NCBI GenBank assembly: GCA_903825285.1
Contig: CAIJZY010000007.1
Span: 1 to 64,000 of the forward strand
From: an uncultured Opitutia bacterium
GTDB taxonomy: Bacteria; Verrucomicrobiota; Verrucomicrobiia; Opitutales; Opitutaceae
Reading direction: 5' to 3'
DNA: 64,000 bases
In this document: positions 1 to 64,000 of the stretch, one piece after another
How the letters are laid out: each line of letters begins with the position of its first letter
How positions within the stretch are numbered: the first letter of the stretch is position 1
Notes under the pieces: model-generated
Database searches by the model: none
What the model saw: only the letters and a program-made list of their open reading frames with translations
What the model was told of the DNA's origin: nothing
Translations under genes and position numbers: made by a program

Positions 1-560
1 GAGCCGGGCAGCGGCGGCGCGACCGGCGGCGCGGGCGGCGCCACGCGCGGGGGCAGCGGCGGCGGCGAGGGCTTGGCGACGGGGATCGGCGGCGGGAGAA
101 CGGGCGAGGAGGCGGGACGGGACACCGGCACGGGGGCCGGGGCCGGCGAAGCGGGGCGCGGCGCGGGTGGCGGGGTGACGATGCTGGGACGCGTCGACGG
201 CAGCGGGGCGTTGCGCGGGGGCGGCGGCGGCGCGAGCGGCGCGGGCTTGAGGGCGGCGGCCTTGGCCTCGCGCTCACGCACGATGTCCTGGGCCGACTTC
301 ACGAACACGCCCGCGGGCATCTTCAGCTTGGGCGCCTCGGTGAGGATGGGGGTCGTGACGGGCGCCGGCGCGGCCGGGGCGGGAGTGGCCACGGCCTTGG
401 CGGCGAACTCCTTGTCGATCTCCTCCTCATAGATTTTGCTGACCGTACTCGAAACCGACTTGGTGTCCGCCGACACGTAGCCGCGCTGCTTGAGCCGGGC
501 CAGCATGTCCTTGCCCTCCATGTTATGGCGCTTGGCGAGTTCGTGGATGCGGATGCTCAT
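1..560 (-). CDS. infB: Translation initiation factor IF-2, N-terminal part (cut by window edge)
   Basis: IF-2 brings fMet-tRNA to the 30S subunit and hydrolyses GTP on subunit joining. Only the N-terminal ~186 codons are inside the window. The protein opens with MSIRIHELAKRHNMEGKDML, a typical IF2_N helical domain. It then passes into a long Pro/Ala-rich linker (from about residue 75) that runs off the left edge; the GTPase domain is not visible. The ATG (complement of 558-560) lies 27 nt after the nusA stop, the usual nusA-infB order, so the two are probably cotranscribed. No clear Shine-Dalgarno site precedes the start. Confidence 0.9.
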   Translation of the reverse strand, partial: MSIRIHELAKRHNMEGKDMLARLKQRGYVSADTKSVSSTVSKIYEEEIDKEFAAKAVATPAPAAPAPVTTPILTEAPKLKMPAGVFVKSAQDIVREREAKAAALKPAPLAPPPPPRNAPLPSTRPSIVTPPPAPRPASPAPAPVPVSRPASSPVLPPPIPVAKPSPPPLPPRVAPPAPPVAPPLPG

Positions 561-587
561 CAGTTGATTGGCGGAATGACGTCGGGA

Positions 588-1814
588 TTATTTCTGCGTG
601 ACGCGCGCAATGATACCCTGGGCTTCCTCCGGCGTAAAGCCGGCACCGACGAGGTCGTCGGCCTCGACGCCCTCGAAGGCGCCGGGAGAATTGATGCCCA
701 TGTCCACGAGCCGGCCAGCGATGGCCGCGTCAAACTCGTAGGTCTTGAAGAGGAGCGCGAGGGCGTTGCCGCGCGGATCGTCGCCGGCGGCGTGGAACTC
801 CTCGATGTCAAGGCGCCAGCCGATAAGGCGGGAGGTGAGCCGCGCGTTCTGGCCCTTGCGGCCGATCGCGATGGCGAGGTCGTCGGTCGCGACCTTGAGC
901 ACGATCCGGTGGTTCTTGTCGTCGATGGTGATCTCGCGCGGCACGGCCGGCTTGAAGGCCTCGATGATCATCTCCTTCGGGTCGGCAAAATAGCGGATGA
1001 TGTCGATCTTCTCACCGCCCAGCTCGCGGACGATCGTCTTCACGCGCGCGCCGCGCGCGCCGACGCAGGCGCCGACGGGATCGACCTTCGGGTCGGTGCT
1101 CGTGACGGCGATCTTGGTGCGGTAGCCGGGCTCGCGGGCGAAGGCCTCGATCTTGACGGTGCCGTCGGCGATCTCGGTGACCTCGAGCTCGAAGAGCCGG
1201 CGGACGAACTTCGGGCTGGCGCGGGTGAGGATGATCTCGGGGCCGCGGGGCGTGGAGTCGATGGAGAGCAGCAGGCAGCGGATGCGCTCGCCGGGCTGGT
1301 ATTCCTCGCCGGGGACCTGCTCCTTGCCGGGCATGACGGCCTCGGCCTTGCCGAGGTCGACGTAGAGGTCGTTGCGCTCGCGGCGGCGGACGGTGCCGGT
1401 GACGATGTTGCCGACCTGGTCCTTGAAGTCGTCGTAAATGCGGTCCTTCTCGAACTGCCGCAGGCGCTGCATCACGGCCTGGCGGGCCGTCTGCGCGGCA
1501 ATGCGGCCGAGGGTCGAGGGATCGATCTCCTTCTCAAGGATTTCGCCCAGCACGGCGCCCGGCTTGATGACGTGGGCCTTCTCAATGTGGATCTCCGCCT
1601 TGGGATTGCTCACGGAATCAACCACCTTGAGCAGCGACCAGGCATGGAGCTGGCCATTCTTCGGGTTGATGTCGATCTTGAGCTCCTGACCCGAATTAAC
1701 TCCCTTCTGCGCCGCAGTTTTCAGCGCATTTGCGATCGTGGCGATCATGTCGGCACGAGGAATACCTTTCTCCTTCTCCATGTATTCCAGGACTGAAAGA
1801 ATTTCGCTGCTCAT
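588..1814 (-). CDS. nusA: Transcription termination/antitermination factor NusA
   Basis: NusA binds RNA polymerase and modulates pausing, intrinsic termination and antitermination. The 408-residue product has the N-terminal polymerase-binding domain ([17 protein letters not shown]), an S1 domain (around residues 135-200, with [20 protein letters not shown]) and KH domains ([25 protein letters not shown], shown here only in part, then [18 protein letters not shown]). It is shorter than E. coli NusA, lacking the two acidic C-terminal repeats, although a short helix-hairpin-helix-like tail (about 340-408) remains. rimP, the usual upstream partner, is absent; a DUF2851 gene sits there instead. 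It is followed by infB. Confidence 0.95.
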
Positions 1815-1833
1815 AAGAGGTTGGTATTAAGGG

Positions 1834-1879
1834 AAAAAAAAAGCGGGCCGCAGGGCCCACTTTCACGAAAGTGAAGGTG
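1834..1879 (-). terminator. Terminator-like leader hairpins directly before nusA (possible attenuator)
   Basis: Read on the minus strand, a 9-bp stem with a TTTC loop (1858-1879, fully paired with one G-U) is followed at once by a GGGCC/GGCCC stem (1845-1858) and a run of nine T (complement of A at 1834-1842). This is a classic intrinsic terminator. It ends only ~20 nt before the nusA ATG and lies downstream of a good promoter (1892-1921). It can therefore terminate DUF2851 transcripts and also attenuate nusA. Confidence 0.75.
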
Positions 1880-1891
1880 TTTGAGTCGGTC

Positions 1892-1921
1892 AATTTACCG
1901 AGTCGCTCCAATTATTGTCAA
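1892..1921 (-). promoter_or_regulatory. Predicted sigma-70-type promoter of nusA-infB
   Basis: On the minus strand a perfect TTGACA (complement of 1916-1921) is followed after 18 nt by TAAATT (complement of 1892-1897). The predicted start is near 1885, so a leader of about 70 nt containing both hairpins would precede nusA. This is the best promoter match seen in the window. Confidence 0.6.
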
Positions 1922-1977
1922 GCCCCTGTGCCCCCTTGGTCGGAATGGCACCGCAAGAAATGACCAGCCGCGATTTT

Positions 1978-3219
1978 TCATCCCGCCCCGGATCGGCCAT
2001 CCGACAGCTCCTGATCCAGCAGCCAACCCAGCAATCCCTGCCCCGGTCCATGTGCGGCCGGCTGCGCGCGTCCGCCGGCCAGGCCCAGTTCCCGCAATGC
2101 CAGCATGAGCGATGGCGGGAGGTCTCCCGGATACCAATGCTGCCACAGCCCGCCCAGATCGCGGCCCGACTCCGCCGCGATCAGCGGGAGAAACCCATCG
2201 CACACGAGCGTGTCCAGCCGCGGACCGCCCAGCACACCGCCGCAAACCTCGCCCGCCAGCCGCCGGCGCCAGTCGGCCAAGCCGTGCGTCCGGCGCGCGG
2301 CTCCCGCGGCCGGGCCGAGTGATCCCACGGGCAGCCCGCAACCGATCCGGACGAGCCGCCCGGTCCAGTCGGGCACCGCCCTCACCCACGCGGCGTACTG
2401 GCCCAGGCGTCGCGCGGGCAGATTCGCAGGACGCACCCCCTGTCGGTTCCACATCTCCCCGTCCGCCAACATCGATACCTCGACTCCTCCCCTCTCCCAC
2501 TGATCCAGAGGCCAGGCGGCGGCGAGGCGCAGCATCGGGGCGCGGTTGAAGCGGTAGCCGAGGATCTCCAGCGCCGCGTGATGACAGGCCGCCGTCCAGC
2601 CCAGGCGGTCCACGCGAAGTCGCGCAAACCGGACCTTCTGCTCCCAGCGCGCCCGGGCATGCCGACGCAGCCGCGCGGCGCACTCCTCCGGGGACAGCGG
2701 CGCGAACTCGGCCAGCAGGCGCGACGCCGGCCGGTTGGCCAGCGCCTCGACCGCCTCCTCCGCGGCGAACTGCTCGAGGTCGTGGTGCAGCAGCGGCAGC
2801 AGCGCGACGACCGGGAGTTCGCGGCCATCGCGCGCCCGCGTGCACTGCCCGGGGTCGGGCGGAAACAGCACGACGTGCAGGATGACGCGATCATACGCCG
2901 GGTCGGACGCATGGCCGTGGACGGCCCAATCCTTCGCGTGCAGGTGGAGCTCGATGTCGCCGGTCAGCTCCGGCCCATCGCCCAGCCTCAGGCGCGCGTC
3001 CTTGAAATCCGGGCCACCGAGCAAATTCCACCGGCCGGGGTGATGGACGCGGACGCGGACGCCGTCGGAAGTGGTCAGCGCCGCGCGGTCGAAGGCGCCG
3101 CGGAGCCAGATTTTCTGGAGGAGCTTTTCCGAAAAGGAATAGGCCCCGTACTCGCCCTGGAATTCGGCCACGCCGGCCGCGACCGGGCGCTCCGCCGGCT
3201 GCTCCCCTGCCATGTCCAT
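1978..3219 (-). CDS. DUF2851 family protein
   Basis: A 413-residue protein of the DUF2851 family, common in Verrucomicrobiota and Bacteroidota. Recognisable family stretches are FQGEYGAYSFSEKLLQKIW near the N-terminus and a region with GRWNLLGGPDFKDARL and GDIELHLHAKDW. No signal peptide or transmembrane helix is evident. The molecular function is unknown. The C-terminus (GQGLLGWLLDQELSDGRSGAG) has a variable tail. It stops 56 nt before the nusA promoter and its start lies 17 nt after the stop of the methyltransferase gene, on the same strand, so the two may share a transcript. Confidence 0.8.
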   Translation of the reverse strand: MDMAGEQPAERPVAAGVAEFQGEYGAYSFSEKLLQKIWLRGAFDRAALTTSDGVRVRVHHPGRWNLLGGPDFKDARLRLGDGPELTGDIELHLHAKDWAVHGHASDPAYDRVILHVVLFPPDPGQCTRARDGRELPVVALLPLLHHDLEQFAAEEAVEALANRPASRLLAEFAPLSPEECAARLRRHARARWEQKVRFARLRVDRLGWTAACHHAALEILGYRFNRAPMLRLAAAWPLDQWERGGVEVSMLADGEMWNRQGVRPANLPARRLGQYAAWVRAVPDWTGRLVRIGCGLPVGSLGPAAGAARRTHGLADWRRRLAGEVCGGVLGGPRLDTLVCDGFLPLIAAESGRDLGGLWQHWYPGDLPPSLMLALRELGLAGGRAQPAAHGPGQGLLGWLLDQELSDGRSGAG

Positions 3220-3236
3220 GCCGGCCGTGCGGTCGG

Positions 3237-3995
3237 TCAGTTTTCCCGGCGCCAGAACACGAGGCTGGTGCCGCGGATGTTACGCAGGCCGAGATGCTCC
3301 TTGGCCTCGAGCTCCTCCAGGGCGCGGTTGACGCCCTCCCAGATGCCGTAGTCGTGCCAGACGATCACGCCACCCTTGGTCACCATGCTCAGCGCGGCGC
3401 GCGTGTCGGACAGCGCATACTCGTAGGCATGCGAGCCGTCCACGAACACCAGTGCGCAGGAGTCGCGGTAAGGCGTGTAGTCAAAAGTCGCGGAGTCGCC
3501 GTAGAGCTGGTGGATGCGGCCGATCCTTTCCGGCTCACGCTCCCGGTATTTCTCGCAGCGCGCGCCGGAGCGCGGCTTGTCGACCATGTGACGCTCGCCC
3601 TCCGCGATCGCGAACTTCGTCGCCATCTCGGGCGGCAGGTCGAGCGTGTGGACCTGGCAGCCGTCGGGCGCATTCAGCGCGAGGTTGAGCGTGGTGCGGC
3701 CGTCAAAGGTCCCGATCTCGAACAGGTTCGCGCCCGGCGCGCAGTTGCGGGCGAGGTTGGCCAGGACGCCGAGCTCGCTGATGCGCACGTTGCCGTTTTC
3801 CTTTCGGTGCTCCCACAGGCGGATCGCGCGCGGACGGGTGCATTCGCGCCAGGACACCTGCGGCAGGCGCGCCTGCTGGAGAAACCGGCTCTGCTTGCCG
3901 CGAATCCGGCCCAGGAAGCGCCGCACCTTGCGGGAGAGCGCGGACCCGGGCAGGTAGAGGTGGGTCGAGTAGAACCCAAAATACCGGCTGATCAT
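3237..3995 (-). CDS. Class I SAM-dependent methyltransferase (Methyltransf_24 type)
   Basis: About 252 residues. The SAM-binding motif I is visible as LFEIGTFDGRTTLNLAL, followed by the acidic strand end VHTLDLP, then LVFVDGSHAYEYALSDTRAAL and GGVIVWHDYG. These are hallmarks of the Methyltransf_24 group, often found in surface-polysaccharide or natural-product methylation; the substrate cannot be inferred here. I start at MISRYFGFYSTHLYL (complement of 3993-3995), because upstream codons read as low-information Arg/Ala-rich sequence. No Shine-Dalgarno site is visible. It is followed on the same strand by DUF2851. Confidence 0.8.
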   Translation of the reverse strand: MISRYFGFYSTHLYLPGSALSRKVRRFLGRIRGKQSRFLQQARLPQVSWRECTRPRAIRLWEHRKENGNVRISELGVLANLARNCAPGANLFEIGTFDGRTTLNLALNAPDGCQVHTLDLPPEMATKFAIAEGERHMVDKPRSGARCEKYREREPERIGRIHQLYGDSATFDYTPYRDSCALVFVDGSHAYEYALSDTRAALSMVTKGGVIVWHDYGIWEGVNRALEELEAKEHLGLRNIRGTSLVFWRREN

Positions 3996-4129
3996 AGGTG
4001 AATTGCCGGTGCGATTTGCACCCGGTGCGCGCTGGGGAATGGGGCCATCAAAGCGCCGTCGAAATGAACGCCGGCCCCGCGGCGGCGCAATGGTAATCCG
4101 CCGGTGCGCGGCGGTGGCTTGGGCGGTGA

Positions 4130-4759
4130 TCATGCGCTCGCACTTTCCGCCGGGCCGGGCAAATTTGCCGGGCCCAGCCCGGCCTGGAGCGCGAGCCGCA
4201 CGAGTGCGGCCTGGGTCGTGAGCGCCAATTTCCGCATGAGATTCGAGCGGTGGAACTTGATGGTGCGCTCGGTCACGCCCAGGTCGCCGGCGATCTGCTT
4301 GTTGAGCTTCCCGCCCGCGACGCCCTGGATCACGCTCCGCTCGCGCTGGGTCAGGTCGGAGAAGCGCGCCTCGGCCTCACGGAGCGCCGCATCCCGGCGC
4401 ACCGCCGCCCGGACGGCCTGGAGCAGCGCCGCGGGCATGACCGGCTTGGTCAGGAAATCCTGCGCGCCCTCCTTGATGGCCCGCACGGACCGCGGCACCG
4501 TGCCCTGCCCGCTCAGGAAAATCAGCGGGCTGCGAACCCCGCGGCGGCGCAACGTCCGCTGCAGTCCGAAGCCGTCCACCTGCGGCATCGCGAAGTCGCA
4601 CACGATGCAGCCAGGGCGCGCCGGATCGTAGTGGGCCAGGAAACGCCGCGCAGAGTCGTAGGCCCGCACCTCGAACTGGGCGGTCTCCAGGATCTGCCGC
4701 ACCGCCTTCAGCGCGCGGGGGTCGTCGTCAACCACGTAGATGGTGGGCATGGGCTTCAT
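4130..4759 (-). CDS. FixJ/NarL-type response regulator
   Basis: A two-domain transcriptional regulator, about 209 residues. The receiver domain starts TIYVVDDDPRALKAV, carries the phospho-acceptor Asp in CIVCDFAMPQVDGFGL, a Ser/Thr in LIFLSGQGT and the conserved Lys in DFLTKPVMP. The C-terminal LuxR-type helix-turn-helix is LTQRERSVIQGVAGGKLNKQ, then VTERTIKFHRSNLMRKL. The start (MKPMPTIYVVDDD; the second Met at 4750 is an alternative) overlaps the end of the upstream kinase gene by about 30 nt, which suggests translational coupling with its cognate kinase. Confidence 0.88.
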   Translation of the reverse strand: MKPMPTIYVVDDDPRALKAVRQILETAQFEVRAYDSARRFLAHYDPARPGCIVCDFAMPQVDGFGLQRTLRRRGVRSPLIFLSGQGTVPRSVRAIKEGAQDFLTKPVMPAALLQAVRAAVRRDAALREAEARFSDLTQRERSVIQGVAGGKLNKQIAGDLGVTERTIKFHRSNLMRKLALTTQAALVRLALQAGLGPANLPGPAESASA

Positions 4760-6023
4760 CAAGATCGGCGGGGTGCGACGCGGCCCATTCCCAGGCGGGC
4801 AGGCTGACCTGGAAGCAGGCACCGGGTCCGTCGGCCTTGTTCTCTCCGGAGATGCTGCCGTCGTGCGCGGCAACAATGGAGCGGCAGATGCAAAGCCCCA
4901 GCCCGAGTCCACCGGGCTTGGACGTGACAAAAGGGAGGAAGAGCTTCTCGCCAACCTCCCGGGACAGGCCCGGCCCGTTGTCGCTCACCGTCAGCTGGAC
5001 CTCGTCGGGGTCCGCGGCGTGGGTTCGGATGACCAGCCGGCGGTCACGCCGCGGCAGACCGGACATCGCCTCCGCGGCATTCGTGGCGAGATTGGTGAGC
5101 ACCTGCCGCAGCTGCACGGCATCGCCCTGCACGGCGGGCAGTCCTGCGCCCAGCTCGAGCGCGACCTCAGCCCCGCCCAGCGCCGCGCTGGCCTGCAGGT
5201 CGCGCAGTGTTTCGCGAACGATGGCGTTGAGGCAGACCGGCTGGAGCGGTACCCTCTCGCTCCGCGTGCGGGCATGGACGCGATGGATGATCGCCTCGGC
5301 CTGCTCGCACTGGCGGGTGATGTCGGTCACCAGCTCGGCTACCTTTGCCCGCGTGGTGGGCAGCGCGGCCAGGTAGGACTGCGCGGTGCGGGCGCTGTAC
5401 TGGATCGCCATGAGCGGCTGCCGCAGCTCGTGTCCCAGGGCCGCGGCCATCTCCCCCAGGTGGGGCAACTCGCTCATCCGCTCGGGCGGTCTCCGGCGGC
5501 CGCCGCCCTCCCCCGCGAGCTCGCGGCAGATCCCGACCAGCCGGGTCGGCTCGCCGCGCCGGTCAAACTCCAGTTCGGCGCGCACCACGACATGCAGAAT
5601 CCCGCCGTCCCGGCGCACATATCGCACGCGGTGGTCGAGGCGCCCGGTGCGGCGAACCCGGCGCAGGGCGGCGATCCAGGCCCCGCGGTCTTCCCGATGA
5701 ATCCGCCGCACATGAAAACCGGAGCCGCCCAACCGTCCCCAGGCCTCCAGGCCGCCGGCCTCCAGCAGCTGTGGCAGTGTCGGTGGACCCGCAAACTCCC
5801 TCGACCGCGCATCCCAGACGAAGGGCGCCAGCCCGCCGGCCTCGACTGCCTGCTGCAGTTGGCGGCGGCAGCATTTCAACTCATCGGAACCGGGCAGCAT
5901 CCCGTCCAGGAGGTGCCGAACCCGCGCCTGCAGGGTCGCCCCCGCCATGAGCAAGACGCCGGCAAAAACCGTGAGCGCCAGCAGGGGTGGGAGAAGAAAA
6001 TCGGGAAGGGCTTCGAGGTCCAT
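4728..6023 (-). CDS. FixL-like PAS sensor histidine kinase
   Basis: A 431-residue sensor kinase. One hydrophobic segment lies near the N-terminus (about residues 8-28), so it is probably membrane-anchored. A PAS-like domain spans about 50-165 (HREDRGAWIAALRRV, YVRRDGGILHVVVRAELEFD). The H-box is EMAAALGHELRQPLMAIQYS. The ATPase domain shows an N box (QLRQVLTNLATNAAEAM), DNGPGLSREV and GGLGLGLCICRSI. A good ribosome site, GAGGGAG, lies about 5 nt before the ATG. It forms an overlapping pair with the FixJ-like regulator. No heme-ligand His is obvious, so an oxygen-sensing role is not implied. Confidence 0.88.
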   Translation of the reverse strand: MDLEALPDFLLPPLLALTVFAGVLLMAGATLQARVRHLLDGMLPGSDELKCCRRQLQQAVEAGGLAPFVWDARSREFAGPPTLPQLLEAGGLEAWGRLGGSGFHVRRIHREDRGAWIAALRRVRRTGRLDHRVRYVRRDGGILHVVVRAELEFDRRGEPTRLVGICRELAGEGGGRRRPPERMSELPHLGEMAAALGHELRQPLMAIQYSARTAQSYLAALPTTRAKVAELVTDITRQCEQAEAIIHRVHARTRSERVPLQPVCLNAIVRETLRDLQASAALGGAEVALELGAGLPAVQGDAVQLRQVLTNLATNAAEAMSGLPRRDRRLVIRTHAADPDEVQLTVSDNGPGLSREVGEKLFLPFVTSKPGGLGLGLCICRSIVAAHDGSISGENKADGPGACFQVSLPAWEWAASHPADLDEAHAHHLRG

Positions 6024-6222
6024 TCGCTCCCTCTGATGAATGTTCTTCCCCGCTTGTCCATAGCTTCGACTACCGATTTTCCAGTATCGGGAATTGCCGG
6101 TGAATTGCGAATTTCAAGTCGTGTGCGCCCATAATTTTTGGGCGAAGGAGAATGAGCCGCGGGAAAATTCTGGCAGGCCTGGCTCGCAGTGCGAAGTGAG
6201 CGGGCTGGATCCAAAGCGGAAG

Positions 6223-6250
6223 GCCCTCCTTCGCTAAAGCTTCGGAGGGC
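6223..6250 (-). repeat. GAA/GAA hairpin element, copy 1
   Basis: On the minus strand: outer stem GCCCTCC/GGAGGGC, internal loop GAA opposite GAA, short inner stem GCT/AGC. It lies in the 312-bp space between the kinase start and tRNA-Ser, which otherwise shows no gene. It shares its design with copies at 6309-6339, 31100-31124 and 48329-48359, whose stems differ in sequence but keep pairing. Confidence 0.6.
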
Positions 6251-6308
6251 ATCCTTCGCTGCGACGTGGTCACACCCGCTACGTCCCCAGTAGTCAGTGG
6301 ATGGCCGT

Positions 6309-6339
6309 GCCATCCGAAGCTCGCAGAGCGAAGGATGGC
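6309..6339. repeat. GAA/GAA hairpin element, copy 2, abutting tRNA-Ser
   Basis: Plus strand: outer stem GCCATCC/GGATGGC, internal loop GAA/GAA, inner stem GCTC/GAGC, loop GCA. Its right arm overlaps the encoded CCA and discriminator base of tRNA-Ser (6336-6339), so in the tRNA precursor the 3' CCA could be paired into this hairpin. Confidence 0.6.
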
Positions 6340-6423
6340 GGAGAGGGAGGGATTCGAACCCCCGGAGCCTTGCGGCTCAGCGGTTTTCAAGACCGCCGCG
6401 ATAGACCACTCTGCCACCTCTCC
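6336..6423 (-). tRNA. tRNA-Ser (anticodon TGA)
   Basis: Minus strand: acceptor GGAGAGG pairs with CCTCTCC, followed by discriminator G and an encoded CCA. The anticodon loop CTTGAAA gives anticodon TGA, reading UCN serine codons. A long variable arm (GAGCC..GGCTC-like) typical of class II serine tRNAs is present, and the T loop reads GGTTCGAATCC. Total 88 nt including CCA. Confidence 0.95.
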
Positions 6424-6554
6424 GAACCTGACGCCTAAAAAGCAACGGCGGCCCGCAGCCAAAGGCAACGGCCGTTCTTCCGCAGCGGGCAGCCACCCTA
6501 CCCCGTAAAGTCCGGCACCGGCCTTGGCAAGCGGAGGCGAACCCCGCCGCCGCC

Positions 6555-7259
6555 TCAGTCGCGGCGTGAGAGCAGGTAGAGCAGGTTCAGCAGCGCGCTC
6601 ACGAAGGCCGCGACGTAGGTCAGCGCGGCGGCGTTGAGCGTCTCGTTCACGCCAGGCATCTCGTCCTGGTCCAGGATGCCGAGCTCGACGAGCTGCACCT
6701 TGGCGCGACGGCTGGCGTCGAACTCGACGGGGAGCGTGACGAGCTGGAACAGGGAGAGGACCGCGTAGCAGATGATGGCCACATCGAGCACCACGCCGGT
6801 AAGGCCGCGCACGAGGAACCAGCTGGCTAGGATCAGGAACGGCAGGATGCCCGAGACTATCTGCGTGGCGGGAATCAGGAGCATGCGCACGTTGAGCATC
6901 GCGTAGCCCTCCTTGTGCTGGATGGCGTGGCCCGCCTCGTGGGCGGCGACGCCCAGCGCCGCGAGGCTGGTGCCGTGGTAATTCTCCGAGGAGAGCACCA
7001 GGCGCTTGTGCATCGGGTCGTAATGGTCGGTGAGGTGCCCCTCGGTCTCGGTGATCTCCACGTCCGTGATGCCCGCGTGCGCCATGACCGCGGCGGCGGC
7101 CTCGCGGCCGGAGATCTGGCCGCGCGACGGGATCTGGGCGTTCTTGCTGTAGGCGTGGGACACGCGGATCTGCGCGTAAATCGCCAGGATGAAGACCAGC
7201 ACGAACAGCAGCATGAAGGCCCCCGGCGGGAGGAAGACGAAGGCGAGGATGGGTGTCAT
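6555..7259 (-). CDS. YugP-type neutral zinc metallopeptidase
   Basis: A 234-residue membrane protease-like protein of the YugP (zinc-dependent, DUF-derived) family. An N-terminal membrane helix (about residues 8-28) is followed by the family's DHYDPMHKRLVLS stretch and the zinc motif HEAGH beginning at His107 (AAHEAGHAIQH). Two or three further hydrophobic helices follow (LLIPATQIVSGILPFLILAS and later segments). The physiological substrate is unknown; the family is membrane-associated. It is transcribed toward tRNA-Ser and stands alone. Confidence 0.88.
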   Translation of the reverse strand: MTPILAFVFLPPGAFMLLFVLVFILAIYAQIRVSHAYSKNAQIPSRGQISGREAAAAVMAHAGITDVEITETEGHLTDHYDPMHKRLVLSSENYHGTSLAALGVAAHEAGHAIQHKEGYAMLNVRMLLIPATQIVSGILPFLILASWFLVRGLTGVVLDVAIICYAVLSLFQLVTLPVEFDASRRAKVQLVELGILDQDEMPGVNETLNAAALTYVAAFVSALLNLLYLLSRRD

Positions 7260-7401
7260 GGGAGGAATCGGTTGGAGTCGTGAGCCGGATCGAATTCGGA
7301 CAGTTTGCGGGCCGGTGTGGGCCGGCCCCTCAACTTAAGCAAAATGCGCGATTTGCCAGTGCATATCGCGCCGATGGAAACAACCCGGGAAATTCCACTC
7401 C

Positions 7402-8550
7402 TCAGTCCAACTTCGGCACGTCGAGCCAGCGCCGCTCGGCCCAGGACTTCAGCCCGAGCTCGGCCAGCTGCACGCCCTTCGCGCCCTGCAGGAGGTTCCA
7501 CGGGAACGGATCGCCCTTGACCACGTGCCTGAGGAAGAGCTCCCACTGCACCTTGAACGCGTTGTCGAACACGTCGTTGGTCGGCTGCGTGACCCAGCCG
7601 TCGAAGAACTTGATCGGGCTGTCGATGTCGGGGTTCCACACCGCGCGGGGCGTCATGGAGCCGTGCTGCACGACGCAGTTGCGGAGGCCGGCCACCGCGG
7701 AGCCCTCGGTGCCGTCGACCTGGAGCGTCAGGAGATCGTCGCGGCGGACGCGCACGGTCCAGGAGGAGTTGAAGTGGCAGATGACGCCGTTCTTGAGCTC
7801 GAACGTCGCGTACGCCGCGTCGTCGGCCGTGCACTTGTAGGGCTTGCCGGCCTCGTCCCAGCGCTGCGGGATGTGCGTGGCGCCAAGGCACGAGAGCGAC
7901 TTCACCTCGCCGAAGAGATTCTGGATCACGTACTGCCAGTGGCAGAGCATGTCCACGATGATGCCGCCGTCCTCCTCCTTGCGGTAGTTCCACGACGGGC
8001 GCTGGAGCTTCTCGTGCTCACCGGTGAAGACCCAGTAGCCGAACTCGCCGCGGACCGAGAGGATTTTTCCGAAGAATCCGGTGTCGATGAGGTACTTCAG
8101 CTTGAGCAGGCCGGGGAGCCAGAGCTTGTCCTGGACCACGCCGTTCTTGAGGCCGGCGGCGGTCACCTCGCGGGAGAGCGCCAGCGCCTCGGCGGAGGTG
8201 GTCGCGGTGGGCTTCTCACAGTAGATGTGTTTCTTCGCGGCGATGGCCTTGCGGACGCCGACGGGGCGCTGCCCGGTGAGGGTGGCGTCGAAGTAGACCT
8301 GGTTCGCCGGGTCGGCCAGGGCGCTGTCGAGATTCGTGGTGTAGCGCTTCACGCCCGCGCGGGCGGCCAGCGCGGCGAGCTTGGGCTCGCTGCGGCCGAC
8401 CAGGATCGGGTCCGGCATGATCACCTCGCCCTCGCCGAGCTTGATGCCGCCCTGGTCGATGATGGCCTTGATCGAGCGCAGGAGATGCTGGTTCGTGCCC
8501 ATGCGTCCCGTGACGCCGTTCATGATGATGCCGACTTTGTGGGTAGTCAT
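7402..8550 (-). CDS. Gfo/Idh/MocA-family oxidoreductase
   Basis: About 382 residues. An N-terminal Rossmann dinucleotide fold (KVGIIMNGVTGRMGTNQHLL) and the family signature EKP in KKHIYCEKPTATT support NAD(P)-dependent sugar or inositol dehydrogenase-like chemistry. The substrate is not determinable. I start at MTTHKVGIIMNG (complement of 8548-8550); longer in-frame sequence upstream overlaps the cupin gene and is low-information. It sits 43 nt downstream of the cupin gene on the same strand, so carbohydrate catabolism by this pair is likely. Confidence 0.87.
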   Translation of the reverse strand: MTTHKVGIIMNGVTGRMGTNQHLLRSIKAIIDQGGIKLGEGEVIMPDPILVGRSEPKLAALAARAGVKRYTTNLDSALADPANQVYFDATLTGQRPVGVRKAIAAKKHIYCEKPTATTSAEALALSREVTAAGLKNGVVQDKLWLPGLLKLKYLIDTGFFGKILSVRGEFGYWVFTGEHEKLQRPSWNYRKEEDGGIIVDMLCHWQYVIQNLFGEVKSLSCLGATHIPQRWDEAGKPYKCTADDAAYATFELKNGVICHFNSSWTVRVRRDDLLTLQVDGTEGSAVAGLRNCVVQHGSMTPRAVWNPDIDSPIKFFDGWVTQPTNDVFDNAFKVQWELFLRHVVKGDPFPWNLLQGAKGVQLAELGLKSWAERRWLDVPKLD

Positions 8551-8593
8551 TTGGTAGGGGAAAGATTCCGGGGTTCGTGCGGGCTGGACCGCA

Positions 8594-9040
8594 TTATTTC
8601 TTGATGTGCTGCGGCTGCGCGCCGGCCGGGAGCGGCGGCGTGGGGCCGACGCCCGCGGGCGGGAGCGTGCCGTCGAGTTCCTGCCGCCAGTGGGCGACAT
8701 CGCCGCCCGGGCAGTAGACATACATCATGTGCAGGGGCGTGTCGCCGATGTTCGTCAGCTGGTGAAACTGGGTCGGGGGCATGAACACGCACTGCCCAGC
8801 CGTGATCTCGGAGCGCTCCGTGCCCACGCAGATCTCGCCGCGGCCCTGGAGGATCATGTAGATCTCCTCCTGCTCCTGGTTGTGCCAGGGCACCTGGCCG
8901 CCGTTCGGCTCGAGGACCACGTAGCCCATGGTGAAGCCCTTGGCGGCGATGGGCTGGCCCAGCTGACCCACCAAGCCTCGGCCCATGCGGCGGGCGGGAA
9001 AGGTGCGACCGGGGATCTTGGCAATGTCGGCGATGATCAT
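8594..9040 (-). CDS. Cupin domain protein
   Basis: 148 residues forming one cupin barrel. Motif 1 reads VPWHNQEQEEIYMILQGRGE (two metal-binding His/Glu positions) and motif 2 reads FMPPTQFHQLTNIGDTPL. Such proteins bind a metal and a small carbohydrate-like ligand, acting as an isomerase, dioxygenase or binding protein. It is encoded directly upstream of a Gfo/Idh/MocA dehydrogenase in what looks like a two-gene operon. Confidence 0.85.
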   Translation of the reverse strand: MIIADIAKIPGRTFPARRMGRGLVGQLGQPIAAKGFTMGYVVLEPNGGQVPWHNQEQEEIYMILQGRGEICVGTERSEITAGQCVFMPPTQFHQLTNIGDTPLHMMYVYCPGGDVAHWRQELDGTLPPAGVGPTPPLPAGAQPQHIKK

Positions 9041-9088
9041 GTGGTGGTGTGGGGTGGAATGAGGAAAGGGGGAATTTCTTTCGCGCCA

Positions 9089-11140
9089 TCACGCCGCCGT
9101 CAATCCTGCGCGCACGAGCAGCGCTGAAAGATCGGGCTCCCGGCCCATGAAGGCGCGGTAGAGTTCCATGGGGTCCGCGGAGTTGCCGCGGCTCAAAACG
9201 CACCGGACAAAGTCCGCGCCGACCTCCGCGCTGAACACGCCCTCCCGCCGAAAGCGCGTGAAGGCATCGGCATCCAGCACTTCGGCCCACTTGTAGGAAT
9301 AGTAGCCCGCCGCGTAACCGACCGGGTCCGAAAAGAGGTGCGTGAACCGCTTGAGCACCGTCGGAGACGGCGGCTCCGTCGGCGTCAGACAGTCCGCCAC
9401 CAGGCCGCGCGCCACCGGCTCGAGGTCCGCCGCGCCGGCCAACTCGGCCGCGCGGATGTGGAGCGCGAGGTCCATCTTCGCGAATGCCACCTGCCGCATC
9501 GTGGCCGACGCCGAGCGGAAATTCCGCGCGCCGACCATCTTCTGGAATAGATCCTCCGGGATCGCCGCCCCGGTCTCGTGGTGCCGCGCGAACAGGTCGA
9601 GGCTCGCGCGCTCCCAGCACCAGTTCTCCATGATCTGCGAGGGCAGTTCGACGAAGTCCCAGGCAACGTTCACGCCATTGAGCGACTTGATCTCCACCTC
9701 GCCGAGGAGGTGGTGCAGCAGGTGCCCGAACTCGTGGAAGATGGTCTCGACCTCGCGATGCTTGAGCAGGGCCGGCCGGCCGGCCATCGGCGGCGTGAGG
9801 TTGCCGCAGATCAGCCCGAGGTGCGGCGCCCGCGTGCCGTCGGGCCGCGGGCCGCCGGTCACAAGATAACCCATCCACGCCCCGCCCCGCTTCGACTCCC
9901 GCGGGTGCCAGTCGGCATAAAACGACCCGACGTGCCGCCCGCGCGCGTCGAGCATGTCATAGTACTTCACCTCCGGGTGCCAGGCCTCGGCCTCCCCGGC
10001 CCGCTCGGTGATGCGCAGGCCGAACACGCGCGTGGCCAGCTCGAACATGCCGGCAATGACGCGGTCCATCGGAAAATAAGGCCGCAGCACCTCCTCGTCG
10101 AACGCATGCCGCGCCTGCCGCAGCTTCTCGGCCCAGTACGCGGTCTCCCACGGGGCCAGCCGCGCCGCCGGTCGGCCGGTCTGCCCGGCCTTGAACTCCT
10201 CCAGCTCGCGTGCCTCGCGCGCAAACGCCCCGGCCGCGCGGCGCTGCAGGTCCTCGATGAACGCCAGCGCCTTCGCCCCGCTCTTGGCCATGCGTCGCTC
10301 GGTCACGAGGTCCGCAAAGTGCGCCTTGCCCAGCAGCGACGCCTTCTCGGCGCGCAACGCGAGGATGCGGCCGACCAGCGGCGTGTTGTCGTGCGGCGCC
10401 TGCGCGCCCACCGCCACCGCCGCCGTCCACATCTGGCGGCGGAGGTCGTCCTCCGCCACGTAGGTCATGAACGGCTCCTGCGAGGGCATGTGCAGCGTGA
10501 ACCGCCAGCCCGCGAGGCCCCTGGCCTCCGCGCTCTGGCGCGCCGCCGCGAGCGCGTGGGCCGACAGCCCGGCGAGGCGGGACTCGTCCGTGACGACCAG
10601 CTGCCAGGCGTTGGTGGCGTCGAGGACGTGCTCGGAATATTTCTGGGTCAGCTGCGCCAGCTCGCTCTGCAGGGCCTCGACCCGCGCCCGCCGCTCCGCC
10701 GGGAGGTCCGCGCCCGCCAGCCGGAACTCGGCCACGGTCTCGTCCACGTAGCGGCGGTGGATGCCCGTCAGCGCGCGACCCGCGGGGGACTCGGCCACGG
10801 CGCGCAGCCGGCGCCAGAGCTCCGCGTTGAGCGGAATCTTGGCGTAGAACGCCGACACCTGCGGCAGCAGGGCGTTGTGCGCCTCGCGCAGCGCCGGAGA
10901 GTCGGCGACGGACTGGAGATGCGTGACCTTGCCCCAGGCGGTGGTCAGCTCCTCGGTCGCCTGCTCCAGGGCAAGGAAGGTGTTCTCATAGGTCAGCTGC
11001 GCGAGATCGCGCGCCGCGACCGCGGCCACCGCGGCCTCCGCCCGCTGCAGCGCCAATGTGATGTCGGGCTGGACCTGCGCGGCCGTGAGCTGCGACCAGA
11101 GAATGTGGAAGGCGGAATCGAGGAAGGGATGCGAGGCCAT
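9089..11140 (-). CDS. M3 family oligopeptidase (oligopeptidase A-like)
   Basis: A 683-residue cytoplasmic metallopeptidase. The zinc-binding HExxH is TIFHEFGHLLHHLLG starting at His469, with a downstream Glu expected in the following helix. C-terminal family sequence YAAGYYSYKWAEVLDADAF is clear, and the length matches PrlC/OpdA (about 680). It degrades short peptides, including signal-peptide remnants in relatives. No signal peptide is seen. It ends 48 nt before the cupin gene on the same strand, but functional linkage is doubtful. Confidence 0.92.
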   Translation of the reverse strand: MASHPFLDSAFHILWSQLTAAQVQPDITLALQRAEAAVAAVAARDLAQLTYENTFLALEQATEELTTAWGKVTHLQSVADSPALREAHNALLPQVSAFYAKIPLNAELWRRLRAVAESPAGRALTGIHRRYVDETVAEFRLAGADLPAERRARVEALQSELAQLTQKYSEHVLDATNAWQLVVTDESRLAGLSAHALAAARQSAEARGLAGWRFTLHMPSQEPFMTYVAEDDLRRQMWTAAVAVGAQAPHDNTPLVGRILALRAEKASLLGKAHFADLVTERRMAKSGAKALAFIEDLQRRAAGAFAREARELEEFKAGQTGRPAARLAPWETAYWAEKLRQARHAFDEEVLRPYFPMDRVIAGMFELATRVFGLRITERAGEAEAWHPEVKYYDMLDARGRHVGSFYADWHPRESKRGGAWMGYLVTGGPRPDGTRAPHLGLICGNLTPPMAGRPALLKHREVETIFHEFGHLLHHLLGEVEIKSLNGVNVAWDFVELPSQIMENWCWERASLDLFARHHETGAAIPEDLFQKMVGARNFRSASATMRQVAFAKMDLALHIRAAELAGAADLEPVARGLVADCLTPTEPPSPTVLKRFTHLFSDPVGYAAGYYSYKWAEVLDADAFTRFRREGVFSAEVGADFVRCVLSRGNSADPMELYRAFMGREPDLSALLVRAGLTAA

Positions 11141-11184
11141 GGGCGGACGCCCACGAGAACGTCAACGCCGACCCGGCGCAAGCG

Positions 11185-13017
11185 TCACCACGCGTACGCC
11201 GCCCCCACCGCGAACTGGCGGCGCGAGGCCGGCACGGCGGGCACTTCCTGGAAGGCGGAGTTCCAGAGGTTGTCGGCCTGCACGGTGAACTCGATCCCCG
11301 GCAGCGCAGCGGGCCGGTAGGACAGGCCCAGCGAGCTGATGAGGGCGTCGTTGCCGCCGGTGACCCGGAGGAGGTTTCCCGCCTGCATGCGCGCCGCGTT
11401 GTCGAGGCGCAGCGTCCACTCGTGCCCGAGCCGCGCCACCACCGCCGCGGTCAGCCGCTGGCGGGCGTAGTTCAGGGCGTAGAAACTGGCGTCCACCACC
11501 GCGCCATGATAATCGGGCGACTTGCCCAGCACGGTGTAGCCGAGCACGAGGTCGCACGCGCTCCACGAGCGCCGCGCCACGAACTCCGCGCCGGTCGTCG
11601 CGACGTCCACCGCGCTGGCCGTCCGGGCGATCACGCCCTGGCGGAAGGTCCAGTCCACGAGGTTGTCGTCGCGCCGGTAAAACACCGCCGCCTGCGCGAC
11701 CCACCCTGCCGCCGCGCCGCTGGCGCCAAGCTCGAGATTGTGGCTGGTCTCGCGGCCGAGGTTGGGGTTGCCGCGGAAAAGCCCCGCGGTCGCGCTGGAG
11801 TTCAGCGCCGTGTAGCTGGGCAGCTGCGTGCTCGTGGCGTAGCTGAGGTAGACACGCGCGACCGGGGCGGCGGCCTGCTCCCGCGCGAGCTCGATCACGG
11901 GCGAGACCGCCGAGCCGTTGTGGTCCGAGTGGTCGTAGGTGGCGCCGGCCTTCACCACCAGCCGCGCGCCGTCGTCCAGCACCCAGGTCCGCTCCGGCAC
12001 GAGGGCGAGCTTGCTCAGGGTGCGCGCGTGGTAGCGGCCGGCGGTCAGCGACGTCGAACGGAGCTCGTCGGTCAGGATCTCCCCATGAAAATTGAGCACG
12101 GCCGCCCCCACGTCCCGGCGGCCTCCGAGTGCGGCGCCGCTTTCCCAGGTGGTGTGCTGGTACGGGTGGATCGCCCCGATCGGGGCGAAGCGGTTGAACG
12201 CGTAGTCGTCCTTGTTGCGCCGGTGATAGGCGCCCGCCTCGAGGAAGTCGCCACCGCCGAGGTCCACGCGGTGGTTGAGGGCCAGCAACACGGTCTGGAG
12301 GTGCTCGGACTCATCCGAGTTGAACGGGGTGTAGAGGTTCGGCCACCCGAAGACCTTCGCCTGGTAGCCGGCGAACAGGTCCGTCTGCGAGTTCGCGTCG
12401 GAGAACTGGAGGCGGCCGTTGAGACGGTTGAACGCGCTGTCGCCGAACGGCACCGAGCCGTTCGACTCCGAGCGCGCCCAGTCCACGTCCGCGGCCACGT
12501 GCCGGCCGAGGACCACCGCGTCGCTCGCGTAGCCCTGGTAGAATTCCTGCCGGTCGAGCCCGTACTCCCCGGCCGCCACCGCGACCGCGCCGGTCGTGCG
12601 CACCGGCCGCCAGCCGTAGGCCACGGCGCCGACGGTGGAGTTGAACGCCAGCGCGGCATGGTCCGCGCCGGTGAGGATGGCGGGCGCGCCGAGCATCGCG
12701 GGTGCGATGGGCAGCTCGGCCAAGTAGTGGCCGGTCTGCGGGTCGCTGATCGCGACCGCGCCGATCCGGAAGCCGGTGTTCTCAAAGATGCCGCCGCGGA
12801 TCGTCACGTCAGACTGGGCCTCGGTGAGGTTGCGGGCCTGGATGTCCACCTGCGGCTCGTAGCGCAGCGCCGAGACCGGCATGGCGAAGGCGCCGGCCGG
12901 GGCCTGGTTCGCCACGCGGGGCGAATAGACCGTGACCTCGGGGAGGCTCACGGGGGTGGTTTGCGCGGAAAGGCTGACGGCGAGCAGCAGGCCGGCGGCG
13001 GCCGAACGGAGGTTCAT
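11185..13017 (-). CDS. TonB-dependent outer-membrane receptor (BtuB-like)
   Basis: About 610 residues. The chosen start MNLRSAAAGLLLAVSLSAQ gives a signal peptide; an upstream in-frame start at 13059 would bury it. A TonB-box-like VTVYSP follows, then a plug domain (AQSDVTIRGGIFENTGFRIG) and many alternating beta strands, ending in an aromatic residue (AAYAW). The plug pattern resembles the BtuB/FepA-type subgroup. The ligand is unknown, and no cobalamin-riboswitch motif was found upstream. It takes up a large ligand across the outer membrane using TonB-derived energy. Confidence 0.85.
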   Translation of the reverse strand: MNLRSAAAGLLLAVSLSAQTTPVSLPEVTVYSPRVANQAPAGAFAMPVSALRYEPQVDIQARNLTEAQSDVTIRGGIFENTGFRIGAVAISDPQTGHYLAELPIAPAMLGAPAILTGADHAALAFNSTVGAVAYGWRPVRTTGAVAVAAGEYGLDRQEFYQGYASDAVVLGRHVAADVDWARSESNGSVPFGDSAFNRLNGRLQFSDANSQTDLFAGYQAKVFGWPNLYTPFNSDESEHLQTVLLALNHRVDLGGGDFLEAGAYHRRNKDDYAFNRFAPIGAIHPYQHTTWESGAALGGRRDVGAAVLNFHGEILTDELRSTSLTAGRYHARTLSKLALVPERTWVLDDGARLVVKAGATYDHSDHNGSAVSPVIELAREQAAAPVARVYLSYATSTQLPSYTALNSSATAGLFRGNPNLGRETSHNLELGASGAAAGWVAQAAVFYRRDDNLVDWTFRQGVIARTASAVDVATTGAEFVARRSWSACDLVLGYTVLGKSPDYHGAVVDASFYALNYARQRLTAAVVARLGHEWTLRLDNAARMQAGNLLRVTGGNDALISSLGLSYRPAALPGIEFTVQADNLWNSAFQEVPAVPASRRQFAVGAAYAW

Positions 13018-13113
13018 GGCCCGAACCGGTATCCAGCCCCGCATGGAAAACAAGCCCAAGTTAGCAGATATTCAGAAATGCCTTAACAAGGCGGGCGGGA
13101 CGCCCGGCGGCGG

Positions 13114-13142
13114 AAAACAAAAACCCGGCCGCGCGGGCCGGG
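13114..13142 (-). terminator. Intrinsic terminator of the ferredoxin gene
   Basis: On the minus strand a perfect 7-bp stem CCCGGCC/GGCCGGG with a 5-nt loop is followed by TTTTTGTTTT. It lies 24 nt after the ferredoxin stop and isolates that gene from the TonB receptor downstream. Confidence 0.85.
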
Positions 13143-13166
13143 TGGAGGGTGAAACGCGGGCGGGGC

Positions 13167-13403
13167 TTATTCCTCGCCGTCGTTGCCGATGGCCTCGACG
13201 GGGCAGCCCTCGAGCGCCTCCATGCACTGGGCGATTTCTTCCTCAGTGGTGGGCTGCTTGTGGACGAAGGAGTAACCGCCCTCGTCGTGACGCGTGAAGA
13301 ATCCGGGCGCAGTCTCGCGGCAGAGGTCACAGTCGATGCATTGCTGGTCGACGTAGAATTTGCCGGCGGCGTTCTGGGCCCATTTGTCAGCTTTGTTGGC
13401 CAT
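13167..13403 (-). CDS. Single-cluster [4Fe-4S] ferredoxin
   Basis: 78 residues starting MANKADKWAQNAAGKF. Cluster ligands are visible as Cys22, Cys25 and Cys28 (CIDCDLC) and Cys67 before a Pro (GCPVEAIG); Cys60 is an extra cysteine. The size and layout match small single-cluster ferredoxins of the Thermotoga/Bacillus type. The acidic C-terminus is typical. It is a plausible electron carrier for the pyruvate:ferredoxin oxidoreductase at 44.3-48.0 kb. It is monocistronic, ending in a strong terminator. Confidence 0.9.
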   Translation of the reverse strand: MANKADKWAQNAAGKFYVDQQCIDCDLCRETAPGFFTRHDEGGYSFVHKQPTTEEEIAQCMEALEGCPVEAIGNDGEE

Positions 13404-13537
13404 GGTTCGCCCGACCAAAGAGTAAATAAAACCGCTGTCAAGCGGGTCTGCTCGCACGCCCGCGGATCGGTCCGGCCGCCGCAAATTCTCGGGTGGCGGC
13501 TTGTATTTGGGACCCGCCCTTCCATCATGCCCTGCCC

Positions 13538-14419
13538 ATGCTATCCGACCGTCCGTACATGCACGATCCCTATCCCCGCGAAAGGACCTCCGTCCTCGCG
13601 TGGCTGATCTCGGCGGTCGTCGCCGGATTCGTGCTGCAAATCGTGACCTCCCGGGTGTTTGAGGCCCCAGGCGCGGCGGAGCACTTCTTCGGCCTGTCGG
13701 TCGGCGCCCTCCATTCCGGCCGGGTCTGGACCCTCCTCACCTACAGCTTTCTCCACGACCCGGGCAACCTGCTGCACATCCTCTCGAACGTCATCGGGCT
13801 CTATTTTCTCGGCCGCGTGCTGCTGCCGGTGCTCGGGCCGAGCCGTTTCCTGGGGCTCTACGCCGCCGCCGTGCTGCTGGGCGGCGTGGTCTGGGCGGCC
13901 GCGAACTGGCACCTGGGCGGCGTCCTGATCGGCGCCTCGGCCGGGGTCTTCGGCCTGTTCATCACCTACGCGTGCTTCTACCCGCACCAGCCGGTGACGT
14001 TTCTCCTGCTCTTCATCCTGCCGGTCACGCTCAAGCCCAAGCACGTGGCCATCGCAGCGGTGCTGGTCGACCTGACCGGCTGCCTCTTCTACGAGGTGAT
14101 GGGTGCCCCCTCCCCGTTCGGCTTTGCGCACTCCGCCCACCTCGGCGGCATGGCGGCGGGCTGGTTCTACTTCCGCTATGTCCACGAGGGCCACTGGCGG
14201 CTGCCGTTCCGCCGGTCCGACATCGAGCTGCCGCGCTGGGCCAAGAAAGACGCGAAGGCGGCCCCCGCCGCCTACCAGGTCAACGTCGGCGGCCGCGAGG
14301 GCCTCCGCGCCGAGGTGGACCGCATCCTGGACAAGATCAACAGCCAGGGTTTCGGCGCGCTCAGCGCCGAGGAGAAGCGGATCCTCGACGAGGCCAAGGA
14401 TCTGCTCAGCCGCCGCTAG
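13538..14419 (+). CDS. Rhomboid family intramembrane serine protease
   Basis: About 293 residues with six predicted membrane helices. The catalytic Ser lies in LIGASAGVFGLF, the catalytic His in FAHSAHLGGMAAGW, and the oxyanion-side Asn in HILSNVIGLYFLGR. A soluble tail of about 85 residues follows the last helix and ends DEAKDLLSRR, as in many verrucomicrobial homologues. The start is set at MLSDRPYMHDPYP; the Met at 13559 is possible. It cleaves membrane-protein substrates within the bilayer; the natural substrate is unknown. Confidence 0.88.
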   Translation: MLSDRPYMHDPYPRERTSVLAWLISAVVAGFVLQIVTSRVFEAPGAAEHFFGLSVGALHSGRVWTLLTYSFLHDPGNLLHILSNVIGLYFLGRVLLPVLGPSRFLGLYAAAVLLGGVVWAAANWHLGGVLIGASAGVFGLFITYACFYPHQPVTFLLLFILPVTLKPKHVAIAAVLVDLTGCLFYEVMGAPSPFGFAHSAHLGGMAAGWFYFRYVHEGHWRLPFRRSDIELPRWAKKDAKAAPAAYQVNVGGREGLRAEVDRILDKINSQGFGALSAEEKRILDEAKDLLSRR

Positions 14420-14488
14420 CCCCGGGCTCGCGCACCTTTCCGTCCCCGTAGTGAAACATTTGCCTATTCCGACGTTCTTATACCTTCC

Positions 14489-16714
14489 ATGATGCGCTTT
14501 ACTCCCTTCCGGCGGCTGGCCCTCGGCGCCGTCCTGCTGAGTGTCTCGGCCGCCGCGCTCCTCGCCCGGGTTGACCAGAAGTTCACCAGCACGCCCACCC
14601 TCACCGTCGAGGCGCGCACGCTGGTCCAGCTACTCGAGCAGGCCCACTACAACCGCGACGCCGTCACGAGCACGGACTACGCGGAGGTCATCCCCAACTT
14701 CATGGCCGACCTCGACGGCCAGCGGCTGTTCTTCCTCAACAGCGACAAGGTCGTCTTCAACGCCCGCTTCGGGAAAAACGTCTACTGGAACCTCAGCGGC
14801 CTGGGCAACATCGACGCCGCCTACGACATCTACGCCACCTACGAGACGCGCGCCCAGGCCCGCATCAACTGGATCTTCGACGAGCTGAAGAAGGACATCG
14901 ACCTCTCCGGCCACGACACCTACCGCTTCGACCGCACCAAGGCCGACTGGCCCGCCAACGCCGCCGCCGCGGACGAGCTCTGGCGCCAGCGCCTCAAGTT
15001 CGAGCTCATCGCCGAGCTCATGAACAAGAAGCCCGTCGCCGACGCCAAGCTGGCCGTCCGTAAGCGCTACGAGCGCATGCTCAAGAACCTCGACGAGATC
15101 GAGGGCAACGAGGTCGCCGAGCTCTTCCTTTCCAACGTCGCGCGGCTCTACGACCCCCACTCCACCTACTTCTCCGCCGAGTCCTACGAGGACTTCGGCA
15201 TCCAGATGAAGCTCGAGCTCATCGGCATCGGCGCCGTGCTCAGCGTCGAGGACGACTACTGCACCGTGAAGGAGATCGTGCCGGGCGGTCCCGCGGACCT
15301 GAGCAAGCAGATCAAGCCGGGCGACAAGATCCTGTCCGTCGCCCAGCCCGACACCGAGCCGATCGAGGTCATCGGCATGAAGCTGCGCCGCATCGTCGAG
15401 CGCATCCGCGGCGCCAAGGGCACGCAGGTCACCCTCACCATCCAGCCGGTCGACGCGATCGACACCAGCGCCCGCAAGCAGGTCACGCTCACCCGCGACG
15501 TCGTGAAGCTCAACGACGCCCGCGCCCATGCCGCGGTGTTCCAGGTGCCCGGCGCCGACGGCCAGAACGTGCCGATCGGGGTCATCACCCTGCCCTCCTT
15601 CTACGGCCCGGCCGAGACCGACAGCGCCGCCAACCAGCAGAGCGCCAGCAAGGACGTCGCCAACCTCATCAGCCAGCTCAAGGGCGCCGGCATCCAGGGC
15701 CTCGTCCTCGACCTGCGCCACAACGGCGGCGGCTTCCTCACCGAGGCCATCGACCTCGCCGGCCTGTTCATCAGCCAGGGCCCCGTCGTCCAGGTGAAGA
15801 ACTACACGGGCGAGATCCAGGTGGACAGCGACACCAACCGCGGCGTGGCCTACGACGGCCCGCTCGCCGTGCTCGTCGACCGCTTCAGCGCCTCCGCCTC
15901 CGAGATCGTCACCGGCGCCCTCCAGAACTACGGCCGCGCCATCGTCATCGGCGACACCTCCACCCACGGCAAGGGCTCCGTCCAGAACGTGGTCGAGATG
16001 CGGACGCTCCTGCCGCAGCTCGCCCACACGCCGGTCAAGACCGGCGCCGTGAAGTTCACGATCCAGAAGTATTACCTGCCCAACGGCTCCTCCACCCAGC
16101 TCAAGGGCGTCGTGCCGGACATCGTGCTGCCGTCGATCGACGAGTTCCTGCCGATCGGCGAGGGCTCCCTGCCGCACGCGCTGGCCTGGGACGAGATCCC
16201 GTCCAGCCTCTTCGAGGGTCACCCGCTCGACACCAAGGTGCTCCAGCCGCTCCGCGAGGCCAGTGCCGCCCGCCAGGCCAAACTCGACGAATTCCTTTAC
16301 CTCCGCCGCAACATCGACTGGTTCAAGCAGCGCCAGGACCAGAAGACCGTCTCGCTCAACCTTGACGCCCGCCGCGCCCAGAAGGTGGAGGACGAGGCCT
16401 TCAAGAAGCAGCTGGAGGCCGAGAAGCTGCAGCTCGCCAAGCACGAGTATCCCTATCGTGAATATCGCCTCGGACCCGCGCCGGCACCGAAGCTCAAGGC
16501 CCCCAAGAAGACCGACGCCACCGGCGCCCCGGACCTCGACGGCGAGGACGACGAGACCGAGATGAGCACGGACACCGAGGCCTACGCCAAGGTGGATGTG
16601 TTCCTCCGCGAAAGCCTGCGCGTCGTGAACGACGCCGTCGCCCTCGGCAAGGAAAAGCAGTTCGCCGCCGCCACCCACGCGCCCCTCACCGCCGCCCTCG
16701 ACCGGAAGGGCTGA
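14489..16714 (+). CDS. prc: C-terminal processing (tail-specific) protease Prc
   Basis: A 741-residue periplasmic S41 protease. It has a signal peptide (about residues 1-26, ending AALLARV), an N-terminal helical region, a PDZ domain (about 225-320, LIGIGAVLSVEDDYC then GGPADLSKQIKPGDKIL) and a protease core. The Ser/Lys dyad lies in DRFSASASEIVTGAL (around residues 465-475) and THGKGSVQ (Lys495). The C-terminal DUF3340-like region matches E. coli Prc (about 680 residues). It degrades proteins from nonpolar C-termini and processes lipoproteins. It is followed by a palindromic repeat element. Confidence 0.93.
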   Translation: MMRFTPFRRLALGAVLLSVSAAALLARVDQKFTSTPTLTVEARTLVQLLEQAHYNRDAVTSTDYAEVIPNFMADLDGQRLFFLNSDKVVFNARFGKNVYWNLSGLGNIDAAYDIYATYETRAQARINWIFDELKKDIDLSGHDTYRFDRTKADWPANAAAADELWRQRLKFELIAELMNKKPVADAKLAVRKRYERMLKNLDEIEGNEVAELFLSNVARLYDPHSTYFSAESYEDFGIQMKLELIGIGAVLSVEDDYCTVKEIVPGGPADLSKQIKPGDKILSVAQPDTEPIEVIGMKLRRIVERIRGAKGTQVTLTIQPVDAIDTSARKQVTLTRDVVKLNDARAHAAVFQVPGADGQNVPIGVITLPSFYGPAETDSAANQQSASKDVANLISQLKGAGIQGLVLDLRHNGGGFLTEAIDLAGLFISQGPVVQVKNYTGEIQVDSDTNRGVAYDGPLAVLVDRFSASASEIVTGALQNYGRAIVIGDTSTHGKGSVQNVVEMRTLLPQLAHTPVKTGAVKFTIQKYYLPNGSSTQLKGVVPDIVLPSIDEFLPIGEGSLPHALAWDEIPSSLFEGHPLDTKVLQPLREASAARQAKLDEFLYLRRNIDWFKQRQDQKTVSLNLDARRAQKVEDEAFKKQLEAEKLQLAKHEYPYREYRLGPAPAPKLKAPKKTDATGAPDLDGEDDETEMSTDTEAYAKVDVFLRESLRVVNDAVALGKEKQFAAATHAPLTAALDRKG

Positions 16715-16741
16715 ACGCGGCCGGGAGTTGGGGGACCGCTC

Positions 16742-16915
16742 ATGGGATTTCACCAACGGTGAAATCTTCATGGAGTGGCTTCGGCTGATTGCCTGCGCAG
16801 TTGTATGGGGCCCGCTGATCGCGGGCTGCAGTCTGCGATCAGCAGACCCGCTGAGATAGCGGAGGCTATCAGCCGCCGCCGCATTAAACAGATTTCACCG
16901 TTGGTGAAATCCCAT
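16742..16915. repeat. 174-bp element bounded by 26-bp inverted repeats
   Basis: Perfect 26-bp inverted repeats at 16742-16767 and 16890-16915, each itself a near-palindrome (GATTTCACC..GGTGAAATC). Pairing continues imperfectly outward for about 8 bp (gacc.ct.). Inside are two hairpins: GCTGATCGC/GCGATCAGC (16814-16843) and GCTGA..TAGC/GCTATCAGC (16850-16873). It contains no ORF. It lies between the convergent prc and prmC genes. This architecture fits a MITE-like non-autonomous element or a structured RNA acting as a two-way terminator. Confidence 0.75.
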
Positions 16916-16930
16916 TAGTGGTCTCTCCTC

Positions 16931-17770
16931 TCAAATCCCCGCTAGGAAATAGCGGTCGCGGCCTGTCAGGTCCTGCAGGGATTCCGTGCGCGTGAAGCCG
17001 GCGGCCGTGGCCGCTTCCGCCAGCGCGGCGTGATGGGCGATCCCGGTCTCCAGCGCGACGGTCCCTCCCGGGGCCAGAAAGGTTGGCGCAGCCGCGAGGA
17101 TAGTCCGCAGGTCCGCCAGGCCGTCGTCGCCGGCCGTCAGCGCCTGCACGGGTTCGAAGCCGCGCACCTCGGGCGTCGTCGCGGCGGTCTCAGTCGCGGA
17201 CAAATATGGGGGATTGGCCACGATCAGGTCATACCGCGCGTCCGCCGGCAGCGCGGAAAACCAGTTGGACGCCACCAGCGTGACCCGTCCCTCCAGCCCG
17301 GAGGCCGCCGTGTTCTCCCGCGCCAGCGCCAGCGCCTCGGGACTCGCGTCCACGGCCGTCACCCGCGACTCCGGAAAATGCTTCGCCAGCGCGAGGGCGA
17401 TCGCGCCGGAGCCCGTGCCCAGGTCCAGAATCGCGCCGGGCGCCGGGCGCGCCGAGAGGATCTCCACCAGTCGCTCCGTCTCGGGCCGCGGGATCAGCGC
17501 GCGGCGGTCCACCTTCAGCCTCAGGCCGAAGAACTCGGTCTCGCCGAGGACGTATTGCACCGGCTCCCGCTGGCCGCGGCGGCGCACCAGCGGCCGGATC
17601 AGCTCGAGCTCGGCCGCGCTCAGCGGCCGCTCGAAGTTCAGGTAGAGCTGCATGCGCTTCAGGCCCAGCGCGTGGCCCACCAGCAGCTCCGCGTTGAGCC
17701 GCGGCGAGTCGAGGCCCTTCGCGGCGAAAAACTCCGTGGTCTTCTTGATGACCTCCAGGACGGTGAGCAT
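16931..17770 (-). CDS. prmC: Release factor glutamine methyltransferase PrmC
   Basis: About 279 residues. It methylates the GGQ glutamine of release factors. An N-terminal helical domain (LTVLEVIKKTTEFFAAKG) precedes the SAM fold with ILDLGTGSGAIALALAK and the catalytic NPPY in LIVANPPYLSATE. The start ATG (complement of 17768-17770) lies one base after the prfA stop, a tight prfA-prmC operon as in many bacteria and consistent with RF1 being a substrate. Confidence 0.93.
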   Translation of the reverse strand: MLTVLEVIKKTTEFFAAKGLDSPRLNAELLVGHALGLKRMQLYLNFERPLSAAELELIRPLVRRRGQREPVQYVLGETEFFGLRLKVDRRALIPRPETERLVEILSARPAPGAILDLGTGSGAIALALAKHFPESRVTAVDASPEALALARENTAASGLEGRVTLVASNWFSALPADARYDLIVANPPYLSATETAATTPEVRGFEPVQALTAGDDGLADLRTILAAAPTFLAPGGTVALETGIAHHAALAEAATAAGFTRTESLQDLTGRDRYFLAGI

Positions 17771-17771
17771 G

Positions 17772-18890
17772 TCAGTCGTCCTCGCCCCGTGGCCGGGGCG
17801 GCGCGTAGGCCTGACCCGTGAGCGCCGCGAGCTTCTCCTCGTAGTCGGCCTTCTGCAGCGCGGCGATGATGGGCGCGATGCCACCCTCCATCACCTGCGG
17901 CAGGTTGTAGAGCGTGAGCCCGATGCGGTGATCAGTCAGCCGGTTCTGCGGGAAATTGTAGGTCCGGATGCGCTCGCTGCGGTCGCCCGAGCCGATCTGG
18001 CTCCGGCGCTCCGCGGCGTACTTCGCGTGCTCCTCCTCCTCGCGCTGCTGCAGCAGCCGCGAGCGCAGCACCGTCATCGCCCGCGCCTTGTTCTTCAGCT
18101 GCGAGCGCTCGTCCGCGCAGCTCACGATCAGGCCGGTGGGCTTGTGCAGGATTTGCACGGCGGAGTCGGTGGTGTTGACGCCCTGCCCGCCGGGGCCGCT
18201 GGCGCGGCTGACGGTGATCTCGAGGTCCTGCGGGTCGATCTGCACGTCCACCTCCTCGGCCTCGGGCAGCACTGCGACCGTCACGGTCGAGGTGTGGATG
18301 CGCCCGTTGGCCTCGGTCACGGGCACGCGCTGCACGCGGTGCACGCCGCTCTCGAACTTGAGCTGGCGGTAGACCTCGGAGCCGGTGATGAGGAAGATGA
18401 CCTCCTTGAAGCCGCCGCGCTCGCTCTCGCTGCTGCTCATGGGCTGGACCTTCCAGCCGCGGTTGTCGGCGTACTTCGCGTACATCCGGTAGAGCTCGGC
18501 GGCGAACAGGCTGGCCTCGTCGCCGCCGGTGCCGGCGCGGATTTCCATGACGGTGTTGCGCGAGTCGGTCGGCTCCGGCGGGATCATCGCCAGCAGCACG
18601 GCCTGCCGCAGCTGCTCGCGGCGGCGCTGGAGCTCGGGCACCTCGGCCGCGGCCAGCTCCTTGAGGTCGGCGTCGCCCGCCGGATCCTTCAGCAGCGCCG
18701 AGGCCTCGGCCAGCTCGCGCTCGAGGCGCGCGTGCTCGCGGTGGTCGGAGATCAGCTGCTGGAGCTTCTGCTGCTCGCGGGACACCTCCGCGGCCTTCCG
18801 CGGGTTCGCATAGAACGACGGCTCGGCCATCTGCGCGTCGAGTTCGTCGCGGCGGCGCTCAAACGGGAAGATTTCGGGCAGTTGATCCAT
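17772..18890 (-). CDS. prfA: Peptide chain release factor 1
   Basis: 372 residues. RF1 recognises UAA and UAG. The universal GGQ motif lies in RASGPGGQGVNTTDSAVQIL at about residue 233. The anticodon-like tripeptide reads PVT (VPVTEANGRIHTS), matching the PxT motif of RF1 rather than the SPF of RF2. The N-terminal helices MDQLPEIFPFERRRDELDAQ are normal. It starts the prfA-prmC operon, divergent from the HAD hydrolase gene with a hairpin-rich 120-bp spacer. Confidence 0.95.
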   Translation of the reverse strand: MDQLPEIFPFERRRDELDAQMAEPSFYANPRKAAEVSREQQKLQQLISDHREHARLERELAEASALLKDPAGDADLKELAAAEVPELQRRREQLRQAVLLAMIPPEPTDSRNTVMEIRAGTGGDEASLFAAELYRMYAKYADNRGWKVQPMSSSESERGGFKEVIFLITGSEVYRQLKFESGVHRVQRVPVTEANGRIHTSTVTVAVLPEAEEVDVQIDPQDLEITVSRASGPGGQGVNTTDSAVQILHKPTGLIVSCADERSQLKNKARAMTVLRSRLLQQREEEEHAKYAAERRSQIGSGDRSERIRTYNFPQNRLTDHRIGLTLYNLPQVMEGGIAPIIAALQKADYEEKLAALTGQAYAPPRPRGEDD

Positions 18891-18943
18891 TAAGAAGTTA
18901 AGTGACCGGCGGGCGGACGGGCTGATTTGCGAATTGCGTGGGC

Positions 18944-18997
18944 CGGGCGGAGCGGCTTCGCTGCCGCCCGACCCCCGCTAGGCGGATCCGCCTAGCG
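18944..18997. repeat. Two adjacent hairpins in the prfA / HAD divergent spacer
   Basis: A long hairpin CGGGCGG..CCGCCCG (18944-18970, inner AGCG/CGCT) is followed by a perfect 22-bp palindrome centred on GGATCC (18976-18997, arms CGCTAGGCGGA). The palindrome ends 13 bp before the HAD start codon. Because the genes diverge, this is not a terminator for either. Confidence 0.65.
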
Positions 18998-19010
18998 AGG
19001 CTGTTCAGCA

Positions 19011-20036
19011 ATGGCCACGACGCTTTTCACCCAAAACATCATCGCCTGCATCTGGGACTTCGACAAGACTCTTATCCCGGGCTACATGCAGGCGCCCCTG
19101 TTCCGGCGCTACGGGATCGACGAGGCCCAGTTCTGGAACGAGACCAACAAGCTGACCGAGCATTACCGGCAGCGCGGCTACCACCTCTCCCCCGAGATCA
19201 GCTACCTGAACCACCTGCTGACCTACACGCTGGCCGGCCCGATGAAGGGGCTGAACAACAAGATCCTGCGCGAATGCGGAGGCGAAATTAAATTTTACGC
19301 GGGCCTGCCGGAGTTCTTCGAGCGTGCCCAGGCCTTCGTCCGCGAGAAGCCCGAGTACCTGAAGCACGAGATTTCCCTCGAGCACTATATCGTCAGCACC
19401 GGCATCGCCGAGATGATCCGCGGCAGCGCGATCGCCGGCCACGTGGACGGCATCTGGGCCTGCGAGTTCATCGAGAACCCACTGCAGCCGGGTTTCCTCG
19501 GCCAGAAGGAACTCTCCCTCAGCGCCGAGGCGGAGATCGCCCAGATCGGGCTCGTGATCGACAACACGACCAAGACCCGCGCCATCTACGAGATCAACAA
19601 GGGCACGAACAAGAACCCAGCGATCGATGTGAACGCGCGGATGAACGCCGAGGACCGCCGCATCCCCTTCCCGAACATGATCTACGTCGCCGACGGCCCG
19701 AGCGACGTCCCGAGCTTCTCCGTCGTCAAGGGCGGCGGCGGCCGCGCCTACGCCGTGTACAACCCGGACGAGGCCGCTGAGTTCGCCCAGAACGACCGCC
19801 TGCGCCAGACCGGGCGCATCGACCATTACGGGCCGGCCGACTACACCGTCGGCAGCAGCACCACGCAGTGGCTCCGCATGCACGTCCACCAGATCTGCGA
19901 CCGCATCGTGGCCGACCGCGAGGCCGCGGTGGCACAGAAGGCCGCCAAGCCCCCGCGCCACCTCAACGCCACGCCCGAGGAAGAAGCCGCCAAGCGCGCC
20001 GCCAAGGCGCCCAAGCAGGCCTCGTTCCTCGAGTAG
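19011..20036 (+). CDS. HAD-superfamily hydrolase
   Basis: 341 residues. The HAD nucleophile motif is [18 protein letters not shown] near the N-terminus, and motif IV is [21 protein letters not shown] helical cap lies between. These motifs indicate a phosphatase or phosphotransferase of the haloacid-dehalogenase type; the substrate is unknown. The C-terminal 45 residues are Lys/Ala-rich ([19 protein letters not shown]) and probably disordered. It converges with the lysozyme-like gene, stop to stop within 5 bp. Confidence 0.82.
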
Positions 20037-20041
20037 GAGCC

Positions 20042-20512
20042 CTAGCGCGACGCCAGCTGCGCCTCGCGGAGGTGCCCCGCGATGTTGCGCACTCGCTCCG
20101 CGTAGTCGCGGGTTGAAGGACGCACCGCCCCGCGCACCACGGCCGTCAGGCCGCCGTTCCACGCCAGCCCGATCGTGTACGGGCTCACCTCGATGCCCGC
20201 GTGGGCCAGGCCGGACTTGAGCCATTCATAGTGGCGGATCGCCACGGCGTCCGACAACCGCCGGTCCGTCGCCTGCGCGAAGGGCAAGGTGGTGTGCATC
20301 CGCCAGGTCCGCTCGCGGAACTGGTACGCGCCGAGCTCGCCGCACGGGCCGGGACGGCTGGTGTCGTAGGGATTCTCGATCCAGTGGATGGCCTCCAGCG
20401 TCTCCCAGCGCTCAGTGGCGCGAAGGGTCGCCGGGGTCAGGGTCACCAGCAGGACGGCGGCCGTCAGCAGCCGCGCATGCCAGGTCTTGAGGAAGGAGAT
20501 GGTCGTGTTCAC
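20042..20512 (-). CDS. Secreted protein with lysozyme/transglycosylase-like features
   Basis: 156 residues with a signal peptide (LLTAAVLLVTLTPATLRA). The mature part has an early Glu (AIHWIENPYD), then GELGAYQFRERTWRMHT and TIGLAWNGGLTAVV, a pattern like the Glu..G-x-YQ and Y-x-x-x-LAWN-G segments of lysozyme-fold transglycosylases. I infer a peptidoglycan-acting or lysozyme-like fold. It is shorter than typical enzymes, and catalysis is uncertain. Confidence 0.6.
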   Translation of the reverse strand: MNTTISFLKTWHARLLTAAVLLVTLTPATLRATERWETLEAIHWIENPYDTSRPGPCGELGAYQFRERTWRMHTTLPFAQATDRRLSDAVAIRHYEWLKSGLAHAGIEVSPYTIGLAWNGGLTAVVRGAVRPSTRDYAERVRNIAGHLREAQLASR

Positions 20513-20572
20513 GGCCGTCGTGACCCAACCCCTCCGCCGCGGTTCGCCGGCGGCGAAAAGTATTCGCGGGAT

Positions 20573-23320
<2,748 letters not shown>

Positions 23321-23386
23321 GGCAGGGCGGCGCCGACCCAAAGCCCACCGCGCCCGGGGCGCGAGCTTTTGCGCGGCCGGCCGGCC

Positions 23387-24115
23387 TCAGAGCAGGTGCT
23401 TGATCGCGTCGAGGCCGGCCTCGCTCACGATCACGACATAGTGGCCGGCGTCGGTCCAGCCGGCCGCGGCAAAGCGCGCGCGCTCGGTGAACACCGGGCC
23501 GGACGGCAGCGCGGGAAAATCCGCCCGCCGGCCGATGTAGCAGTGGAACCAGTGGCCATCGCGCTGGAAGCAGACTTCCACGAGGTCGTGGCCCGCAAAG
23601 CTCACCGTGCGGCAGCCCGTCGCGCGCAGCGTTGCGATGTCCGCCGCCAGCCCGGCGGCCAGATGGGCGTCGGGGCGGCTTAGGGACGCCTGCAGCGCCC
23701 CGGCGGCGCCGCCGTGGGAGCCGTGGAGCTCGTTGGCGGTGTCGGAAATGGCAAAGGCGGCCAGGCGCTCGGACTCGGCCGACGCGCGGCCGGGCCAGAG
23801 GGCGAGCGTGGCCGTGAGCAGCACGGCGAATCCGGCCGCGAGGGCCAGCCAGGACGCGGGCGTGGGCCAGCGCCGGGCGGGACGAGCGCTGGCGCGGGCG
23901 CCGGCGAGGATGGCCTCGCGCAGCCCGGCCGGGGGCGTCACCTGCCGGAGCTTCGCCGCCATCGCGGCATCGTGGGCCTGGGCGCGCGCGAACCACGCGC
24001 CCAGCGCCGGGTCGGCCTGGGCCTGTGCCAGCGCCGGGCCGAACCGCGCGTCACCGGCATCGCGGCCGTTCGCCCGGTAGGCCCCCAGCAGAAACTTCGC
24101 CTCGTCGTTGCTCAT
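23387..24115 (-). CDS. Anti-sigma factor-like membrane protein
   Basis: 242 residues. The cytoplasmic N-terminus (MSNDEAKFLLGAYR..) is followed by one membrane helix at about residues 88-107 (SWLALAAGFAVLLTATLALW) and a periplasmic domain. No zinc-binding HxxxCxxC motif is seen, so the sigma-binding part is of a non-ZAS type. Its ATG overlaps the sigma-factor stop as ATGA, the classic sigma/anti-sigma coupling. The periplasmic part has Cys and His residues (CFQRDGHWFHCYIG). It probably sequesters the ECF sigma factor until an envelope signal arrives. Confidence 0.75.
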   Translation of the reverse strand: MSNDEAKFLLGAYRANGRDAGDARFGPALAQAQADPALGAWFARAQAHDAAMAAKLRQVTPPAGLREAILAGARASARPARRWPTPASWLALAAGFAVLLTATLALWPGRASAESERLAAFAISDTANELHGSHGGAAGALQASLSRPDAHLAAGLAADIATLRATGCRTVSFAGHDLVEVCFQRDGHWFHCYIGRRADFPALPSGPVFTERARFAAAGWTDAGHYVVIVSEAGLDAIKHLL

Positions 24116-24660
24116 GCTTGTTTCCTCCCTTGCGCGCCGTCGAACGGCACGACCTTGCCCTTGGCCCCCGCCTCGCGCGCCAGCGCGGCGCGGAGCTGGG
24201 CCTTGCCGCGGGACAGCCGCGACATCACCGTGCCGATCGGCACCTCGAGCGTCTCGGCAATCTCCGCATAGGAAAGCTCCTCGAGGTAGAAGAGCGTCAG
24301 CGGCGCCCGGAACACCTCGTCCACCTCCTGCAGCGCCGCCACCACCGCCGCCGCGTCCATCCGCGCCGCGCGGTCCACGTCCTCCGCGGCGACGTCCGAC
24401 TCGCCCGGCGGCAGGTCCTCCAGCGACATCGCCCGCGCGTCGCGGCGCCGGCCGTGGAGGAATTCCCGGTAGAGCGTGGTGAAGAGCCAGGACTTCGCCT
24501 TCGCCGCCTCGCGGAGGCCGTGGCCCTTGGTCGCCCAGATGAAGAAGGTTTGCTGCACGAGGTCCCCCGCGTCCTCCGGCCGCTTGGCCAGGCTGAGCGC
24601 AAACCGGTAGAGCGCCGCGTAGTGCGCATCGACCAGTTGGGTGAAGACTTCGGAGCTCAT
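24112..24660 (-). CDS. ECF RNA polymerase sigma factor
   Basis: 182 residues. Region 2 reads DLVQQTFFIWATKGHGLREA and then KSWLFTTLYREFLHGRRR; region 4 reads YLEELSYAEIAETLEVPIGT, followed by VMSRLSRGKAQLR, a helix-turn-helix for -35 recognition. It is an extracytoplasmic-function sigma-70 relative. It is cotranscribed with the overlapping anti-sigma gene. It diverges from the SNF2 helicase (60 bp apart), so the spacer must hold both promoters. Confidence 0.93.
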   Translation of the reverse strand: MSSEVFTQLVDAHYAALYRFALSLAKRPEDAGDLVQQTFFIWATKGHGLREAAKAKSWLFTTLYREFLHGRRRDARAMSLEDLPPGESDVAAEDVDRAARMDAAAVVAALQEVDEVFRAPLTLFYLEELSYAEIAETLEVPIGTVMSRLSRGKAQLRAALAREAGAKGKVVPFDGAQGRKQA

Positions 24661-24719
24661 GCAGGTTTTCAGAGTTGCGTCGGGGCCGGTTTATTCCCGG
24701 AAACATTCGGCACCGCAAC

Positions 24720-27224
24720 ATGCTTCGTCTCCTCCTTCCGCCCAACCTCGCCGCCGCCGCGCCCCGCGACGCGGTCGCCGTGAAGGTGGAGCTGACACCC
24801 GGCGCCGACCCGGCGCCGGAAATCCTGCCCGCGCTCGCCCTGCTCCAACGCTGGCTCGGACCCGCCGCCCAGCCGCCGTTCTTCCTCCAGCTCACCCGGG
24901 CCCAGCTGCGCGAACTCCTCGCCGCCCTTCGCGGCCAGCCCGTCTTCGCGCTTGTCAGCCGGCCCGACGTTCCCCTGCCCTGGATCGGCCCGCTCCTGCG
25001 CGGTGTCTCGGAACACCTGAACGAGCCGGCCGCTCCGGCCCCGACCCTAGCGCCGCCCACTCCCCGGCCGGCGTCCGCGCCGCGGCGGTCCGCCGGAACC
25101 CCGGCCGAGCCGATGACGGTGGACGGTAGCGAGCATTTCCTCGCCATCACGCTGCCGTCCCGGGAGCACCCCGCCTATGCCGCCGCGCTGGAGCTGCTGA
25201 AGTTGCATGGCTTCGTGCTCGAGCCCTCCAACCGCCGCTGGTGGCTGCGCGACCGGCACAAGACGCTCAACTTCCTCGCCGCGCATGGCGCGCGCCTCCG
25301 CACCGGCCTCGACGCGCAGTTCACCGCGGGCTTCGAGCAGCGCACGGCCCACCTGCTCCCGGCCGAGATCGCCTGCAGCGCCCGGGAGGACGGCGACGGC
25401 TTCGAGGTGACGCTCGGCGTGCGCGCGGGCGCGGCCGACGACGCAGTGGTCCGCGGCGCCGTCGCCTCCAACCGCCACTACATCGAGGCCGGAGGTCAGG
25501 TCTACCTGCTCGACGCCGGCCAGCTCGACCGCCTCGCGGCCGCCCAGCGCGCCCTCGCCGGCGAGCCGAACGCCAGCCTCGCCACCCGCCGCACGCAGCG
25601 CGTGCCCGCCGCGCGCGCGGCCGAGGCCCAGGAGATCATCGAGACGCTCTCGCCCGACTTCCAGCCGCCCGCCGCCTGGCGCGAGCGCAGCGCCGCGCTG
25701 CGCAACCTCTCCACCCTCACGCCGGCGCCGATGGATCCCGCGCTCGACGCCCAGCTGCGTCCCTACCAGCGCCTCGGCGCCGCCTGGCTCTGGCACCTGC
25801 ACCAGCACCGCCTCGGCGGCATCCTCGCCGACGAGATGGGCCTGGGGAAGACGCTGCAGGCACTGGCGCTGCTGAGCGCGCTGCGCGCGCCGTTGAAAGT
25901 TGAAGGTAGCGAGTTGAAAGACCGGGCCGAGGCGCCCGCGGAGAGCCGGTCTTTCAACCATCAACCTTCAACTTTCAACTCCCCCACCGCTTCCCTCGTG
26001 GTCTGCCCCGCCTCGCTGGTGGAAAACTGGCGGCGCGAGGCGGCACGGTTCACACCGGGCCTGCGGGTCTTCGCGCATCATGGCGCCCGGCGGCTCGCGA
26101 CGGCGGAGGTGGTGGCGGGCCACGACCTCGTCATCACCTCGTACGGCACCCTCGCCCGGGACCGGGAGCTGTTTGCGGAGGTCGCCTTCCTGACCGTCGT
26201 TGCCGACGAGGCGCAGCACATCAAGAACCGCCGTTCGCAGAACGCCGCGGCGCTCCGGTCGCTGCGCGCGACCAGCCGCTTCCTGCTCACCGGCACGCCG
26301 CTGGAGAACTCGCTCGAGGATCTCCGCTCGCTCTTTGAATTCCTCCTCCCGGGCTACCTCACGCCGGTCCCGGCGGGGGTCCGCGGCGAGGAGCGCGCGT
26401 GGTTCGACCAGCGCCTCCGCGCCCAGGCCGCGCCGTACCTGCTCCGCCGCACCAAGGCCGCCGTCGCCCCGGAGCTTCCGCCCAAGATCGAGCAGACCGT
26501 CTGGTGCGAACTCGGGCCGGCCCAGGCCGCGCTCTACCGCGAGTTCCAGCAGCGCGGCGAGCGCGAGCTGCTCGACCTCGCCGCCGGCGGCGCCGCGGAG
26601 TCCCGGCTGCAGTTCGCCGCCCTCACCCAGCTCCTGCGGCTGCGCCAGGTCTGCTGCGACCCGCGGCTGGTGGCGCCCGCGGGGGATCCGGCGGAGGCCT
26701 TTGCCGACTCGGCCAAGCTCGACGCCTTCCGGGAACTGCTGGCCGAGGTGGTGGACGACGGCCATCGCGTGCTCGTGTTCTCGCAGTTCACCTCCCTCCT
26801 CGCCCTGTTGATGGCAGAGCTCGAGGCCCAGGGCACGGCGTTCTGCTATCTTGACGGCTCAATGACGCCCCGTGCCCGGCAGGCCGAGGTGGATCGGTTC
26901 CAGGGCACGGCGGACATTCCGGTGTTCCTGATCTCGCTCAAGGCCGGCGGCACCGGACTCAACCTGACCGCCGCCGACACGGTCATCCACTTCGACCCAT
27001 GGTGGAATCCCGCCGCCGAGGCCCAGGCGACCGACCGCGCGCACCGCATCGGCCAGACCCGGCTCGTCACCAGCTACCGGCTCATCGCTGCCGGCACGGT
27101 CGAGGAGAAGGTCCTCGGGCTCCAGGACGCCAAGCGCGCCCTGCTGGCCGACGTGCTTGAGGCCAGCGACGCCGCCGCGGCCAGGCTCTCGCTGGCCGAG
27201 ATGCGCGACCTGCTCCGGCCCTGA
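24720..27224 (+). CDS. SNF2/RapA-type DEAD-like helicase
   Basis: 834 residues. The C-terminal half is a SNF2 ATPase: Walker A ILADEMGLGKTLQALALL, DEAQ box VVADEAQHIKN, LTGTPLENSLEDLRSLF, then helicase C with GGTGLNLTAADTVIHFDPWW and DRAHRIGQTRLVTSYRL. The N-terminal half (about 1-350) is poorly conserved. It remodels protein-DNA or RNA polymerase complexes; the role here is unknown. I start at MLRLLLPPNLAAAAP. A palindromic block at 25892-25979 is inserted in frame between motifs I and Ia, adding about 30 residues. Confidence 0.9.
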   Translation: MLRLLLPPNLAAAAPRDAVAVKVELTPGADPAPEILPALALLQRWLGPAAQPPFFLQLTRAQLRELLAALRGQPVFALVSRPDVPLPWIGPLLRGVSEHLNEPAAPAPTLAPPTPRPASAPRRSAGTPAEPMTVDGSEHFLAITLPSREHPAYAAALELLKLHGFVLEPSNRRWWLRDRHKTLNFLAAHGARLRTGLDAQFTAGFEQRTAHLLPAEIACSAREDGDGFEVTLGVRAGAADDAVVRGAVASNRHYIEAGGQVYLLDAGQLDRLAAAQRALAGEPNASLATRRTQRVPAARAAEAQEIIETLSPDFQPPAAWRERSAALRNLSTLTPAPMDPALDAQLRPYQRLGAAWLWHLHQHRLGGILADEMGLGKTLQALALLSALRAPLKVEGSELKDRAEAPAESRSFNHQPSTFNSPTASLVVCPASLVENWRREAARFTPGLRVFAHHGARRLATAEVVAGHDLVITSYGTLARDRELFAEVAFLTVVADEAQHIKNRRSQNAAALRSLRATSRFLLTGTPLENSLEDLRSLFEFLLPGYLTPVPAGVRGEERAWFDQRLRAQAAPYLLRRTKAAVAPELPPKIEQTVWCELGPAQAALYREFQQRGERELLDLAAGGAAESRLQFAALTQLLRLRQVCCDPRLVAPAGDPAEAFADSAKLDAFRELLAEVVDDGHRVLVFSQFTSLLALLMAELEAQGTAFCYLDGSMTPRARQAEVDRFQGTADIPVFLISLKAGGTGLNLTAADTVIHFDPWWNPAAEAQATDRAHRIGQTRLVTSYRLIAAGTVEEKVLGLQDAKRALLADVLEASDAAAARLSLAEMRDLLRP
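25892..25979. repeat. In-frame palindromic microrepeat inside the SNF2 gene
   Basis: Arms of 34 nt at 25892-25925 and 25946-25979 match as inverted repeats at 30 of 34 positions, separated by a 20-nt loop. The words are GTTGAAAGTTGAAGGT and GTTGAAAGACCGG. Its AT-richness contrasts with the surrounding gene. The reading frame stays open and encodes a Leu/Lys/Glu then Ser/Phe/Asn-rich stretch, between LLSALRAP and SLVVCPASL, which are normally close together in SNF2 proteins. Confidence 0.85.
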
Positions 27225-27242
27225 CCCCCGCCCAGCGCCCAG

Positions 27243-27307
27243 GTCACGTTTCCTGTGACGCCCGGGCCGGTGTCACGCCCGCCGTGACACTGGCCGGACT
27301 AGGTCAC
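27243..27307. promoter_or_regulatory. Tandem GTCAC-N7-GTGAC boxes upstream of the nuo operon
   Basis: Two inverted repeats of identical geometry, GTCAC-N7-GTGAC, lie at 27243-27259 and 27272-27288 (29 bp apart), with a fifth GTCAC half-site at 27303-27307. They sit in the 267-bp spacer between the SNF2 stop and nuoA, which holds no other gene. They look like operators for a dimeric regulator. The cognate protein is unknown. Confidence 0.45.
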
Positions 27308-27491
27308 AACAGCCCTTGCCACGGCCCGCGGCATCGTCGAAAAAGGGAGCATGGCATTTACACGTTCCGACCCCCTCCTTGGCCGGCGGCAATTAATGCG
27401 CAGCCTTCGGCAAAAAACAGGAGAGGTTCGCCATTGAGCCCGGCCCGGGCGCCCCAATTGTAAATCTCCACGCCCACGCCCCTATCTTCGC

Positions 27492-27863
27492 ATGAATGCC
27501 CACCCTTACGCGTTTCTCGCCCTGTTTCTCGGGGTCGCGCTCGCGTTTCCCCTGGTGATGCTGGCGGTCGCGCAGGCCTGGTTTCGCTTTTTCCAGCCCG
27601 GCAAGCCGAGCCGGGTGAAGAACGACGTCTACGAGTGCGGCCTCGAGTCAACCGGCGACTCCTGGATCCAGTTCAAGGCCCACTATTACCTTTACGCCAT
27701 CCTCTTCCTGATTTTCGACGTCGAGGTGCTGTTCCTCCTGCCCTTTGCCGTCACCTTCACCGCCTTGCCTGCCGGTGCACTGCTGGCCATGCTCGCCTTC
27801 ATCCTCCTGCTGGCCGAGGGCCTCGTCTGGGCCTGGCACCGCGGCCACCTGGAGTGGAAATGA
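27492..27863 (+). CDS. nuoA: NADH-quinone oxidoreductase (complex I) subunit A
   Basis: 123 residues with three membrane helices. The conserved cytoplasmic loop [20 protein letters not shown] and the helix start [20 protein letters not shown] are diagnostic. NuoA lines the quinone-binding region with NuoH and NuoJ. It begins the 12-gene operon; nuoB starts one base after its stop. Confidence 0.96.
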
Positions 27864-27864
27864 C

Positions 27865-28509
27865 ATGAGCGACGCCGCCCCCGCCATCTCCCAGGAAGAA
27901 CGCGACGAGCTGCGGCGGCACGGCATCCTGCTGACCAGCCTCGAGGAGCTCTACAACTGGGGCCGCAGCCACTCCGTCTGGCCGCTCAACTTCGGCCTCG
28001 CCTGCTGCGCGATCGAGATGATCGCCGCCTCAATGGCCCGTTACGACATCGCCCGCTTTGGCTCCGAGGTCTTCCGCCCGTCGCCCCGCCAGGCCGACCT
28101 GCTCATCGTCTCCGGCACTGTCACCAAGAAGATGGCCCCCCAGGTCGTCCGCCTCTGGAACCAGATGCCCGAGCCCAAGTACTGCATCGCCATGGGCGCC
28201 TGCGCCATCTCCGGCGGGCCGTTCAAGCAGGGCTACAACGTGCTCAAGGGCATCGACCGGTTCATCCCGGTCGACATCTACATCCCAGGCTGCCCGCCTC
28301 GCCCCGAGGCGCTGCTGCACGGCCTCGTCCAGCTCCAGGCCAAGATCTCGGGCCAGGCCATTACCGGCCCCGACGCCCCGCGCCACCTGCGGTCGGACAT
28401 CGAGTGCGACTGCCCCGTCCCCGAGTTCGGCGCGCACGACCTCGAGCCGCCCCAGAATCCCGCCGTGTGGACGCCCCCGCCCTCGCTGGTCCGACCGGAC
28501 AAAGCCTGA
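27865..28509 (+). CDS. nuoB: Complex I subunit B (N2 cluster protein)
   Basis: 214 residues. It holds the terminal [4Fe-4S] cluster N2: ligands are visible as the Cys pair in [10 protein letters not shown], Cys in [13 protein letters not shown] and Cys in [13 protein letters not shown]. It docks NuoCD onto the membrane arm and delivers electrons to quinone. The start [20 protein letters not shown] lies one base after the nuoA stop. It has an N-terminal extension of about 20 residues and a Pro-rich tail ending LVRPDKA. Confidence 0.96.
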
Positions 28510-28516
28510 CCGCGCC

Positions 28517-29182
28517 ATGGAAACCGTCGAACAGCTCCGCGACCGCCTGCTCGCCCGCTTCCCCGGCGCGTCCGTCACGGTGATTTCCAACCCCTCCCCG
28601 TCCGCCCAGCACTCGCTGCTGCTGGACCACGCCCACGCCCGCGAGATCGCCCTGTACCTCCGCGACGAGCCGGCGCTGAAGTTTGACCAGTGCTCCAACG
28701 TCACCGGCATCGACTGGCCGGAAAAGGAGATCACCGAGACCACCAAGGTCACCGTCCCCGACCCCGCCGGCGGCCCGCCGAAGGTCGTCGCCCAGACCAC
28801 CAAGCGCCGCGAGCCCGGCTACCTTGAGGTCGTCTACCACCTCTACTCCCTCGCCCTCCGCCAGGGGCCGATCATCCTCCGCCTGCGCACCGGCAACCGC
28901 GCCGACGCCGTCGCCGTGCCATCGCTCACCCCGGTCTGGCGCAGCTGCGAGTTCCAGGAGCGCGAGGTGTTTGACCTTTTCGGCGTGACCTTCGAGGGAC
29001 ATCCCGACCTGCGCCGCATCCTGATGTGGGACGGGTTCAAGGACCACCCGATGCGCCGCGACTACGCCGAGCCCGACGACTACGAGTGGGAGCCGACGCC
29101 CCACGGCGACGTCCTGGCCAAGGCCAAGAAGCATTATCCCGAGAAGCCGGCCGCCGAGCCCGCCAAGGAGGCCAAGCCATGA
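28517..29182 (+). CDS. nuoC: Complex I subunit C
   Basis: 221 residues of the 30-kDa subunit. The family signature is [20 protein letters not shown], followed by [16 protein letters not shown]. It is separate from nuoD (in E. coli the two are fused). Upstream it has a longer middle loop ([20 protein letters not shown]) than E. coli. The start [17 protein letters not shown] lies 7 nt after nuoB; its stop overlaps the nuoD ATG as ATGA. Unusually long Pro/Ala/Glu tail. Confidence 0.95.
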
Positions 29183-30336
29183 GCCTGACCCCGGAGATTG
29201 GCGGCGCGCATGTCCGCGCGGTGCACGACGAGTTCCACGGCGACCTGCTCGAGGTCTCGATGGGGCCGCACCACCCGTCCACGCACGGCGTCTTCCGCAT
29301 GATCGTCACCCTCGACGGCGAGACGATCGTGAAGCTCAAGCCCGTGTTCGGCTACCTCCACCGCAACCACGAGAAGCTCGGGGAGAACACCACCTACCTG
29401 GCGTCGATGCCGTACACGGACCGCCTCGACTACCTGAACTCGATGTCGAACAACTGGGCCTACGCGCTCGCCGTCGAGAAGCTCGCCGGCCTCGCCGTCC
29501 CGGAGCGCGCCGAGTACGTCCGCGTCATCCTCGCCGAGCTCACCCGCCTGCTCAACCACACCTGCCTCGCGGGCTTCCTCATGCAGGACTGCGGGTGCAG
29601 CGGCACGCCGCTCATGTACGCGTTCCGCGAGCGCGAAAAGATCCTCGACCTCTTCGAGTCGCTGAGCGGCTCCCGGATGATGTGCAATTACCAGCGCTTC
29701 GGCGGCTGCCGGGTGGACCCGCCGGCCGAGTGGCTCGCGGGCGCGCAGCGGCTGGTGGACGGCTACTCCGCGTTCCTCGACGAGTTCGAGGCGCTGCTCA
29801 CCGGCAACGAGATCCTCATGGCCCGCACGCAGGGCGTCGGCCGCCTCGACCCCGCCCTCGCCGTCAGCGCCGGCGTGGCCGGCCCCATGCTCCGCGCCAC
29901 CGGCGTCGGCCACGACCTGCGCAAGGTTGACGGCTACGGCGTCTATCCCCGCTTCGAGTTCCGCGTGCCCGTCGGCGCGCACGGCGACACCTACGACCGG
30001 TACATGATCCGCATCCTCGAGATGCGCGAGTCGATCCGGATCCTGCAGCAGGCGCTGGCCGGGCTGCCCGGCGGCCCGGTCATGGACCCGAAGGCGAAGC
30101 TCCGCGGCTTCCGGCCAAAGGCCGGCGAGGCCTACGGCCGCATCGAGGGCCCCAAGGGCGAGATCGGCTTCTACCTCATTTCCGACGGCGGCCCCAACCC
30201 GTACCGCTACCGCGTGCGCCCGCCGTCGTTCATCAACCTCACCATCCTCGAGGACATGTGCCTCGGCCACACGGTGGCCGACGCCGTGATCATCCTCGGC
30301 TCCGTCGACATCGTCCTCGGCGAAGTGGACCGCTAA
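29179..30336 (+). CDS. nuoD: Complex I subunit D (quinone-site subunit)
   Basis: 385 residues of the 49-kDa subunit. The quinone-pocket loop reads [15 protein letters not shown] near the N-terminus, and the C-terminus is [14 protein letters not shown]. NuoD forms the quinone-reduction chamber with NuoB. It starts inside the nuoC stop (ATGA). In most operons nuoE-F-G follow; here a 142-bp repeat island follows and then nuoI. Confidence 0.96.
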
Positions 30337-30478
30337 CCCAGCAAGACATCAGCACTCAGAGATCAGAAGTCAGACCAACCCAGCCCCAAATCATTCGACC
30401 GTACTCAGACATCTGACCTCCAATTTCTGACCTCTGACATCTGACCTCTGACATCTGACTCCTGACCTCTTCCCCACC
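30337..30478. repeat. Microrepeat island between nuoD and nuoI
   Basis: Non-coding. The right half is an array of near-identical 8-10 nt words (TCTGACCTC, TCTGACATC); the left half contains related words in the opposite orientation (CAGAAGTCAGA, CTCAGAGATCAG). Its AT content is far above the flanking genes. It sits exactly where nuoE/F/G would be expected. Confidence 0.75.
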
Positions 30479-31162
30479 ATGCTCGGCACCGGCTTAATCA
30501 AAGGACTCGCGGTCACCGCGAAGAACCTCGTGGGCAGTTACCACGACCCGGCGCGCTACACCACGGTCGAGTACCCGGAGGTGAAGCCGCCGCTGCCGGA
30601 GGCGTACCGCAATTTCCCTTTCCTGGTCAGCGAGAGCGCGGACGACCCCATGGGCACGCTCCGCTGCGTGGCCTGCCAGATCTGCGAGAAGGAGTGCCCG
30701 CCGCAGTGCATCTACATCGAGAAGAGCAAGGACAAGAAGCCCGACGCCGCGGGCAAGCTGCAGATTTACCCGACCGTCTTCGCCATCGACACCTCGGTGT
30801 GCATGAGCTGCCAGATCTGCGTCGAGGTCTGCCCGTTTGACTCGATCAAGATGGACCAGGTCTACGAGGTCGCCACGCCCGGCCGCTACGGCGACCTGCT
30901 GCTGAACCGTGAGCAGCTGGCCAAGTCCAACGCCTACTACCACCAGATCCGCCCGACCGAGGCCGCCGAGGTGGACGGCCGCCTCGCCGCTGAGCGCAAG
31001 GCCGCCGAGGAAAAGGCCAAGGCCGCCGCCGCCGCGAAGGCCGCGCTGCCGCCCAAGCCGGCTGCACCTTCGCCGGCAGCGAAACTGCCGGACGAATCGC
31101 GCCGAAGCCCACAGGGCGAAGGCGGAGCCGCCAAGCCGCCGGCGGAAGGCGCCCAGCCATGA
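30479..31162 (+). CDS. nuoI: Complex I subunit I (two [4Fe-4S] ferredoxin-like)
   Basis: 227 residues. It binds clusters N6a and N6b via CVACQICEKECP and CMSCQICVEVCP, with the adjacent Pro/Cys pattern intact. It normally relays electrons from NuoG to NuoB; without NuoG it could be the entry point for a soluble donor. The last 60 residues are Ala/Lys/Pro-rich (KAAAAAKAALPPKPAAPSPA) and absent from usual NuoI (~180 residues). This tail contains a hairpin pair (31069-31124). Its stop overlaps nuoH as ATGA. The order I-H is reversed from the common H-I. Confidence 0.94.
   Translation: MLGTGLIKGLAVTAKNLVGSYHDPARYTTVEYPEVKPPLPEAYRNFPFLVSESADDPMGTLRCVACQICEKECPPQCIYIEKSKDKKPDAAGKLQIYPTVFAIDTSVCMSCQICVEVCPFDSIKMDQVYEVATPGRYGDLLLNREQLAKSNAYYHQIRPTEAAEVDGRLAAERKAAEEKAKAAAAAKAALPPKPAAPSPAAKLPDESRRSPQGEGGAAKPPAEGAQP
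31069..31124. repeat. Hairpin pair within the nuoI 3' end, including GAA/GAA copy
   Basis: First hairpin 31069-31096: TTCG-CCGGCAG-CGAAA-CTGCCGG-ACGAA, with a perfect 7-bp core. Second, 31100-31124: outer CGCC/GGCG, internal GAA/GAA, inner GCCC/GGGC, loop ACA, the same design as the copies by the tRNA genes. Both fall inside the low-complexity C-terminal tail of NuoI. Confidence 0.55.
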
Positions 31163-32382
31163 GCGCCGCCCTGCCCCTCTCCGCCGCCTCCGGGGCAAAC
31201 GCCCTGCTCGAGCGCCTGCCCGTGGTCCTCCGCGACGGCCTGCTCGGCTACCTGCCCGAGTCGCTGCGCTGGATCGTCTCCGGGCTCATCACCATCGCGG
31301 CCCTCCTCGCGGTCTTCGGCCTGCTCTTCGCCTATCTCACGCTCGCCGAGCGCAAGCTGCTCGGCCGGATCCAGAACCGCCCGGGTCCCAACCGCACGGG
31401 CTGGTTCGGGCTGCTCCAGCCGTTCGCCGACGCGGTCAAGGCGCTCACCAAGGAGGACATCGTCCCGCGCGAGGCCGACGCGGTCCTCCATTACCTCGCC
31501 CCCGTCGTGCTGGTCGCCCTCTCGCTGATGGGTTTCGCCGTGCTGCCCTTCGGACGGCTGCTCGTCCCGGTCGAGCTCGACTCCGCCGTCCTCTACTTCT
31601 TCGCCGCGGGCGCCGCGACCGAGCTGGCCGTGTTCATGGCCGGCTGGGCCAGCCGCAACAAGTACTCGCTGCTCGCCGCCATGCGCGCGCTTGCGCAGCT
31701 CATCAGCTACGAGCTGCCCCTGCTGCTCTCGTTCGTCCCGGTGATCATGCTCGCCGGCACGCTCTCCACCACCGAGATCGTGACCGCGCAGGGCGGCTGG
31801 ACCCTCGGGTTCCTCCCGCACTGGCACGTGCTCACGCCGTGGGGCTTCGCCGGGTTCGTGATCTTCATGATCGCCGCCCTGGCCGAATCCAACCGCTCGC
31901 CCTTCGACCTGCCCGAGGCCGAGAGCGAGCTGATCGCCGGCCACCTCACGGAATACTCGGGCTTCAAGTACGCCCTCTTCTTCATGGCCGAGTACTTCGG
32001 CATGTGCGCCCTGAGCGGCATGGCCGTCACCCTCTTCCTCGGCGGCTGGCAGGCCCCGTGCGCGTTCCTCGAGTTCATCCCGTCCTACGCCTGGTTCGGC
32101 GCCAAGCTGCTCGCCCTCCTCTTCGGCTTCATCTGGATCCGCGCCACGCTGCCGCGCCTGCGCATGGACCAGCTCACGCGCCTCGCGTGGAAGTTCCTCG
32201 TGCCGCTCGCGCTCATCAATCTCGGCACCGCCGCCTTCTGGTTCCTGACCGCCGGCTGGTCCGGCCCGCTCCAGCTCGTCCGCTGGGCCGTCGCCGTCGC
32301 CCTCGTGGTCGTTCCCTTCCTCCTCCTCGGTCGCCGCCTCACCGCCGGCGTCGCCCCGCGCACCTACCGCTACGCGACCTGA
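31159..32382 (+). CDS. nuoH: Complex I subunit H
   Basis: 407 residues with eight or more helices. NuoH links the quinone site to the proton pumps. Signature stretches are LAERKLLGRIQNRPGPNRTG, GLLQPFADAVKALTKED and AESNRSPFDLPEAESELIAG. The N-terminal ~45 residues are longer than in E. coli. It overlaps nuoI by ATGA and is separated from nuoJ by a 141-bp microrepeat island. Confidence 0.96.
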   Translation: MSAALPLSAASGANALLERLPVVLRDGLLGYLPESLRWIVSGLITIAALLAVFGLLFAYLTLAERKLLGRIQNRPGPNRTGWFGLLQPFADAVKALTKEDIVPREADAVLHYLAPVVLVALSLMGFAVLPFGRLLVPVELDSAVLYFFAAGAATELAVFMAGWASRNKYSLLAAMRALAQLISYELPLLLSFVPVIMLAGTLSTTEIVTAQGGWTLGFLPHWHVLTPWGFAGFVIFMIAALAESNRSPFDLPEAESELIAGHLTEYSGFKYALFFMAEYFGMCALSGMAVTLFLGGWQAPCAFLEFIPSYAWFGAKLLALLFGFIWIRATLPRLRMDQLTRLAWKFLVPLALINLGTAAFWFLTAGWSGPLQLVRWAVAVALVVVPFLLLGRRLTAGVAPRTYRYAT

Positions 32383-32383
32383 G

Positions 32384-32520
32384 GTAATTTACGAGTTACG
32401 AGTTACGATTTACGATTTTCCCGGCCGCCCCAATCCCATCCACAGACCCGTTCCCGATCCAGCGCTTCGTCCCACATTTCGCTCACAATCGAAAATCGTA
32501 ACTCGTAACTCGTAAATTTC
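32384..32520. repeat. Microrepeat island between nuoH and nuoJ
   Basis: A perfect 26-nt inverted repeat (32386-32411 and 32493-32518) built from the words TTACGAG and TTACGATT. The left arm carries one extra TTTACGATT unit. The loop is about 80 nt. The right arm ends 5 bp before the GTG start of nuoJ, so the hairpin would block or shape the nuoJ initiation region. Confidence 0.85.
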
Positions 32521-32523
32521 CCC

Positions 32524-33042
32524 GTGCTTTTCCCGTTCCTCATCATCGCCTGCCTGACCCTGGCGTCCGCCGCCGTGGCCATGATGCTGCGCAACCTGAT
32601 CCACAGCGCGCTGCTGCTGGTGCTGAGCTGGGCGGGCATCGCCGCCTTCTACCTCTGGGCCGGGGCCGAGTTCATCGCCTTCGCCCAGATCCTCGTCTAC
32701 GTCGGGGCCATCTCGATGGTGGTGCTCTTCGCGGTCCTGCTCACGCGCCCGTCGCGCGACGTCGACCTGCCGCTGCCCGCGCCCACCGTCCTGCGCATCG
32801 CCTCGGGCCTCATGGCCGCCGCGATGGTCGCCTCGGTGCTGCTCACGGCCGTGCTGGCCACGCGCATCACGGGCGGACGCAGCCATGCGCCCAACCTCAC
32901 CGTCAAGGACCTCGGCGCCCTGTTGGCCGGCCCGCACGCGGCGTCGCTGCTCGTGGTCGGCGTGATCCTCACCGTCGCCCTGCTCGGCGCCATCATCATC
33001 GCCGCGCCCGCCCCGGCCGAGCGCCCGGAGGACCAGCCATGA
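32524..33042 (+). CDS. nuoJ: Complex I subunit J
   Basis: 172 residues, five membrane helices. Helix 3 carries the characteristic EFIAFAQILVYVGAISMVVL. The start is GTG (reading L-F-P-F-L-I-I-A next), 3 nt after the palindromic island, and no better ATG is available. The nuoK ATG overlaps its stop as ATGA. The C-terminus is short and Pro-rich. Confidence 0.93.
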   Translation: MLFPFLIIACLTLASAAVAMMLRNLIHSALLLVLSWAGIAAFYLWAGAEFIAFAQILVYVGAISMVVLFAVLLTRPSRDVDLPLPAPTVLRIASGLMAAAMVASVLLTAVLATRITGGRSHAPNLTVKDLGALLAGPHAASLLVVGVILTVALLGAIIIAAPAPAERPEDQP

Positions 33043-33347
33043 GCCCGCTCCACCTCTGCCTCCTGCTCTCCTCGGGCCTCTTCTGCATCGGCCTCGCCGC
33101 CGCCCTCACCCGCGGCAACGCGATCCTCGTGCTGCTGGGCATCGAGCTGATGCTCAACGCGGCCAACCTGAACTTCATCGCCTTCTGGCGCTTCGGCGGC
33201 GGTCCGGCCGCCACCGGCGTCGTCTTCGTCCTCTTCTCCATCGCCGTCGCCGCCGCGGAGGCCGCGGTGGGACTCGCGCTGGTCATCGCGGTGTACCGGC
33301 ACCGGAAGAATATCCGACTCCAGGAAGTGAATTCGCTGCGGGGTTGA
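33039..33347 (+). CDS. nuoK: Complex I subunit K
   Basis: 102 residues, three helices. The conserved glutamate in GIELMLNAANLNFIAF and the second in helix 3 (AAAEAAVGLALVIAVYR) are present, both important for proton transfer. Start overlaps the nuoJ stop. A small hairpin (GGTTGATTT..AAATCAGCC) lies between nuoK and nuoL. Confidence 0.95.
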   Translation: MSPLHLCLLLSSGLFCIGLAAALTRGNAILVLLGIELMLNAANLNFIAFWRFGGGPAATGVVFVLFSIAVAAAEAAVGLALVIAVYRHRKNIRLQEVNSLRG

Positions 33348-33388
33348 TTTTTAAGTTTTCAAATCAGCCCCGCCGCCCAACGCCAAAC

Positions 33389-35419
33389 ATGACCCTCCCC
33401 GCCCAGTACCTCTGGCTCATCCCCGCTCTGCCCCTGCTGGCAGCGGCGATCGGCGCATTGACACCCCGCCGCGGCCGGGCGCTGGCGGCCGGCGCGGCGC
33501 TGGCGGGCATGGGCGGCTCGTTCCTGCTCTCGTGCGCGGCGCTGGCCGGCGCGCTGGCCGCCCCCGCGGAGCACCAGGTGGCGAACTTCACGTGGTTCGG
33601 CCTCGGCGACGGCGTGATGCGCCTCGGCTGGCTGCTCGACCCGCTCACCGGCTTCATGTGCGTGATGGTCACCTTCGTCGGCCTGCTGATCTTCATCTTC
33701 AGCACCGGCTACATGAAGGAGGACGAGAACTTCGCGCGGTTCTTCTGCTTCCTCAGCCTCTTCGCCGCCGCGATGCTCGGGCTGCTCGTGGCGAACAGCC
33801 TCCTGCTCCTGTTCGTGTGCTGGGAGCTGGTCGGGCTCGCCTCGTACCTGCTCATCGGCTTCTGGTTCCACAAGCCCTCGGCCGCCGCCGCCGCCAAGAA
33901 GGCGTTCATCACGACACGCATCGGCGACCTCGGCTTCCTGCTCGGCATCCTCTGGCTGCAGCACGACGCCAACACGCTCCTCTTCTTTGACGGCGGCCGC
34001 GGCTGCCTCGAGCCGGCCGTCCTCTCGCAGCTCGCGCTGCACGTCACCGCCGGCGGCCTCGCGGTCTCCACCGCCATCGGCCTCCTGCTCTTCTGCGGCG
34101 CGGTCGGCAAGTCCGGCCAGTTCCCGCTGCACGTCTGGCTTCCCGACGCCATGGAGGGCCCGACCCCGGTGTCCGCCCTCATCCATGCCGCCACCATGGT
34201 CGCCGCCGGCGTGTTCCTCGTCGCCCGCGTCTACCCGCTCATGACCGCCGACCAGGCCCTGGCGCACATCCCGCTGCACGCCCTGACCGTCGTGGCCTTC
34301 ATCGGCGCCATCACCGCGCTGCTCGGCGCCGTGATCGCGGTCGCCCAGAACGACATCAAGCGCGTCCTCGCCTTCTCCACCGTCTCCCAGCTCGGCTACA
34401 TGATGCTCGCGCTCGGCGTCGGCTCCTGGGTCGCCGCGATCTTCCACCTGCTCACGCATGCCTTCTTCAAGGCCCTGCTCTTCCTCGGCGCCGGCTCGGT
34501 CATCCACGCCGCGCACCACGAGCAGGACATCCGCCAGCTCGGCGGACTGCGGCCGAAGCTGAAGGTCACGTTCGCCACCTTCGCCATCGGCATGATGGCC
34601 CTCTCCGGCGTGCCGTTCCTCTTCTCGGGCTTCTGGAGCAAGGAGGCCATCCTCCACGCCGCGCACGAGTGGGAGGTCTCCTCCCTGCCGCTGTACGCCG
34701 GCCTGATCGCCGTGGTGCTCACCGCGTTCTACATGACCCGCCTGCTGGCCGAGACCTTCCTCGGCGCGCCGCGCTCGGAGCACGCCGCGCACGCCCACGA
34801 GAGCCCGGCCACGATGACCGTCCCGCTGGTCCTCCTCGCCCTCGGCTCCGTCCTCCTCGGCTTCGCCGGCACGCCGGCCTGCCCCTGGCTGCAGGCGCGA
34901 CTGAGCGGCACCCCGCTCCACTCCAGCATGGAGCATCTCTTTGAGGGCGGCGGCCTGATGCTGCTGTCCATCGTCCTCGTCGGCGCCGGTCTCGGCCTCG
35001 GGTGGACGATCTACGGGCGGCGCCCGCGCACCGACGCCACGGCGGCCGACCCGCTCGAGGCGGCGGCGCCGCGGACCTTCGCCTTCCTCGGCGCGCGGCT
35101 CAAGTTCGACGAGCTTTATGCCGCCACGGTATTCCGCCTCAGCGCAGGGCTCGCGACGCTCGCGGCCTTTTTCGACCGCTGGGTCTGGGGCGGCGCGGTC
35201 ACGGTGCTGGCCCGCCTCGGCGAGTTCGGCGGCGGCGCGAACCGCGACTTTGACGAGGAGGGGCTCAATGGCGGCTTCGACACCGTGAGCGAGAGCCTCC
35301 GCGGCGCCGGCCAGCGCTACTCGCGGGCGCAGACCGGCCGGGCCCACGGCTACATGCGGACCGTCGCCATCGCCTTCGCCATCCTCGCGCTGCTGCTTGT
35401 CTGGGGAGGTGCCCGATGA
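33389..35419 (+). CDS. nuoL: Complex I subunit L (antiporter-like)
   Basis: 676 residues; E. coli NuoL has 613. Charged pump residues are all present: Glu in LFVCWELVGLASYLL, Lys in GAVGKSGQFPLHVWLPDAM, His in SALIHAATMV and Lys in FSGFWSKEAILHA. The extra length is in the C-terminal half, where the lateral helix lies (from about residue 520), ending in a final helix VAIAFAILALLLVWGGA. A longer lateral helix would be needed to span an additional NuoM. I start at MTLPAQYLWLIPALPL. Confidence 0.95.
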   Translation: MTLPAQYLWLIPALPLLAAAIGALTPRRGRALAAGAALAGMGGSFLLSCAALAGALAAPAEHQVANFTWFGLGDGVMRLGWLLDPLTGFMCVMVTFVGLLIFIFSTGYMKEDENFARFFCFLSLFAAAMLGLLVANSLLLLFVCWELVGLASYLLIGFWFHKPSAAAAAKKAFITTRIGDLGFLLGILWLQHDANTLLFFDGGRGCLEPAVLSQLALHVTAGGLAVSTAIGLLLFCGAVGKSGQFPLHVWLPDAMEGPTPVSALIHAATMVAAGVFLVARVYPLMTADQALAHIPLHALTVVAFIGAITALLGAVIAVAQNDIKRVLAFSTVSQLGYMMLALGVGSWVAAIFHLLTHAFFKALLFLGAGSVIHAAHHEQDIRQLGGLRPKLKVTFATFAIGMMALSGVPFLFSGFWSKEAILHAAHEWEVSSLPLYAGLIAVVLTAFYMTRLLAETFLGAPRSEHAAHAHESPATMTVPLVLLALGSVLLGFAGTPACPWLQARLSGTPLHSSMEHLFEGGGLMLLSIVLVGAGLGLGWTIYGRRPRTDATAADPLEAAAPRTFAFLGARLKFDELYAATVFRLSAGLATLAAFFDRWVWGGAVTVLARLGEFGGGANRDFDEEGLNGGFDTVSESLRGAGQRYSRAQTGRAHGYMRTVAIAFAILALLLVWGGAR

Positions 35420-36939
35420 ACGACCTGCCCCTGCTCTCCCTGCTCGTGTTCCTCCCGTGGGCCGGCGCCCTCGCCCTCGCGGCGCTGCCGGGCCTGTCCG
35501 ACCGCGCCGCGCGCGGCTTCGCGCTCGCCTGCAGCCTCACGACCCTCGTCCTGGGCCTCGTCGTCCTCGCCGGCTTCAACCCGGCCGTGGTCGGCTACCA
35601 GTTCGCGGAGCAGCACGCCTGGATCCGCGCGTTGCACGTCAACTACCGCCTCGGCCTCGACGGCCTCAGCCTCCTGCTCGTGCTGCTCACCGGCATCGTC
35701 TCCCCGCTCGCGCTGGCCGCGGCGGCGCGGGGCGCGCGGGATGTCCGCCTGCTCGGCCTGCTGTTCCTCGTGCTCCAGGGCAGCGCGCTCGGCGTGTTCC
35801 TGGCCTTGGATTTCTTTCACTGGTTCATCTTCTGGGAGCTGAGCCTCGTGCCGGCCTTCTTCCTCATCAAGCTGTGGGGCGGCCCCGGCGCGGGCCGCGC
35901 GGCCTACCAGTTCGTCGTCTACACCATCGCGGGCAGCGCGTTCATGCTGCTGGGCTTCGCGGCGCTCTACGCCGTGACCGGCACGCTCGACTTCTCCGCG
36001 CTGGCGAAGCTCGGCGCGGCGGGCCAGCTGGCGGTCCTGCTCGGGCCCAAGGCGGTCCTGGCCGTGTTCCTCGGCGTGTTCGCCGGCCTGGCGGTCAAGG
36101 TGCCGCTCTTCCCTTTCCACACCTGGCTGCCCCCGGCGTACGCCGAGGCGCCGACCGGCGTGTCGATGTTCCTCACCGGCGTGATGTCCAAGATGGGCGT
36201 CTACGGCTTCCTCCGCGTCCTCTGGCCGATCTTTCCCGCGCAGCTCCACGCCTGCGCCGGCCCGCTGCTCTGGCTCGCGCTCGGCGGCGTGGTCCTCGGG
36301 GCGTTCGCCGCGATGCGGCAGACCGACCTGAAGCGCATGGTCGCCTACTCCTCGGTCAACCACCTCAGCTACTGCCTGCTCGCCCTCTTCGCCGTGGCCG
36401 CCGGGACGACGCCGGGCGGACCGGCCGCAGTTTCCGCGCTGAGCGGCACGGTACTCCAGCTGTTCAACCACGGCCTCTCCGCCGCCGCGCTGTTCTACGG
36501 CGTCGGCGTGCTCGAGCGCCGCAGCGGCGGCCGCCGCGGGCTGAACGACTTCGGCGGCGTGCGCACGGCCGCCCCGGTGTTCGCCGGGCTGTGCGGCATC
36601 GCGATGTTCTCCTCGCTCGGCCTGCCCGGACTCAACGGCTTCGTCGGCGAGTTCCTCATCTTCCGCGGCGTGTTCGGCCTCGCGCCCGGCACCGCCGCGA
36701 TCGCCACCCTTGGCCTGCTGGCCACCGCGCTGTTCCTGCTCACCTTCTGGCAACGGGTCTTCCACGGCCCGCGCGCCGGCGCGGCCGCCGGATCCTTCCC
36801 GGACCTCGACCGCGGTGAGCTCCTGACCTTCCTCCCGCTGGTGGCCCTGATGTTCCTCTTTGGCGTGCTCCCGCACCTGCTCACCGGCCTGATCAACCCC
36901 CTCGTCACCGCGTGGGTCACCCCCCTGACGCTCCCATGA
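35416..36939 (+). CDS. nuoM: Complex I subunit M, first copy
   Basis: 507 residues, antiporter-like proton channel. All the usual charged residues are present: Glu141 in FIFWELSLVPAFFL, Lys228 in GLAVKVPLFPFHTWLP, Lys259 in GVMSKMGVYGFLR and Glu412 in LPGLNGFVGEFLIF. It overlaps nuoL and the second nuoM by ATGA. This copy is the canonical one. Confidence 0.95.
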   Translation: MNDLPLLSLLVFLPWAGALALAALPGLSDRAARGFALACSLTTLVLGLVVLAGFNPAVVGYQFAEQHAWIRALHVNYRLGLDGLSLLLVLLTGIVSPLALAAAARGARDVRLLGLLFLVLQGSALGVFLALDFFHWFIFWELSLVPAFFLIKLWGGPGAGRAAYQFVVYTIAGSAFMLLGFAALYAVTGTLDFSALAKLGAAGQLAVLLGPKAVLAVFLGVFAGLAVKVPLFPFHTWLPPAYAEAPTGVSMFLTGVMSKMGVYGFLRVLWPIFPAQLHACAGPLLWLALGGVVLGAFAAMRQTDLKRMVAYSSVNHLSYCLLALFAVAAGTTPGGPAAVSALSGTVLQLFNHGLSAAALFYGVGVLERRSGGRRGLNDFGGVRTAAPVFAGLCGIAMFSSLGLPGLNGFVGEFLIFRGVFGLAPGTAAIATLGLLATALFLLTFWQRVFHGPRAGAAAGSFPDLDRGELLTFLPLVALMFLFGVLPHLLTGLINPLVTAWVTPLTLP

Positions 36940-38444
36940 ACGCGCTGCCCTGGACCCTCTACACGGCCTTCGCCGGCGCCCTGCTCGTGCTGTTCGCGGG
37001 CGCGCGCTCCGCCGCCCTCGCCCGCGGCATCGCGCTGGTCACCGCCGTCACGGGCCTCGTCCTCGCCCTCTTCGCCGCCGTCAGCTTCGTCCCCGGCCCG
37101 GGCGTGCAGACGCTGGTGGACATCCCGTGGATCGACTCCCTCGGCATCCGCTACCACCTCGCGGCCGACGGCATCAGCCTGACGCTTGTCGTGCTGACCG
37201 GACTCGCGGCGACGGCCGGCGTGCTCTTCTCCTGGAACATCGAGGAGCGGGTCGGCGAGTTCTTCGCGCTCTACCTCACCCTGATCGGCGGCGTGTATGG
37301 CGTCTTCCTCAGCGCGGACGCGTTCCTTTTCTTCGTGTTCTACGAGATCGCGATCGTGCCGAAGTATTTCCTGATCGCGAACTGGGGCTCGACGCGCCGC
37401 GAGTACGGCGCGATGAAGCTCGCGCTCTACTCGTTCGCGGGCAGCGCGCTGGTGCTGGCCGGGCTACTCTGGACCTACGCCGCGGGCGGCGCCCACGGCT
37501 TCGCGCTCGGCGAGCTGGCCCGGGCCGCCTCCACCCTGCCGCGCGGCGAGGTGATCGTCATCTTCGCCCTGGTCTTCTTCGGCTTCGCGACCCTCGCCGG
37601 CCTGTTCCCGCTGCACACCTGGGCCCCGACCGGCCACGTCGCCGCCCCGACCGCCGCCTCCATGCTGCTGGCCGGCGTCGTCATGAAGCTCGGCGCCTAC
37701 GGCTGCCTGCGCGTGGCGCTGCCGCTGTTCCCCGAGGGCTTCCTCTACTGGCAGCCGATCATCGGCTGGCTCGCGGTCATCGGCATCGTCTACGCCGGGC
37801 TCATCGCGCTGGTCCAGGACGACTTCAAGTTTGTCATCGGCTACTCGAGCGTGAGCCACATGGGCTTCGTGATGCTCGGCCTTGCGGCCGCCAACGCCCG
37901 GGCCGTGAGCGGCGCGGTGCTCCAGATGTTCTCCCACGGCGTGATCGCCGGGCTGCTCTTCGCCGTCGTCGGCCGCATGGTCTACGACCGCACCCACACG
38001 CGCCAACTGGCCGACCTGCAGCGGATGCCGCTGCACCGGCTGCTGCCGTTCGCGGCCGTGACGTTTGTCCTGGCCGGCATCGCCTCGATGGGCCTGCCGG
38101 GCTTCAGCGGCTTCCCCGCCGAGCTGACGATCCTCGTCGGCACCTGGGCGTCCTCCCGCGTCTGGGCCCTGGTCGCCGCGTTCGGCGTGCTGGTGGCCGC
38201 CGCCTTCACCCTGCGCGCCATCCAGCTCGCGTTCTTCGGGTCCACCGGCGAGTCCGCGCCGGCGGAGCACGGCGCCGACGCCCACCCGCTCGCCCCCATC
38301 AGCCTGCCGGAAAAGCTCGGCGCGGGGCTGCTGCTCGCGACCAGCGTGCTGATCGGACTCAAGCCTGACCTGCTCCTCGACTGGATCAACCCCGCCCTGC
38401 AGTCGCCGCTCTTCCAGGCCGTGATCCGGAAAGGCACGCCATGA
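36936..38444 (+). CDS. nuoM: Complex I subunit M, second diverged copy (NuoM2)
   Basis: 502 residues, clearly NuoM-like but strongly diverged from its neighbour. Glu137 (FYEIAIVPKYFLI), Lys251 (VVMKLGAYGCLR) and Glu396 (LPGFSGFPAELTIL) are kept, but the TM7 lysine is lost: the stretch reads FGFATLAGLFPLHTWAP, with Leu220 where copy 1 has Lys228. The start is MNALPWTLYTAFAG. Two adjacent nuoM genes define the previously recognised '2M' complex I type, thought to pump more protons. Confidence 0.92.
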   Translation: MNALPWTLYTAFAGALLVLFAGARSAALARGIALVTAVTGLVLALFAAVSFVPGPGVQTLVDIPWIDSLGIRYHLAADGISLTLVVLTGLAATAGVLFSWNIEERVGEFFALYLTLIGGVYGVFLSADAFLFFVFYEIAIVPKYFLIANWGSTRREYGAMKLALYSFAGSALVLAGLLWTYAAGGAHGFALGELARAASTLPRGEVIVIFALVFFGFATLAGLFPLHTWAPTGHVAAPTAASMLLAGVVMKLGAYGCLRVALPLFPEGFLYWQPIIGWLAVIGIVYAGLIALVQDDFKFVIGYSSVSHMGFVMLGLAAANARAVSGAVLQMFSHGVIAGLLFAVVGRMVYDRTHTRQLADLQRMPLHRLLPFAAVTFVLAGIASMGLPGFSGFPAELTILVGTWASSRVWALVAAFGVLVAAAFTLRAIQLAFFGSTGESAPAEHGADAHPLAPISLPEKLGAGLLLATSVLIGLKPDLLLDWINPALQSPLFQAVIRKGTP

Positions 38445-39907
38445 ACTCGCTCTACGCCGACCTGTTCCACGCGGCCGCGCCCGAGACCGTCCTCGTCGTC
38501 TCGGCCCTCCTTGTCCTCGGCTTCGACCTCGTGGTCGGACGCCACCGCACCCAGGCGCAGCGCCTGGTGCTCGCGACCTTCCTCGGCGGCCTGGGCGTGC
38601 TGGCTGCGCTCGCGGTCGACGTGGCCGTCGGCGCCACGGGCCCGGTCTTCGGCGGCGCGCTGATGCTCGACCCGCTCGCGGTCGCCGTGCGCGGCGGCGT
38701 GCTGGTGCTGGTGCTCCTGACGCTCGGCGTGGCCTCGGCCGCGCCGGTCAGCCGGCAGCCGGCCGAGTACGTGGCGCTGATCCTGTTCGCCGCGGTCGGC
38801 TTCCTCCAGATGGCCGCCGCCCAGCAGCTGCTGCTCGGCTTCCTCGCGCTGGAGCTGGCCAGCCTCTCGCTCTATGTGCTCGCGGGCTACGACAAGGCCC
38901 GGCCCGAGTCGGCCGAGGCGGCCCTGAAATATTTCCTGCTCGGCGCGGTCTCCGCGGCGTTCCTGCTCTTCGGCTTCAGCCTGCTCTACGGGCTGACCGG
39001 CTCGATCGCGTTCCCCGAGATCTCCCACGCGCTGGCCTACCAGCCGATGAGCCCGCTGCTCGCGGTGGCGCTGGTGATGGTGCTCGTGGCCTTCGGCTTC
39101 AAGGCGGCCGCGGCGCCGTTCCACCTCTGGGCGCCCGACGCCTACCAGGGCGCCCCGACGGCCTCGGCCGCGTTGATCGCCTCGGCCTCCAAGCTCGCCG
39201 GCTTCGCGCTGTTCTGGCGCCTGCTCTGGTCCGGCCTCGGCACCGTCGCGGGCCAGTTCACCTACCACCAGAGCTATCCCGGCTGGCTCACCATCGTGGC
39301 GCTGCTCTCCGCCGCCTCGCTGCTCCTCGGCAACTTCGCCGCGCTGGCGCAGCACAACGTCCGCCGGCTGCTCGCCTACTCCGCCATCGCCCACGCCGGC
39401 GCGCTGCTGCTCGGCCTGATCGGCGCGGGCCAGTCCGGCCCGGGCCCGCTGTTCTATTATGCCGCGACCTACGGCGTTGCGACCGCGGGCGCGTTCGGCG
39501 TCCTCGCGGTGCTCGAGCGCCACGGCCCGGCCCAGGAGCTGACCGACCTCGCCGGCCTGTACAAGCGCTCGCCGCTGCTGGCCGGCTGCCTGTTCATCTT
39601 CGTGCTCTCGCTGGCCGGAATCCCGCCGCTCGCGGGCTTCTTCGGTAAGTTCGCCGTCTTCGCCTCCGCGCTCCAGCTGGGCGGCGTCGCCTCCCCCGCC
39701 GGCTGGCTGGCCCTGCTCGCCATCGCCCTCAGCGCCGTGGCCCTGTACTATTACCTGATGATCCTGAAACAGGCCCTGGTGGCCCGGCCCACCGCGGCCG
39801 CGACGCCCGTCCAGGTGCCCGCTGTCGCCGCCGTCACGTTGATCGTCGCCGCCGCCCTGATCGTGCTGCTCGGCCTGTTCCCGTCGGTGTTGCTTTCGCT
39901 CGTGTAA
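38441..39907 (+). CDS. nuoN: Complex I subunit N
   Basis: 488 residues, the third antiporter-like subunit class, nearest to the quinone arm. Pump residues are present: Glu in LGFLALELASLSLYVL, Lys in AFGFKAAAAPFHLWAPDAYQ, Lys in IASASKLAGFALFW and Lys in PPLAGFFGKFAVFA. It starts in the nuoM2 stop and ends the operon. A repeat-rich 200-bp spacer follows, into the convergent polymerase gene. Confidence 0.95.
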   Translation: MNSLYADLFHAAAPETVLVVSALLVLGFDLVVGRHRTQAQRLVLATFLGGLGVLAALAVDVAVGATGPVFGGALMLDPLAVAVRGGVLVLVLLTLGVASAAPVSRQPAEYVALILFAAVGFLQMAAAQQLLLGFLALELASLSLYVLAGYDKARPESAEAALKYFLLGAVSAAFLLFGFSLLYGLTGSIAFPEISHALAYQPMSPLLAVALVMVLVAFGFKAAAAPFHLWAPDAYQGAPTASAALIASASKLAGFALFWRLLWSGLGTVAGQFTYHQSYPGWLTIVALLSAASLLLGNFAALAQHNVRRLLAYSAIAHAGALLLGLIGAGQSGPGPLFYYAATYGVATAGAFGVLAVLERHGPAQELTDLAGLYKRSPLLAGCLFIFVLSLAGIPPLAGFFGKFAVFASALQLGGVASPAGWLALLAIALSAVALYYYLMILKQALVARPTAAATPVQVPAVAAVTLIVAAALIVLLGLFPSVLLSLV

Positions 39908-40107
39908 CATTACCAGCGGGTGCCCACGGGCCACACGGAAGCCCAGTTCCGACCCAGGTCACCGCAAACCCGCGAATTCCACGAACCGGGGCGCACGCTC
40001 TCAGCATTTCCGTGTGGTCCGTGTGGTCCGAGGGCACCCCGTTTGGGCTCCCTCTGCGTTTTCGTGGGTTTTGTGTCTTTCGTGGTGACCCACCCATCCG
40101 CGAACGG
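39908..40107. repeat. Microrepeat island between nuoN and the Y-family polymerase
   Basis: Non-coding, 200 bp. Left arm words GGTGCCCACGGGCCACACGG (39919-39940) recur inverted at 40008-40039 with one extra CCGTGTGGT unit. A second set, GGTCACC..CCACGAA (39958-39987), recurs inverted at about 40059-40090 as TTCGTGGGTTTTGTG and CTTTCGTGGTGACC. The two inverted pairs interleave rather than nest. It probably also contains the ends of both convergent transcripts. Confidence 0.65.
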
Positions 40108-41394
40108 TCACTGGTCCACCTGCGGGCCGCGCAGCCGGCGGTTTCGCTTCTCGTCGATCTCCTCCAGCTCGGGCTTGGGGATGCAGGTGTACGAGATGCG
40201 CATCGGCGCGTTCCCGGTCACGCCGAACGCCCCGCCGAAGAAGACCGAGCCGTGGCCGAAGGTCTGGTTGAGGGTGTCCACCGCGTGATCCAGCCGCTCG
40301 CGCGCCTCCTGGCTGGGCTGGTCGAACAGGTCGAGGGTGTGGCCGGTCATCTCGAGCAGGCGTGTGAGGATGATCCCGACCTGGATCGGCTGGCGGTGAC
40401 GGACGTCCCGGGGACGCCGCGCCCACATCTGGTTCAGGGCGTGCGTGAGCGCCAGGGTGTCCTGCGTCTCGTTGAACCGGAGCTCGTCGCTCCACCGGGC
40501 CTCGTCCCGGTAGCCGACAAACACCACCAGCCCGCCGGCGTAGTGCCCGATGCTGCGCAGGCGCATGGCGGCCTTCTGCAGCAGGCGGTGCAGGACCGCG
40601 AGGGCCTTGGCCTGGCTGCGCAGCGCGGGCGGCAGGACGTGGGAGTGCCCCACCGTCTTGTTCCGCTCCACCGGCGTCGGAATGTGCTCGCCGCGCATCC
40701 GGCCGTACATGCGCTCGCCCTCCACGCTGCCCCAGATGCCGCGCAGCTCGGCCTTGGTGGCGGCGTAGAGCTTGGCGGCGGTGTCGATGCCGCGGGCCCG
40801 GAGCCGCGCGTCCATGTGCGGACCGATGCCCAGGAAATCCTGCAGTTCCAGCCCGAGCAGCCGCTGGGGGATGTCCGGATCGTCCAGGACCACCAGGCCG
40901 TCGGGCTTCTGCATGTCCGTCGCCATTTTCGCCAGCATCCAGTTCGGGGCGATCCCGATGGAGCACGTGAGGAAGGGGCCGATCCGCCGGGCGACGGTGG
41001 CCTTGATCTGCCGCGCCACGGACAGGGCCTTCTCCCGCGGGGCAAAGGTCTCGGTCAGTTCGCACTCCACCTCGTCAATCGAGCGCACCTCGGAGACATG
41101 GATGCACGCCTCGATGGCCTCGAGCAGCCGGTGGTGGATGTCGATGTAGAGCCGCGGCCGCGCCTCGACGAACTCGATGCCCGGGCAGAGCTGCCGCGCA
41201 TCCGGGATGCCCGTGCCGACCTTCACGCCCTTCGCCTTGGCCGCGTAGCTCGCGGCAATGATGCAGGTCGTCTCCGCCATCACCGGAACCACCCCGATCG
41301 GCCGGCCGCGCAGCCTCGGGTTCTCCTGCTGCTCGCAGGAGGCGAAGAAGCTGTTGAAGTCGACGGCTAGGCTGCGGAGCGGCACATCCGGCAA
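40108..41394 (-). CDS. Y-family DNA polymerase (ImuB/DinB-type)
   Basis: 428 residues. Palm motifs are LAVDFNSFFASCEQQENPRL (metal-binding Asp), CIIAASYAAKAKGVKVGT and VRSIDEVECELTE (catalytic Asp-Glu pair), so the active site is intact. A helix-hairpin-helix (LQDFLGIGPHMDARLRARG) and little-finger domain follow. It is a translesion polymerase. This subgroup is typical of Verrucomicrobiota/Bacteroidota and distinct from E. coli DinB (351 residues). No LexA box was recognised upstream. Confidence 0.85.
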   Translation of the reverse strand: MPDVPLRSLAVDFNSFFASCEQQENPRLRGRPIGVVPVMAETTCIIAASYAAKAKGVKVGTGIPDARQLCPGIEFVEARPRLYIDIHHRLLEAIEACIHVSEVRSIDEVECELTETFAPREKALSVARQIKATVARRIGPFLTCSIGIAPNWMLAKMATDMQKPDGLVVLDDPDIPQRLLGLELQDFLGIGPHMDARLRARGIDTAAKLYAATKAELRGIWGSVEGERMYGRMRGEHIPTPVERNKTVGHSHVLPPALRSQAKALAVLHRLLQKAAMRLRSIGHYAGGLVVFVGYRDEARWSDELRFNETQDTLALTHALNQMWARRPRDVRHRQPIQVGIILTRLLEMTGHTLDLFDQPSQEARERLDHAVDTLNQTFGHGSVFFGGAFGVTGNAPMRISYTCIPKPELEEIDEKRNRRLRGPQVDQ

Positions 41395-41523
41395 GCTGCC
41401 ACAACCGGGTGCGTCACGGGCAAGCGCATAGCCCGAAAGGCGGATGTATTTAGTTTTCCTACTTTCCCGGGAGCGTTTCGTGCACGGTCCGCCGTCTCAC
41501 TGGCCGCACCGCGCTCGCGGGAT

Positions 41524-42951
41524 CTACTTCGCCTTGGAGGCCTGCAGGTAACGATCGATGCCCTGGGCGGCGCGGCGGCCGTCGCGGACGGCGTGGACCA
41601 CGAGGCTCGGGCCGCGGACGTCGTCGCCGCCGGCGAACACGCCGGGCTCGCTGGTCATCTGGGAGCGGTCGACCTTGAAGGTGCCCCACTCCTCCACCGC
41701 GAGGCTCGCGAAGTCGCTGCCGGCCGGGAAGGGCACGGAGTCGAAGCCGTAGGCCACGAGCACGAGGTCCGCCGCGACGGTGAACTCCGAGCCCGGCACC
41801 GGGCGCGGCTTGCGGCGGCCGGACGCGTCGGCCGCGCCGAGCTCCATGCGCACGCAGCGGACCGCGGCGACGCCGCCGTCGGGCCCGGCGATCAGCTCGA
41901 CCGGGTTGGTGAGAAACTCGAAGCGCGCGCCCTCCTCGAGGGCGTTGACGTACTCCTTGCGGCTGCCGGGCATGTTGGCGAGGTCGCGGCGGTAGAGGCA
42001 GGCCGCTTCCCGCGCGCCGCAGCGCAGCGCGGTGCGCAGGCAGTCCATCGCCGTGTCGCCGCCGCCGAGGACGGCGACGCGCTTGCCGGTGACGTCCACC
42101 TTGGGCAGGTCCACCAGGGGCGAAGTGACGTTCTTTTGGATCAGGAATGGCAGGGCATCCACCACCCCGGCCATCTGCCCGCCGGGGATGTCGAGCGCCT
42201 TCGGCTTCTGCGCGCCGACGGCGAGGAAGACCGCGTCGAACTGCCGGCGCAGGTGCGAGAGGGAGATGTCCCAGCCCACCTTGACGCCCAGCTCGAACTT
42301 CACGCCACGCCGCACGAGCAGCTCGATGCGCCGCTCGACGAGGTGCTTCTCCAGCTTGAAGGCCGGGATGCCGTTCACCAGCAGGCCGCCCGGGATGAGC
42401 ATGGACTCATAGACGGTAACGGCGTAGCCGAGCTGGATCAGCTCGTCGGCGCAGGCCATGCCGCCGGGGCCGGAGCCGATGACGGCGACGCGGAAGCCGT
42501 TCGGCATGACCGGCGTCGTGTCCACCGCGCCGCGGTTCAGGGCATAGTCGTTGATGAAGCGCTCGACGGCGCCGATGGCCACGGGGTCGCCCTTGGCGTT
42601 GAGGATGCAGGCGCCCTCGCAGAGGCGCTCCTGCGGACAGACGCGCGAGCAGATCTCGGGCAGGTTGCTCGTGCTCCGCGACACCGCCGCGGCCTCGAGG
42701 AAGCTGCCCTGGGCCGCCAGCGCGAGCCACTCCGGGATCCGGTTGGCGAGCGGACAGCCCTGCATGCAGAGCGCGTTGGGGCACTGGATGCACCGGCTTG
42801 CCTGCTCCCGCACCGTCGCCTCGTCGTAGGTCCCGTAGATCTCCTCAAAGTCCGCCGCCCGCTCCTCCGCGGTCCGCTTGGGCGGGCCGACACGGGGAAT
42901 CCGCGACCAGTTGTGCTTCGGGTCAATCCGCGGTGTGATGGGTTGGTCCAT
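41524..42951 (-). CDS. GltD-like NAD(P)-dependent flavin oxidoreductase
   Basis: 475 residues. An N-terminal Fer4_20-type double cluster region (CIQCPNALCMQGCPL, EICSRVCPQERLCEGACIL) is followed by an FAD fold (VAVIGSGPGGMACADELIQLG) and an NAD(P) fold (RVAVLGGGDTAMDCLRTALR). It matches the small subunit of glutamate synthase and related NfnB/PreT modules. No GltB large subunit is nearby. In this position, downstream of nifJ and a DHOD-like gene, ferredoxin:NAD(P) electron exchange is a reasonable alternative role. The first part of the product is the cluster domain. Confidence 0.85.
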   Translation of the reverse strand: MDQPITPRIDPKHNWSRIPRVGPPKRTAEERAADFEEIYGTYDEATVREQASRCIQCPNALCMQGCPLANRIPEWLALAAQGSFLEAAAVSRSTSNLPEICSRVCPQERLCEGACILNAKGDPVAIGAVERFINDYALNRGAVDTTPVMPNGFRVAVIGSGPGGMACADELIQLGYAVTVYESMLIPGGLLVNGIPAFKLEKHLVERRIELLVRRGVKFELGVKVGWDISLSHLRRQFDAVFLAVGAQKPKALDIPGGQMAGVVDALPFLIQKNVTSPLVDLPKVDVTGKRVAVLGGGDTAMDCLRTALRCGAREAACLYRRDLANMPGSRKEYVNALEEGARFEFLTNPVELIAGPDGGVAAVRCVRMELGAADASGRRKPRPVPGSEFTVAADLVLVAYGFDSVPFPAGSDFASLAVEEWGTFKVDRSQMTSEPGVFAGGDDVRGPSLVVHAVRDGRRAAQGIDRYLQASKAK

Positions 42952-43119
42952 GGGGTTCAGGACTGTCGGCGCGGGGCGCCGGGGAGTTGGAATGAGGAGG
43001 TCGGGGCTCGAAGCTCGCAGTTCGGAGATCGGTTGGAACGTTGAAGGCTTGATGCTTAACTGTCGGAGGCGGATTGGGTCTTGGCGTGGGCGTGAGGCGC
43101 TCGTCCCTTCAAACTAGGC
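42952..43119. other. 168-bp repeat-word spacer, no gene
   Basis: Between the GltD-like start and the DHOD-like stop. Contains short related words such as GGCTCGAAGCTCGCAGTTCGG and TCGGAGATCGG. TCGGAGATCGG recurs twice in the next spacer (44113-44304). No ORF, strong hairpin or clear promoter seen. Confidence 0.5.
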
Positions 43120-44112
43120 TCAGACCCTCCAGCTCTGCAGGATCTTCTGGTAGTTGGCCCGCTCGTAGGCGCCCGGATCCGGGCAGCGCGCGAGGTTCAT
43201 CGCGCCGCGGAACTCGTCCACCGAGGTGTAGCCGTGCTCGTCCATCCAGGACCGCAGGCCGGTGAGCAGGGACGTCAGGAGCCGCGGGCCGTTCTTCAGC
43301 AGCACGGACACGACCTGGACGGTGTGCGCGCCGGCGAGCAGGGCTTTGACGGCGTCGCGGGTGCTATGGACGCCGCCGGAGGCGGCGAGGGAGCCCTTGA
43401 CGTGCGGCGAGAGCACCGCGAGCCAGCGGAGGCGGAGCAGCAGCTCGGACGAGTCGGAGAGCTTGAGCTGCGGCGCGACCTCCAGCTCCTCGATGTTGAA
43501 GTCGGGCTGGTAAAACCGGTTGAAGAGCACGATGCCGCGCGCGCCGATCTTCTCGAGCTCCAGCGCGAAGTGCGCGGGGGCGGTGTGGAAGGGCGAGAGC
43601 TTCACGGCGACGGGAATCTTCACGCTGCCGATGACCAGGCCGACCGTCTCAAGCATGTCGGCCTCCAGCTGGTTGGCGGCGACCGTGGGATCGGTGGCCA
43701 GCTGGTAGAGGTTGAGCTCGATGGCGTCGGCGCCGGCCTGCTCACAGCGCCGCGCGTACTCGGTCCAGCCGCCCGGACGGAAGCCGTTCAGCGAGGCGAT
43801 CACCGGGATGGTGAGCGCGCGCTTCAGGTCCTCGATCTGGCGCAGGTAGTGGTCGGGCACGAGCTGGTACTCGGTGAAGTTCGGGAAGAACGACGTGGCC
43901 TCGGGATTGCTCTCGGCCGGGGTCTCGACGTGGTGGCGGAGGGCGCGCTGCTCGGCGTCGATCTGCTCCTCGAAGAGCGAGCGCATGACGATCGCGCCGG
44001 CGCCGGCATCCTGGAGCTGCCGCGCCACGTGGGTGTGGTCGCTGAGCGGCGAGGCGCCGACGACCAGGGGATTGGCCAGCTTGAGGCCGAGATAGGTGGT
44101 TGAAAGATCCAT
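43120..44112 (-). CDS. Dihydroorotate dehydrogenase-like flavoprotein
   Basis: 330 residues of a DHOD-related TIM barrel that habitually accompanies nifJ. The N-terminus (LSTTYLGLKLANPLVVGASP), flavin region (IPVAVKLSPFHTAPAHFALE, LFNRFYQPDFNIEELEV) and GGVHSTRDAVKALLAGAHTV are intact. In true class 1 enzymes the catalytic loop is N-x-S-C-P-N; here the place reads ELNLYQLATDPTV, so the catalytic cysteine/serine is missing and pyrimidine synthesis is unlikely. It is transcribed between nifJ and the GltD-like gene. Confidence 0.85.
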   Translation of the reverse strand: MDLSTTYLGLKLANPLVVGASPLSDHTHVARQLQDAGAGAIVMRSLFEEQIDAEQRALRHHVETPAESNPEATSFFPNFTEYQLVPDHYLRQIEDLKRALTIPVIASLNGFRPGGWTEYARRCEQAGADAIELNLYQLATDPTVAANQLEADMLETVGLVIGSVKIPVAVKLSPFHTAPAHFALELEKIGARGIVLFNRFYQPDFNIEELEVAPQLKLSDSSELLLRLRWLAVLSPHVKGSLAASGGVHSTRDAVKALLAGAHTVQVVSVLLKNGPRLLTSLLTGLRSWMDEHGYTSVDEFRGAMNLARCPDPGAYERANYQKILQSWRV

Positions 44113-44304
44113 GACGATTGCGGGGTTGGGGACGGTTTTCGGAGATCGGAGCGCGAGGCTCGGAGATCGGGTTCGGTGGTGATTTCGGAAGGTGGAGGGA
44201 GCGCCGAACGACTAACGGTCAGGGTTGGCTGAGCTGGGGCGTTAATCGTCCGGCGTCCGGATATTGTTGGCGTTTGGGCTTGGGCGTTTGGGTTTTCCAA
44301 CCCG
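44113..44304. repeat. Microrepeat spacer between nifJ and the DHOD-like gene
   Basis: Non-coding, 192 bp. Two copies of CTCGGAGATCGG/TTCGGAGATCGG-like words and an array GTTGGCGTTTGGGCTTGGGC with the same register of G-rich units. A weak inverted pair, CGAACGACTAACG/CGTTAATCGTCCG, lies in the middle. Same style as the islands in the nuo operon. Confidence 0.55.
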
Positions 44305-47955
<3,651 letters not shown>

Positions 47956-48172
47956 GGGAGGAGCCACCGGAAATGACCGGCGGCAGCCGTGAGGATGCCA
48001 AAAAGAGGCCGCGATCGCTCCGCATATCTTGCCAATACCCGGGCATCAATTGGGCCGTTGCCCCGGGAAGCCCGGAAAACGACTCAAGCGAGGGACATTG
48101 CCGGAGTTGCGGAGCCCGCCGGATGGCGCGGCCGGCGCAAAAACCCGCGCCGAATTCGGCCGGAATTTCCCG

Positions 48173-48201
48173 TTGACGATGGACCCCCTCCACCCTTTGT
48201 T
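48173..48201 (+). promoter_or_regulatory. Possible promoter of tRNA-Phe
   Basis: TTGACG (48173-48178), a 17-nt spacer and TTTGTT (48196-48201), ending 15 nt before the mature tRNA 5' end. The -35 is good and the -10 is poor. Confidence 0.4.
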
Positions 48202-48216
48202 CGCCCTTCCGCTTGG

Positions 48217-48290
<74 letters not shown>

Positions 48291-48292
<2 letters not shown>

Positions 48293-48325
48293 GTCTTCGC
48301 CGCCGCGAAAGCGGCCAGAAGACTG
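48291..48325 (+). repeat. 3' trailer hairpin of tRNA-Phe
   Basis: Outer 8-bp stem CAGTCTTC/GAAGACTG, inner stem GCCGC/GCGGC capped by a GAAA tetraloop. The outer arm includes the last two bases of the tRNA CCA. No T-run follows, so a simple intrinsic terminator is not obvious. Confidence 0.6.
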
Positions 48326-48328
48326 CCG

Positions 48329-48359
48329 CGTCGAAGCTCGCGTTCAGCGAGCGAAGACG
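48329..48359 (+). repeat. GAA/GAA hairpin element, copy 3
   Basis: Outer CGTC/GACG, internal GAA/GAA, inner GCTCGC/GCGAGC, loop GTTCA. Directly follows the tRNA-Phe trailer hairpin. Confidence 0.6.
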
Positions 48360-48455
48360 GGCCGAGCCCCAGCCAGGCGCTGCAACTCCTCCAGCCAGAC
48401 CCGCTACCCGCCGCTTGCGGCCAAGCGCGGCGCGCCTACAAAGCAAGGTGCCCCT

Positions 48456-48935
48456 ATGAACATTGCCACTGCGGACCTCATGGACCGGGCGGATGCCGGT
48501 CTGCAAAGCTGCACCACCCAGTTCCATCAGTACGGCGCGCGCCGCGCTTTTCACGGCCCAGTGCGCACGCTGCGCACCCGTGAGGACAATGCCCAGGTCC
48601 GGTCGCTGCTCTCCACCCCGGGCCTGGGAGCCGTGCTGGTGGTTGACGGCGGTGGGTCGCTGCGCACCGCGTTGCTGGGCGACCAACTTGCCGCCCTCGG
48701 TGCGGCAAACGGCTGGAGCGGCGTGATCCTGCACGGCGCAGTCCGCGACGTCGCGGCCCTTGCCCGGATCGAGCTCGGCATCAAGGCGCTGGGCTCCAAC
48801 CCGCGCAAGAGTGCCAAGCTCGCGACCGGCGCCGTGGACGTGCCGGTCACCTTCGGCGATACGACATTTCGTCCGGGCGACTGGGTTTACTCCGACGACG
48901 ACGGCATTGTGGTGTCGGAGCGAAAGCTGCACTGA
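48456..48935 (+). CDS. RraA-like protein
   Basis: 159 residues of the RraA superfamily, whose members regulate RNase E or act as class II HMG/CHA aldolases. Signature stretches are LVVDGGGSLRTALLGDQLA and WSGVILHGAVRDVAALARIE (the conserved Arg-Asp), then GDWVYSDDDGIVVSERKL. The length is that of true RraA (161 in E. coli). Whether it regulates RNase E or has aldolase activity cannot be decided. It converges with the PEP carboxykinase, stops 6 bp apart. Confidence 0.85.
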   Translation: MNIATADLMDRADAGLQSCTTQFHQYGARRAFHGPVRTLRTREDNAQVRSLLSTPGLGAVLVVDGGGSLRTALLGDQLAALGAANGWSGVILHGAVRDVAALARIELGIKALGSNPRKSAKLATGAVDVPVTFGDTTFRPGDWVYSDDDGIVVSERKLH

Positions 48936-48941
48936 GCGCGG

Positions 48942-50558
48942 CTACATCCGGCAAATCAGCAGCTCGCGCTCAAACATCAGCTCCTTCGGCAGGTGTGAGT
49001 GCAGGTCGAGGAAAAGCTCCTCGTGTCCGAGCACCTCGCTGCGCCAGGCCTTGCGGTCGAATTCCTGCAGGGCCTCGAACTGGGCCTTCGGGAAGTCGAG
49101 CCCGGTCCAGTCGATGTCCTTGTGGCGCGGCACCCAGCCGATCGGAGTCTCCTTGGCCCGGCCGCCGCCACGGACCCGGTCGAAGACCCACTTCAGCACG
49201 CGCATGTTCTCGCCGTAGCCCGGCCACAGGAAGTTGCCGTCCTGGTCCTTGCGGAACCAGTTCACGTGGAAGATGCGGGGCGTCTCGCTGAGCCGCCGCT
49301 GCATGTTGATCCAGTGACGGAAGTAGTCGCCCATGTGGTAGCCGCAGAACGGCAGCATGGCCATCGGGTCGCGGCGCACCTGGCCGACCTTGCCCGCGGC
49401 CGCGGCGGTCATCTCCGAGCCCATGGTGGCGCCGACGTACACGCCGCTGCTCCAGTTGAACGCCTGGTAGACGAGCGGCATGGTCGTGGCGCGGCGGCCG
49501 CCGAAGATGAATGCGCTGATCGGGACGCCCTCGGACGACTCCCAGGCCGGGTCCATGGTCGGGCATTGCCGCGCCGGCGCGGTGAAGCGCGCATTGGGGT
49601 GCGCGGCCTTCGCCCCGGTCTGGAGCGCGGTCTCGGGCGTCCAGTCCCGCCCCTGCCAGTCGAGCGCGTGGGCCGGCGCGGAGTCGGTCATGCCCTCCCA
49701 CCACACGCCGCCGTCGTCGGTCAGCGCGCAGTTGGTGAAGATCGTGTTCTTCGCGAGCGTGCGCATGGCGTTCGGATTCGTGCGCTCGCCCGTGCCGGGG
49801 GCGACGCCGAAGAAGCCCGCCTCGGGATTGATGGCGCGCAGGCGCCCGTTGGCGTCGGGCTTGATCCACGCGATGTCGTCGCCGACCGTGGTCACCTTCC
49901 AGCCCTGCTTCCGGAACGGCGCCGGCGGGATGAGCATGGCGAAGTTCGTCTTGCCGCACGCGCTCGGGAAGGCCGCGGCGACATAGATCTTTTTCCCCTG
50001 CGGGTTCTCGACCCCGAGGATGAGCATGTGCTCGGCCATCCAGCCCTCGTCGCGCGCCATCGCGCTCGCGATGCGCAGCGCGAAGCACTTCTTGCCCAGC
50101 AGCGCGTTGCCGCCATAGCCCGAGCCGTAGCTCCAGATCTCGCGGGTCTCGGGGAAATGCACGATGTACTTCTCCTTGTTGCACGGCCAGGGGACGTCCT
50201 TCTGCCCGCGCGCCAGCGGCAGGCCGACGGAGTGCACGCACGGGACGACGCGCTTGAAGTCCTGGTCGATGAGCTTGAACACGGCGCGGCCGACTCGCGC
50301 CATGATGCGCATGTTGACCACCGCGTAGGCCGAATCGGTCAGCTGCACCCCGATCTGTGACATCGGGGAGCCCAGCGGCCCCATGCTGTAGGGCAGCACG
50401 TACATCGTCCGGCCCCGCATGCAGCCCGCGAACAATTCGCGCAGCTGCTTCTTCATCTCATACGGGTTGACCCAGTTGTTGGTCGGCCCCGCGGCGTCCT
50501 GCGACTGGCTGCAGATGAAGGTGCGGTCCTCCACGCGGGCCACGTCGCTGGCAGCCAA
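48942..50558 (-). pseudogene. pckG: PEP carboxykinase (GTP), 5'-truncated
   Basis: 538 codons of otherwise intact GTP-type PEPCK, which converts oxaloacetate plus GTP to PEP. The P-loop/active-site signature [46 protein letters not shown] and [13 protein letters not shown] are all present. Family members have about 70-85 more N-terminal residues. Here the frame opens with an unlikely TTG, preceded at once by an in-frame TGA (complement of 50559-50561), at a point matching the middle of a normal domain ([13 protein letters not shown]). Upstream DNA belongs to a different gene. Likely a broken gene or assembly junction. Confidence 0.8.
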
Positions 50559-50727
50559 TCAGCATGATGGCGGCGAAGCCCCCGATGATGTCGGCCGGCA
50601 GGCGTCCCACCAGCGACGCGGCGAAAATCAGGGCCAGCAAAATCAAATAGAGCCAGCCCGGCAGCGGGCCTACGCGGAAACGCAGTAGCCAAGGTTGCGG
50701 GGGGGCGGTGACAGGCGGAGTCGTCAT
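50559..50727 (-). pseudogene. N-terminal fragment of a 2-hydroxycarboxylate (citrate/malate) transporter
   Basis: The frame starts MTTPPVTAPPQPWLLRFRVG (an earlier Met at 50742 is possible) and continues LPGWLYLILLALIFAASL and [19 protein letters not shown]. This matches the first helices of CitS-type 2HCT carriers (LLRFK..LPLY..IPTDLVGGFA..). After IMLIG the similarity ends and the frame runs out of register into pckG. About 55 of the usual ~440 residues remain, so it cannot function. Confidence 0.7.
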
Positions 50728-50837
50728 GGGGTTTGGGATCATTACCGACCCAACCTTAACGCAACCTGAACGCTGCGGTGACGATCGCTTAGGATCCGAG
50801 GCTTCCGTCCAGTCCCTTTTGCCCCAGTCTCACCCTT

Positions 50838-50857
50838 GCGGGGTCTCGTCACCCCGC
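50838..50857. terminator. Hairpin between the TonB receptor and the transporter stub
   Basis: Perfect 7-bp stem GCGGGGT/ACCCCGC with a 6-nt loop, 34 nt after the TonB receptor stop. No T-run on either strand, so termination is only a guess. Confidence 0.35.
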
Positions 50858-50890
50858 GGTGATCCCCTGCCCGCCCCGCCGTGCCTGGAG

Positions 50891-53311
50891 TCACAGCTTG
50901 TCGTCGAACTGTATCGAATCGTCCTTCTTTTTCTTGGCGGGCTTGCCGAAGTTGTAGATCACGCCGACGTAGATGATGCGGGAACTCCGCCGGCGGGTGA
51001 TCTCGTCGTGCAGGTTCGGCGTGTCGATGACCGTCCGCTCCTCGAGCGAATTGAGCACATCCGAGATCGTGAGCACAAACGCCGTCTTCCGATCGGAGAG
51101 CTCGTGCCGCAGGCCGATGTTCGCGATGAACATCGGCCGGCGGTAGCCCTGCGGCGTGAGCCGCTTCCCAAAGTAGGAGGTGTTGAACTGGACCAGGTCA
51201 TCCTTTGTCGCGTGCCAGCTCGCGTTGAGCTTGGTGCTCCAGGTGATCGCGGACTTGGGGGTATCGAATCCCAGGTTGGAGGCATCGATCTCGCTGTAGA
51301 AGGCGTTGGCGCTGCCGTTGACCGAGATCTGGTGCCCCAAGTCGCCGTTCGCCGCGAGCTCGAGGCCACCCGAGCGGTTGGTCGCAAGATTCTCGTAGGT
51401 GGTCAGGAGCGTCACGCTGTCAATGTAGCGCGTGATCATCGTGAAGGCATGATAGGTCTGGCGGTAATAGAGCGTCGCCAGGTAGGTGGTGTCGCCCTCC
51501 TTGTGCTGGATGCCGGCCTCGAGGGAATTCGTGTCCTCGGGCAGCAGGCGGGGATTGCCCTCGCGCAGATTGTAGGGGTCCTGGTACTGCGGAAACGGGT
51601 TCAAGTCCTCGCTGTCGGGCCGGTGGATGCGATGGCTGAAGTTCAGTTGAAGCTGGTCCGCCTCGGTCAGGTTGTAGCTGAGGTGCAGGCTCGGGTAGAG
51701 CCGGAGATAATCGGTCTTGTCCACCTGCTGCACGGTCGCCTGGTTGGTCACGATCGCGGTATTCTCCAGCCGAAGACCGGCGAGCACGCCGAACGAGCCG
51801 AACGAGCGGCGATAGGTGCCGTAGATGGCGTGGAGGTGGTCCCGGTAAATGAAGCGATTGGTCCGGGTCGGATCATTCGTCGCGGCGGCGGTCACCGGGT
51901 CAACGTAACCGCCGCGGTAATCCATGTCCGTCTTGCCCAGCTCCAGCGCATAGCCCGCGTCCAGCTTGGCCCCGCCGTCCATCGGCTGCGTGTAATCGGC
52001 GCTGAGGGTGGCGGTGGTGTCGGTGGGATTGATGCTCGTGTAGTCCTGCGTGGAGGGTGCGGCCGGCAGGCGGTACACGTTCACATAGTGGTTGGCCTCG
52101 AGTTCCTGGTGCCGCTCGTGCTTCACCTCCACGTCCAGCTCCTGCCCCTCGCGGTCGAACGTGTGCTGGACCGTGGCGCCGAGGGAGAGCGTCTTCTGCC
52201 ACTCGTCATCGGCCCGGTCGCGGTCGTAATCCCCCACCGCCAGCCCGGCGGTGCGCGAGAGGTTGCCCGTCGTCGAGGTGCGGAAAAAAGTCCGATAGTT
52301 GTAGTCCGCCGTGGCCCCGACCTTGGTGGCGTCGCTGAGCTGATACTCCGAACCCAGCTGCGCAAGCCGGGTCAGCGGGCGCATGTTCTCCACCAAGGTC
52401 TGCTCGGTGCCGACGACCGCGTTGGCGGTGCTGTCGAAGTGGCTGCGATTCTCGTGGGTGTAGCGGAGCCGGGCATCCTGGCGCACGTTGAGTCCGCCAA
52501 ACAGGTGCAGTCGGCCCAGCTGGCGGTGGAGGTTGACGGCGAGATTGGACCGACCGTCGTTGCCCACGTTGGCCCGGATGCTCCCCGCCTGGCCGGAGTC
52601 GGGCTGGCGCTTGAGGGTGATGTTGATGATGCCCGCGGTCCCGTCCGGCTTGTACTTCGCCGAGGGATTGGTGATGACCTCGATCTTCTCGATGGCGTCG
52701 GCCGGCATCATGTCCAGCGAGGTCGCCCGGTTGGCCGCGTTCATGAGCGCCGAGGGTTTCCCGTTGATGAGGATCAGGACGCTGTCGTTGCCGCGCAGGC
52801 TGACATTGCCCTCGATGTCGACGTCCACGGACGGGATGTGCTGCAGGAGATCGCTGGCCACTCCGGTCGCGCTCTGGAGGTCCTTGCCCACGACGTAGAC
52901 TTTGCGGTCGATCGTGTTCGCCATCATTTCCCGCTGGGCGGTCACTTCGAACTTGGCCATGCGGACCGGCCCGACGGCCAGCGCCAGCCGGCCGAGGTCG
53001 CACCGGCGATGCGCAGCATCCACCGTGAAGGCTGGCGTCAGTTGAGGCTCGGCGCCAACCGTCGCGTACATCGCCTGGTAGCGCCCGAACGGCACGTGCT
53101 CCACGACAAAATGCCCCTTGGCATCCGTCACCGCCGCGCGCACGGCCGTGCTGCCCGCCACCGGCCTGAGCTTGACCGCCACCAGTTCCACCGGCTGGCC
53201 ACTGCCCGGGTCGAAGACGCGGCCCGTGACGCGGCCTTCCGTCGCGTCGTCGTCCGCGCGCAGCGCCGGGCCCAGAATCGTCAAACCGAGGAGCAGCCAA
53301 AGGATTTTCAC
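50891..53311 (-). CDS. TonB-dependent receptor with carboxypeptidase-like N-domain
   Basis: About 806 residues. The start is taken as the GTG at 53309-53311, giving a signal peptide (VKILWLLLGLTILGPALRA); the longer frame (from 53395) lacks this. A CarboxypepD_reg-like domain (GRVTGRVFDPGSGQPVELVA) is followed by a plug (SLRGNDSVLILINGKPSALM, KYKPDGTAGIINITLKR) and an OMP_b-brl_3-type barrel. The C-terminus is KKKKDDSIQFDDKL rather than an aromatic. The ligand is unknown; such receptors often import siderophores or glycans. Confidence 0.85.
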   Translation of the reverse strand: MKILWLLLGLTILGPALRADDDATEGRVTGRVFDPGSGQPVELVAVKLRPVAGSTAVRAAVTDAKGHFVVEHVPFGRYQAMYATVGAEPQLTPAFTVDAAHRRCDLGRLALAVGPVRMAKFEVTAQREMMANTIDRKVYVVGKDLQSATGVASDLLQHIPSVDVDIEGNVSLRGNDSVLILINGKPSALMNAANRATSLDMMPADAIEKIEVITNPSAKYKPDGTAGIINITLKRQPDSGQAGSIRANVGNDGRSNLAVNLHRQLGRLHLFGGLNVRQDARLRYTHENRSHFDSTANAVVGTEQTLVENMRPLTRLAQLGSEYQLSDATKVGATADYNYRTFFRTSTTGNLSRTAGLAVGDYDRDRADDEWQKTLSLGATVQHTFDREGQELDVEVKHERHQELEANHYVNVYRLPAAPSTQDYTSINPTDTTATLSADYTQPMDGGAKLDAGYALELGKTDMDYRGGYVDPVTAAATNDPTRTNRFIYRDHLHAIYGTYRRSFGSFGVLAGLRLENTAIVTNQATVQQVDKTDYLRLYPSLHLSYNLTEADQLQLNFSHRIHRPDSEDLNPFPQYQDPYNLREGNPRLLPEDTNSLEAGIQHKEGDTTYLATLYYRQTYHAFTMITRYIDSVTLLTTYENLATNRSGGLELAANGDLGHQISVNGSANAFYSEIDASNLGFDTPKSAITWSTKLNASWHATKDDLVQFNTSYFGKRLTPQGYRRPMFIANIGLRHELSDRKTAFVLTISDVLNSLEERTVIDTPNLHDEITRRRSSRIIYVGVIYNFGKPAKKKKDDSIQFDDKL

Positions 53312-53528
53312 GCGAATATCAGTCAACCAGGGAGTCAGAAAGGTAGCCGGCCAACCTGAAAGCCGCCTGAAATTTCCCAAGCAAATAACCTCCAAGCCAC
53401 GGCAGATTCACTTCGTCGTGACGCGGCCGGCGCGGCCGCGCAATGCAGGTCGCACGCTTGCTCCCTGCCGCACCGGGTTCGGCAATCCTGCCACGCCAGT
53501 GGTATGCCTCGCGCCCCACGCGCCACGT

Positions 53529-53882
53529 TCAGAGAAACTGATCCATCCGCCGGAGCCGTCCCGCCATGATGGTCATCAGCTGGAGCGCGAAGAACGGGTT
53601 CTGCTGGACGAGAAACAGGAACCGGCGCCGGTCGATGCGCACGAGCTTCGCCTCCGCCGTGACCCGCGCGGTCGCGTTGCGCGGGAGCTCCTCAATGAGG
53701 GCCATTTCGCCGAACACGCCGCCGGCGACGACGGTCTCCACGACCCGGTCGCGGATGACGATCTCCACGGCGCCACCGATGAGCGCATACATGCAGTCGG
53801 CCGCATCGCCCTCGCGAAAGACCATCCCGCCGGCCGGCATCGTGGTGTAGTCCTGATCCTTGTCGAAGAGGTTGATTTTCAT
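53529..53882 (-). CDS. Cyclic-nucleotide-binding domain protein without DNA-binding domain
   Basis: 117 residues containing only a cNMP-binding barrel: FREGDAADCMYALIGGAVEI, VAGGVFGEMALIEELPRNAT (phosphate-binding cassette, with the Arg present) and a C-terminal helix ALQLMTIMAGRLRRMD. No helix-turn-helix follows, so it cannot act as a CRP-type regulator by itself. It diverges from the hybrid kinase gene, sharing a 199-bp spacer, and may feed that pathway. Confidence 0.85.
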   Translation of the reverse strand: MKINLFDKDQDYTTMPAGGMVFREGDAADCMYALIGGAVEIVIRDRVVETVVAGGVFGEMALIEELPRNATARVTAEAKLVRIDRRRFLFLVQQNPFFALQLMTIMAGRLRRMDQFL

Positions 53883-53958
53883 CGGTCGTTTATGGCGCAA
53901 CCACGAAAGACGCGCCGCGCGCATCGTGACAATCAGAACCGACGGTCGTAACCATGAC

Positions 53959-53966
53959 GTAACATT
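53959..53966. promoter_or_regulatory. GTAACATT motif in the CNB/kinase divergent spacer
   Basis: GTAACATT, also found near the starts of the chemoreceptor gene (58129-58136) and of the Lys-rich gene (59946-59953, in the palindrome TAATGTAACATTA). The same spacer has two hairpins, GTGAAG..CTTCAC and GGGAGG-CTGG-CCTCCC. Confidence 0.3.
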
Positions 53967-54081
53967 GCCGGCGCCGCGAGCGGCGGGGGCGCGCGCCCGC
54001 CGTGAAGTTGCCGATTCTTCACGTGGGAGGCTGGCCTCCCGCTCAAGTGTCCGCAGACGATACCGAACGTCAGCCAAGCCT

Positions 54082-56139
54082 ATGACTACTCTTGTGCCGG
54101 TGCCCTCCCCCCGCCCGCTCCCGGCAGCGCCGCAGCAGGAATTCCTGCGATCGGTTCCCGCCCCGCTGAACGCGGAGACGATCGAGCTCGAGTCGCTCGT
54201 GCACCACGCCTGGTCGGTGGAGGCCGACACGCCCTTGGAACTCGCCCACCGCGAGTTCGGGCGGCGCGACGTGGATTTCATGGCCGTGGTGCGGGAGGGC
54301 CGGGTCGTAGGGCTGTGCGCCCGCAGCCAGCTGGGCTTCATCATGGGTTCCCGGTTCGGGTTTGCCCTATACAGCCAGCAGCCGGTGGAGGCCGCCCAGA
54401 CACCGATGCCGATCATCATCCCACGGGAGGTCCCGCTGCGGCAGGTCATGGACCAGGCCCTCTCGCGCCAAGGCGAGCATTTCTGCCATGATGTCATCCT
54501 GATCGACGCGGAGCATCGCCTGCTGGGCCTGATCCGCATCGAGACGCTTGCCCAGTTGCAGAGCCGACTGGTCCGGGAGCAGGTGGAGGCGCTCACGCAG
54601 CAGCACGAGGCGCAGCGCCGACAAAATCTCGAGCTCTTCCAGGTCAACCATGCGCTGCGCCAGTCGCAGGGGCTCTACCTGGGCCTGTTCGACAGCCACA
54701 CCCTCGGCATCGCGCTGCTGGACTCGCACGGTGGCATCCACGAGCACAATCACCGCCTGGATGACCTCCTCGGCCAGCGGATTCAGCCGAGCGACCGCCG
54801 GTCCATTGTCCCGCTGGTGGCGGAACGCGATCGCGCGCGTTTTCTGGCGCTGCTTGAGTCGCAGGCGACGGGTTCCATGCCTCCGACCACGCGCGAATAC
54901 CTGTTCAACCTCCCCGCGATTGGAGCGCGGCAGATCCGCTGCTCCATGGGCTGGATCCGGGAGACGGGCCAGATCTGCGCCTGCCTTGATGACGTCACGG
55001 AGCAGCGCGCGCTGGAGGGCAACATGCGCCAGCAGGAAAAGCAGGCCCTGCTCGACACCCTCGTGGGTGGCATTGCGCATGAGCTGAACAACAAGCTCAC
55101 GCCGGTGCGGGGCTTTGCCGAGTTGCTCACCACCGAGGTTGGTCCGCACGCCCGGGGCTACCTGGAGACCATCACCCAGTCGGTGAGCGAGGCCGCGGAG
55201 ATCATCAGCCAGCTCCTGCAGCTGGCCAAGCCCGCCGTGCCCGCGCTGCATGCCGTGGATGCCGCCGACGTGGTGCGGCAGACCCTCCGGATGCTGCGGT
55301 TCCAGCTGCGCGAGACGAAATGCCAGCTGCATCTCACGCTTCCGGCCGGGCCGCTCTGGGTCTTCGCCGACACTGGGCAGCTCAAGCAGGTCGTGCTCAA
55401 TCTGGTCCTGAACGCGCTGCAGGCCATGGACGGCCGGACCGGCAACCTGCTTTCGATCGAGGTCCGCGGCCCGGACGATGAAATCTGCCTGGTGGTGGAG
55501 GACAACGGCCCGGGCATCGCTCCCGAAATCATCGGGCGCATCTTCGACCCTTTCTTTACGACGAAAAGCGCCGCCCGCGGCACCGGGCTCGGGCTCAGCA
55601 TCTGCTCCGGCATCATCCGGCAGTTCGCCGGGCAGATCCGCGTGGAGAGCCAGCCGGGGGCCGGGGCGCGCTTCACCGTCACCCTGCCGCAGGCGCCGGC
55701 CGACGCGGCCCTCGACGCACCCGGCGAGTTGGAGGCGTCGGCGCCCATCCGGCTGTCCGCCCGCTCCATGCGGGCGCTGGTCATCGACGACGAGCACGTC
55801 ATCCGCTGCTTGGTGCAGGAGGCGTTGCGCATGCGGTTCGGCTGCCATGTGGACCTGGCCGCCAATGGGGCCGAGGGGCTGGCGGCGCTCGGTCGCCATC
55901 GCTATCAGCTGGTCATCTCGGACATTCGCATGCCGGAGATGAACGGCGTGGAACTCTATGCGCGCATGCTGGAGGACTTTCCCGAGCAATGCCGCCGGGT
56001 GACCTTCATCACGGGCCATGCCGGCGATGCCGGCCTGGAGGGACAAATTGCGACCTGGGGCGTGCCAGTGATCGCCAAACCCTTTTCCGTGACGCGGCTG
56101 GCCGAGGTCTGCGCCCCGATTCTGGCCCTGGCCGGTTGA
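54082..56139 (+). CDS. Hybrid sensor histidine kinase with CBS pair, PAS and receiver
   Basis: About 685 residues, cytoplasmic. Order: a CBS-like pair (about 25-165: HHAWSVEADTPLELAHREFG, ILIDAEHRLLGLIRIETL), a coiled coil, a PAS domain (LGIALLDSHGGIHEHNHRL), an H-box (GIAHELNNKLTPVRGFAELL), an ATPase (VVEDNGPGIAPEIIGRIFDP, GTGLGLSICSGIIRQF) and a C-terminal receiver (VISDIRMPEMNGVELYARML, Lys in PVIAKPFSV). The CBS pair suggests sensing of an adenine nucleotide. No output regulator is adjacent. The start MTTLVPVPSPRPLPAAP follows from the first conserved residues. Confidence 0.88.
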   Translation: MTTLVPVPSPRPLPAAPQQEFLRSVPAPLNAETIELESLVHHAWSVEADTPLELAHREFGRRDVDFMAVVREGRVVGLCARSQLGFIMGSRFGFALYSQQPVEAAQTPMPIIIPREVPLRQVMDQALSRQGEHFCHDVILIDAEHRLLGLIRIETLAQLQSRLVREQVEALTQQHEAQRRQNLELFQVNHALRQSQGLYLGLFDSHTLGIALLDSHGGIHEHNHRLDDLLGQRIQPSDRRSIVPLVAERDRARFLALLESQATGSMPPTTREYLFNLPAIGARQIRCSMGWIRETGQICACLDDVTEQRALEGNMRQQEKQALLDTLVGGIAHELNNKLTPVRGFAELLTTEVGPHARGYLETITQSVSEAAEIISQLLQLAKPAVPALHAVDAADVVRQTLRMLRFQLRETKCQLHLTLPAGPLWVFADTGQLKQVVLNLVLNALQAMDGRTGNLLSIEVRGPDDEICLVVEDNGPGIAPEIIGRIFDPFFTTKSAARGTGLGLSICSGIIRQFAGQIRVESQPGAGARFTVTLPQAPADAALDAPGELEASAPIRLSARSMRALVIDDEHVIRCLVQEALRMRFGCHVDLAANGAEGLAALGRHRYQLVISDIRMPEMNGVELYARMLEDFPEQCRRVTFITGHAGDAGLEGQIATWGVPVIAKPFSVTRLAEVCAPILALAG

Positions 56140-56186
56140 AGCCAGGCCAAGCCGGAGTCCGACGGCAACCACGCGCTACGGATCAC

Positions 56187-58067
56187 TCAGCCGGTCGCTG
56201 GCGAGAGGGATTCCGTCCTCGCCGCCACAAGCTCCGCGCCCGGCTCGAAATCCGGCGCCGCGGCCGGCTGAGGGGGCCTGGCCCCGATGCTCAGGAACCG
56301 GGCAAGTTCGGTCGCATCCACCTCAAGCCGTGTTGCCTGCTCATGAAGCGCGGCCGCGATGGAGGCGCCGCGGGCCGCCTGCTCGGCGGCCCCGCCAGTG
56401 GCCGAACCGAGCTCGCGCAAGGTGGCGGCGACCGCCGCCATGTCCTGAGTCTGGCGCTGGGAGGCCTCGGTGGTCTCGTCCACATGCGTCCGGAGACGCT
56501 CGAGTTCACGGGTGATCGTCTGGAACTCTCGCCCCACCCGATCCACCGTCTCGACGCCGCGGCCTGTCGCTTTCTGGGCCGTGGCCACGATCTCCGCGGT
56601 TTCCCGGGCCGAGTCCGCGCTGCGACGCGCCAGCTGGCGCACTTCCTCCGCCACCACGGCAAATCCCCGCCCCTCCTCGCCCGCGCGGGCCGCCTCGACC
56701 GCCGCGTTCAGGGCCAGCAGGTTGGTCTGGAAGGCAATTTCATCGATGGCCGTCACGGCCAACCGAATCCGCTCGCTGCACTGGCTGATGTCCCGCATGG
56801 CCCGGCTCATGCCCTCCATGCTTTGGCCGCCATGGTTGGCACAGGAGCTGGTATGCTCGGCCAGCTTCGCCGCTTCCCGCAGGTGCGTCAGATTGGTATC
56901 GGTTGCCTGCGAAACGTCCGCCGCGTTGGAATTGAGTTGGGCCAGCGCCGAGGCCTGCTCCTCCGCCGCCGCCGCGAGCGCCGACGCATCGCTGTCCGCG
57001 CTGCGGGTCTGCTCGGCGGTCGTGACCGCCGCGGCGCTCACGCGATGGGCAATGGGCGCCAGATGCCGGACAATGCCCCGCGCCAGCCGTCGCCCGGCCA
57101 GCACCCCCAGCAGGGGCAGCCCCACCGCCGCGATCGCCAGCGCCACCACCGTGGCGTGCAGGCGCGCGCTGGAGTTGGCCGCCGTGGCCACCGTCTGCGT
57201 CATCACCCGCGGCCCGATCGGATCCAGCTCGCTGAGCATGTGATCCCCCGCCACGAGCATCCGCACCTGCGCCTCATCCCGGCCCGCGATTCCCGTCCGC
57301 AGGTTGGCGAGTTCGTCGCGCAGGTCCTTGGTCTTGGACTGCACCTCGTCGATGAAATCGTGCAGGTCCGACGGCGCCGTGGCCGTGACCAGCTCGCCCA
57401 GCGACTTCACCAGCGCCGCCTGGCAAGCCACGGCCTTGTCCAGGTAGATGGCGTCCGATGACACGGAGGCGGACAGGACGAGATTCTGGATCTCGCCGAT
57501 GCCGCCCAACGCGACCTCCATGCGCTGGCGGTGGTCGGATGTGCGCACGCCCGGGATGGCCGTGCCGTCGTCGGTTGCCAGCTGCGTGAGCAATGTGTTC
57601 AGGAGTGAACTCTGGGCGGCCAGGCCCCGCAGCGAGCGGTCGACCATTTGAAAATGTGCGGCAGTGTCTTCAAAGGCGGTGCGCCACGCGGCGAGCAGCG
57701 GCAGCGTGCGCGCCACGAGCCTCCGGGTATTCTCGCCATCGGACCGCCGGGCCATCGCCGCCTCCACCCCGTGGAACTGCTGCTCGGTGACCCTGAACGC
57801 ATCCAGCGCGACCTTCCGCTCGGCGGGACCATGCGTGCGCAGGTAGCTCGAGACGGCGAGCGCCACCCGGTTGGCCCCGCGCATCAGGTCGGCGGCCGGC
57901 GCGGCCTCCGATGACACTTCGCTGGCGAGGCCCGTGACCCCTCGCTCGACCCGAGCCAGCACCACGACCGCGGCCACGCACAGCGCCAGGCAAAACAAGC
58001 CGCCAATCACGAACGCGAATTGGAGCCGACCGTAAAGGGTACCCTGGCCTGAAGAGCGCACACTCAT
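56187..58067 (-). CDS. Methyl-accepting chemotaxis protein
   Basis: About 626 residues. TM1 at residues 15-38 ([20 protein letters not shown]), a periplasmic helical domain (about 40-290), TM2 ([19 protein letters not shown]) and a cytoplasmic signalling helix pair. The invariant tip is [20 protein letters not shown] followed by [20 protein letters not shown]. No CheR-binding pentapeptide is present at the C-terminus (ESLSPATG). The start is set at [16 protein letters not shown]; an upstream ATG and a GTG are also possible. The ligand is unknown. Confidence 0.9.
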
Positions 58068-58109
58068 TGTATAATGGTGCATGCCGTATCGGCCACGTGA
58101 CACAGGACC

Positions 58110-58125
58110 TTAGGCCACAGCCTAA
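58110..58125. promoter_or_regulatory. Perfect palindrome TTAGGC-CACA-GCCTAA upstream of the chemoreceptor
   Basis: 6-bp arms separated by 4 nt, 43 bp upstream of the chosen start. Directly adjacent to GTAACATT (58129-58136). It looks like an operator; no regulator is identified. Confidence 0.3.
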
Positions 58126-58220
58126 ATCGTAACATTCCGGGCCGCATTTGTAACAATCGCAGGGCCACCGCTGCCTCCCCGGACGGCGCCGGCTCGTGCC
58201 CGCATCGAGCGGGTCTCAGA

Positions 58221-58242
58221 CATTGCCGCCCTGGCGGCAATG
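58221..58242. terminator. 10-bp stem hairpin downstream of the small ORF
   Basis: CATTGCCGCC-CT-GGCGGCAATG, a perfect 10-bp stem with a 2-nt loop, 6 bp after the stop of the 89-residue ORF. No T-run; factor-dependent termination or mRNA 3'-end protection is possible. Confidence 0.45.
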
Positions 58243-58248
58243 CGCGTG

Positions 58249-58518
58249 CTAAACGGGCAGTGTGCCCAGCGCTTTCTGCCTCAACTCTAATGCTTCGCGC
58301 GCGCTCCGCGACAGGTCGGCCAGCATCGCCTCCCGCCTGGGTCCCGGCGGCATCTGGTCCGCCAGCTGAGCCAGGATTTTACAGCGAACAAACGCACCGT
58401 AGTGCTGATACTTGTCTTGCCGATAGGCCGCCGCAGGCAGCCTCGCCTGATGACGCTCAAAATCGCGCAGCATGCGGGCAACTAAGGTTCGACGTGCTGG
58501 ACGAGCAATCCGTTTCAT
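58249..58518 (-). CDS. Small hypothetical protein
   Basis: 89 codons, MKRIARPARRTLVARMLRDF.., mainly helical and basic. Has a plausible start and a hairpin after its stop. No family recognised. Arg/Leu-rich composition means it could be an accidental frame. Confidence 0.4.
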   Translation of the reverse strand: MKRIARPARRTLVARMLRDFERHQARLPAAAYRQDKYQHYGAFVRCKILAQLADQMPPGPRREAMLADLSRSAREALELRQKALGTLPV

Positions 58519-58592
58519 AATTTGTCCGATGAAAGTACTCGTCCAGCTTGGGCCTATAACTTTCGGTTAAGCTTCGCGTCCCCGCGGTGCAT

Positions 58593-58769
58593 CTAAACCA
58601 GAGGCGCTGGCCTGCGGATGGCCAGTCTGCGGGCTATCCGCAGGGCCAGCAGATCAATCTCACGGTGACCCTTACCTAATCCGCGCGAGAGTGCCTCGAT
58701 CAGGAGGCGGTCGCCAGGGGTGAGAATCGAAGTGCTACACGGGATCTTACGACGGCTGGTCAATGACAT
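58593..58769 (-). CDS. Small hypothetical protein
   Basis: 58 codons from MSLTSRRKIPCSTSILTPGD; the frame can extend to 58841. The C-terminal half (LLIEALSRGLGKGHREIDLL, then ALRIARRLAIRR) could form an amphipathic helix pair. Not recognised, and could be spurious. Confidence 0.3.
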   Translation of the reverse strand: MSLTSRRKIPCSTSILTPGDRLLIEALSRGLGKGHREIDLLALRIARRLAIRRPAPLV

Positions 58770-58872
58770 GCACTGGCATTGTGCCAGACCGGCGCGACAA
58801 CCGGATGGCGGTAAGGCGCCAATCAGGTAAATCCGGCGCACGGAGGTCCGATCAGGCGCCGGGGGTTGCGGT

Positions 58873-59808
58873 TCACTCCCTCACCGAGGCGGGGAAGGGA
58901 GCACTTTCCAATCGGCCCACGCGCTCCGGTTCGATTTGCACGACACGCGCCGGCTTTAGCCTCTCCAAAGCCTCGCGCGCCTGGCCGAAATCAGGATGAA
59001 TCCGGAGACACTGTTGGTAGGCAACACGGGCCGCCACATGGTCGTGGCGGGCCTCGAAGATTTGCCCCAGATACCACTGGATGCTCTCGTGACCTTCATC
59101 GTCCTCCGTCGGAGTCAGTTCCATGCAGCGCTGCAGGCATGACTCCCCTTGGTTGAGCCGCATGCCGCTGGCCAAAGCCCAGCGTCCGTAGGCGCAGTTC
59201 ACGGCAAAATTCCGTGGATTGCGTGCGAGCAGCATGTCCAGAATTGCAAAAGCCCGGGGAAAATCCCGCTCTTGTGCGTGCAGCTCCGCGAGGGCGAAGG
59301 CGCCGCGCTCGGGATTGTGCCGGCCAATCTCTGCAGCCTCGGCAAATGCCCGGGTCATGCCGCCGCCCCAGATCGCGGGTACATGGCGATAGACATTCAT
59401 CCGACCAATATGCGCCTGCAGGTTTTCCGGATCTAGCTCCAAGGCACGATCGTAGGCTGCGAGGCATTTGCGACCCAGTCCGATCTTTTCCCGCAGCGGG
59501 GCCCCTGCCGCCTGCCAGGCATAGCCATTGCCCAGCCACAGAAAATAGTCCGACCGCCCCGGGACCAGGGCCACGGCCCGTTGCAGGCAACCCACGGCCA
59601 TGTTCGATTCACCCCGGGCGATCTCCACCTTTCCCAGCCCATAGGCGATCTCGGGGCGTTGCGGGTCAGCCGCTTCCAGCTTTCGATACGCCGTCTCGGC
59701 CTCGGCGAATCGCCGGGCCCGATAAAGCTGATCGGCCTCAGCCAAGGTTGGTTCCGCGGTCGCACGGACCGCCAGAGCAAGGAATCCAGCTAGGTGCCAT
59801 CGATTCAT
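58873..59808 (-). CDS. Secreted tetratricopeptide-repeat protein
   Basis: 311 residues. A short signal peptide (HLAGFLALAVRATA) is followed by TPR units: AEADQLYRARRFAEAETAYR, EIAYGLGKVEIARGESNMAV, KCLAAYDRALELDPENLQAH and QQCLRIHPDFGQAREALERL. TPR stacks bind other proteins; a periplasmic scaffold role is likely. Spacing to flanking genes gives no operon hint. Confidence 0.85.
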   Translation of the reverse strand: MNRWHLAGFLALAVRATAEPTLAEADQLYRARRFAEAETAYRKLEAADPQRPEIAYGLGKVEIARGESNMAVGCLQRAVALVPGRSDYFLWLGNGYAWQAAGAPLREKIGLGRKCLAAYDRALELDPENLQAHIGRMNVYRHVPAIWGGGMTRAFAEAAEIGRHNPERGAFALAELHAQERDFPRAFAILDMLLARNPRNFAVNCAYGRWALASGMRLNQGESCLQRCMELTPTEDDEGHESIQWYLGQIFEARHDHVAARVAYQQCLRIHPDFGQAREALERLKPARVVQIEPERVGRLESAPFPASVRE

Positions 59809-60010
59809 GGAATGGTCTGGGGGTCATCCAGTTGAGCCGCGCGATCGAAATGCGGCGCGACGATCCTGTCGAGTGGGGCCCAGTTACGATTGGGAAAAAC
59901 TACGCCCGCGGGCGGACAGGGACCCCACCGCCTGCTCAAATAATGTAACATTAGGAAGGTTGCTGCCACCCCCCAGGTCCAGTCTATGTATCGGAAGCAG
60001 TTCCCTGAAC

Positions 60011-60373
60011 ATGACCAAGAAATCCACGTCCCAATCTCGCGCCAACGAACTCCACGCCCAGATTGCCGCGGCCCAGAAGCAAGCCGATGCGGCAAAGAAG
60101 GCCGCCAAGCTGGCCAAGCTGAGTTACCGGACCGCCAAGCAGAAGCTCAAGGATGCCAAGCGGAACGCCAAGAAGCTCCGCAAGGTGGTGAAGGGCCTGA
60201 AGGCCGAACTCGCTTCCCTCGCCCCTCGTCGGGCCAAGCGCCAGCCGGCCGCGGCCAAGACCAAGCCCGCGGCGAAGGCGCCGCGACCGGCGGCCCCACT
60301 CCCGCGAGTGGAACCGGCCGCGGTCCCCACCGTCTCCACGCCCGAGTCGCTGACTCCGCCCAACGCTCAGTAA
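60011..60373 (+). CDS. Lys/Ala-rich histone-H1-like small protein
   Basis: 120 residues. The N-terminal 60 form an alpha-helical, coiled-coil-like segment rich in Lys/Ala (AAQKQADAAKKAAKLAKLSY), and the C-terminus is Lys/Pro/Ala-rich and disordered (KPAAKAPRPAAPLPRVEPAA), as in bacterial H1-like DNA-binding proteins. Its stop overlaps the end of the convergent PPK2 gene by 7 bp. A TAATGTAACATTA palindrome lies about 60 bp upstream. Nucleoid or polyphosphate binding is inferred only from composition. Confidence 0.65.
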   Translation: MTKKSTSQSRANELHAQIAAAQKQADAAKKAAKLAKLSYRTAKQKLKDAKRNAKKLRKVVKGLKAELASLAPRRAKRQPAAAKTKPAAKAPRPAAPLPRVEPAAVPTVSTPESLTPPNAQ

Positions 60374-61296
60374 ACTTCCGGGATGATCATCTCGGGACGC
60401 ACCGGCTCGCGCCGGTAGTCCGGATGATGGACGCGCGGCGGCAATTCGATCGCCGGGTGCTCGATCTCGCCATATTTCACCTGTGAGAGCAGGTGACGGA
60501 TGCAGTTGAGCCGGGCTTTCTTCTTGTCGGCACCCTGCACCACCCACCAGCGGGCCTCGGGAATGTGCGTGCGCTCGAACATGATTTCCTTGGCCTTGGT
60601 GTAGAGTTCCCAGCGCTTGCGCGATTCCAGGTCCATGGGGCTGAGCTTCCACTGCTTGAGGGGATCGTTGATCCGGCAGCGAAACCGGAACTCCTGTTCC
60701 TCGTCGGGGATGGAGAACCAGTACTTGATCACCTGGATGCCGGAACGGACGAGCATCTTCTCGAACTCGGGCACCGAGCGGAAGAACTCCTCGTATTCCG
60801 CGTCCGTGCAGAAGCCCATCACGCGCTCGACCCCGGCGCGATTGTACCAACTGCGGTCGAAGAGCACCATCTCCCCGGCGGCCGGCAGGTGCGCCACATA
60901 GCGCTGGAAGAACCACTGGGTCTTTTCGCGATTGGAGGGGGCCGGCAGCGCGGCCACCCGGGCCACGCGCGGATTGAGCCGCTGGGTGATGCGCTTGATC
61001 ACGCCGCCCTTGCCCGCCGCGTCGCGGCCCTCGAACACAATCACCATGCGGTGGCCGCTGGCCACAATCCAGTCATGCATCTTCACCAGCTCGCCCTGCA
61101 GGCGGAACAGCTCCCGGAAATACTGGTTGCGCGTCGCCCGGGACGCATCGGCCTCCACGGGACGAGTTTCCTGGCCGGGCTCGATCCGCTCCCAGTCCTC
61201 GCGCTCCATCTCCAGCTCCTCGTCGTAGTCGTCGATCAATTCGCGATGCACGCGCTGCATGAGCTGGTTTTCGTGGTTGGGCGTTGGTTTGGGCAT
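60367..61296 (-). CDS. ppk2: Polyphosphate kinase 2 (PPK2 family)
   Basis: 309 residues of the single-domain PPK2 class, which transfers phosphate between polyphosphate and nucleotides. Walker A is IVFEGRDAAGKGGVIKRITQ; the Walker B-like loop is VLFDRSWYNRAGVERVMGF; the lid helix includes DPLKQWKLSPMDLESRKRW. These motifs support catalysis. The start MPKPTPNHENQLMQRVHREL is chosen over a low-information upstream extension. It diverges from a second PPK2-like gene. Confidence 0.9.
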   Translation of the reverse strand: MPKPTPNHENQLMQRVHRELIDDYDEELEMEREDWERIEPGQETRPVEADASRATRNQYFRELFRLQGELVKMHDWIVASGHRMVIVFEGRDAAGKGGVIKRITQRLNPRVARVAALPAPSNREKTQWFFQRYVAHLPAAGEMVLFDRSWYNRAGVERVMGFCTDAEYEEFFRSVPEFEKMLVRSGIQVIKYWFSIPDEEQEFRFRCRINDPLKQWKLSPMDLESRKRWELYTKAKEIMFERTHIPEARWWVVQGADKKKARLNCIRHLLSQVKYGEIEHPAIELPPRVHHPDYRREPVRPEMIIPEVY

Positions 61297-61463
61297 GGAA
61301 GGGAGGTTGGACGCCGAGACAAACGGCGGGACCCCGGAGCGCAAGGCGTCAACGCGCGTCGTGAGCCGAGCGCCGGGATTGTCACACGTTTGTAACCTGT
61401 CCGGGCCCTTCCTGTGCGTTCCGCTGCTCGACTTTGCCATCCCGGACGGCAGCGTCGCGCTGC

Positions 61464-62939
61464 ATGGCAAAGGCGAAGCAGCGGCTGTCCAAGCGAACCT
61501 ATCAGGCCCGGGCCCGGGTGCTGCGCGCGCAGTTGGTGCAACTGCAATTGGAGCTGAAGCAGGCCCCCTTCAAGGTGCTCCTGATCCTGGCCGGCCCCGA
61601 AGGTGCCGGCCGCGGCAACCTGCTCAACACCCTGGCCGAATGGCTCGATCCGCGCGGAGTGGAGACATTTTCGTACCACGCCCCGACCGACAACGAGCGC
61701 GCCCATCCGCACCAATGGCGCTTTTGGCGCAGCCTGCCCGGCATCGGCCGGATCGGCCTCTATGCCGGTTCCTGGTACACCGAGACTCTGCGGGAGGAGG
61801 CGCGCAGCGCGCGCGCCCTTCACCATATCGCCGAGGAATCCGAGCGCATCCGCCATTTTGAGAAGCTCCTGGCCGATGGCGGCACCCTGATCGTCAAGGT
61901 CTGGCTCCACCTGTCCAAGTCCGCCCAGGGCCGGCGCCTGCGCACGCTGCGCGCCGACCCGGCCACGGCCTGGCGCGTGACCGAGGAGGATTGGCAGCAC
62001 CACCGCAATTACGACCGCCTCGACCGCACCGCGCGGCTGATCCGGGAAAAGACGCACCGCCACGGTGCCCGCTGGACGGTCATTGACGCGGAGGATGAAC
62101 GCACGCGCGACCTGCGGGTCGGCCAGCTGCTCCTCGCCCAGTTTCGCCGGCAGCAGCAGCGCTTTGCCCGTCTGAAGCAGCCGACGGGCAGGACGGCGGT
62201 CGAGCCGCTCCGTCCCTCCGGCCTGCGCCGGCTGCATGCCCTGCCGCTCGATCAGGATCTTTCCGAGAAGGACTACGACTCGCTCCGGGAAAAATGGCTG
62301 GGGCGCCTGAGCCGCGCCGTGCGCGCGACCCTCGCGGCCGACCGCTCCATCGTCCTGGCCTTCGAAGGCTGGGATGCCGCCGGCAAGGGCGGTGCGATCC
62401 GCCGGCTCACCAGCGCCATCGACCCGCGGGACTACCGCGTCATCCCGGTCGCCAAGCCGACGCCCGAGGAAAAGCACGCCCACTACCTCTGGCGGTTCTG
62501 GCGGGACATCCCCCGCAACGGGCGCATGACGATCTTCGACCGCTCCTGGTACGGTCGCGTGCTGGTGGAGCGGCTCGAGGGTTTCTGCCGCCCGGAGGAG
62601 TGGCGGCGCGCGTTCGCGGAGATCAACGACTTCGAGCGGGAGCTCACCGATCATGGCACGATCGTGCTGAAATTCTGGCTGCACGTGTCCCATGCGGAGC
62701 AGCTGCGTCGGTTCCGCGAGCGCGAATCGACACCCCACAAGCGCCACAAGATGAATGAGGAGGACTGGCGCAACCGCCGGAAGCGGGGCGCGTACGAGAT
62801 CGCGGTGGGCGACATGCTCGCCCTCACCGACACGGCCAATGCCCCGTGGCGGCTGGTGCCCGCCGACAACAAGCGCTTCGCGCGGCTCGAGGTCCTGCGC
62901 TCCGCCAGCCGTCATCTCGAGGCCGCACTCGAGGTTTAA
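61464..62939 (+). CDS. Two-domain PPK2-family phosphotransferase (PAP-like)
   Basis: 491 residues with two PPK2 domains, as in polyphosphate:AMP phosphotransferases. The C-terminal domain is canonical: VLAFEGWDAAGKGGAIRRLT, MTIFDRSWYGRVLVERLEGF. The N-terminal domain (about 30-230) is degenerate at the P-loop (LILAGPEGAGRGNLLNTL, with Arg for the Lys) and has GLYAGSWYTETL at the second motif. This class is expected to make ADP from AMP. The start MAKAKQRLSKRTYQARARVL is 30 nt inside the longest frame. Confidence 0.9.
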   Translation: MAKAKQRLSKRTYQARARVLRAQLVQLQLELKQAPFKVLLILAGPEGAGRGNLLNTLAEWLDPRGVETFSYHAPTDNERAHPHQWRFWRSLPGIGRIGLYAGSWYTETLREEARSARALHHIAEESERIRHFEKLLADGGTLIVKVWLHLSKSAQGRRLRTLRADPATAWRVTEEDWQHHRNYDRLDRTARLIREKTHRHGARWTVIDAEDERTRDLRVGQLLLAQFRRQQQRFARLKQPTGRTAVEPLRPSGLRRLHALPLDQDLSEKDYDSLREKWLGRLSRAVRATLAADRSIVLAFEGWDAAGKGGAIRRLTSAIDPRDYRVIPVAKPTPEEKHAHYLWRFWRDIPRNGRMTIFDRSWYGRVLVERLEGFCRPEEWRRAFAEINDFERELTDHGTIVLKFWLHVSHAEQLRRFRERESTPHKRHKMNEEDWRNRRKRGAYEIAVGDMLALTDTANAPWRLVPADNKRFARLEVLRSASRHLEAALEV

Positions 62940-62976
62940 TCTTCCCGCGCACCTTGGATTGTGTCCGGATTGGCGC

Positions 62977-64000
62977 ATGCGATTTTCCGGCCTGCCCTGC
63001 TTTGTCGCGCTGCTGACCCTGGCCGCCATCCCCGTCCATGCCGCGCCGCTGACGCCGGACGAGCAGAAGATCGTGGCTTACGTGGATGCGCACCGGGCGG
63101 ACTTCGCGGCGGACCTCGAGGCCGCCGTGCGCATCGACAGCGCGACGGAAAATCTCCCCGGCGTGCGGGAGATGGGGGAGTTTTTCCGCAGCCGCTTTGC
63201 CGCGCTGGGCTTCGAGAGCCGGTTCGTGCCGCTGCCGCCGGAAACCGGCCGGGCCGGGCATCTCGTGGCGGAGCACCGGGGCAAGCAGGGCCGGCGCGTG
63301 CTGCTGATCGGCCACCTCGACACGGTGTTCCCGGGCGGGACCTGGCGCCGCGAGGGCAATGTCGCCCACGGCTCGGGCGTGTCCGACATGAAGGGCGGCG
63401 ATGTGGTGATCCTTGAGGCGCTCCGGGCGCTGGCGGCCTCGGGCGCGCTTGAGGGGACCCAGATCATCGTGGTGTTTTCCGGGGACGAGGAGGCGGCCGG
63501 CAGCCCGCTGGCGGTGTCGCGGCGGGACATGCGCGAGGCCGCGGCGCGCAGCGACCTGGCGCTCGCCTTCGAGTCGGCCGTGGGGATGACCGGCACCGTC
63601 GCGCGCCGCGGGAGCATCACGTGGCACCTGGTCGTCCAGGGTGCGACTGGTCACTCCGCCGGCATCTTCTCGGCGGCCGACGGCAGCGGTTCGGTTTACG
63701 AGACCGCGCGGATCCTGCAGGGCTTTCATGACGAGCTGAGGAAGGTCGACGGCGTGACGGCCAATCCCGCCCTGATCGCCGGCGGCACCGAGGCGGCGCT
63801 CTCGCGCACCGGTGGCACGCTCACGGGCAAGACGAACATCATCGCGCAGCGGACGGAGGTGCGGGGCGACCTGCGCTTTGTCAGCGCCGAGCAGCTCGCA
63901 GACGTGCAGGCCCGCATGCAGGCAATCGTGGCGAAGCACCTGCCGCGCACCTCCGCCGAGCTGACGTTCGACGAGGGCTATCCGGCGATGCCGCCGCGCG
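62977..64000 (+). CDS. Secreted M20 family metallopeptidase (cut by window edge)
   Basis: The first 341 residues. Signal peptide (FVALLTLAAIPVHAAPLT). M20 zinc ligands and catalytic residues are in order: LIGHLDTVFPGG (His, Asp), GSGVSDMKGGDV (Asp), VFSGDEEAAGS (Glu-Glu), then a dimerisation domain with WHLVVQGATGHSAGI. It resembles carboxypeptidase G2-type enzymes that hydrolyse C-terminal amino acids or acyl amino acids. It continues past 64000. Confidence 0.88.
   Translation, partial: MRFSGLPCFVALLTLAAIPVHAAPLTPDEQKIVAYVDAHRADFAADLEAAVRIDSATENLPGVREMGEFFRSRFAALGFESRFVPLPPETGRAGHLVAEHRGKQGRRVLLIGHLDTVFPGGTWRREGNVAHGSGVSDMKGGDVVILEALRALAASGALEGTQIIVVFSGDEEAAGSPLAVSRRDMREAAARSDLALAFESAVGMTGTVARRGSITWHLVVQGATGHSAGIFSAADGSGSVYETARILQGFHDELRKVDGVTANPALIAGGTEAALSRTGGTLTGKTNIIAQRTEVRGDLRFVSAEQLADVQARMQAIVAKHLPRTSAELTFDEGYPAMPPR

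Follow-up and report, generated by a model that had tools for sequence, protein, structure and literature searches.

The paired hairpins found in the 64,000-nucleotide stretch of Opitutia DNA analysed here (the window) are not chance sequences but parts of a larger short element located at the 3′ ends of tRNA genes, and this element probably belongs to a mobile, nuclease-linked family that is specific for tRNA 3′ ends. Members of the family share one anatomy, join the tRNA gene at an exact position and in a constant orientation, occur behind many isotypes as well as behind tmRNA, and differ between close relatives. Their stems covary, and the GIY-YIG nuclease encoded next to some of them is under purifying selection and is of a type that matches the hairpin type. 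Read in the direction of the tRNA, a full element consists of the CCA, a proximal hairpin with this CCA in its 5′ arm, a second complement of the arm, a distal hairpin, and the short nuclease gene.

Both tRNA genes of the window carry an element. The tRNA-Ser(TGA) gene (6336-6423, minus strand, ARAGORN and Rfam tRNA), with its encoded CCA at 6338-6336, is the host site of element A, a hairpin-only copy of subfamily A (6223-6335, minus strand) that was delimited from BLAST places in the genome itself and whose first base immediately follows the CCA. The repeat measures 124 nt (6216-6339), as similarity runs on to 6216, and about 15 nt beyond it (to about 6208) look common to two other copies. 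The proximal hairpin (6309-6339, minus strand) has a TTC/TTC loop in the tRNA sense, which is GAA/GAA on the plus strand, and its 5′ arm contains the tRNA discriminator and CCA (GCCA) plus TCC. Arm c (6250-6264, minus strand), recognized in the RNA minimum-energy fold, is a second complement of this 5′ arm, and the distal hairpin (6223-6250, minus strand) reads GCCCTCC-GAA-GCTTTAGC-GAA-GGAGGGC. On the plus strand, the tRNA-Phe(GAA) gene (48217-48292, encoded CCA 48290-48292, ARAGORN and Rfam tRNA) is the host site of element B, a hairpin-only copy of subfamily B (48293-48359, plus strand, from BLAST in the own genome) that again starts immediately after the CCA and whose similarity to two other copies runs on to about 48400. 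Its proximal hairpin (48291-48325, plus strand; CAGTCTTC...GAAGACTG), which takes in the last two CCA bases, is additional to the hairpins listed by an earlier sequence-only reading, and its distal hairpin (48329-48359, plus strand) has the form CGTC-GAA-GCTCGC...GCGAGC-GAA-GACG.

When the 124 nt of element A are folded as RNA, the proximal 5′ arm is predicted to pair with the more distal arm c and not with arm b, so that two alternative structures can be drawn, and folding with DNA parameters gives a different and less certain structure. The RNA fold of element B consists of two separate hairpins. The folding z-scores are -3.2 for element A and -4.9 for element B. At the gathering score, Rfam recognizes nothing in the window beyond the two tRNAs, and it gives no relevant match at 48200-48450. 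The Rfam family sX4 scores weakly, with 29.5 bits against a gathering score of 70, over the tRNA-Ser and the proximal hairpin at 6305-6431 on the minus strand. Intrinsic terminators were considered and rejected: a scan of 6000-6700 detected no T-run site at the hairpins of element A, and none was seen by eye at element B.

The sequence-only reading had proposed that hairpins at 6223-6250, 6309-6339, 31100-31124 and 48329-48359 form one family, in which the stems covary around a fixed GAA/GAA internal loop. All four are found at these places with both stems paired. That reading was to be given up if such hairpins proved no commoner than chance, and the opposite was observed: counting GAA/GAA hairpins on both strands of the window, with an outer stem of at least 4, an inner stem of at least 3 and the GAAs separated by 9 bases or more, gives 3, whereas 100 first-order Markov sequences averaged 0.01 and never had more than 1 (the copy at 6223, with 8 bases between its GAAs, falls outside this count). 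The four copies are, however, not of a single kind, being one proximal hairpin, two distal hairpins of different subfamilies and one solitary hairpin. Nor is the loop fixed. At 6223-6250 the plus strand has TTC opposite TTC and GAA sits on the minus strand, and in the family as a whole GAA/GAA accounts for 5 of the 83 internal-loop hairpins counted among 90 distinct elements.

The distribution of copies within the source genome was determined by reading the 3′ flanks of its 44 tRNA genes, one of which has only 5 nt of flank. As assembled, 13 of the 44 genes have an element directly after the encoded CCA, with constant orientation and junction. BLAST with the 124-nt repeat finds eight places in this genome, all eight at the 3′ ends of seven tRNA genes, with tRNA-Ser-GGA carrying an array of two. 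These subfamily A copies (TCCTTCGC, TCCTTGGC or, once, GCCTTCGC) are hosted by the tRNAs Arg-CCG, Val-CAC, Gly-TCC, Ser-GGA, Ser-GCT (on contig C2), Leu-TAA and Ser-TGA. Subfamily B (GTCTTCGC or GTCTCCGC) occupies six further tRNAs, namely Phe, Met, Ala-CGC, Ser-GCT (on contig C23), Leu-CAA and Leu-GAG. Nine of its ten BLAST places are at these six 3′ ends, four of the nine forming a tandem array at tRNA-Met; the tenth place is weak and has no tRNA within 1.5 kb. Several subfamily B copies run on into a stretch that resembles a tRNA 3′ end (CGACTCGGCAAGCCA), and tRNA-Cys is followed, slightly further downstream, by a lone distal-type hairpin.

One contig end affects these counts. The first 2700 or so positions of C2 (C2:1-2700 = L073), which contain tRNA-Ser(GCT), a subfamily A element and a nuclease gene, are identical to the congener G010 (the same sequence as L092), after which identity is about 90%; this identity extends over 2.5 kb around the element, so the comparison does not reveal the element boundary. 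The same tRNA-Ser(GCT) locus occurs with a subfamily B element at the end of C23 (C23:56675-57502 = L076). Since the C2 start is identical to G010 and its locus is duplicated at the C23 end, it probably either comes from a co-occurring congener, which would make the contig end chimeric, or reflects recent recombination. When the C2 start is set aside, elements follow 12 of 43 tRNAs (six of each subfamily) and one nuclease copy is left, on C14; 12 of 43 is thus the safer count, and only the C14 nuclease copy is secure.

The GIY-YIG genes lie 3′ of the subfamily A copies at tRNA-Ser(GGA) on C14 and tRNA-Ser(GCT) on C2 (the probably foreign one). The two are 65% identical and both pass Pfam PF01541, with 51.3 and 44.6 bits against a cut-off of 22.6. 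The nuclease has about 80 residues and consists of the catalytic domain only, with no additional domain. In an alignment of 28 rows G19, R27, H31 and E63 are invariant and Y5 and Y17 nearly so, these being positions with catalytic roles in GIY-YIG nucleases. An AlphaFold model of the 80-residue protein is confident (pLDDT 95.3). A profile search of solved structures matched UPF0213 (2e-11), Slx1 (3e-6) and, barely, I-TevI (0.63), and the top Foldseek match is also Slx1 (TM 0.71, E 1.5e-3), no match having E <= 0.001. To judge by the titles of the matched structure records the substrate of Slx1 is branched DNA, and for the present nuclease a DNA hairpin or cruciform would therefore be a sensible one. 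As the protein has no extra DNA-binding domain, tRNA genes would be recognized through the hairpins, through the T arm and CCA with their fixed spacing, or through RNA.

The median pN/pS is 0.19 over 74 non-independent nuclease pairs chosen at 70-97% protein identity; differences appear mostly at silent sites, which points to purifying selection. Nucleases that are 95% identical can stand behind different tRNAs (L224 behind Ala, L237 behind Val). A third GIY-YIG gene of the genome (C14:189775) and UvrC (on C41) have no tRNA within 1.5 kb.

Relatives of the nuclease in other genomes show the same association with tRNA genes. A first sample comprised 44 loci of named genomes, found by two peptide patterns taken from the alignment of the two nucleases, and in 27 of them the nuclease gene is preceded, at a distance of 87-272 nt, by the 3′ end of a tRNA or tmRNA gene on the same strand. 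Most of the 27 tRNA-linked spacers show, by eye, the two-hairpin anatomy; three of the 27 (L132-L134) have weakly similar nucleases and lack hairpins. According to record titles the 27 loci come from Opitutaceae, Akkermansia, Lentisphaerae, Limisphaerales and Patescibacteria, and also from Rhizobium, Mesorhizobium, Bradyrhizobium, Dongia, Algimonas and other Alphaproteobacteria, organisms that fall into several phyla.

With a 28-sequence profile, nuclease relatives were detected in 119 of 288 Verrucomicrobiota genomes. From these, 90 loci were taken, 30 of them automatically and 60 roughly by their rank among the matches listed, leaving out several contig-end matches, second matches at one place and lower ranks. 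The 3′ end of a same-strand tRNA or tmRNA gene lies upstream within 450 nt in 66 of the 90, which, the loci being picked by rank, is not an unbiased rate, and within 750 nt in 71. Opposite-strand upstream genes were found at none of the 90 loci and same-strand downstream genes at 3, and the base rate of tRNA adjacency expected from the tRNA density of the own genome is about 0.26%. The 66 tRNA-linked loci span 21 tRNA/tmRNA types, among which Ala (18) and tmRNA (6) are prominent. Low-scoring relatives were at tRNAs in 6 of 20 cases. The two samples overlap: of 31 first-sample loci compared, five share a 120-nt nuclease stretch with the Verrucomicrobiota sample (L092-L185/L186, L115-L182, L116-L190, L119-L183 and L124-L251), L186 being the own C2 nuclease copy and L116 the same gene as L190.

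Of the 24 remaining loci, which have no tRNA in the first 450 nt, five have it farther away, at 460-724 nt, three have less than 150 nt of upstream sequence, and Rfam, run on 16 of the 24, shows cut-off tRNAs at contig ends in two; some are truncated and the rest are unexplained. Two of these loci (L190, L252), along with two of the first sample (L111, L116), follow apparent tRNA 3′ fragments by eye, an arrangement that would fit a later island splitting the tRNA. A tblastn search with one alphaproteobacterial query gave no match in 50,697 phage and 72,556 plasmid records; two viral contigs are among the relatives, and no tRNA was found in the stretches of them that were examined. At L098, L119, L226 and other loci hairpin units are tandemly repeated between the tRNA and the nuclease gene. 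In a Candidatus Peribacteraceae contig (L126, JAQTQU010000010.1) a GIY-YIG gene apparently interrupts the 5′ portion of a 16S rRNA gene, and the sequence on either side reads as 16S.

Comparison of close relatives revealed that the same tRNA gene can be occupied differently. Stretches from 11 congeners were examined, and those of 10 contain the tRNA-Ser(TGA) gene, whose flanks differ among genomes: variant A is present in G002, G004 and G006, B in G007, the distal hairpin only in G011, and neither element in G001. In G003, G005, G009 and G010 (L168, L170, L174, L175) the tRNA is followed by an ORF that looks integrase-like by eye, and by the same inspection islands and hairpin elements use the same tRNA-Ser(TGA) end. 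The orthologous tRNA-Ser(GCT), with the same neighbours, has B and no nuclease on the own C23, and A with a nuclease in G010. Within genus g32, an element with nuclease lies between tRNA-Val(GAC) and a gene reading as recN in G123; G322 has the same gene order and is element-free, G323 has an apparent remnant hairpin at this tRNA, and G319, G320, G302 and G321 have none. A full element, in an example of about 0.4 kb, has the nuclease as its sole visible gene. The congener and g32 comparisons yielded neither an exact 3′ boundary nor a target-site duplication.

The structure of the hairpins was analysed with 95 spacers, of which 90 are distinct. These 90 contain 83 hairpins with a 3x3 internal loop mismatched at both outer positions, against 8.2 in shuffled sequences. 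The loop types include TTC/TAC (13), ATA/GAC (9), AAA/GGC (8), TTC/TTC (7), the already mentioned GAA/GAA, GAA/GTA (4) and GTA/GAA (4). Hairpins of the general forms GNA/GNA and TNC/TNC number 21 and 25, against 0.2 and 0.0 in shuffles; at least one is found with strict Watson-Crick pairing in 36 of the 90 sequences, and any such hairpin in 47. Covariation was tested with 500 permutations on the sequences that fit an anchor (36 of 103 for the proximal hairpin, 33 of 103 for the distal); the proximal anchor fixes one pair on either side of the loop, and the permutation ignores relatedness. In the proximal hairpin the two variable outer positions pair in 100% and 97% of sequences, against 80% and 43% in permutations, and inner positions 2-4 exceed all 500 permutations in proximal and distal hairpins alike. 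Inner position 5 shows no pairing excess over permutations in either hairpin, and the outer stem of the distal hairpin shows none among its 33 sequences. The host CCA bases, from the A outwards, are paired within the proximal stem in 35, 24 and 36 of 36 sequences. The earlier claim of compensatory stem changes, and hence of selection for structure, is borne out at several stem positions, and the copy differences between close relatives support its suggestion of a mobile element.

The tree of the 92 proteins is poorly resolved; it requires 40 changes of isotype, against 62 when shuffled, and 18 of hairpin type, against 36. Of the 92 rows, 60 have H or R at the variable residue of an SG[HR]xF motif in the nuclease together with T or G as first element base, and in 58 of these the two agree, though the independent-pairs test has 2 pairs only (p 0.5). 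Taken together, the tree changes and the H/R agreement suggest that a nuclease tends to stay with its hairpin type as the host tRNA changes.

Hairpins are also encountered away from tRNA genes. In the window a solitary distal-type hairpin (31100-31124, plus strand) lies in the 3′ coding tail of an ORF (30479-31162) read as nuoI. It falls largely within a 24-nt in-frame stretch that is missing in four congeners, a fifth having a larger gap, and the tail is Ala/Pro-rich. As this nuoI-like tail varies in length, a hairpin insertion at 31100-31124 is likely rather than proven. A genome-wide count of the pattern CGAAGC-N3-20-GCGAAGG gave 34 places, and its reversed control gave 11; 10 of the 34 have an outer stem of at least 4 and an inner stem of at least 3, and 7 of these 10 are in tRNA-linked elements. 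The other three are the hairpin at 31100, C14:220070 and C60:65799. The latter two (L014 and L327) are distal-type and solitary and lie between genes.

Such solitary hairpins are REP-like, and to this extent the earlier comparison with REP elements stands. Extended to the whole family, it would mean that REP/REPIN palindromes moved by a Y1 (RAYT) transposase happen to gather at tRNA genes, which we consider unlikely. REP/REPIN sequences of the GTAG and CGTC families are short imperfect palindromes, often in inverted pairs and non-autonomous, and RAYT-linked GTAG repeats are described as abundant, and GTAG REPs as highly enriched, in Opitutus terrae, another member of Verrucomicrobia, in a text that does not mention GIY-YIG (PMC3733652). 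Inverted pairs of imperfect hairpins occur here as well, and three Y1_Tnp matches are present in the genome; these three loci, however, are without a tRNA, and no Y1 match adjoins any copy. GTAG and GAAG are present around the inner stem, but by eye, in part of the elements, they span the loop and inner stem and not the hairpin foot. The repeats found by similarity in the own genome lie, base-exact, at tRNA 3′ ends, and across genomes of several phyla it is a GIY-YIG gene that adjoins the elements. The location at tRNA 3′ ends, the GIY-YIG partner and the host CCA within the stem set the present elements apart from REP/REPIN, and RAYT/REP as the sole explanation was rejected, as the Y1 matches of the own genome are unlinked to the copies.

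A tRNA trailer that benefits the host as a terminator or 3′-processing signal and is spread by gene conversion, with the nuclease as a passenger, would account for the invariable tRNA direction of the element and for the strong folding of both window copies. We regard it as very unlikely, given that a T-run is missing at element A on scanning and at element B by eye, that only 12-13 of 43-44 tRNAs have the element, that the same tRNA lacks it or has the other type in close relatives, and that the nuclease is under selection and agrees with hairpin type. The 3′ ends of tRNA genes are classical integration targets of tyrosine-recombinase islands, but it is most improbable that the elements are remnant attachment sites of such islands, in spite of the island-like ORFs seen by eye after the same tRNA-Ser in four congeners and of the subfamily B copies that continue into CGACTCGGCAAGCCA, given that a single subfamily is found behind many isotypes whose T arms differ, and that the full element of about 0.4 kb has the nuclease as its only visible gene. 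In the short elements neither an integrase nor att repeats are seen.

For the preferred reading of a mobile, nuclease-linked family, phage SegB is the nearest precedent. SegB is a mobile GIY-YIG homing endonuclease whose genes co-localise significantly with those of tRNAs from a wide range of isotypes, and it is implicated in breaks in tRNA-containing sequence (PMC13096335); by this description the likeness consists of a mobile GIY-YIG gene beside tRNAs of many isotypes, so a GIY-YIG nuclease with tRNA neighbours is already a known kind. The novelty lies in the occurrence in bacteria, in a junction exactly at the CCA, in the hairpins at the ends and in the copies that consist of hairpins alone. 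The elements differ from SegB in being chromosomal, in their exact post-CCA, same-strand position, in their tmRNA targets, in a nuclease of 80 aa with no extra domain, and in structured hairpin ends that include the CCA, with hairpin-only copies. The nuclease is nearer to Slx1/UPF0213 than to I-TevI, and homing endonucleases are defined by a single conserved target, whereas 21 tRNA/tmRNA types were found among the 66 loci; relatives that lack the element or are differently occupied do exist. Mitochondrial double-hairpin elements are mobile palindromes, and these, like the mitochondrial GC clusters, resemble the present elements in that some are beside tRNA genes. The GC clusters are likewise mobile palindromes (PMC4478555), for which intron endonucleases have been proposed as helpers, and GC-rich palindromes flank Neurospora mitochondrial tRNA genes (Yin 1981, cited in PMC4478555); they differ in being organellar, and a nuclease gene of their own was not seen in the available part of PMC4478555. 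Tsy transposons carry an accessory GIY-YIG nuclease (PMC10293859). They share this nuclease with the present elements, as integrase islands share the use of tRNA ends, but both need tyrosine recombinases, and none is encoded in the short elements.

The specific mechanism by which such elements would spread is more conjectural, and we hold the following cutting model to be about as likely to be right as wrong. The nuclease, expressed by read-through from the tRNA promoter, would cut the tRNA 3′ end, the hairpins or both, and repair of the break would copy the element in. Hairpin-only copies, including both of those in the window, would be satellites moved in trans by the nuclease. As an element inserted behind the CCA would not disrupt the tRNA, this position may constitute a safe site. 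A nuclease alone, with no recombinase, transposase or reverse transcriptase, does not in itself account for entry into new tRNA loci that share little flanking sequence.

We know of no bacterial element that combines a position at the CCA ends of tRNA and tmRNA genes, across many isotypes, with a single minimal GIY-YIG nuclease and satellites reduced to hairpins; no title on such an element was found among open-licence PMC papers, and a description could exist elsewhere. The elements could accordingly represent a distinct class of mobile element, with an 80-residue Slx1-like nuclease as sole gene, CCA-containing ssDNA or RNA hairpin ends, a target that all tRNAs and tmRNA have in common (T arm, acceptor and CCA) instead of a single sequence, and hairpin-only satellites, although this is a tentative assignment that we would place slightly short of an even proposition. 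If true, a nuclease able to locate tRNA genes of every kind would be a useful tool, and tRNA, hairpin and nuclease offer a compact system in which a structure-specific nuclease, its hairpin and its insertion site may be studied in vitro. The association also suggests a role for a widespread small protein, with relatives in the 119 Verrucomicrobiota genomes noted above, and provides a likely reason for the occurrence of similar hairpins behind tRNAs in several phyla.
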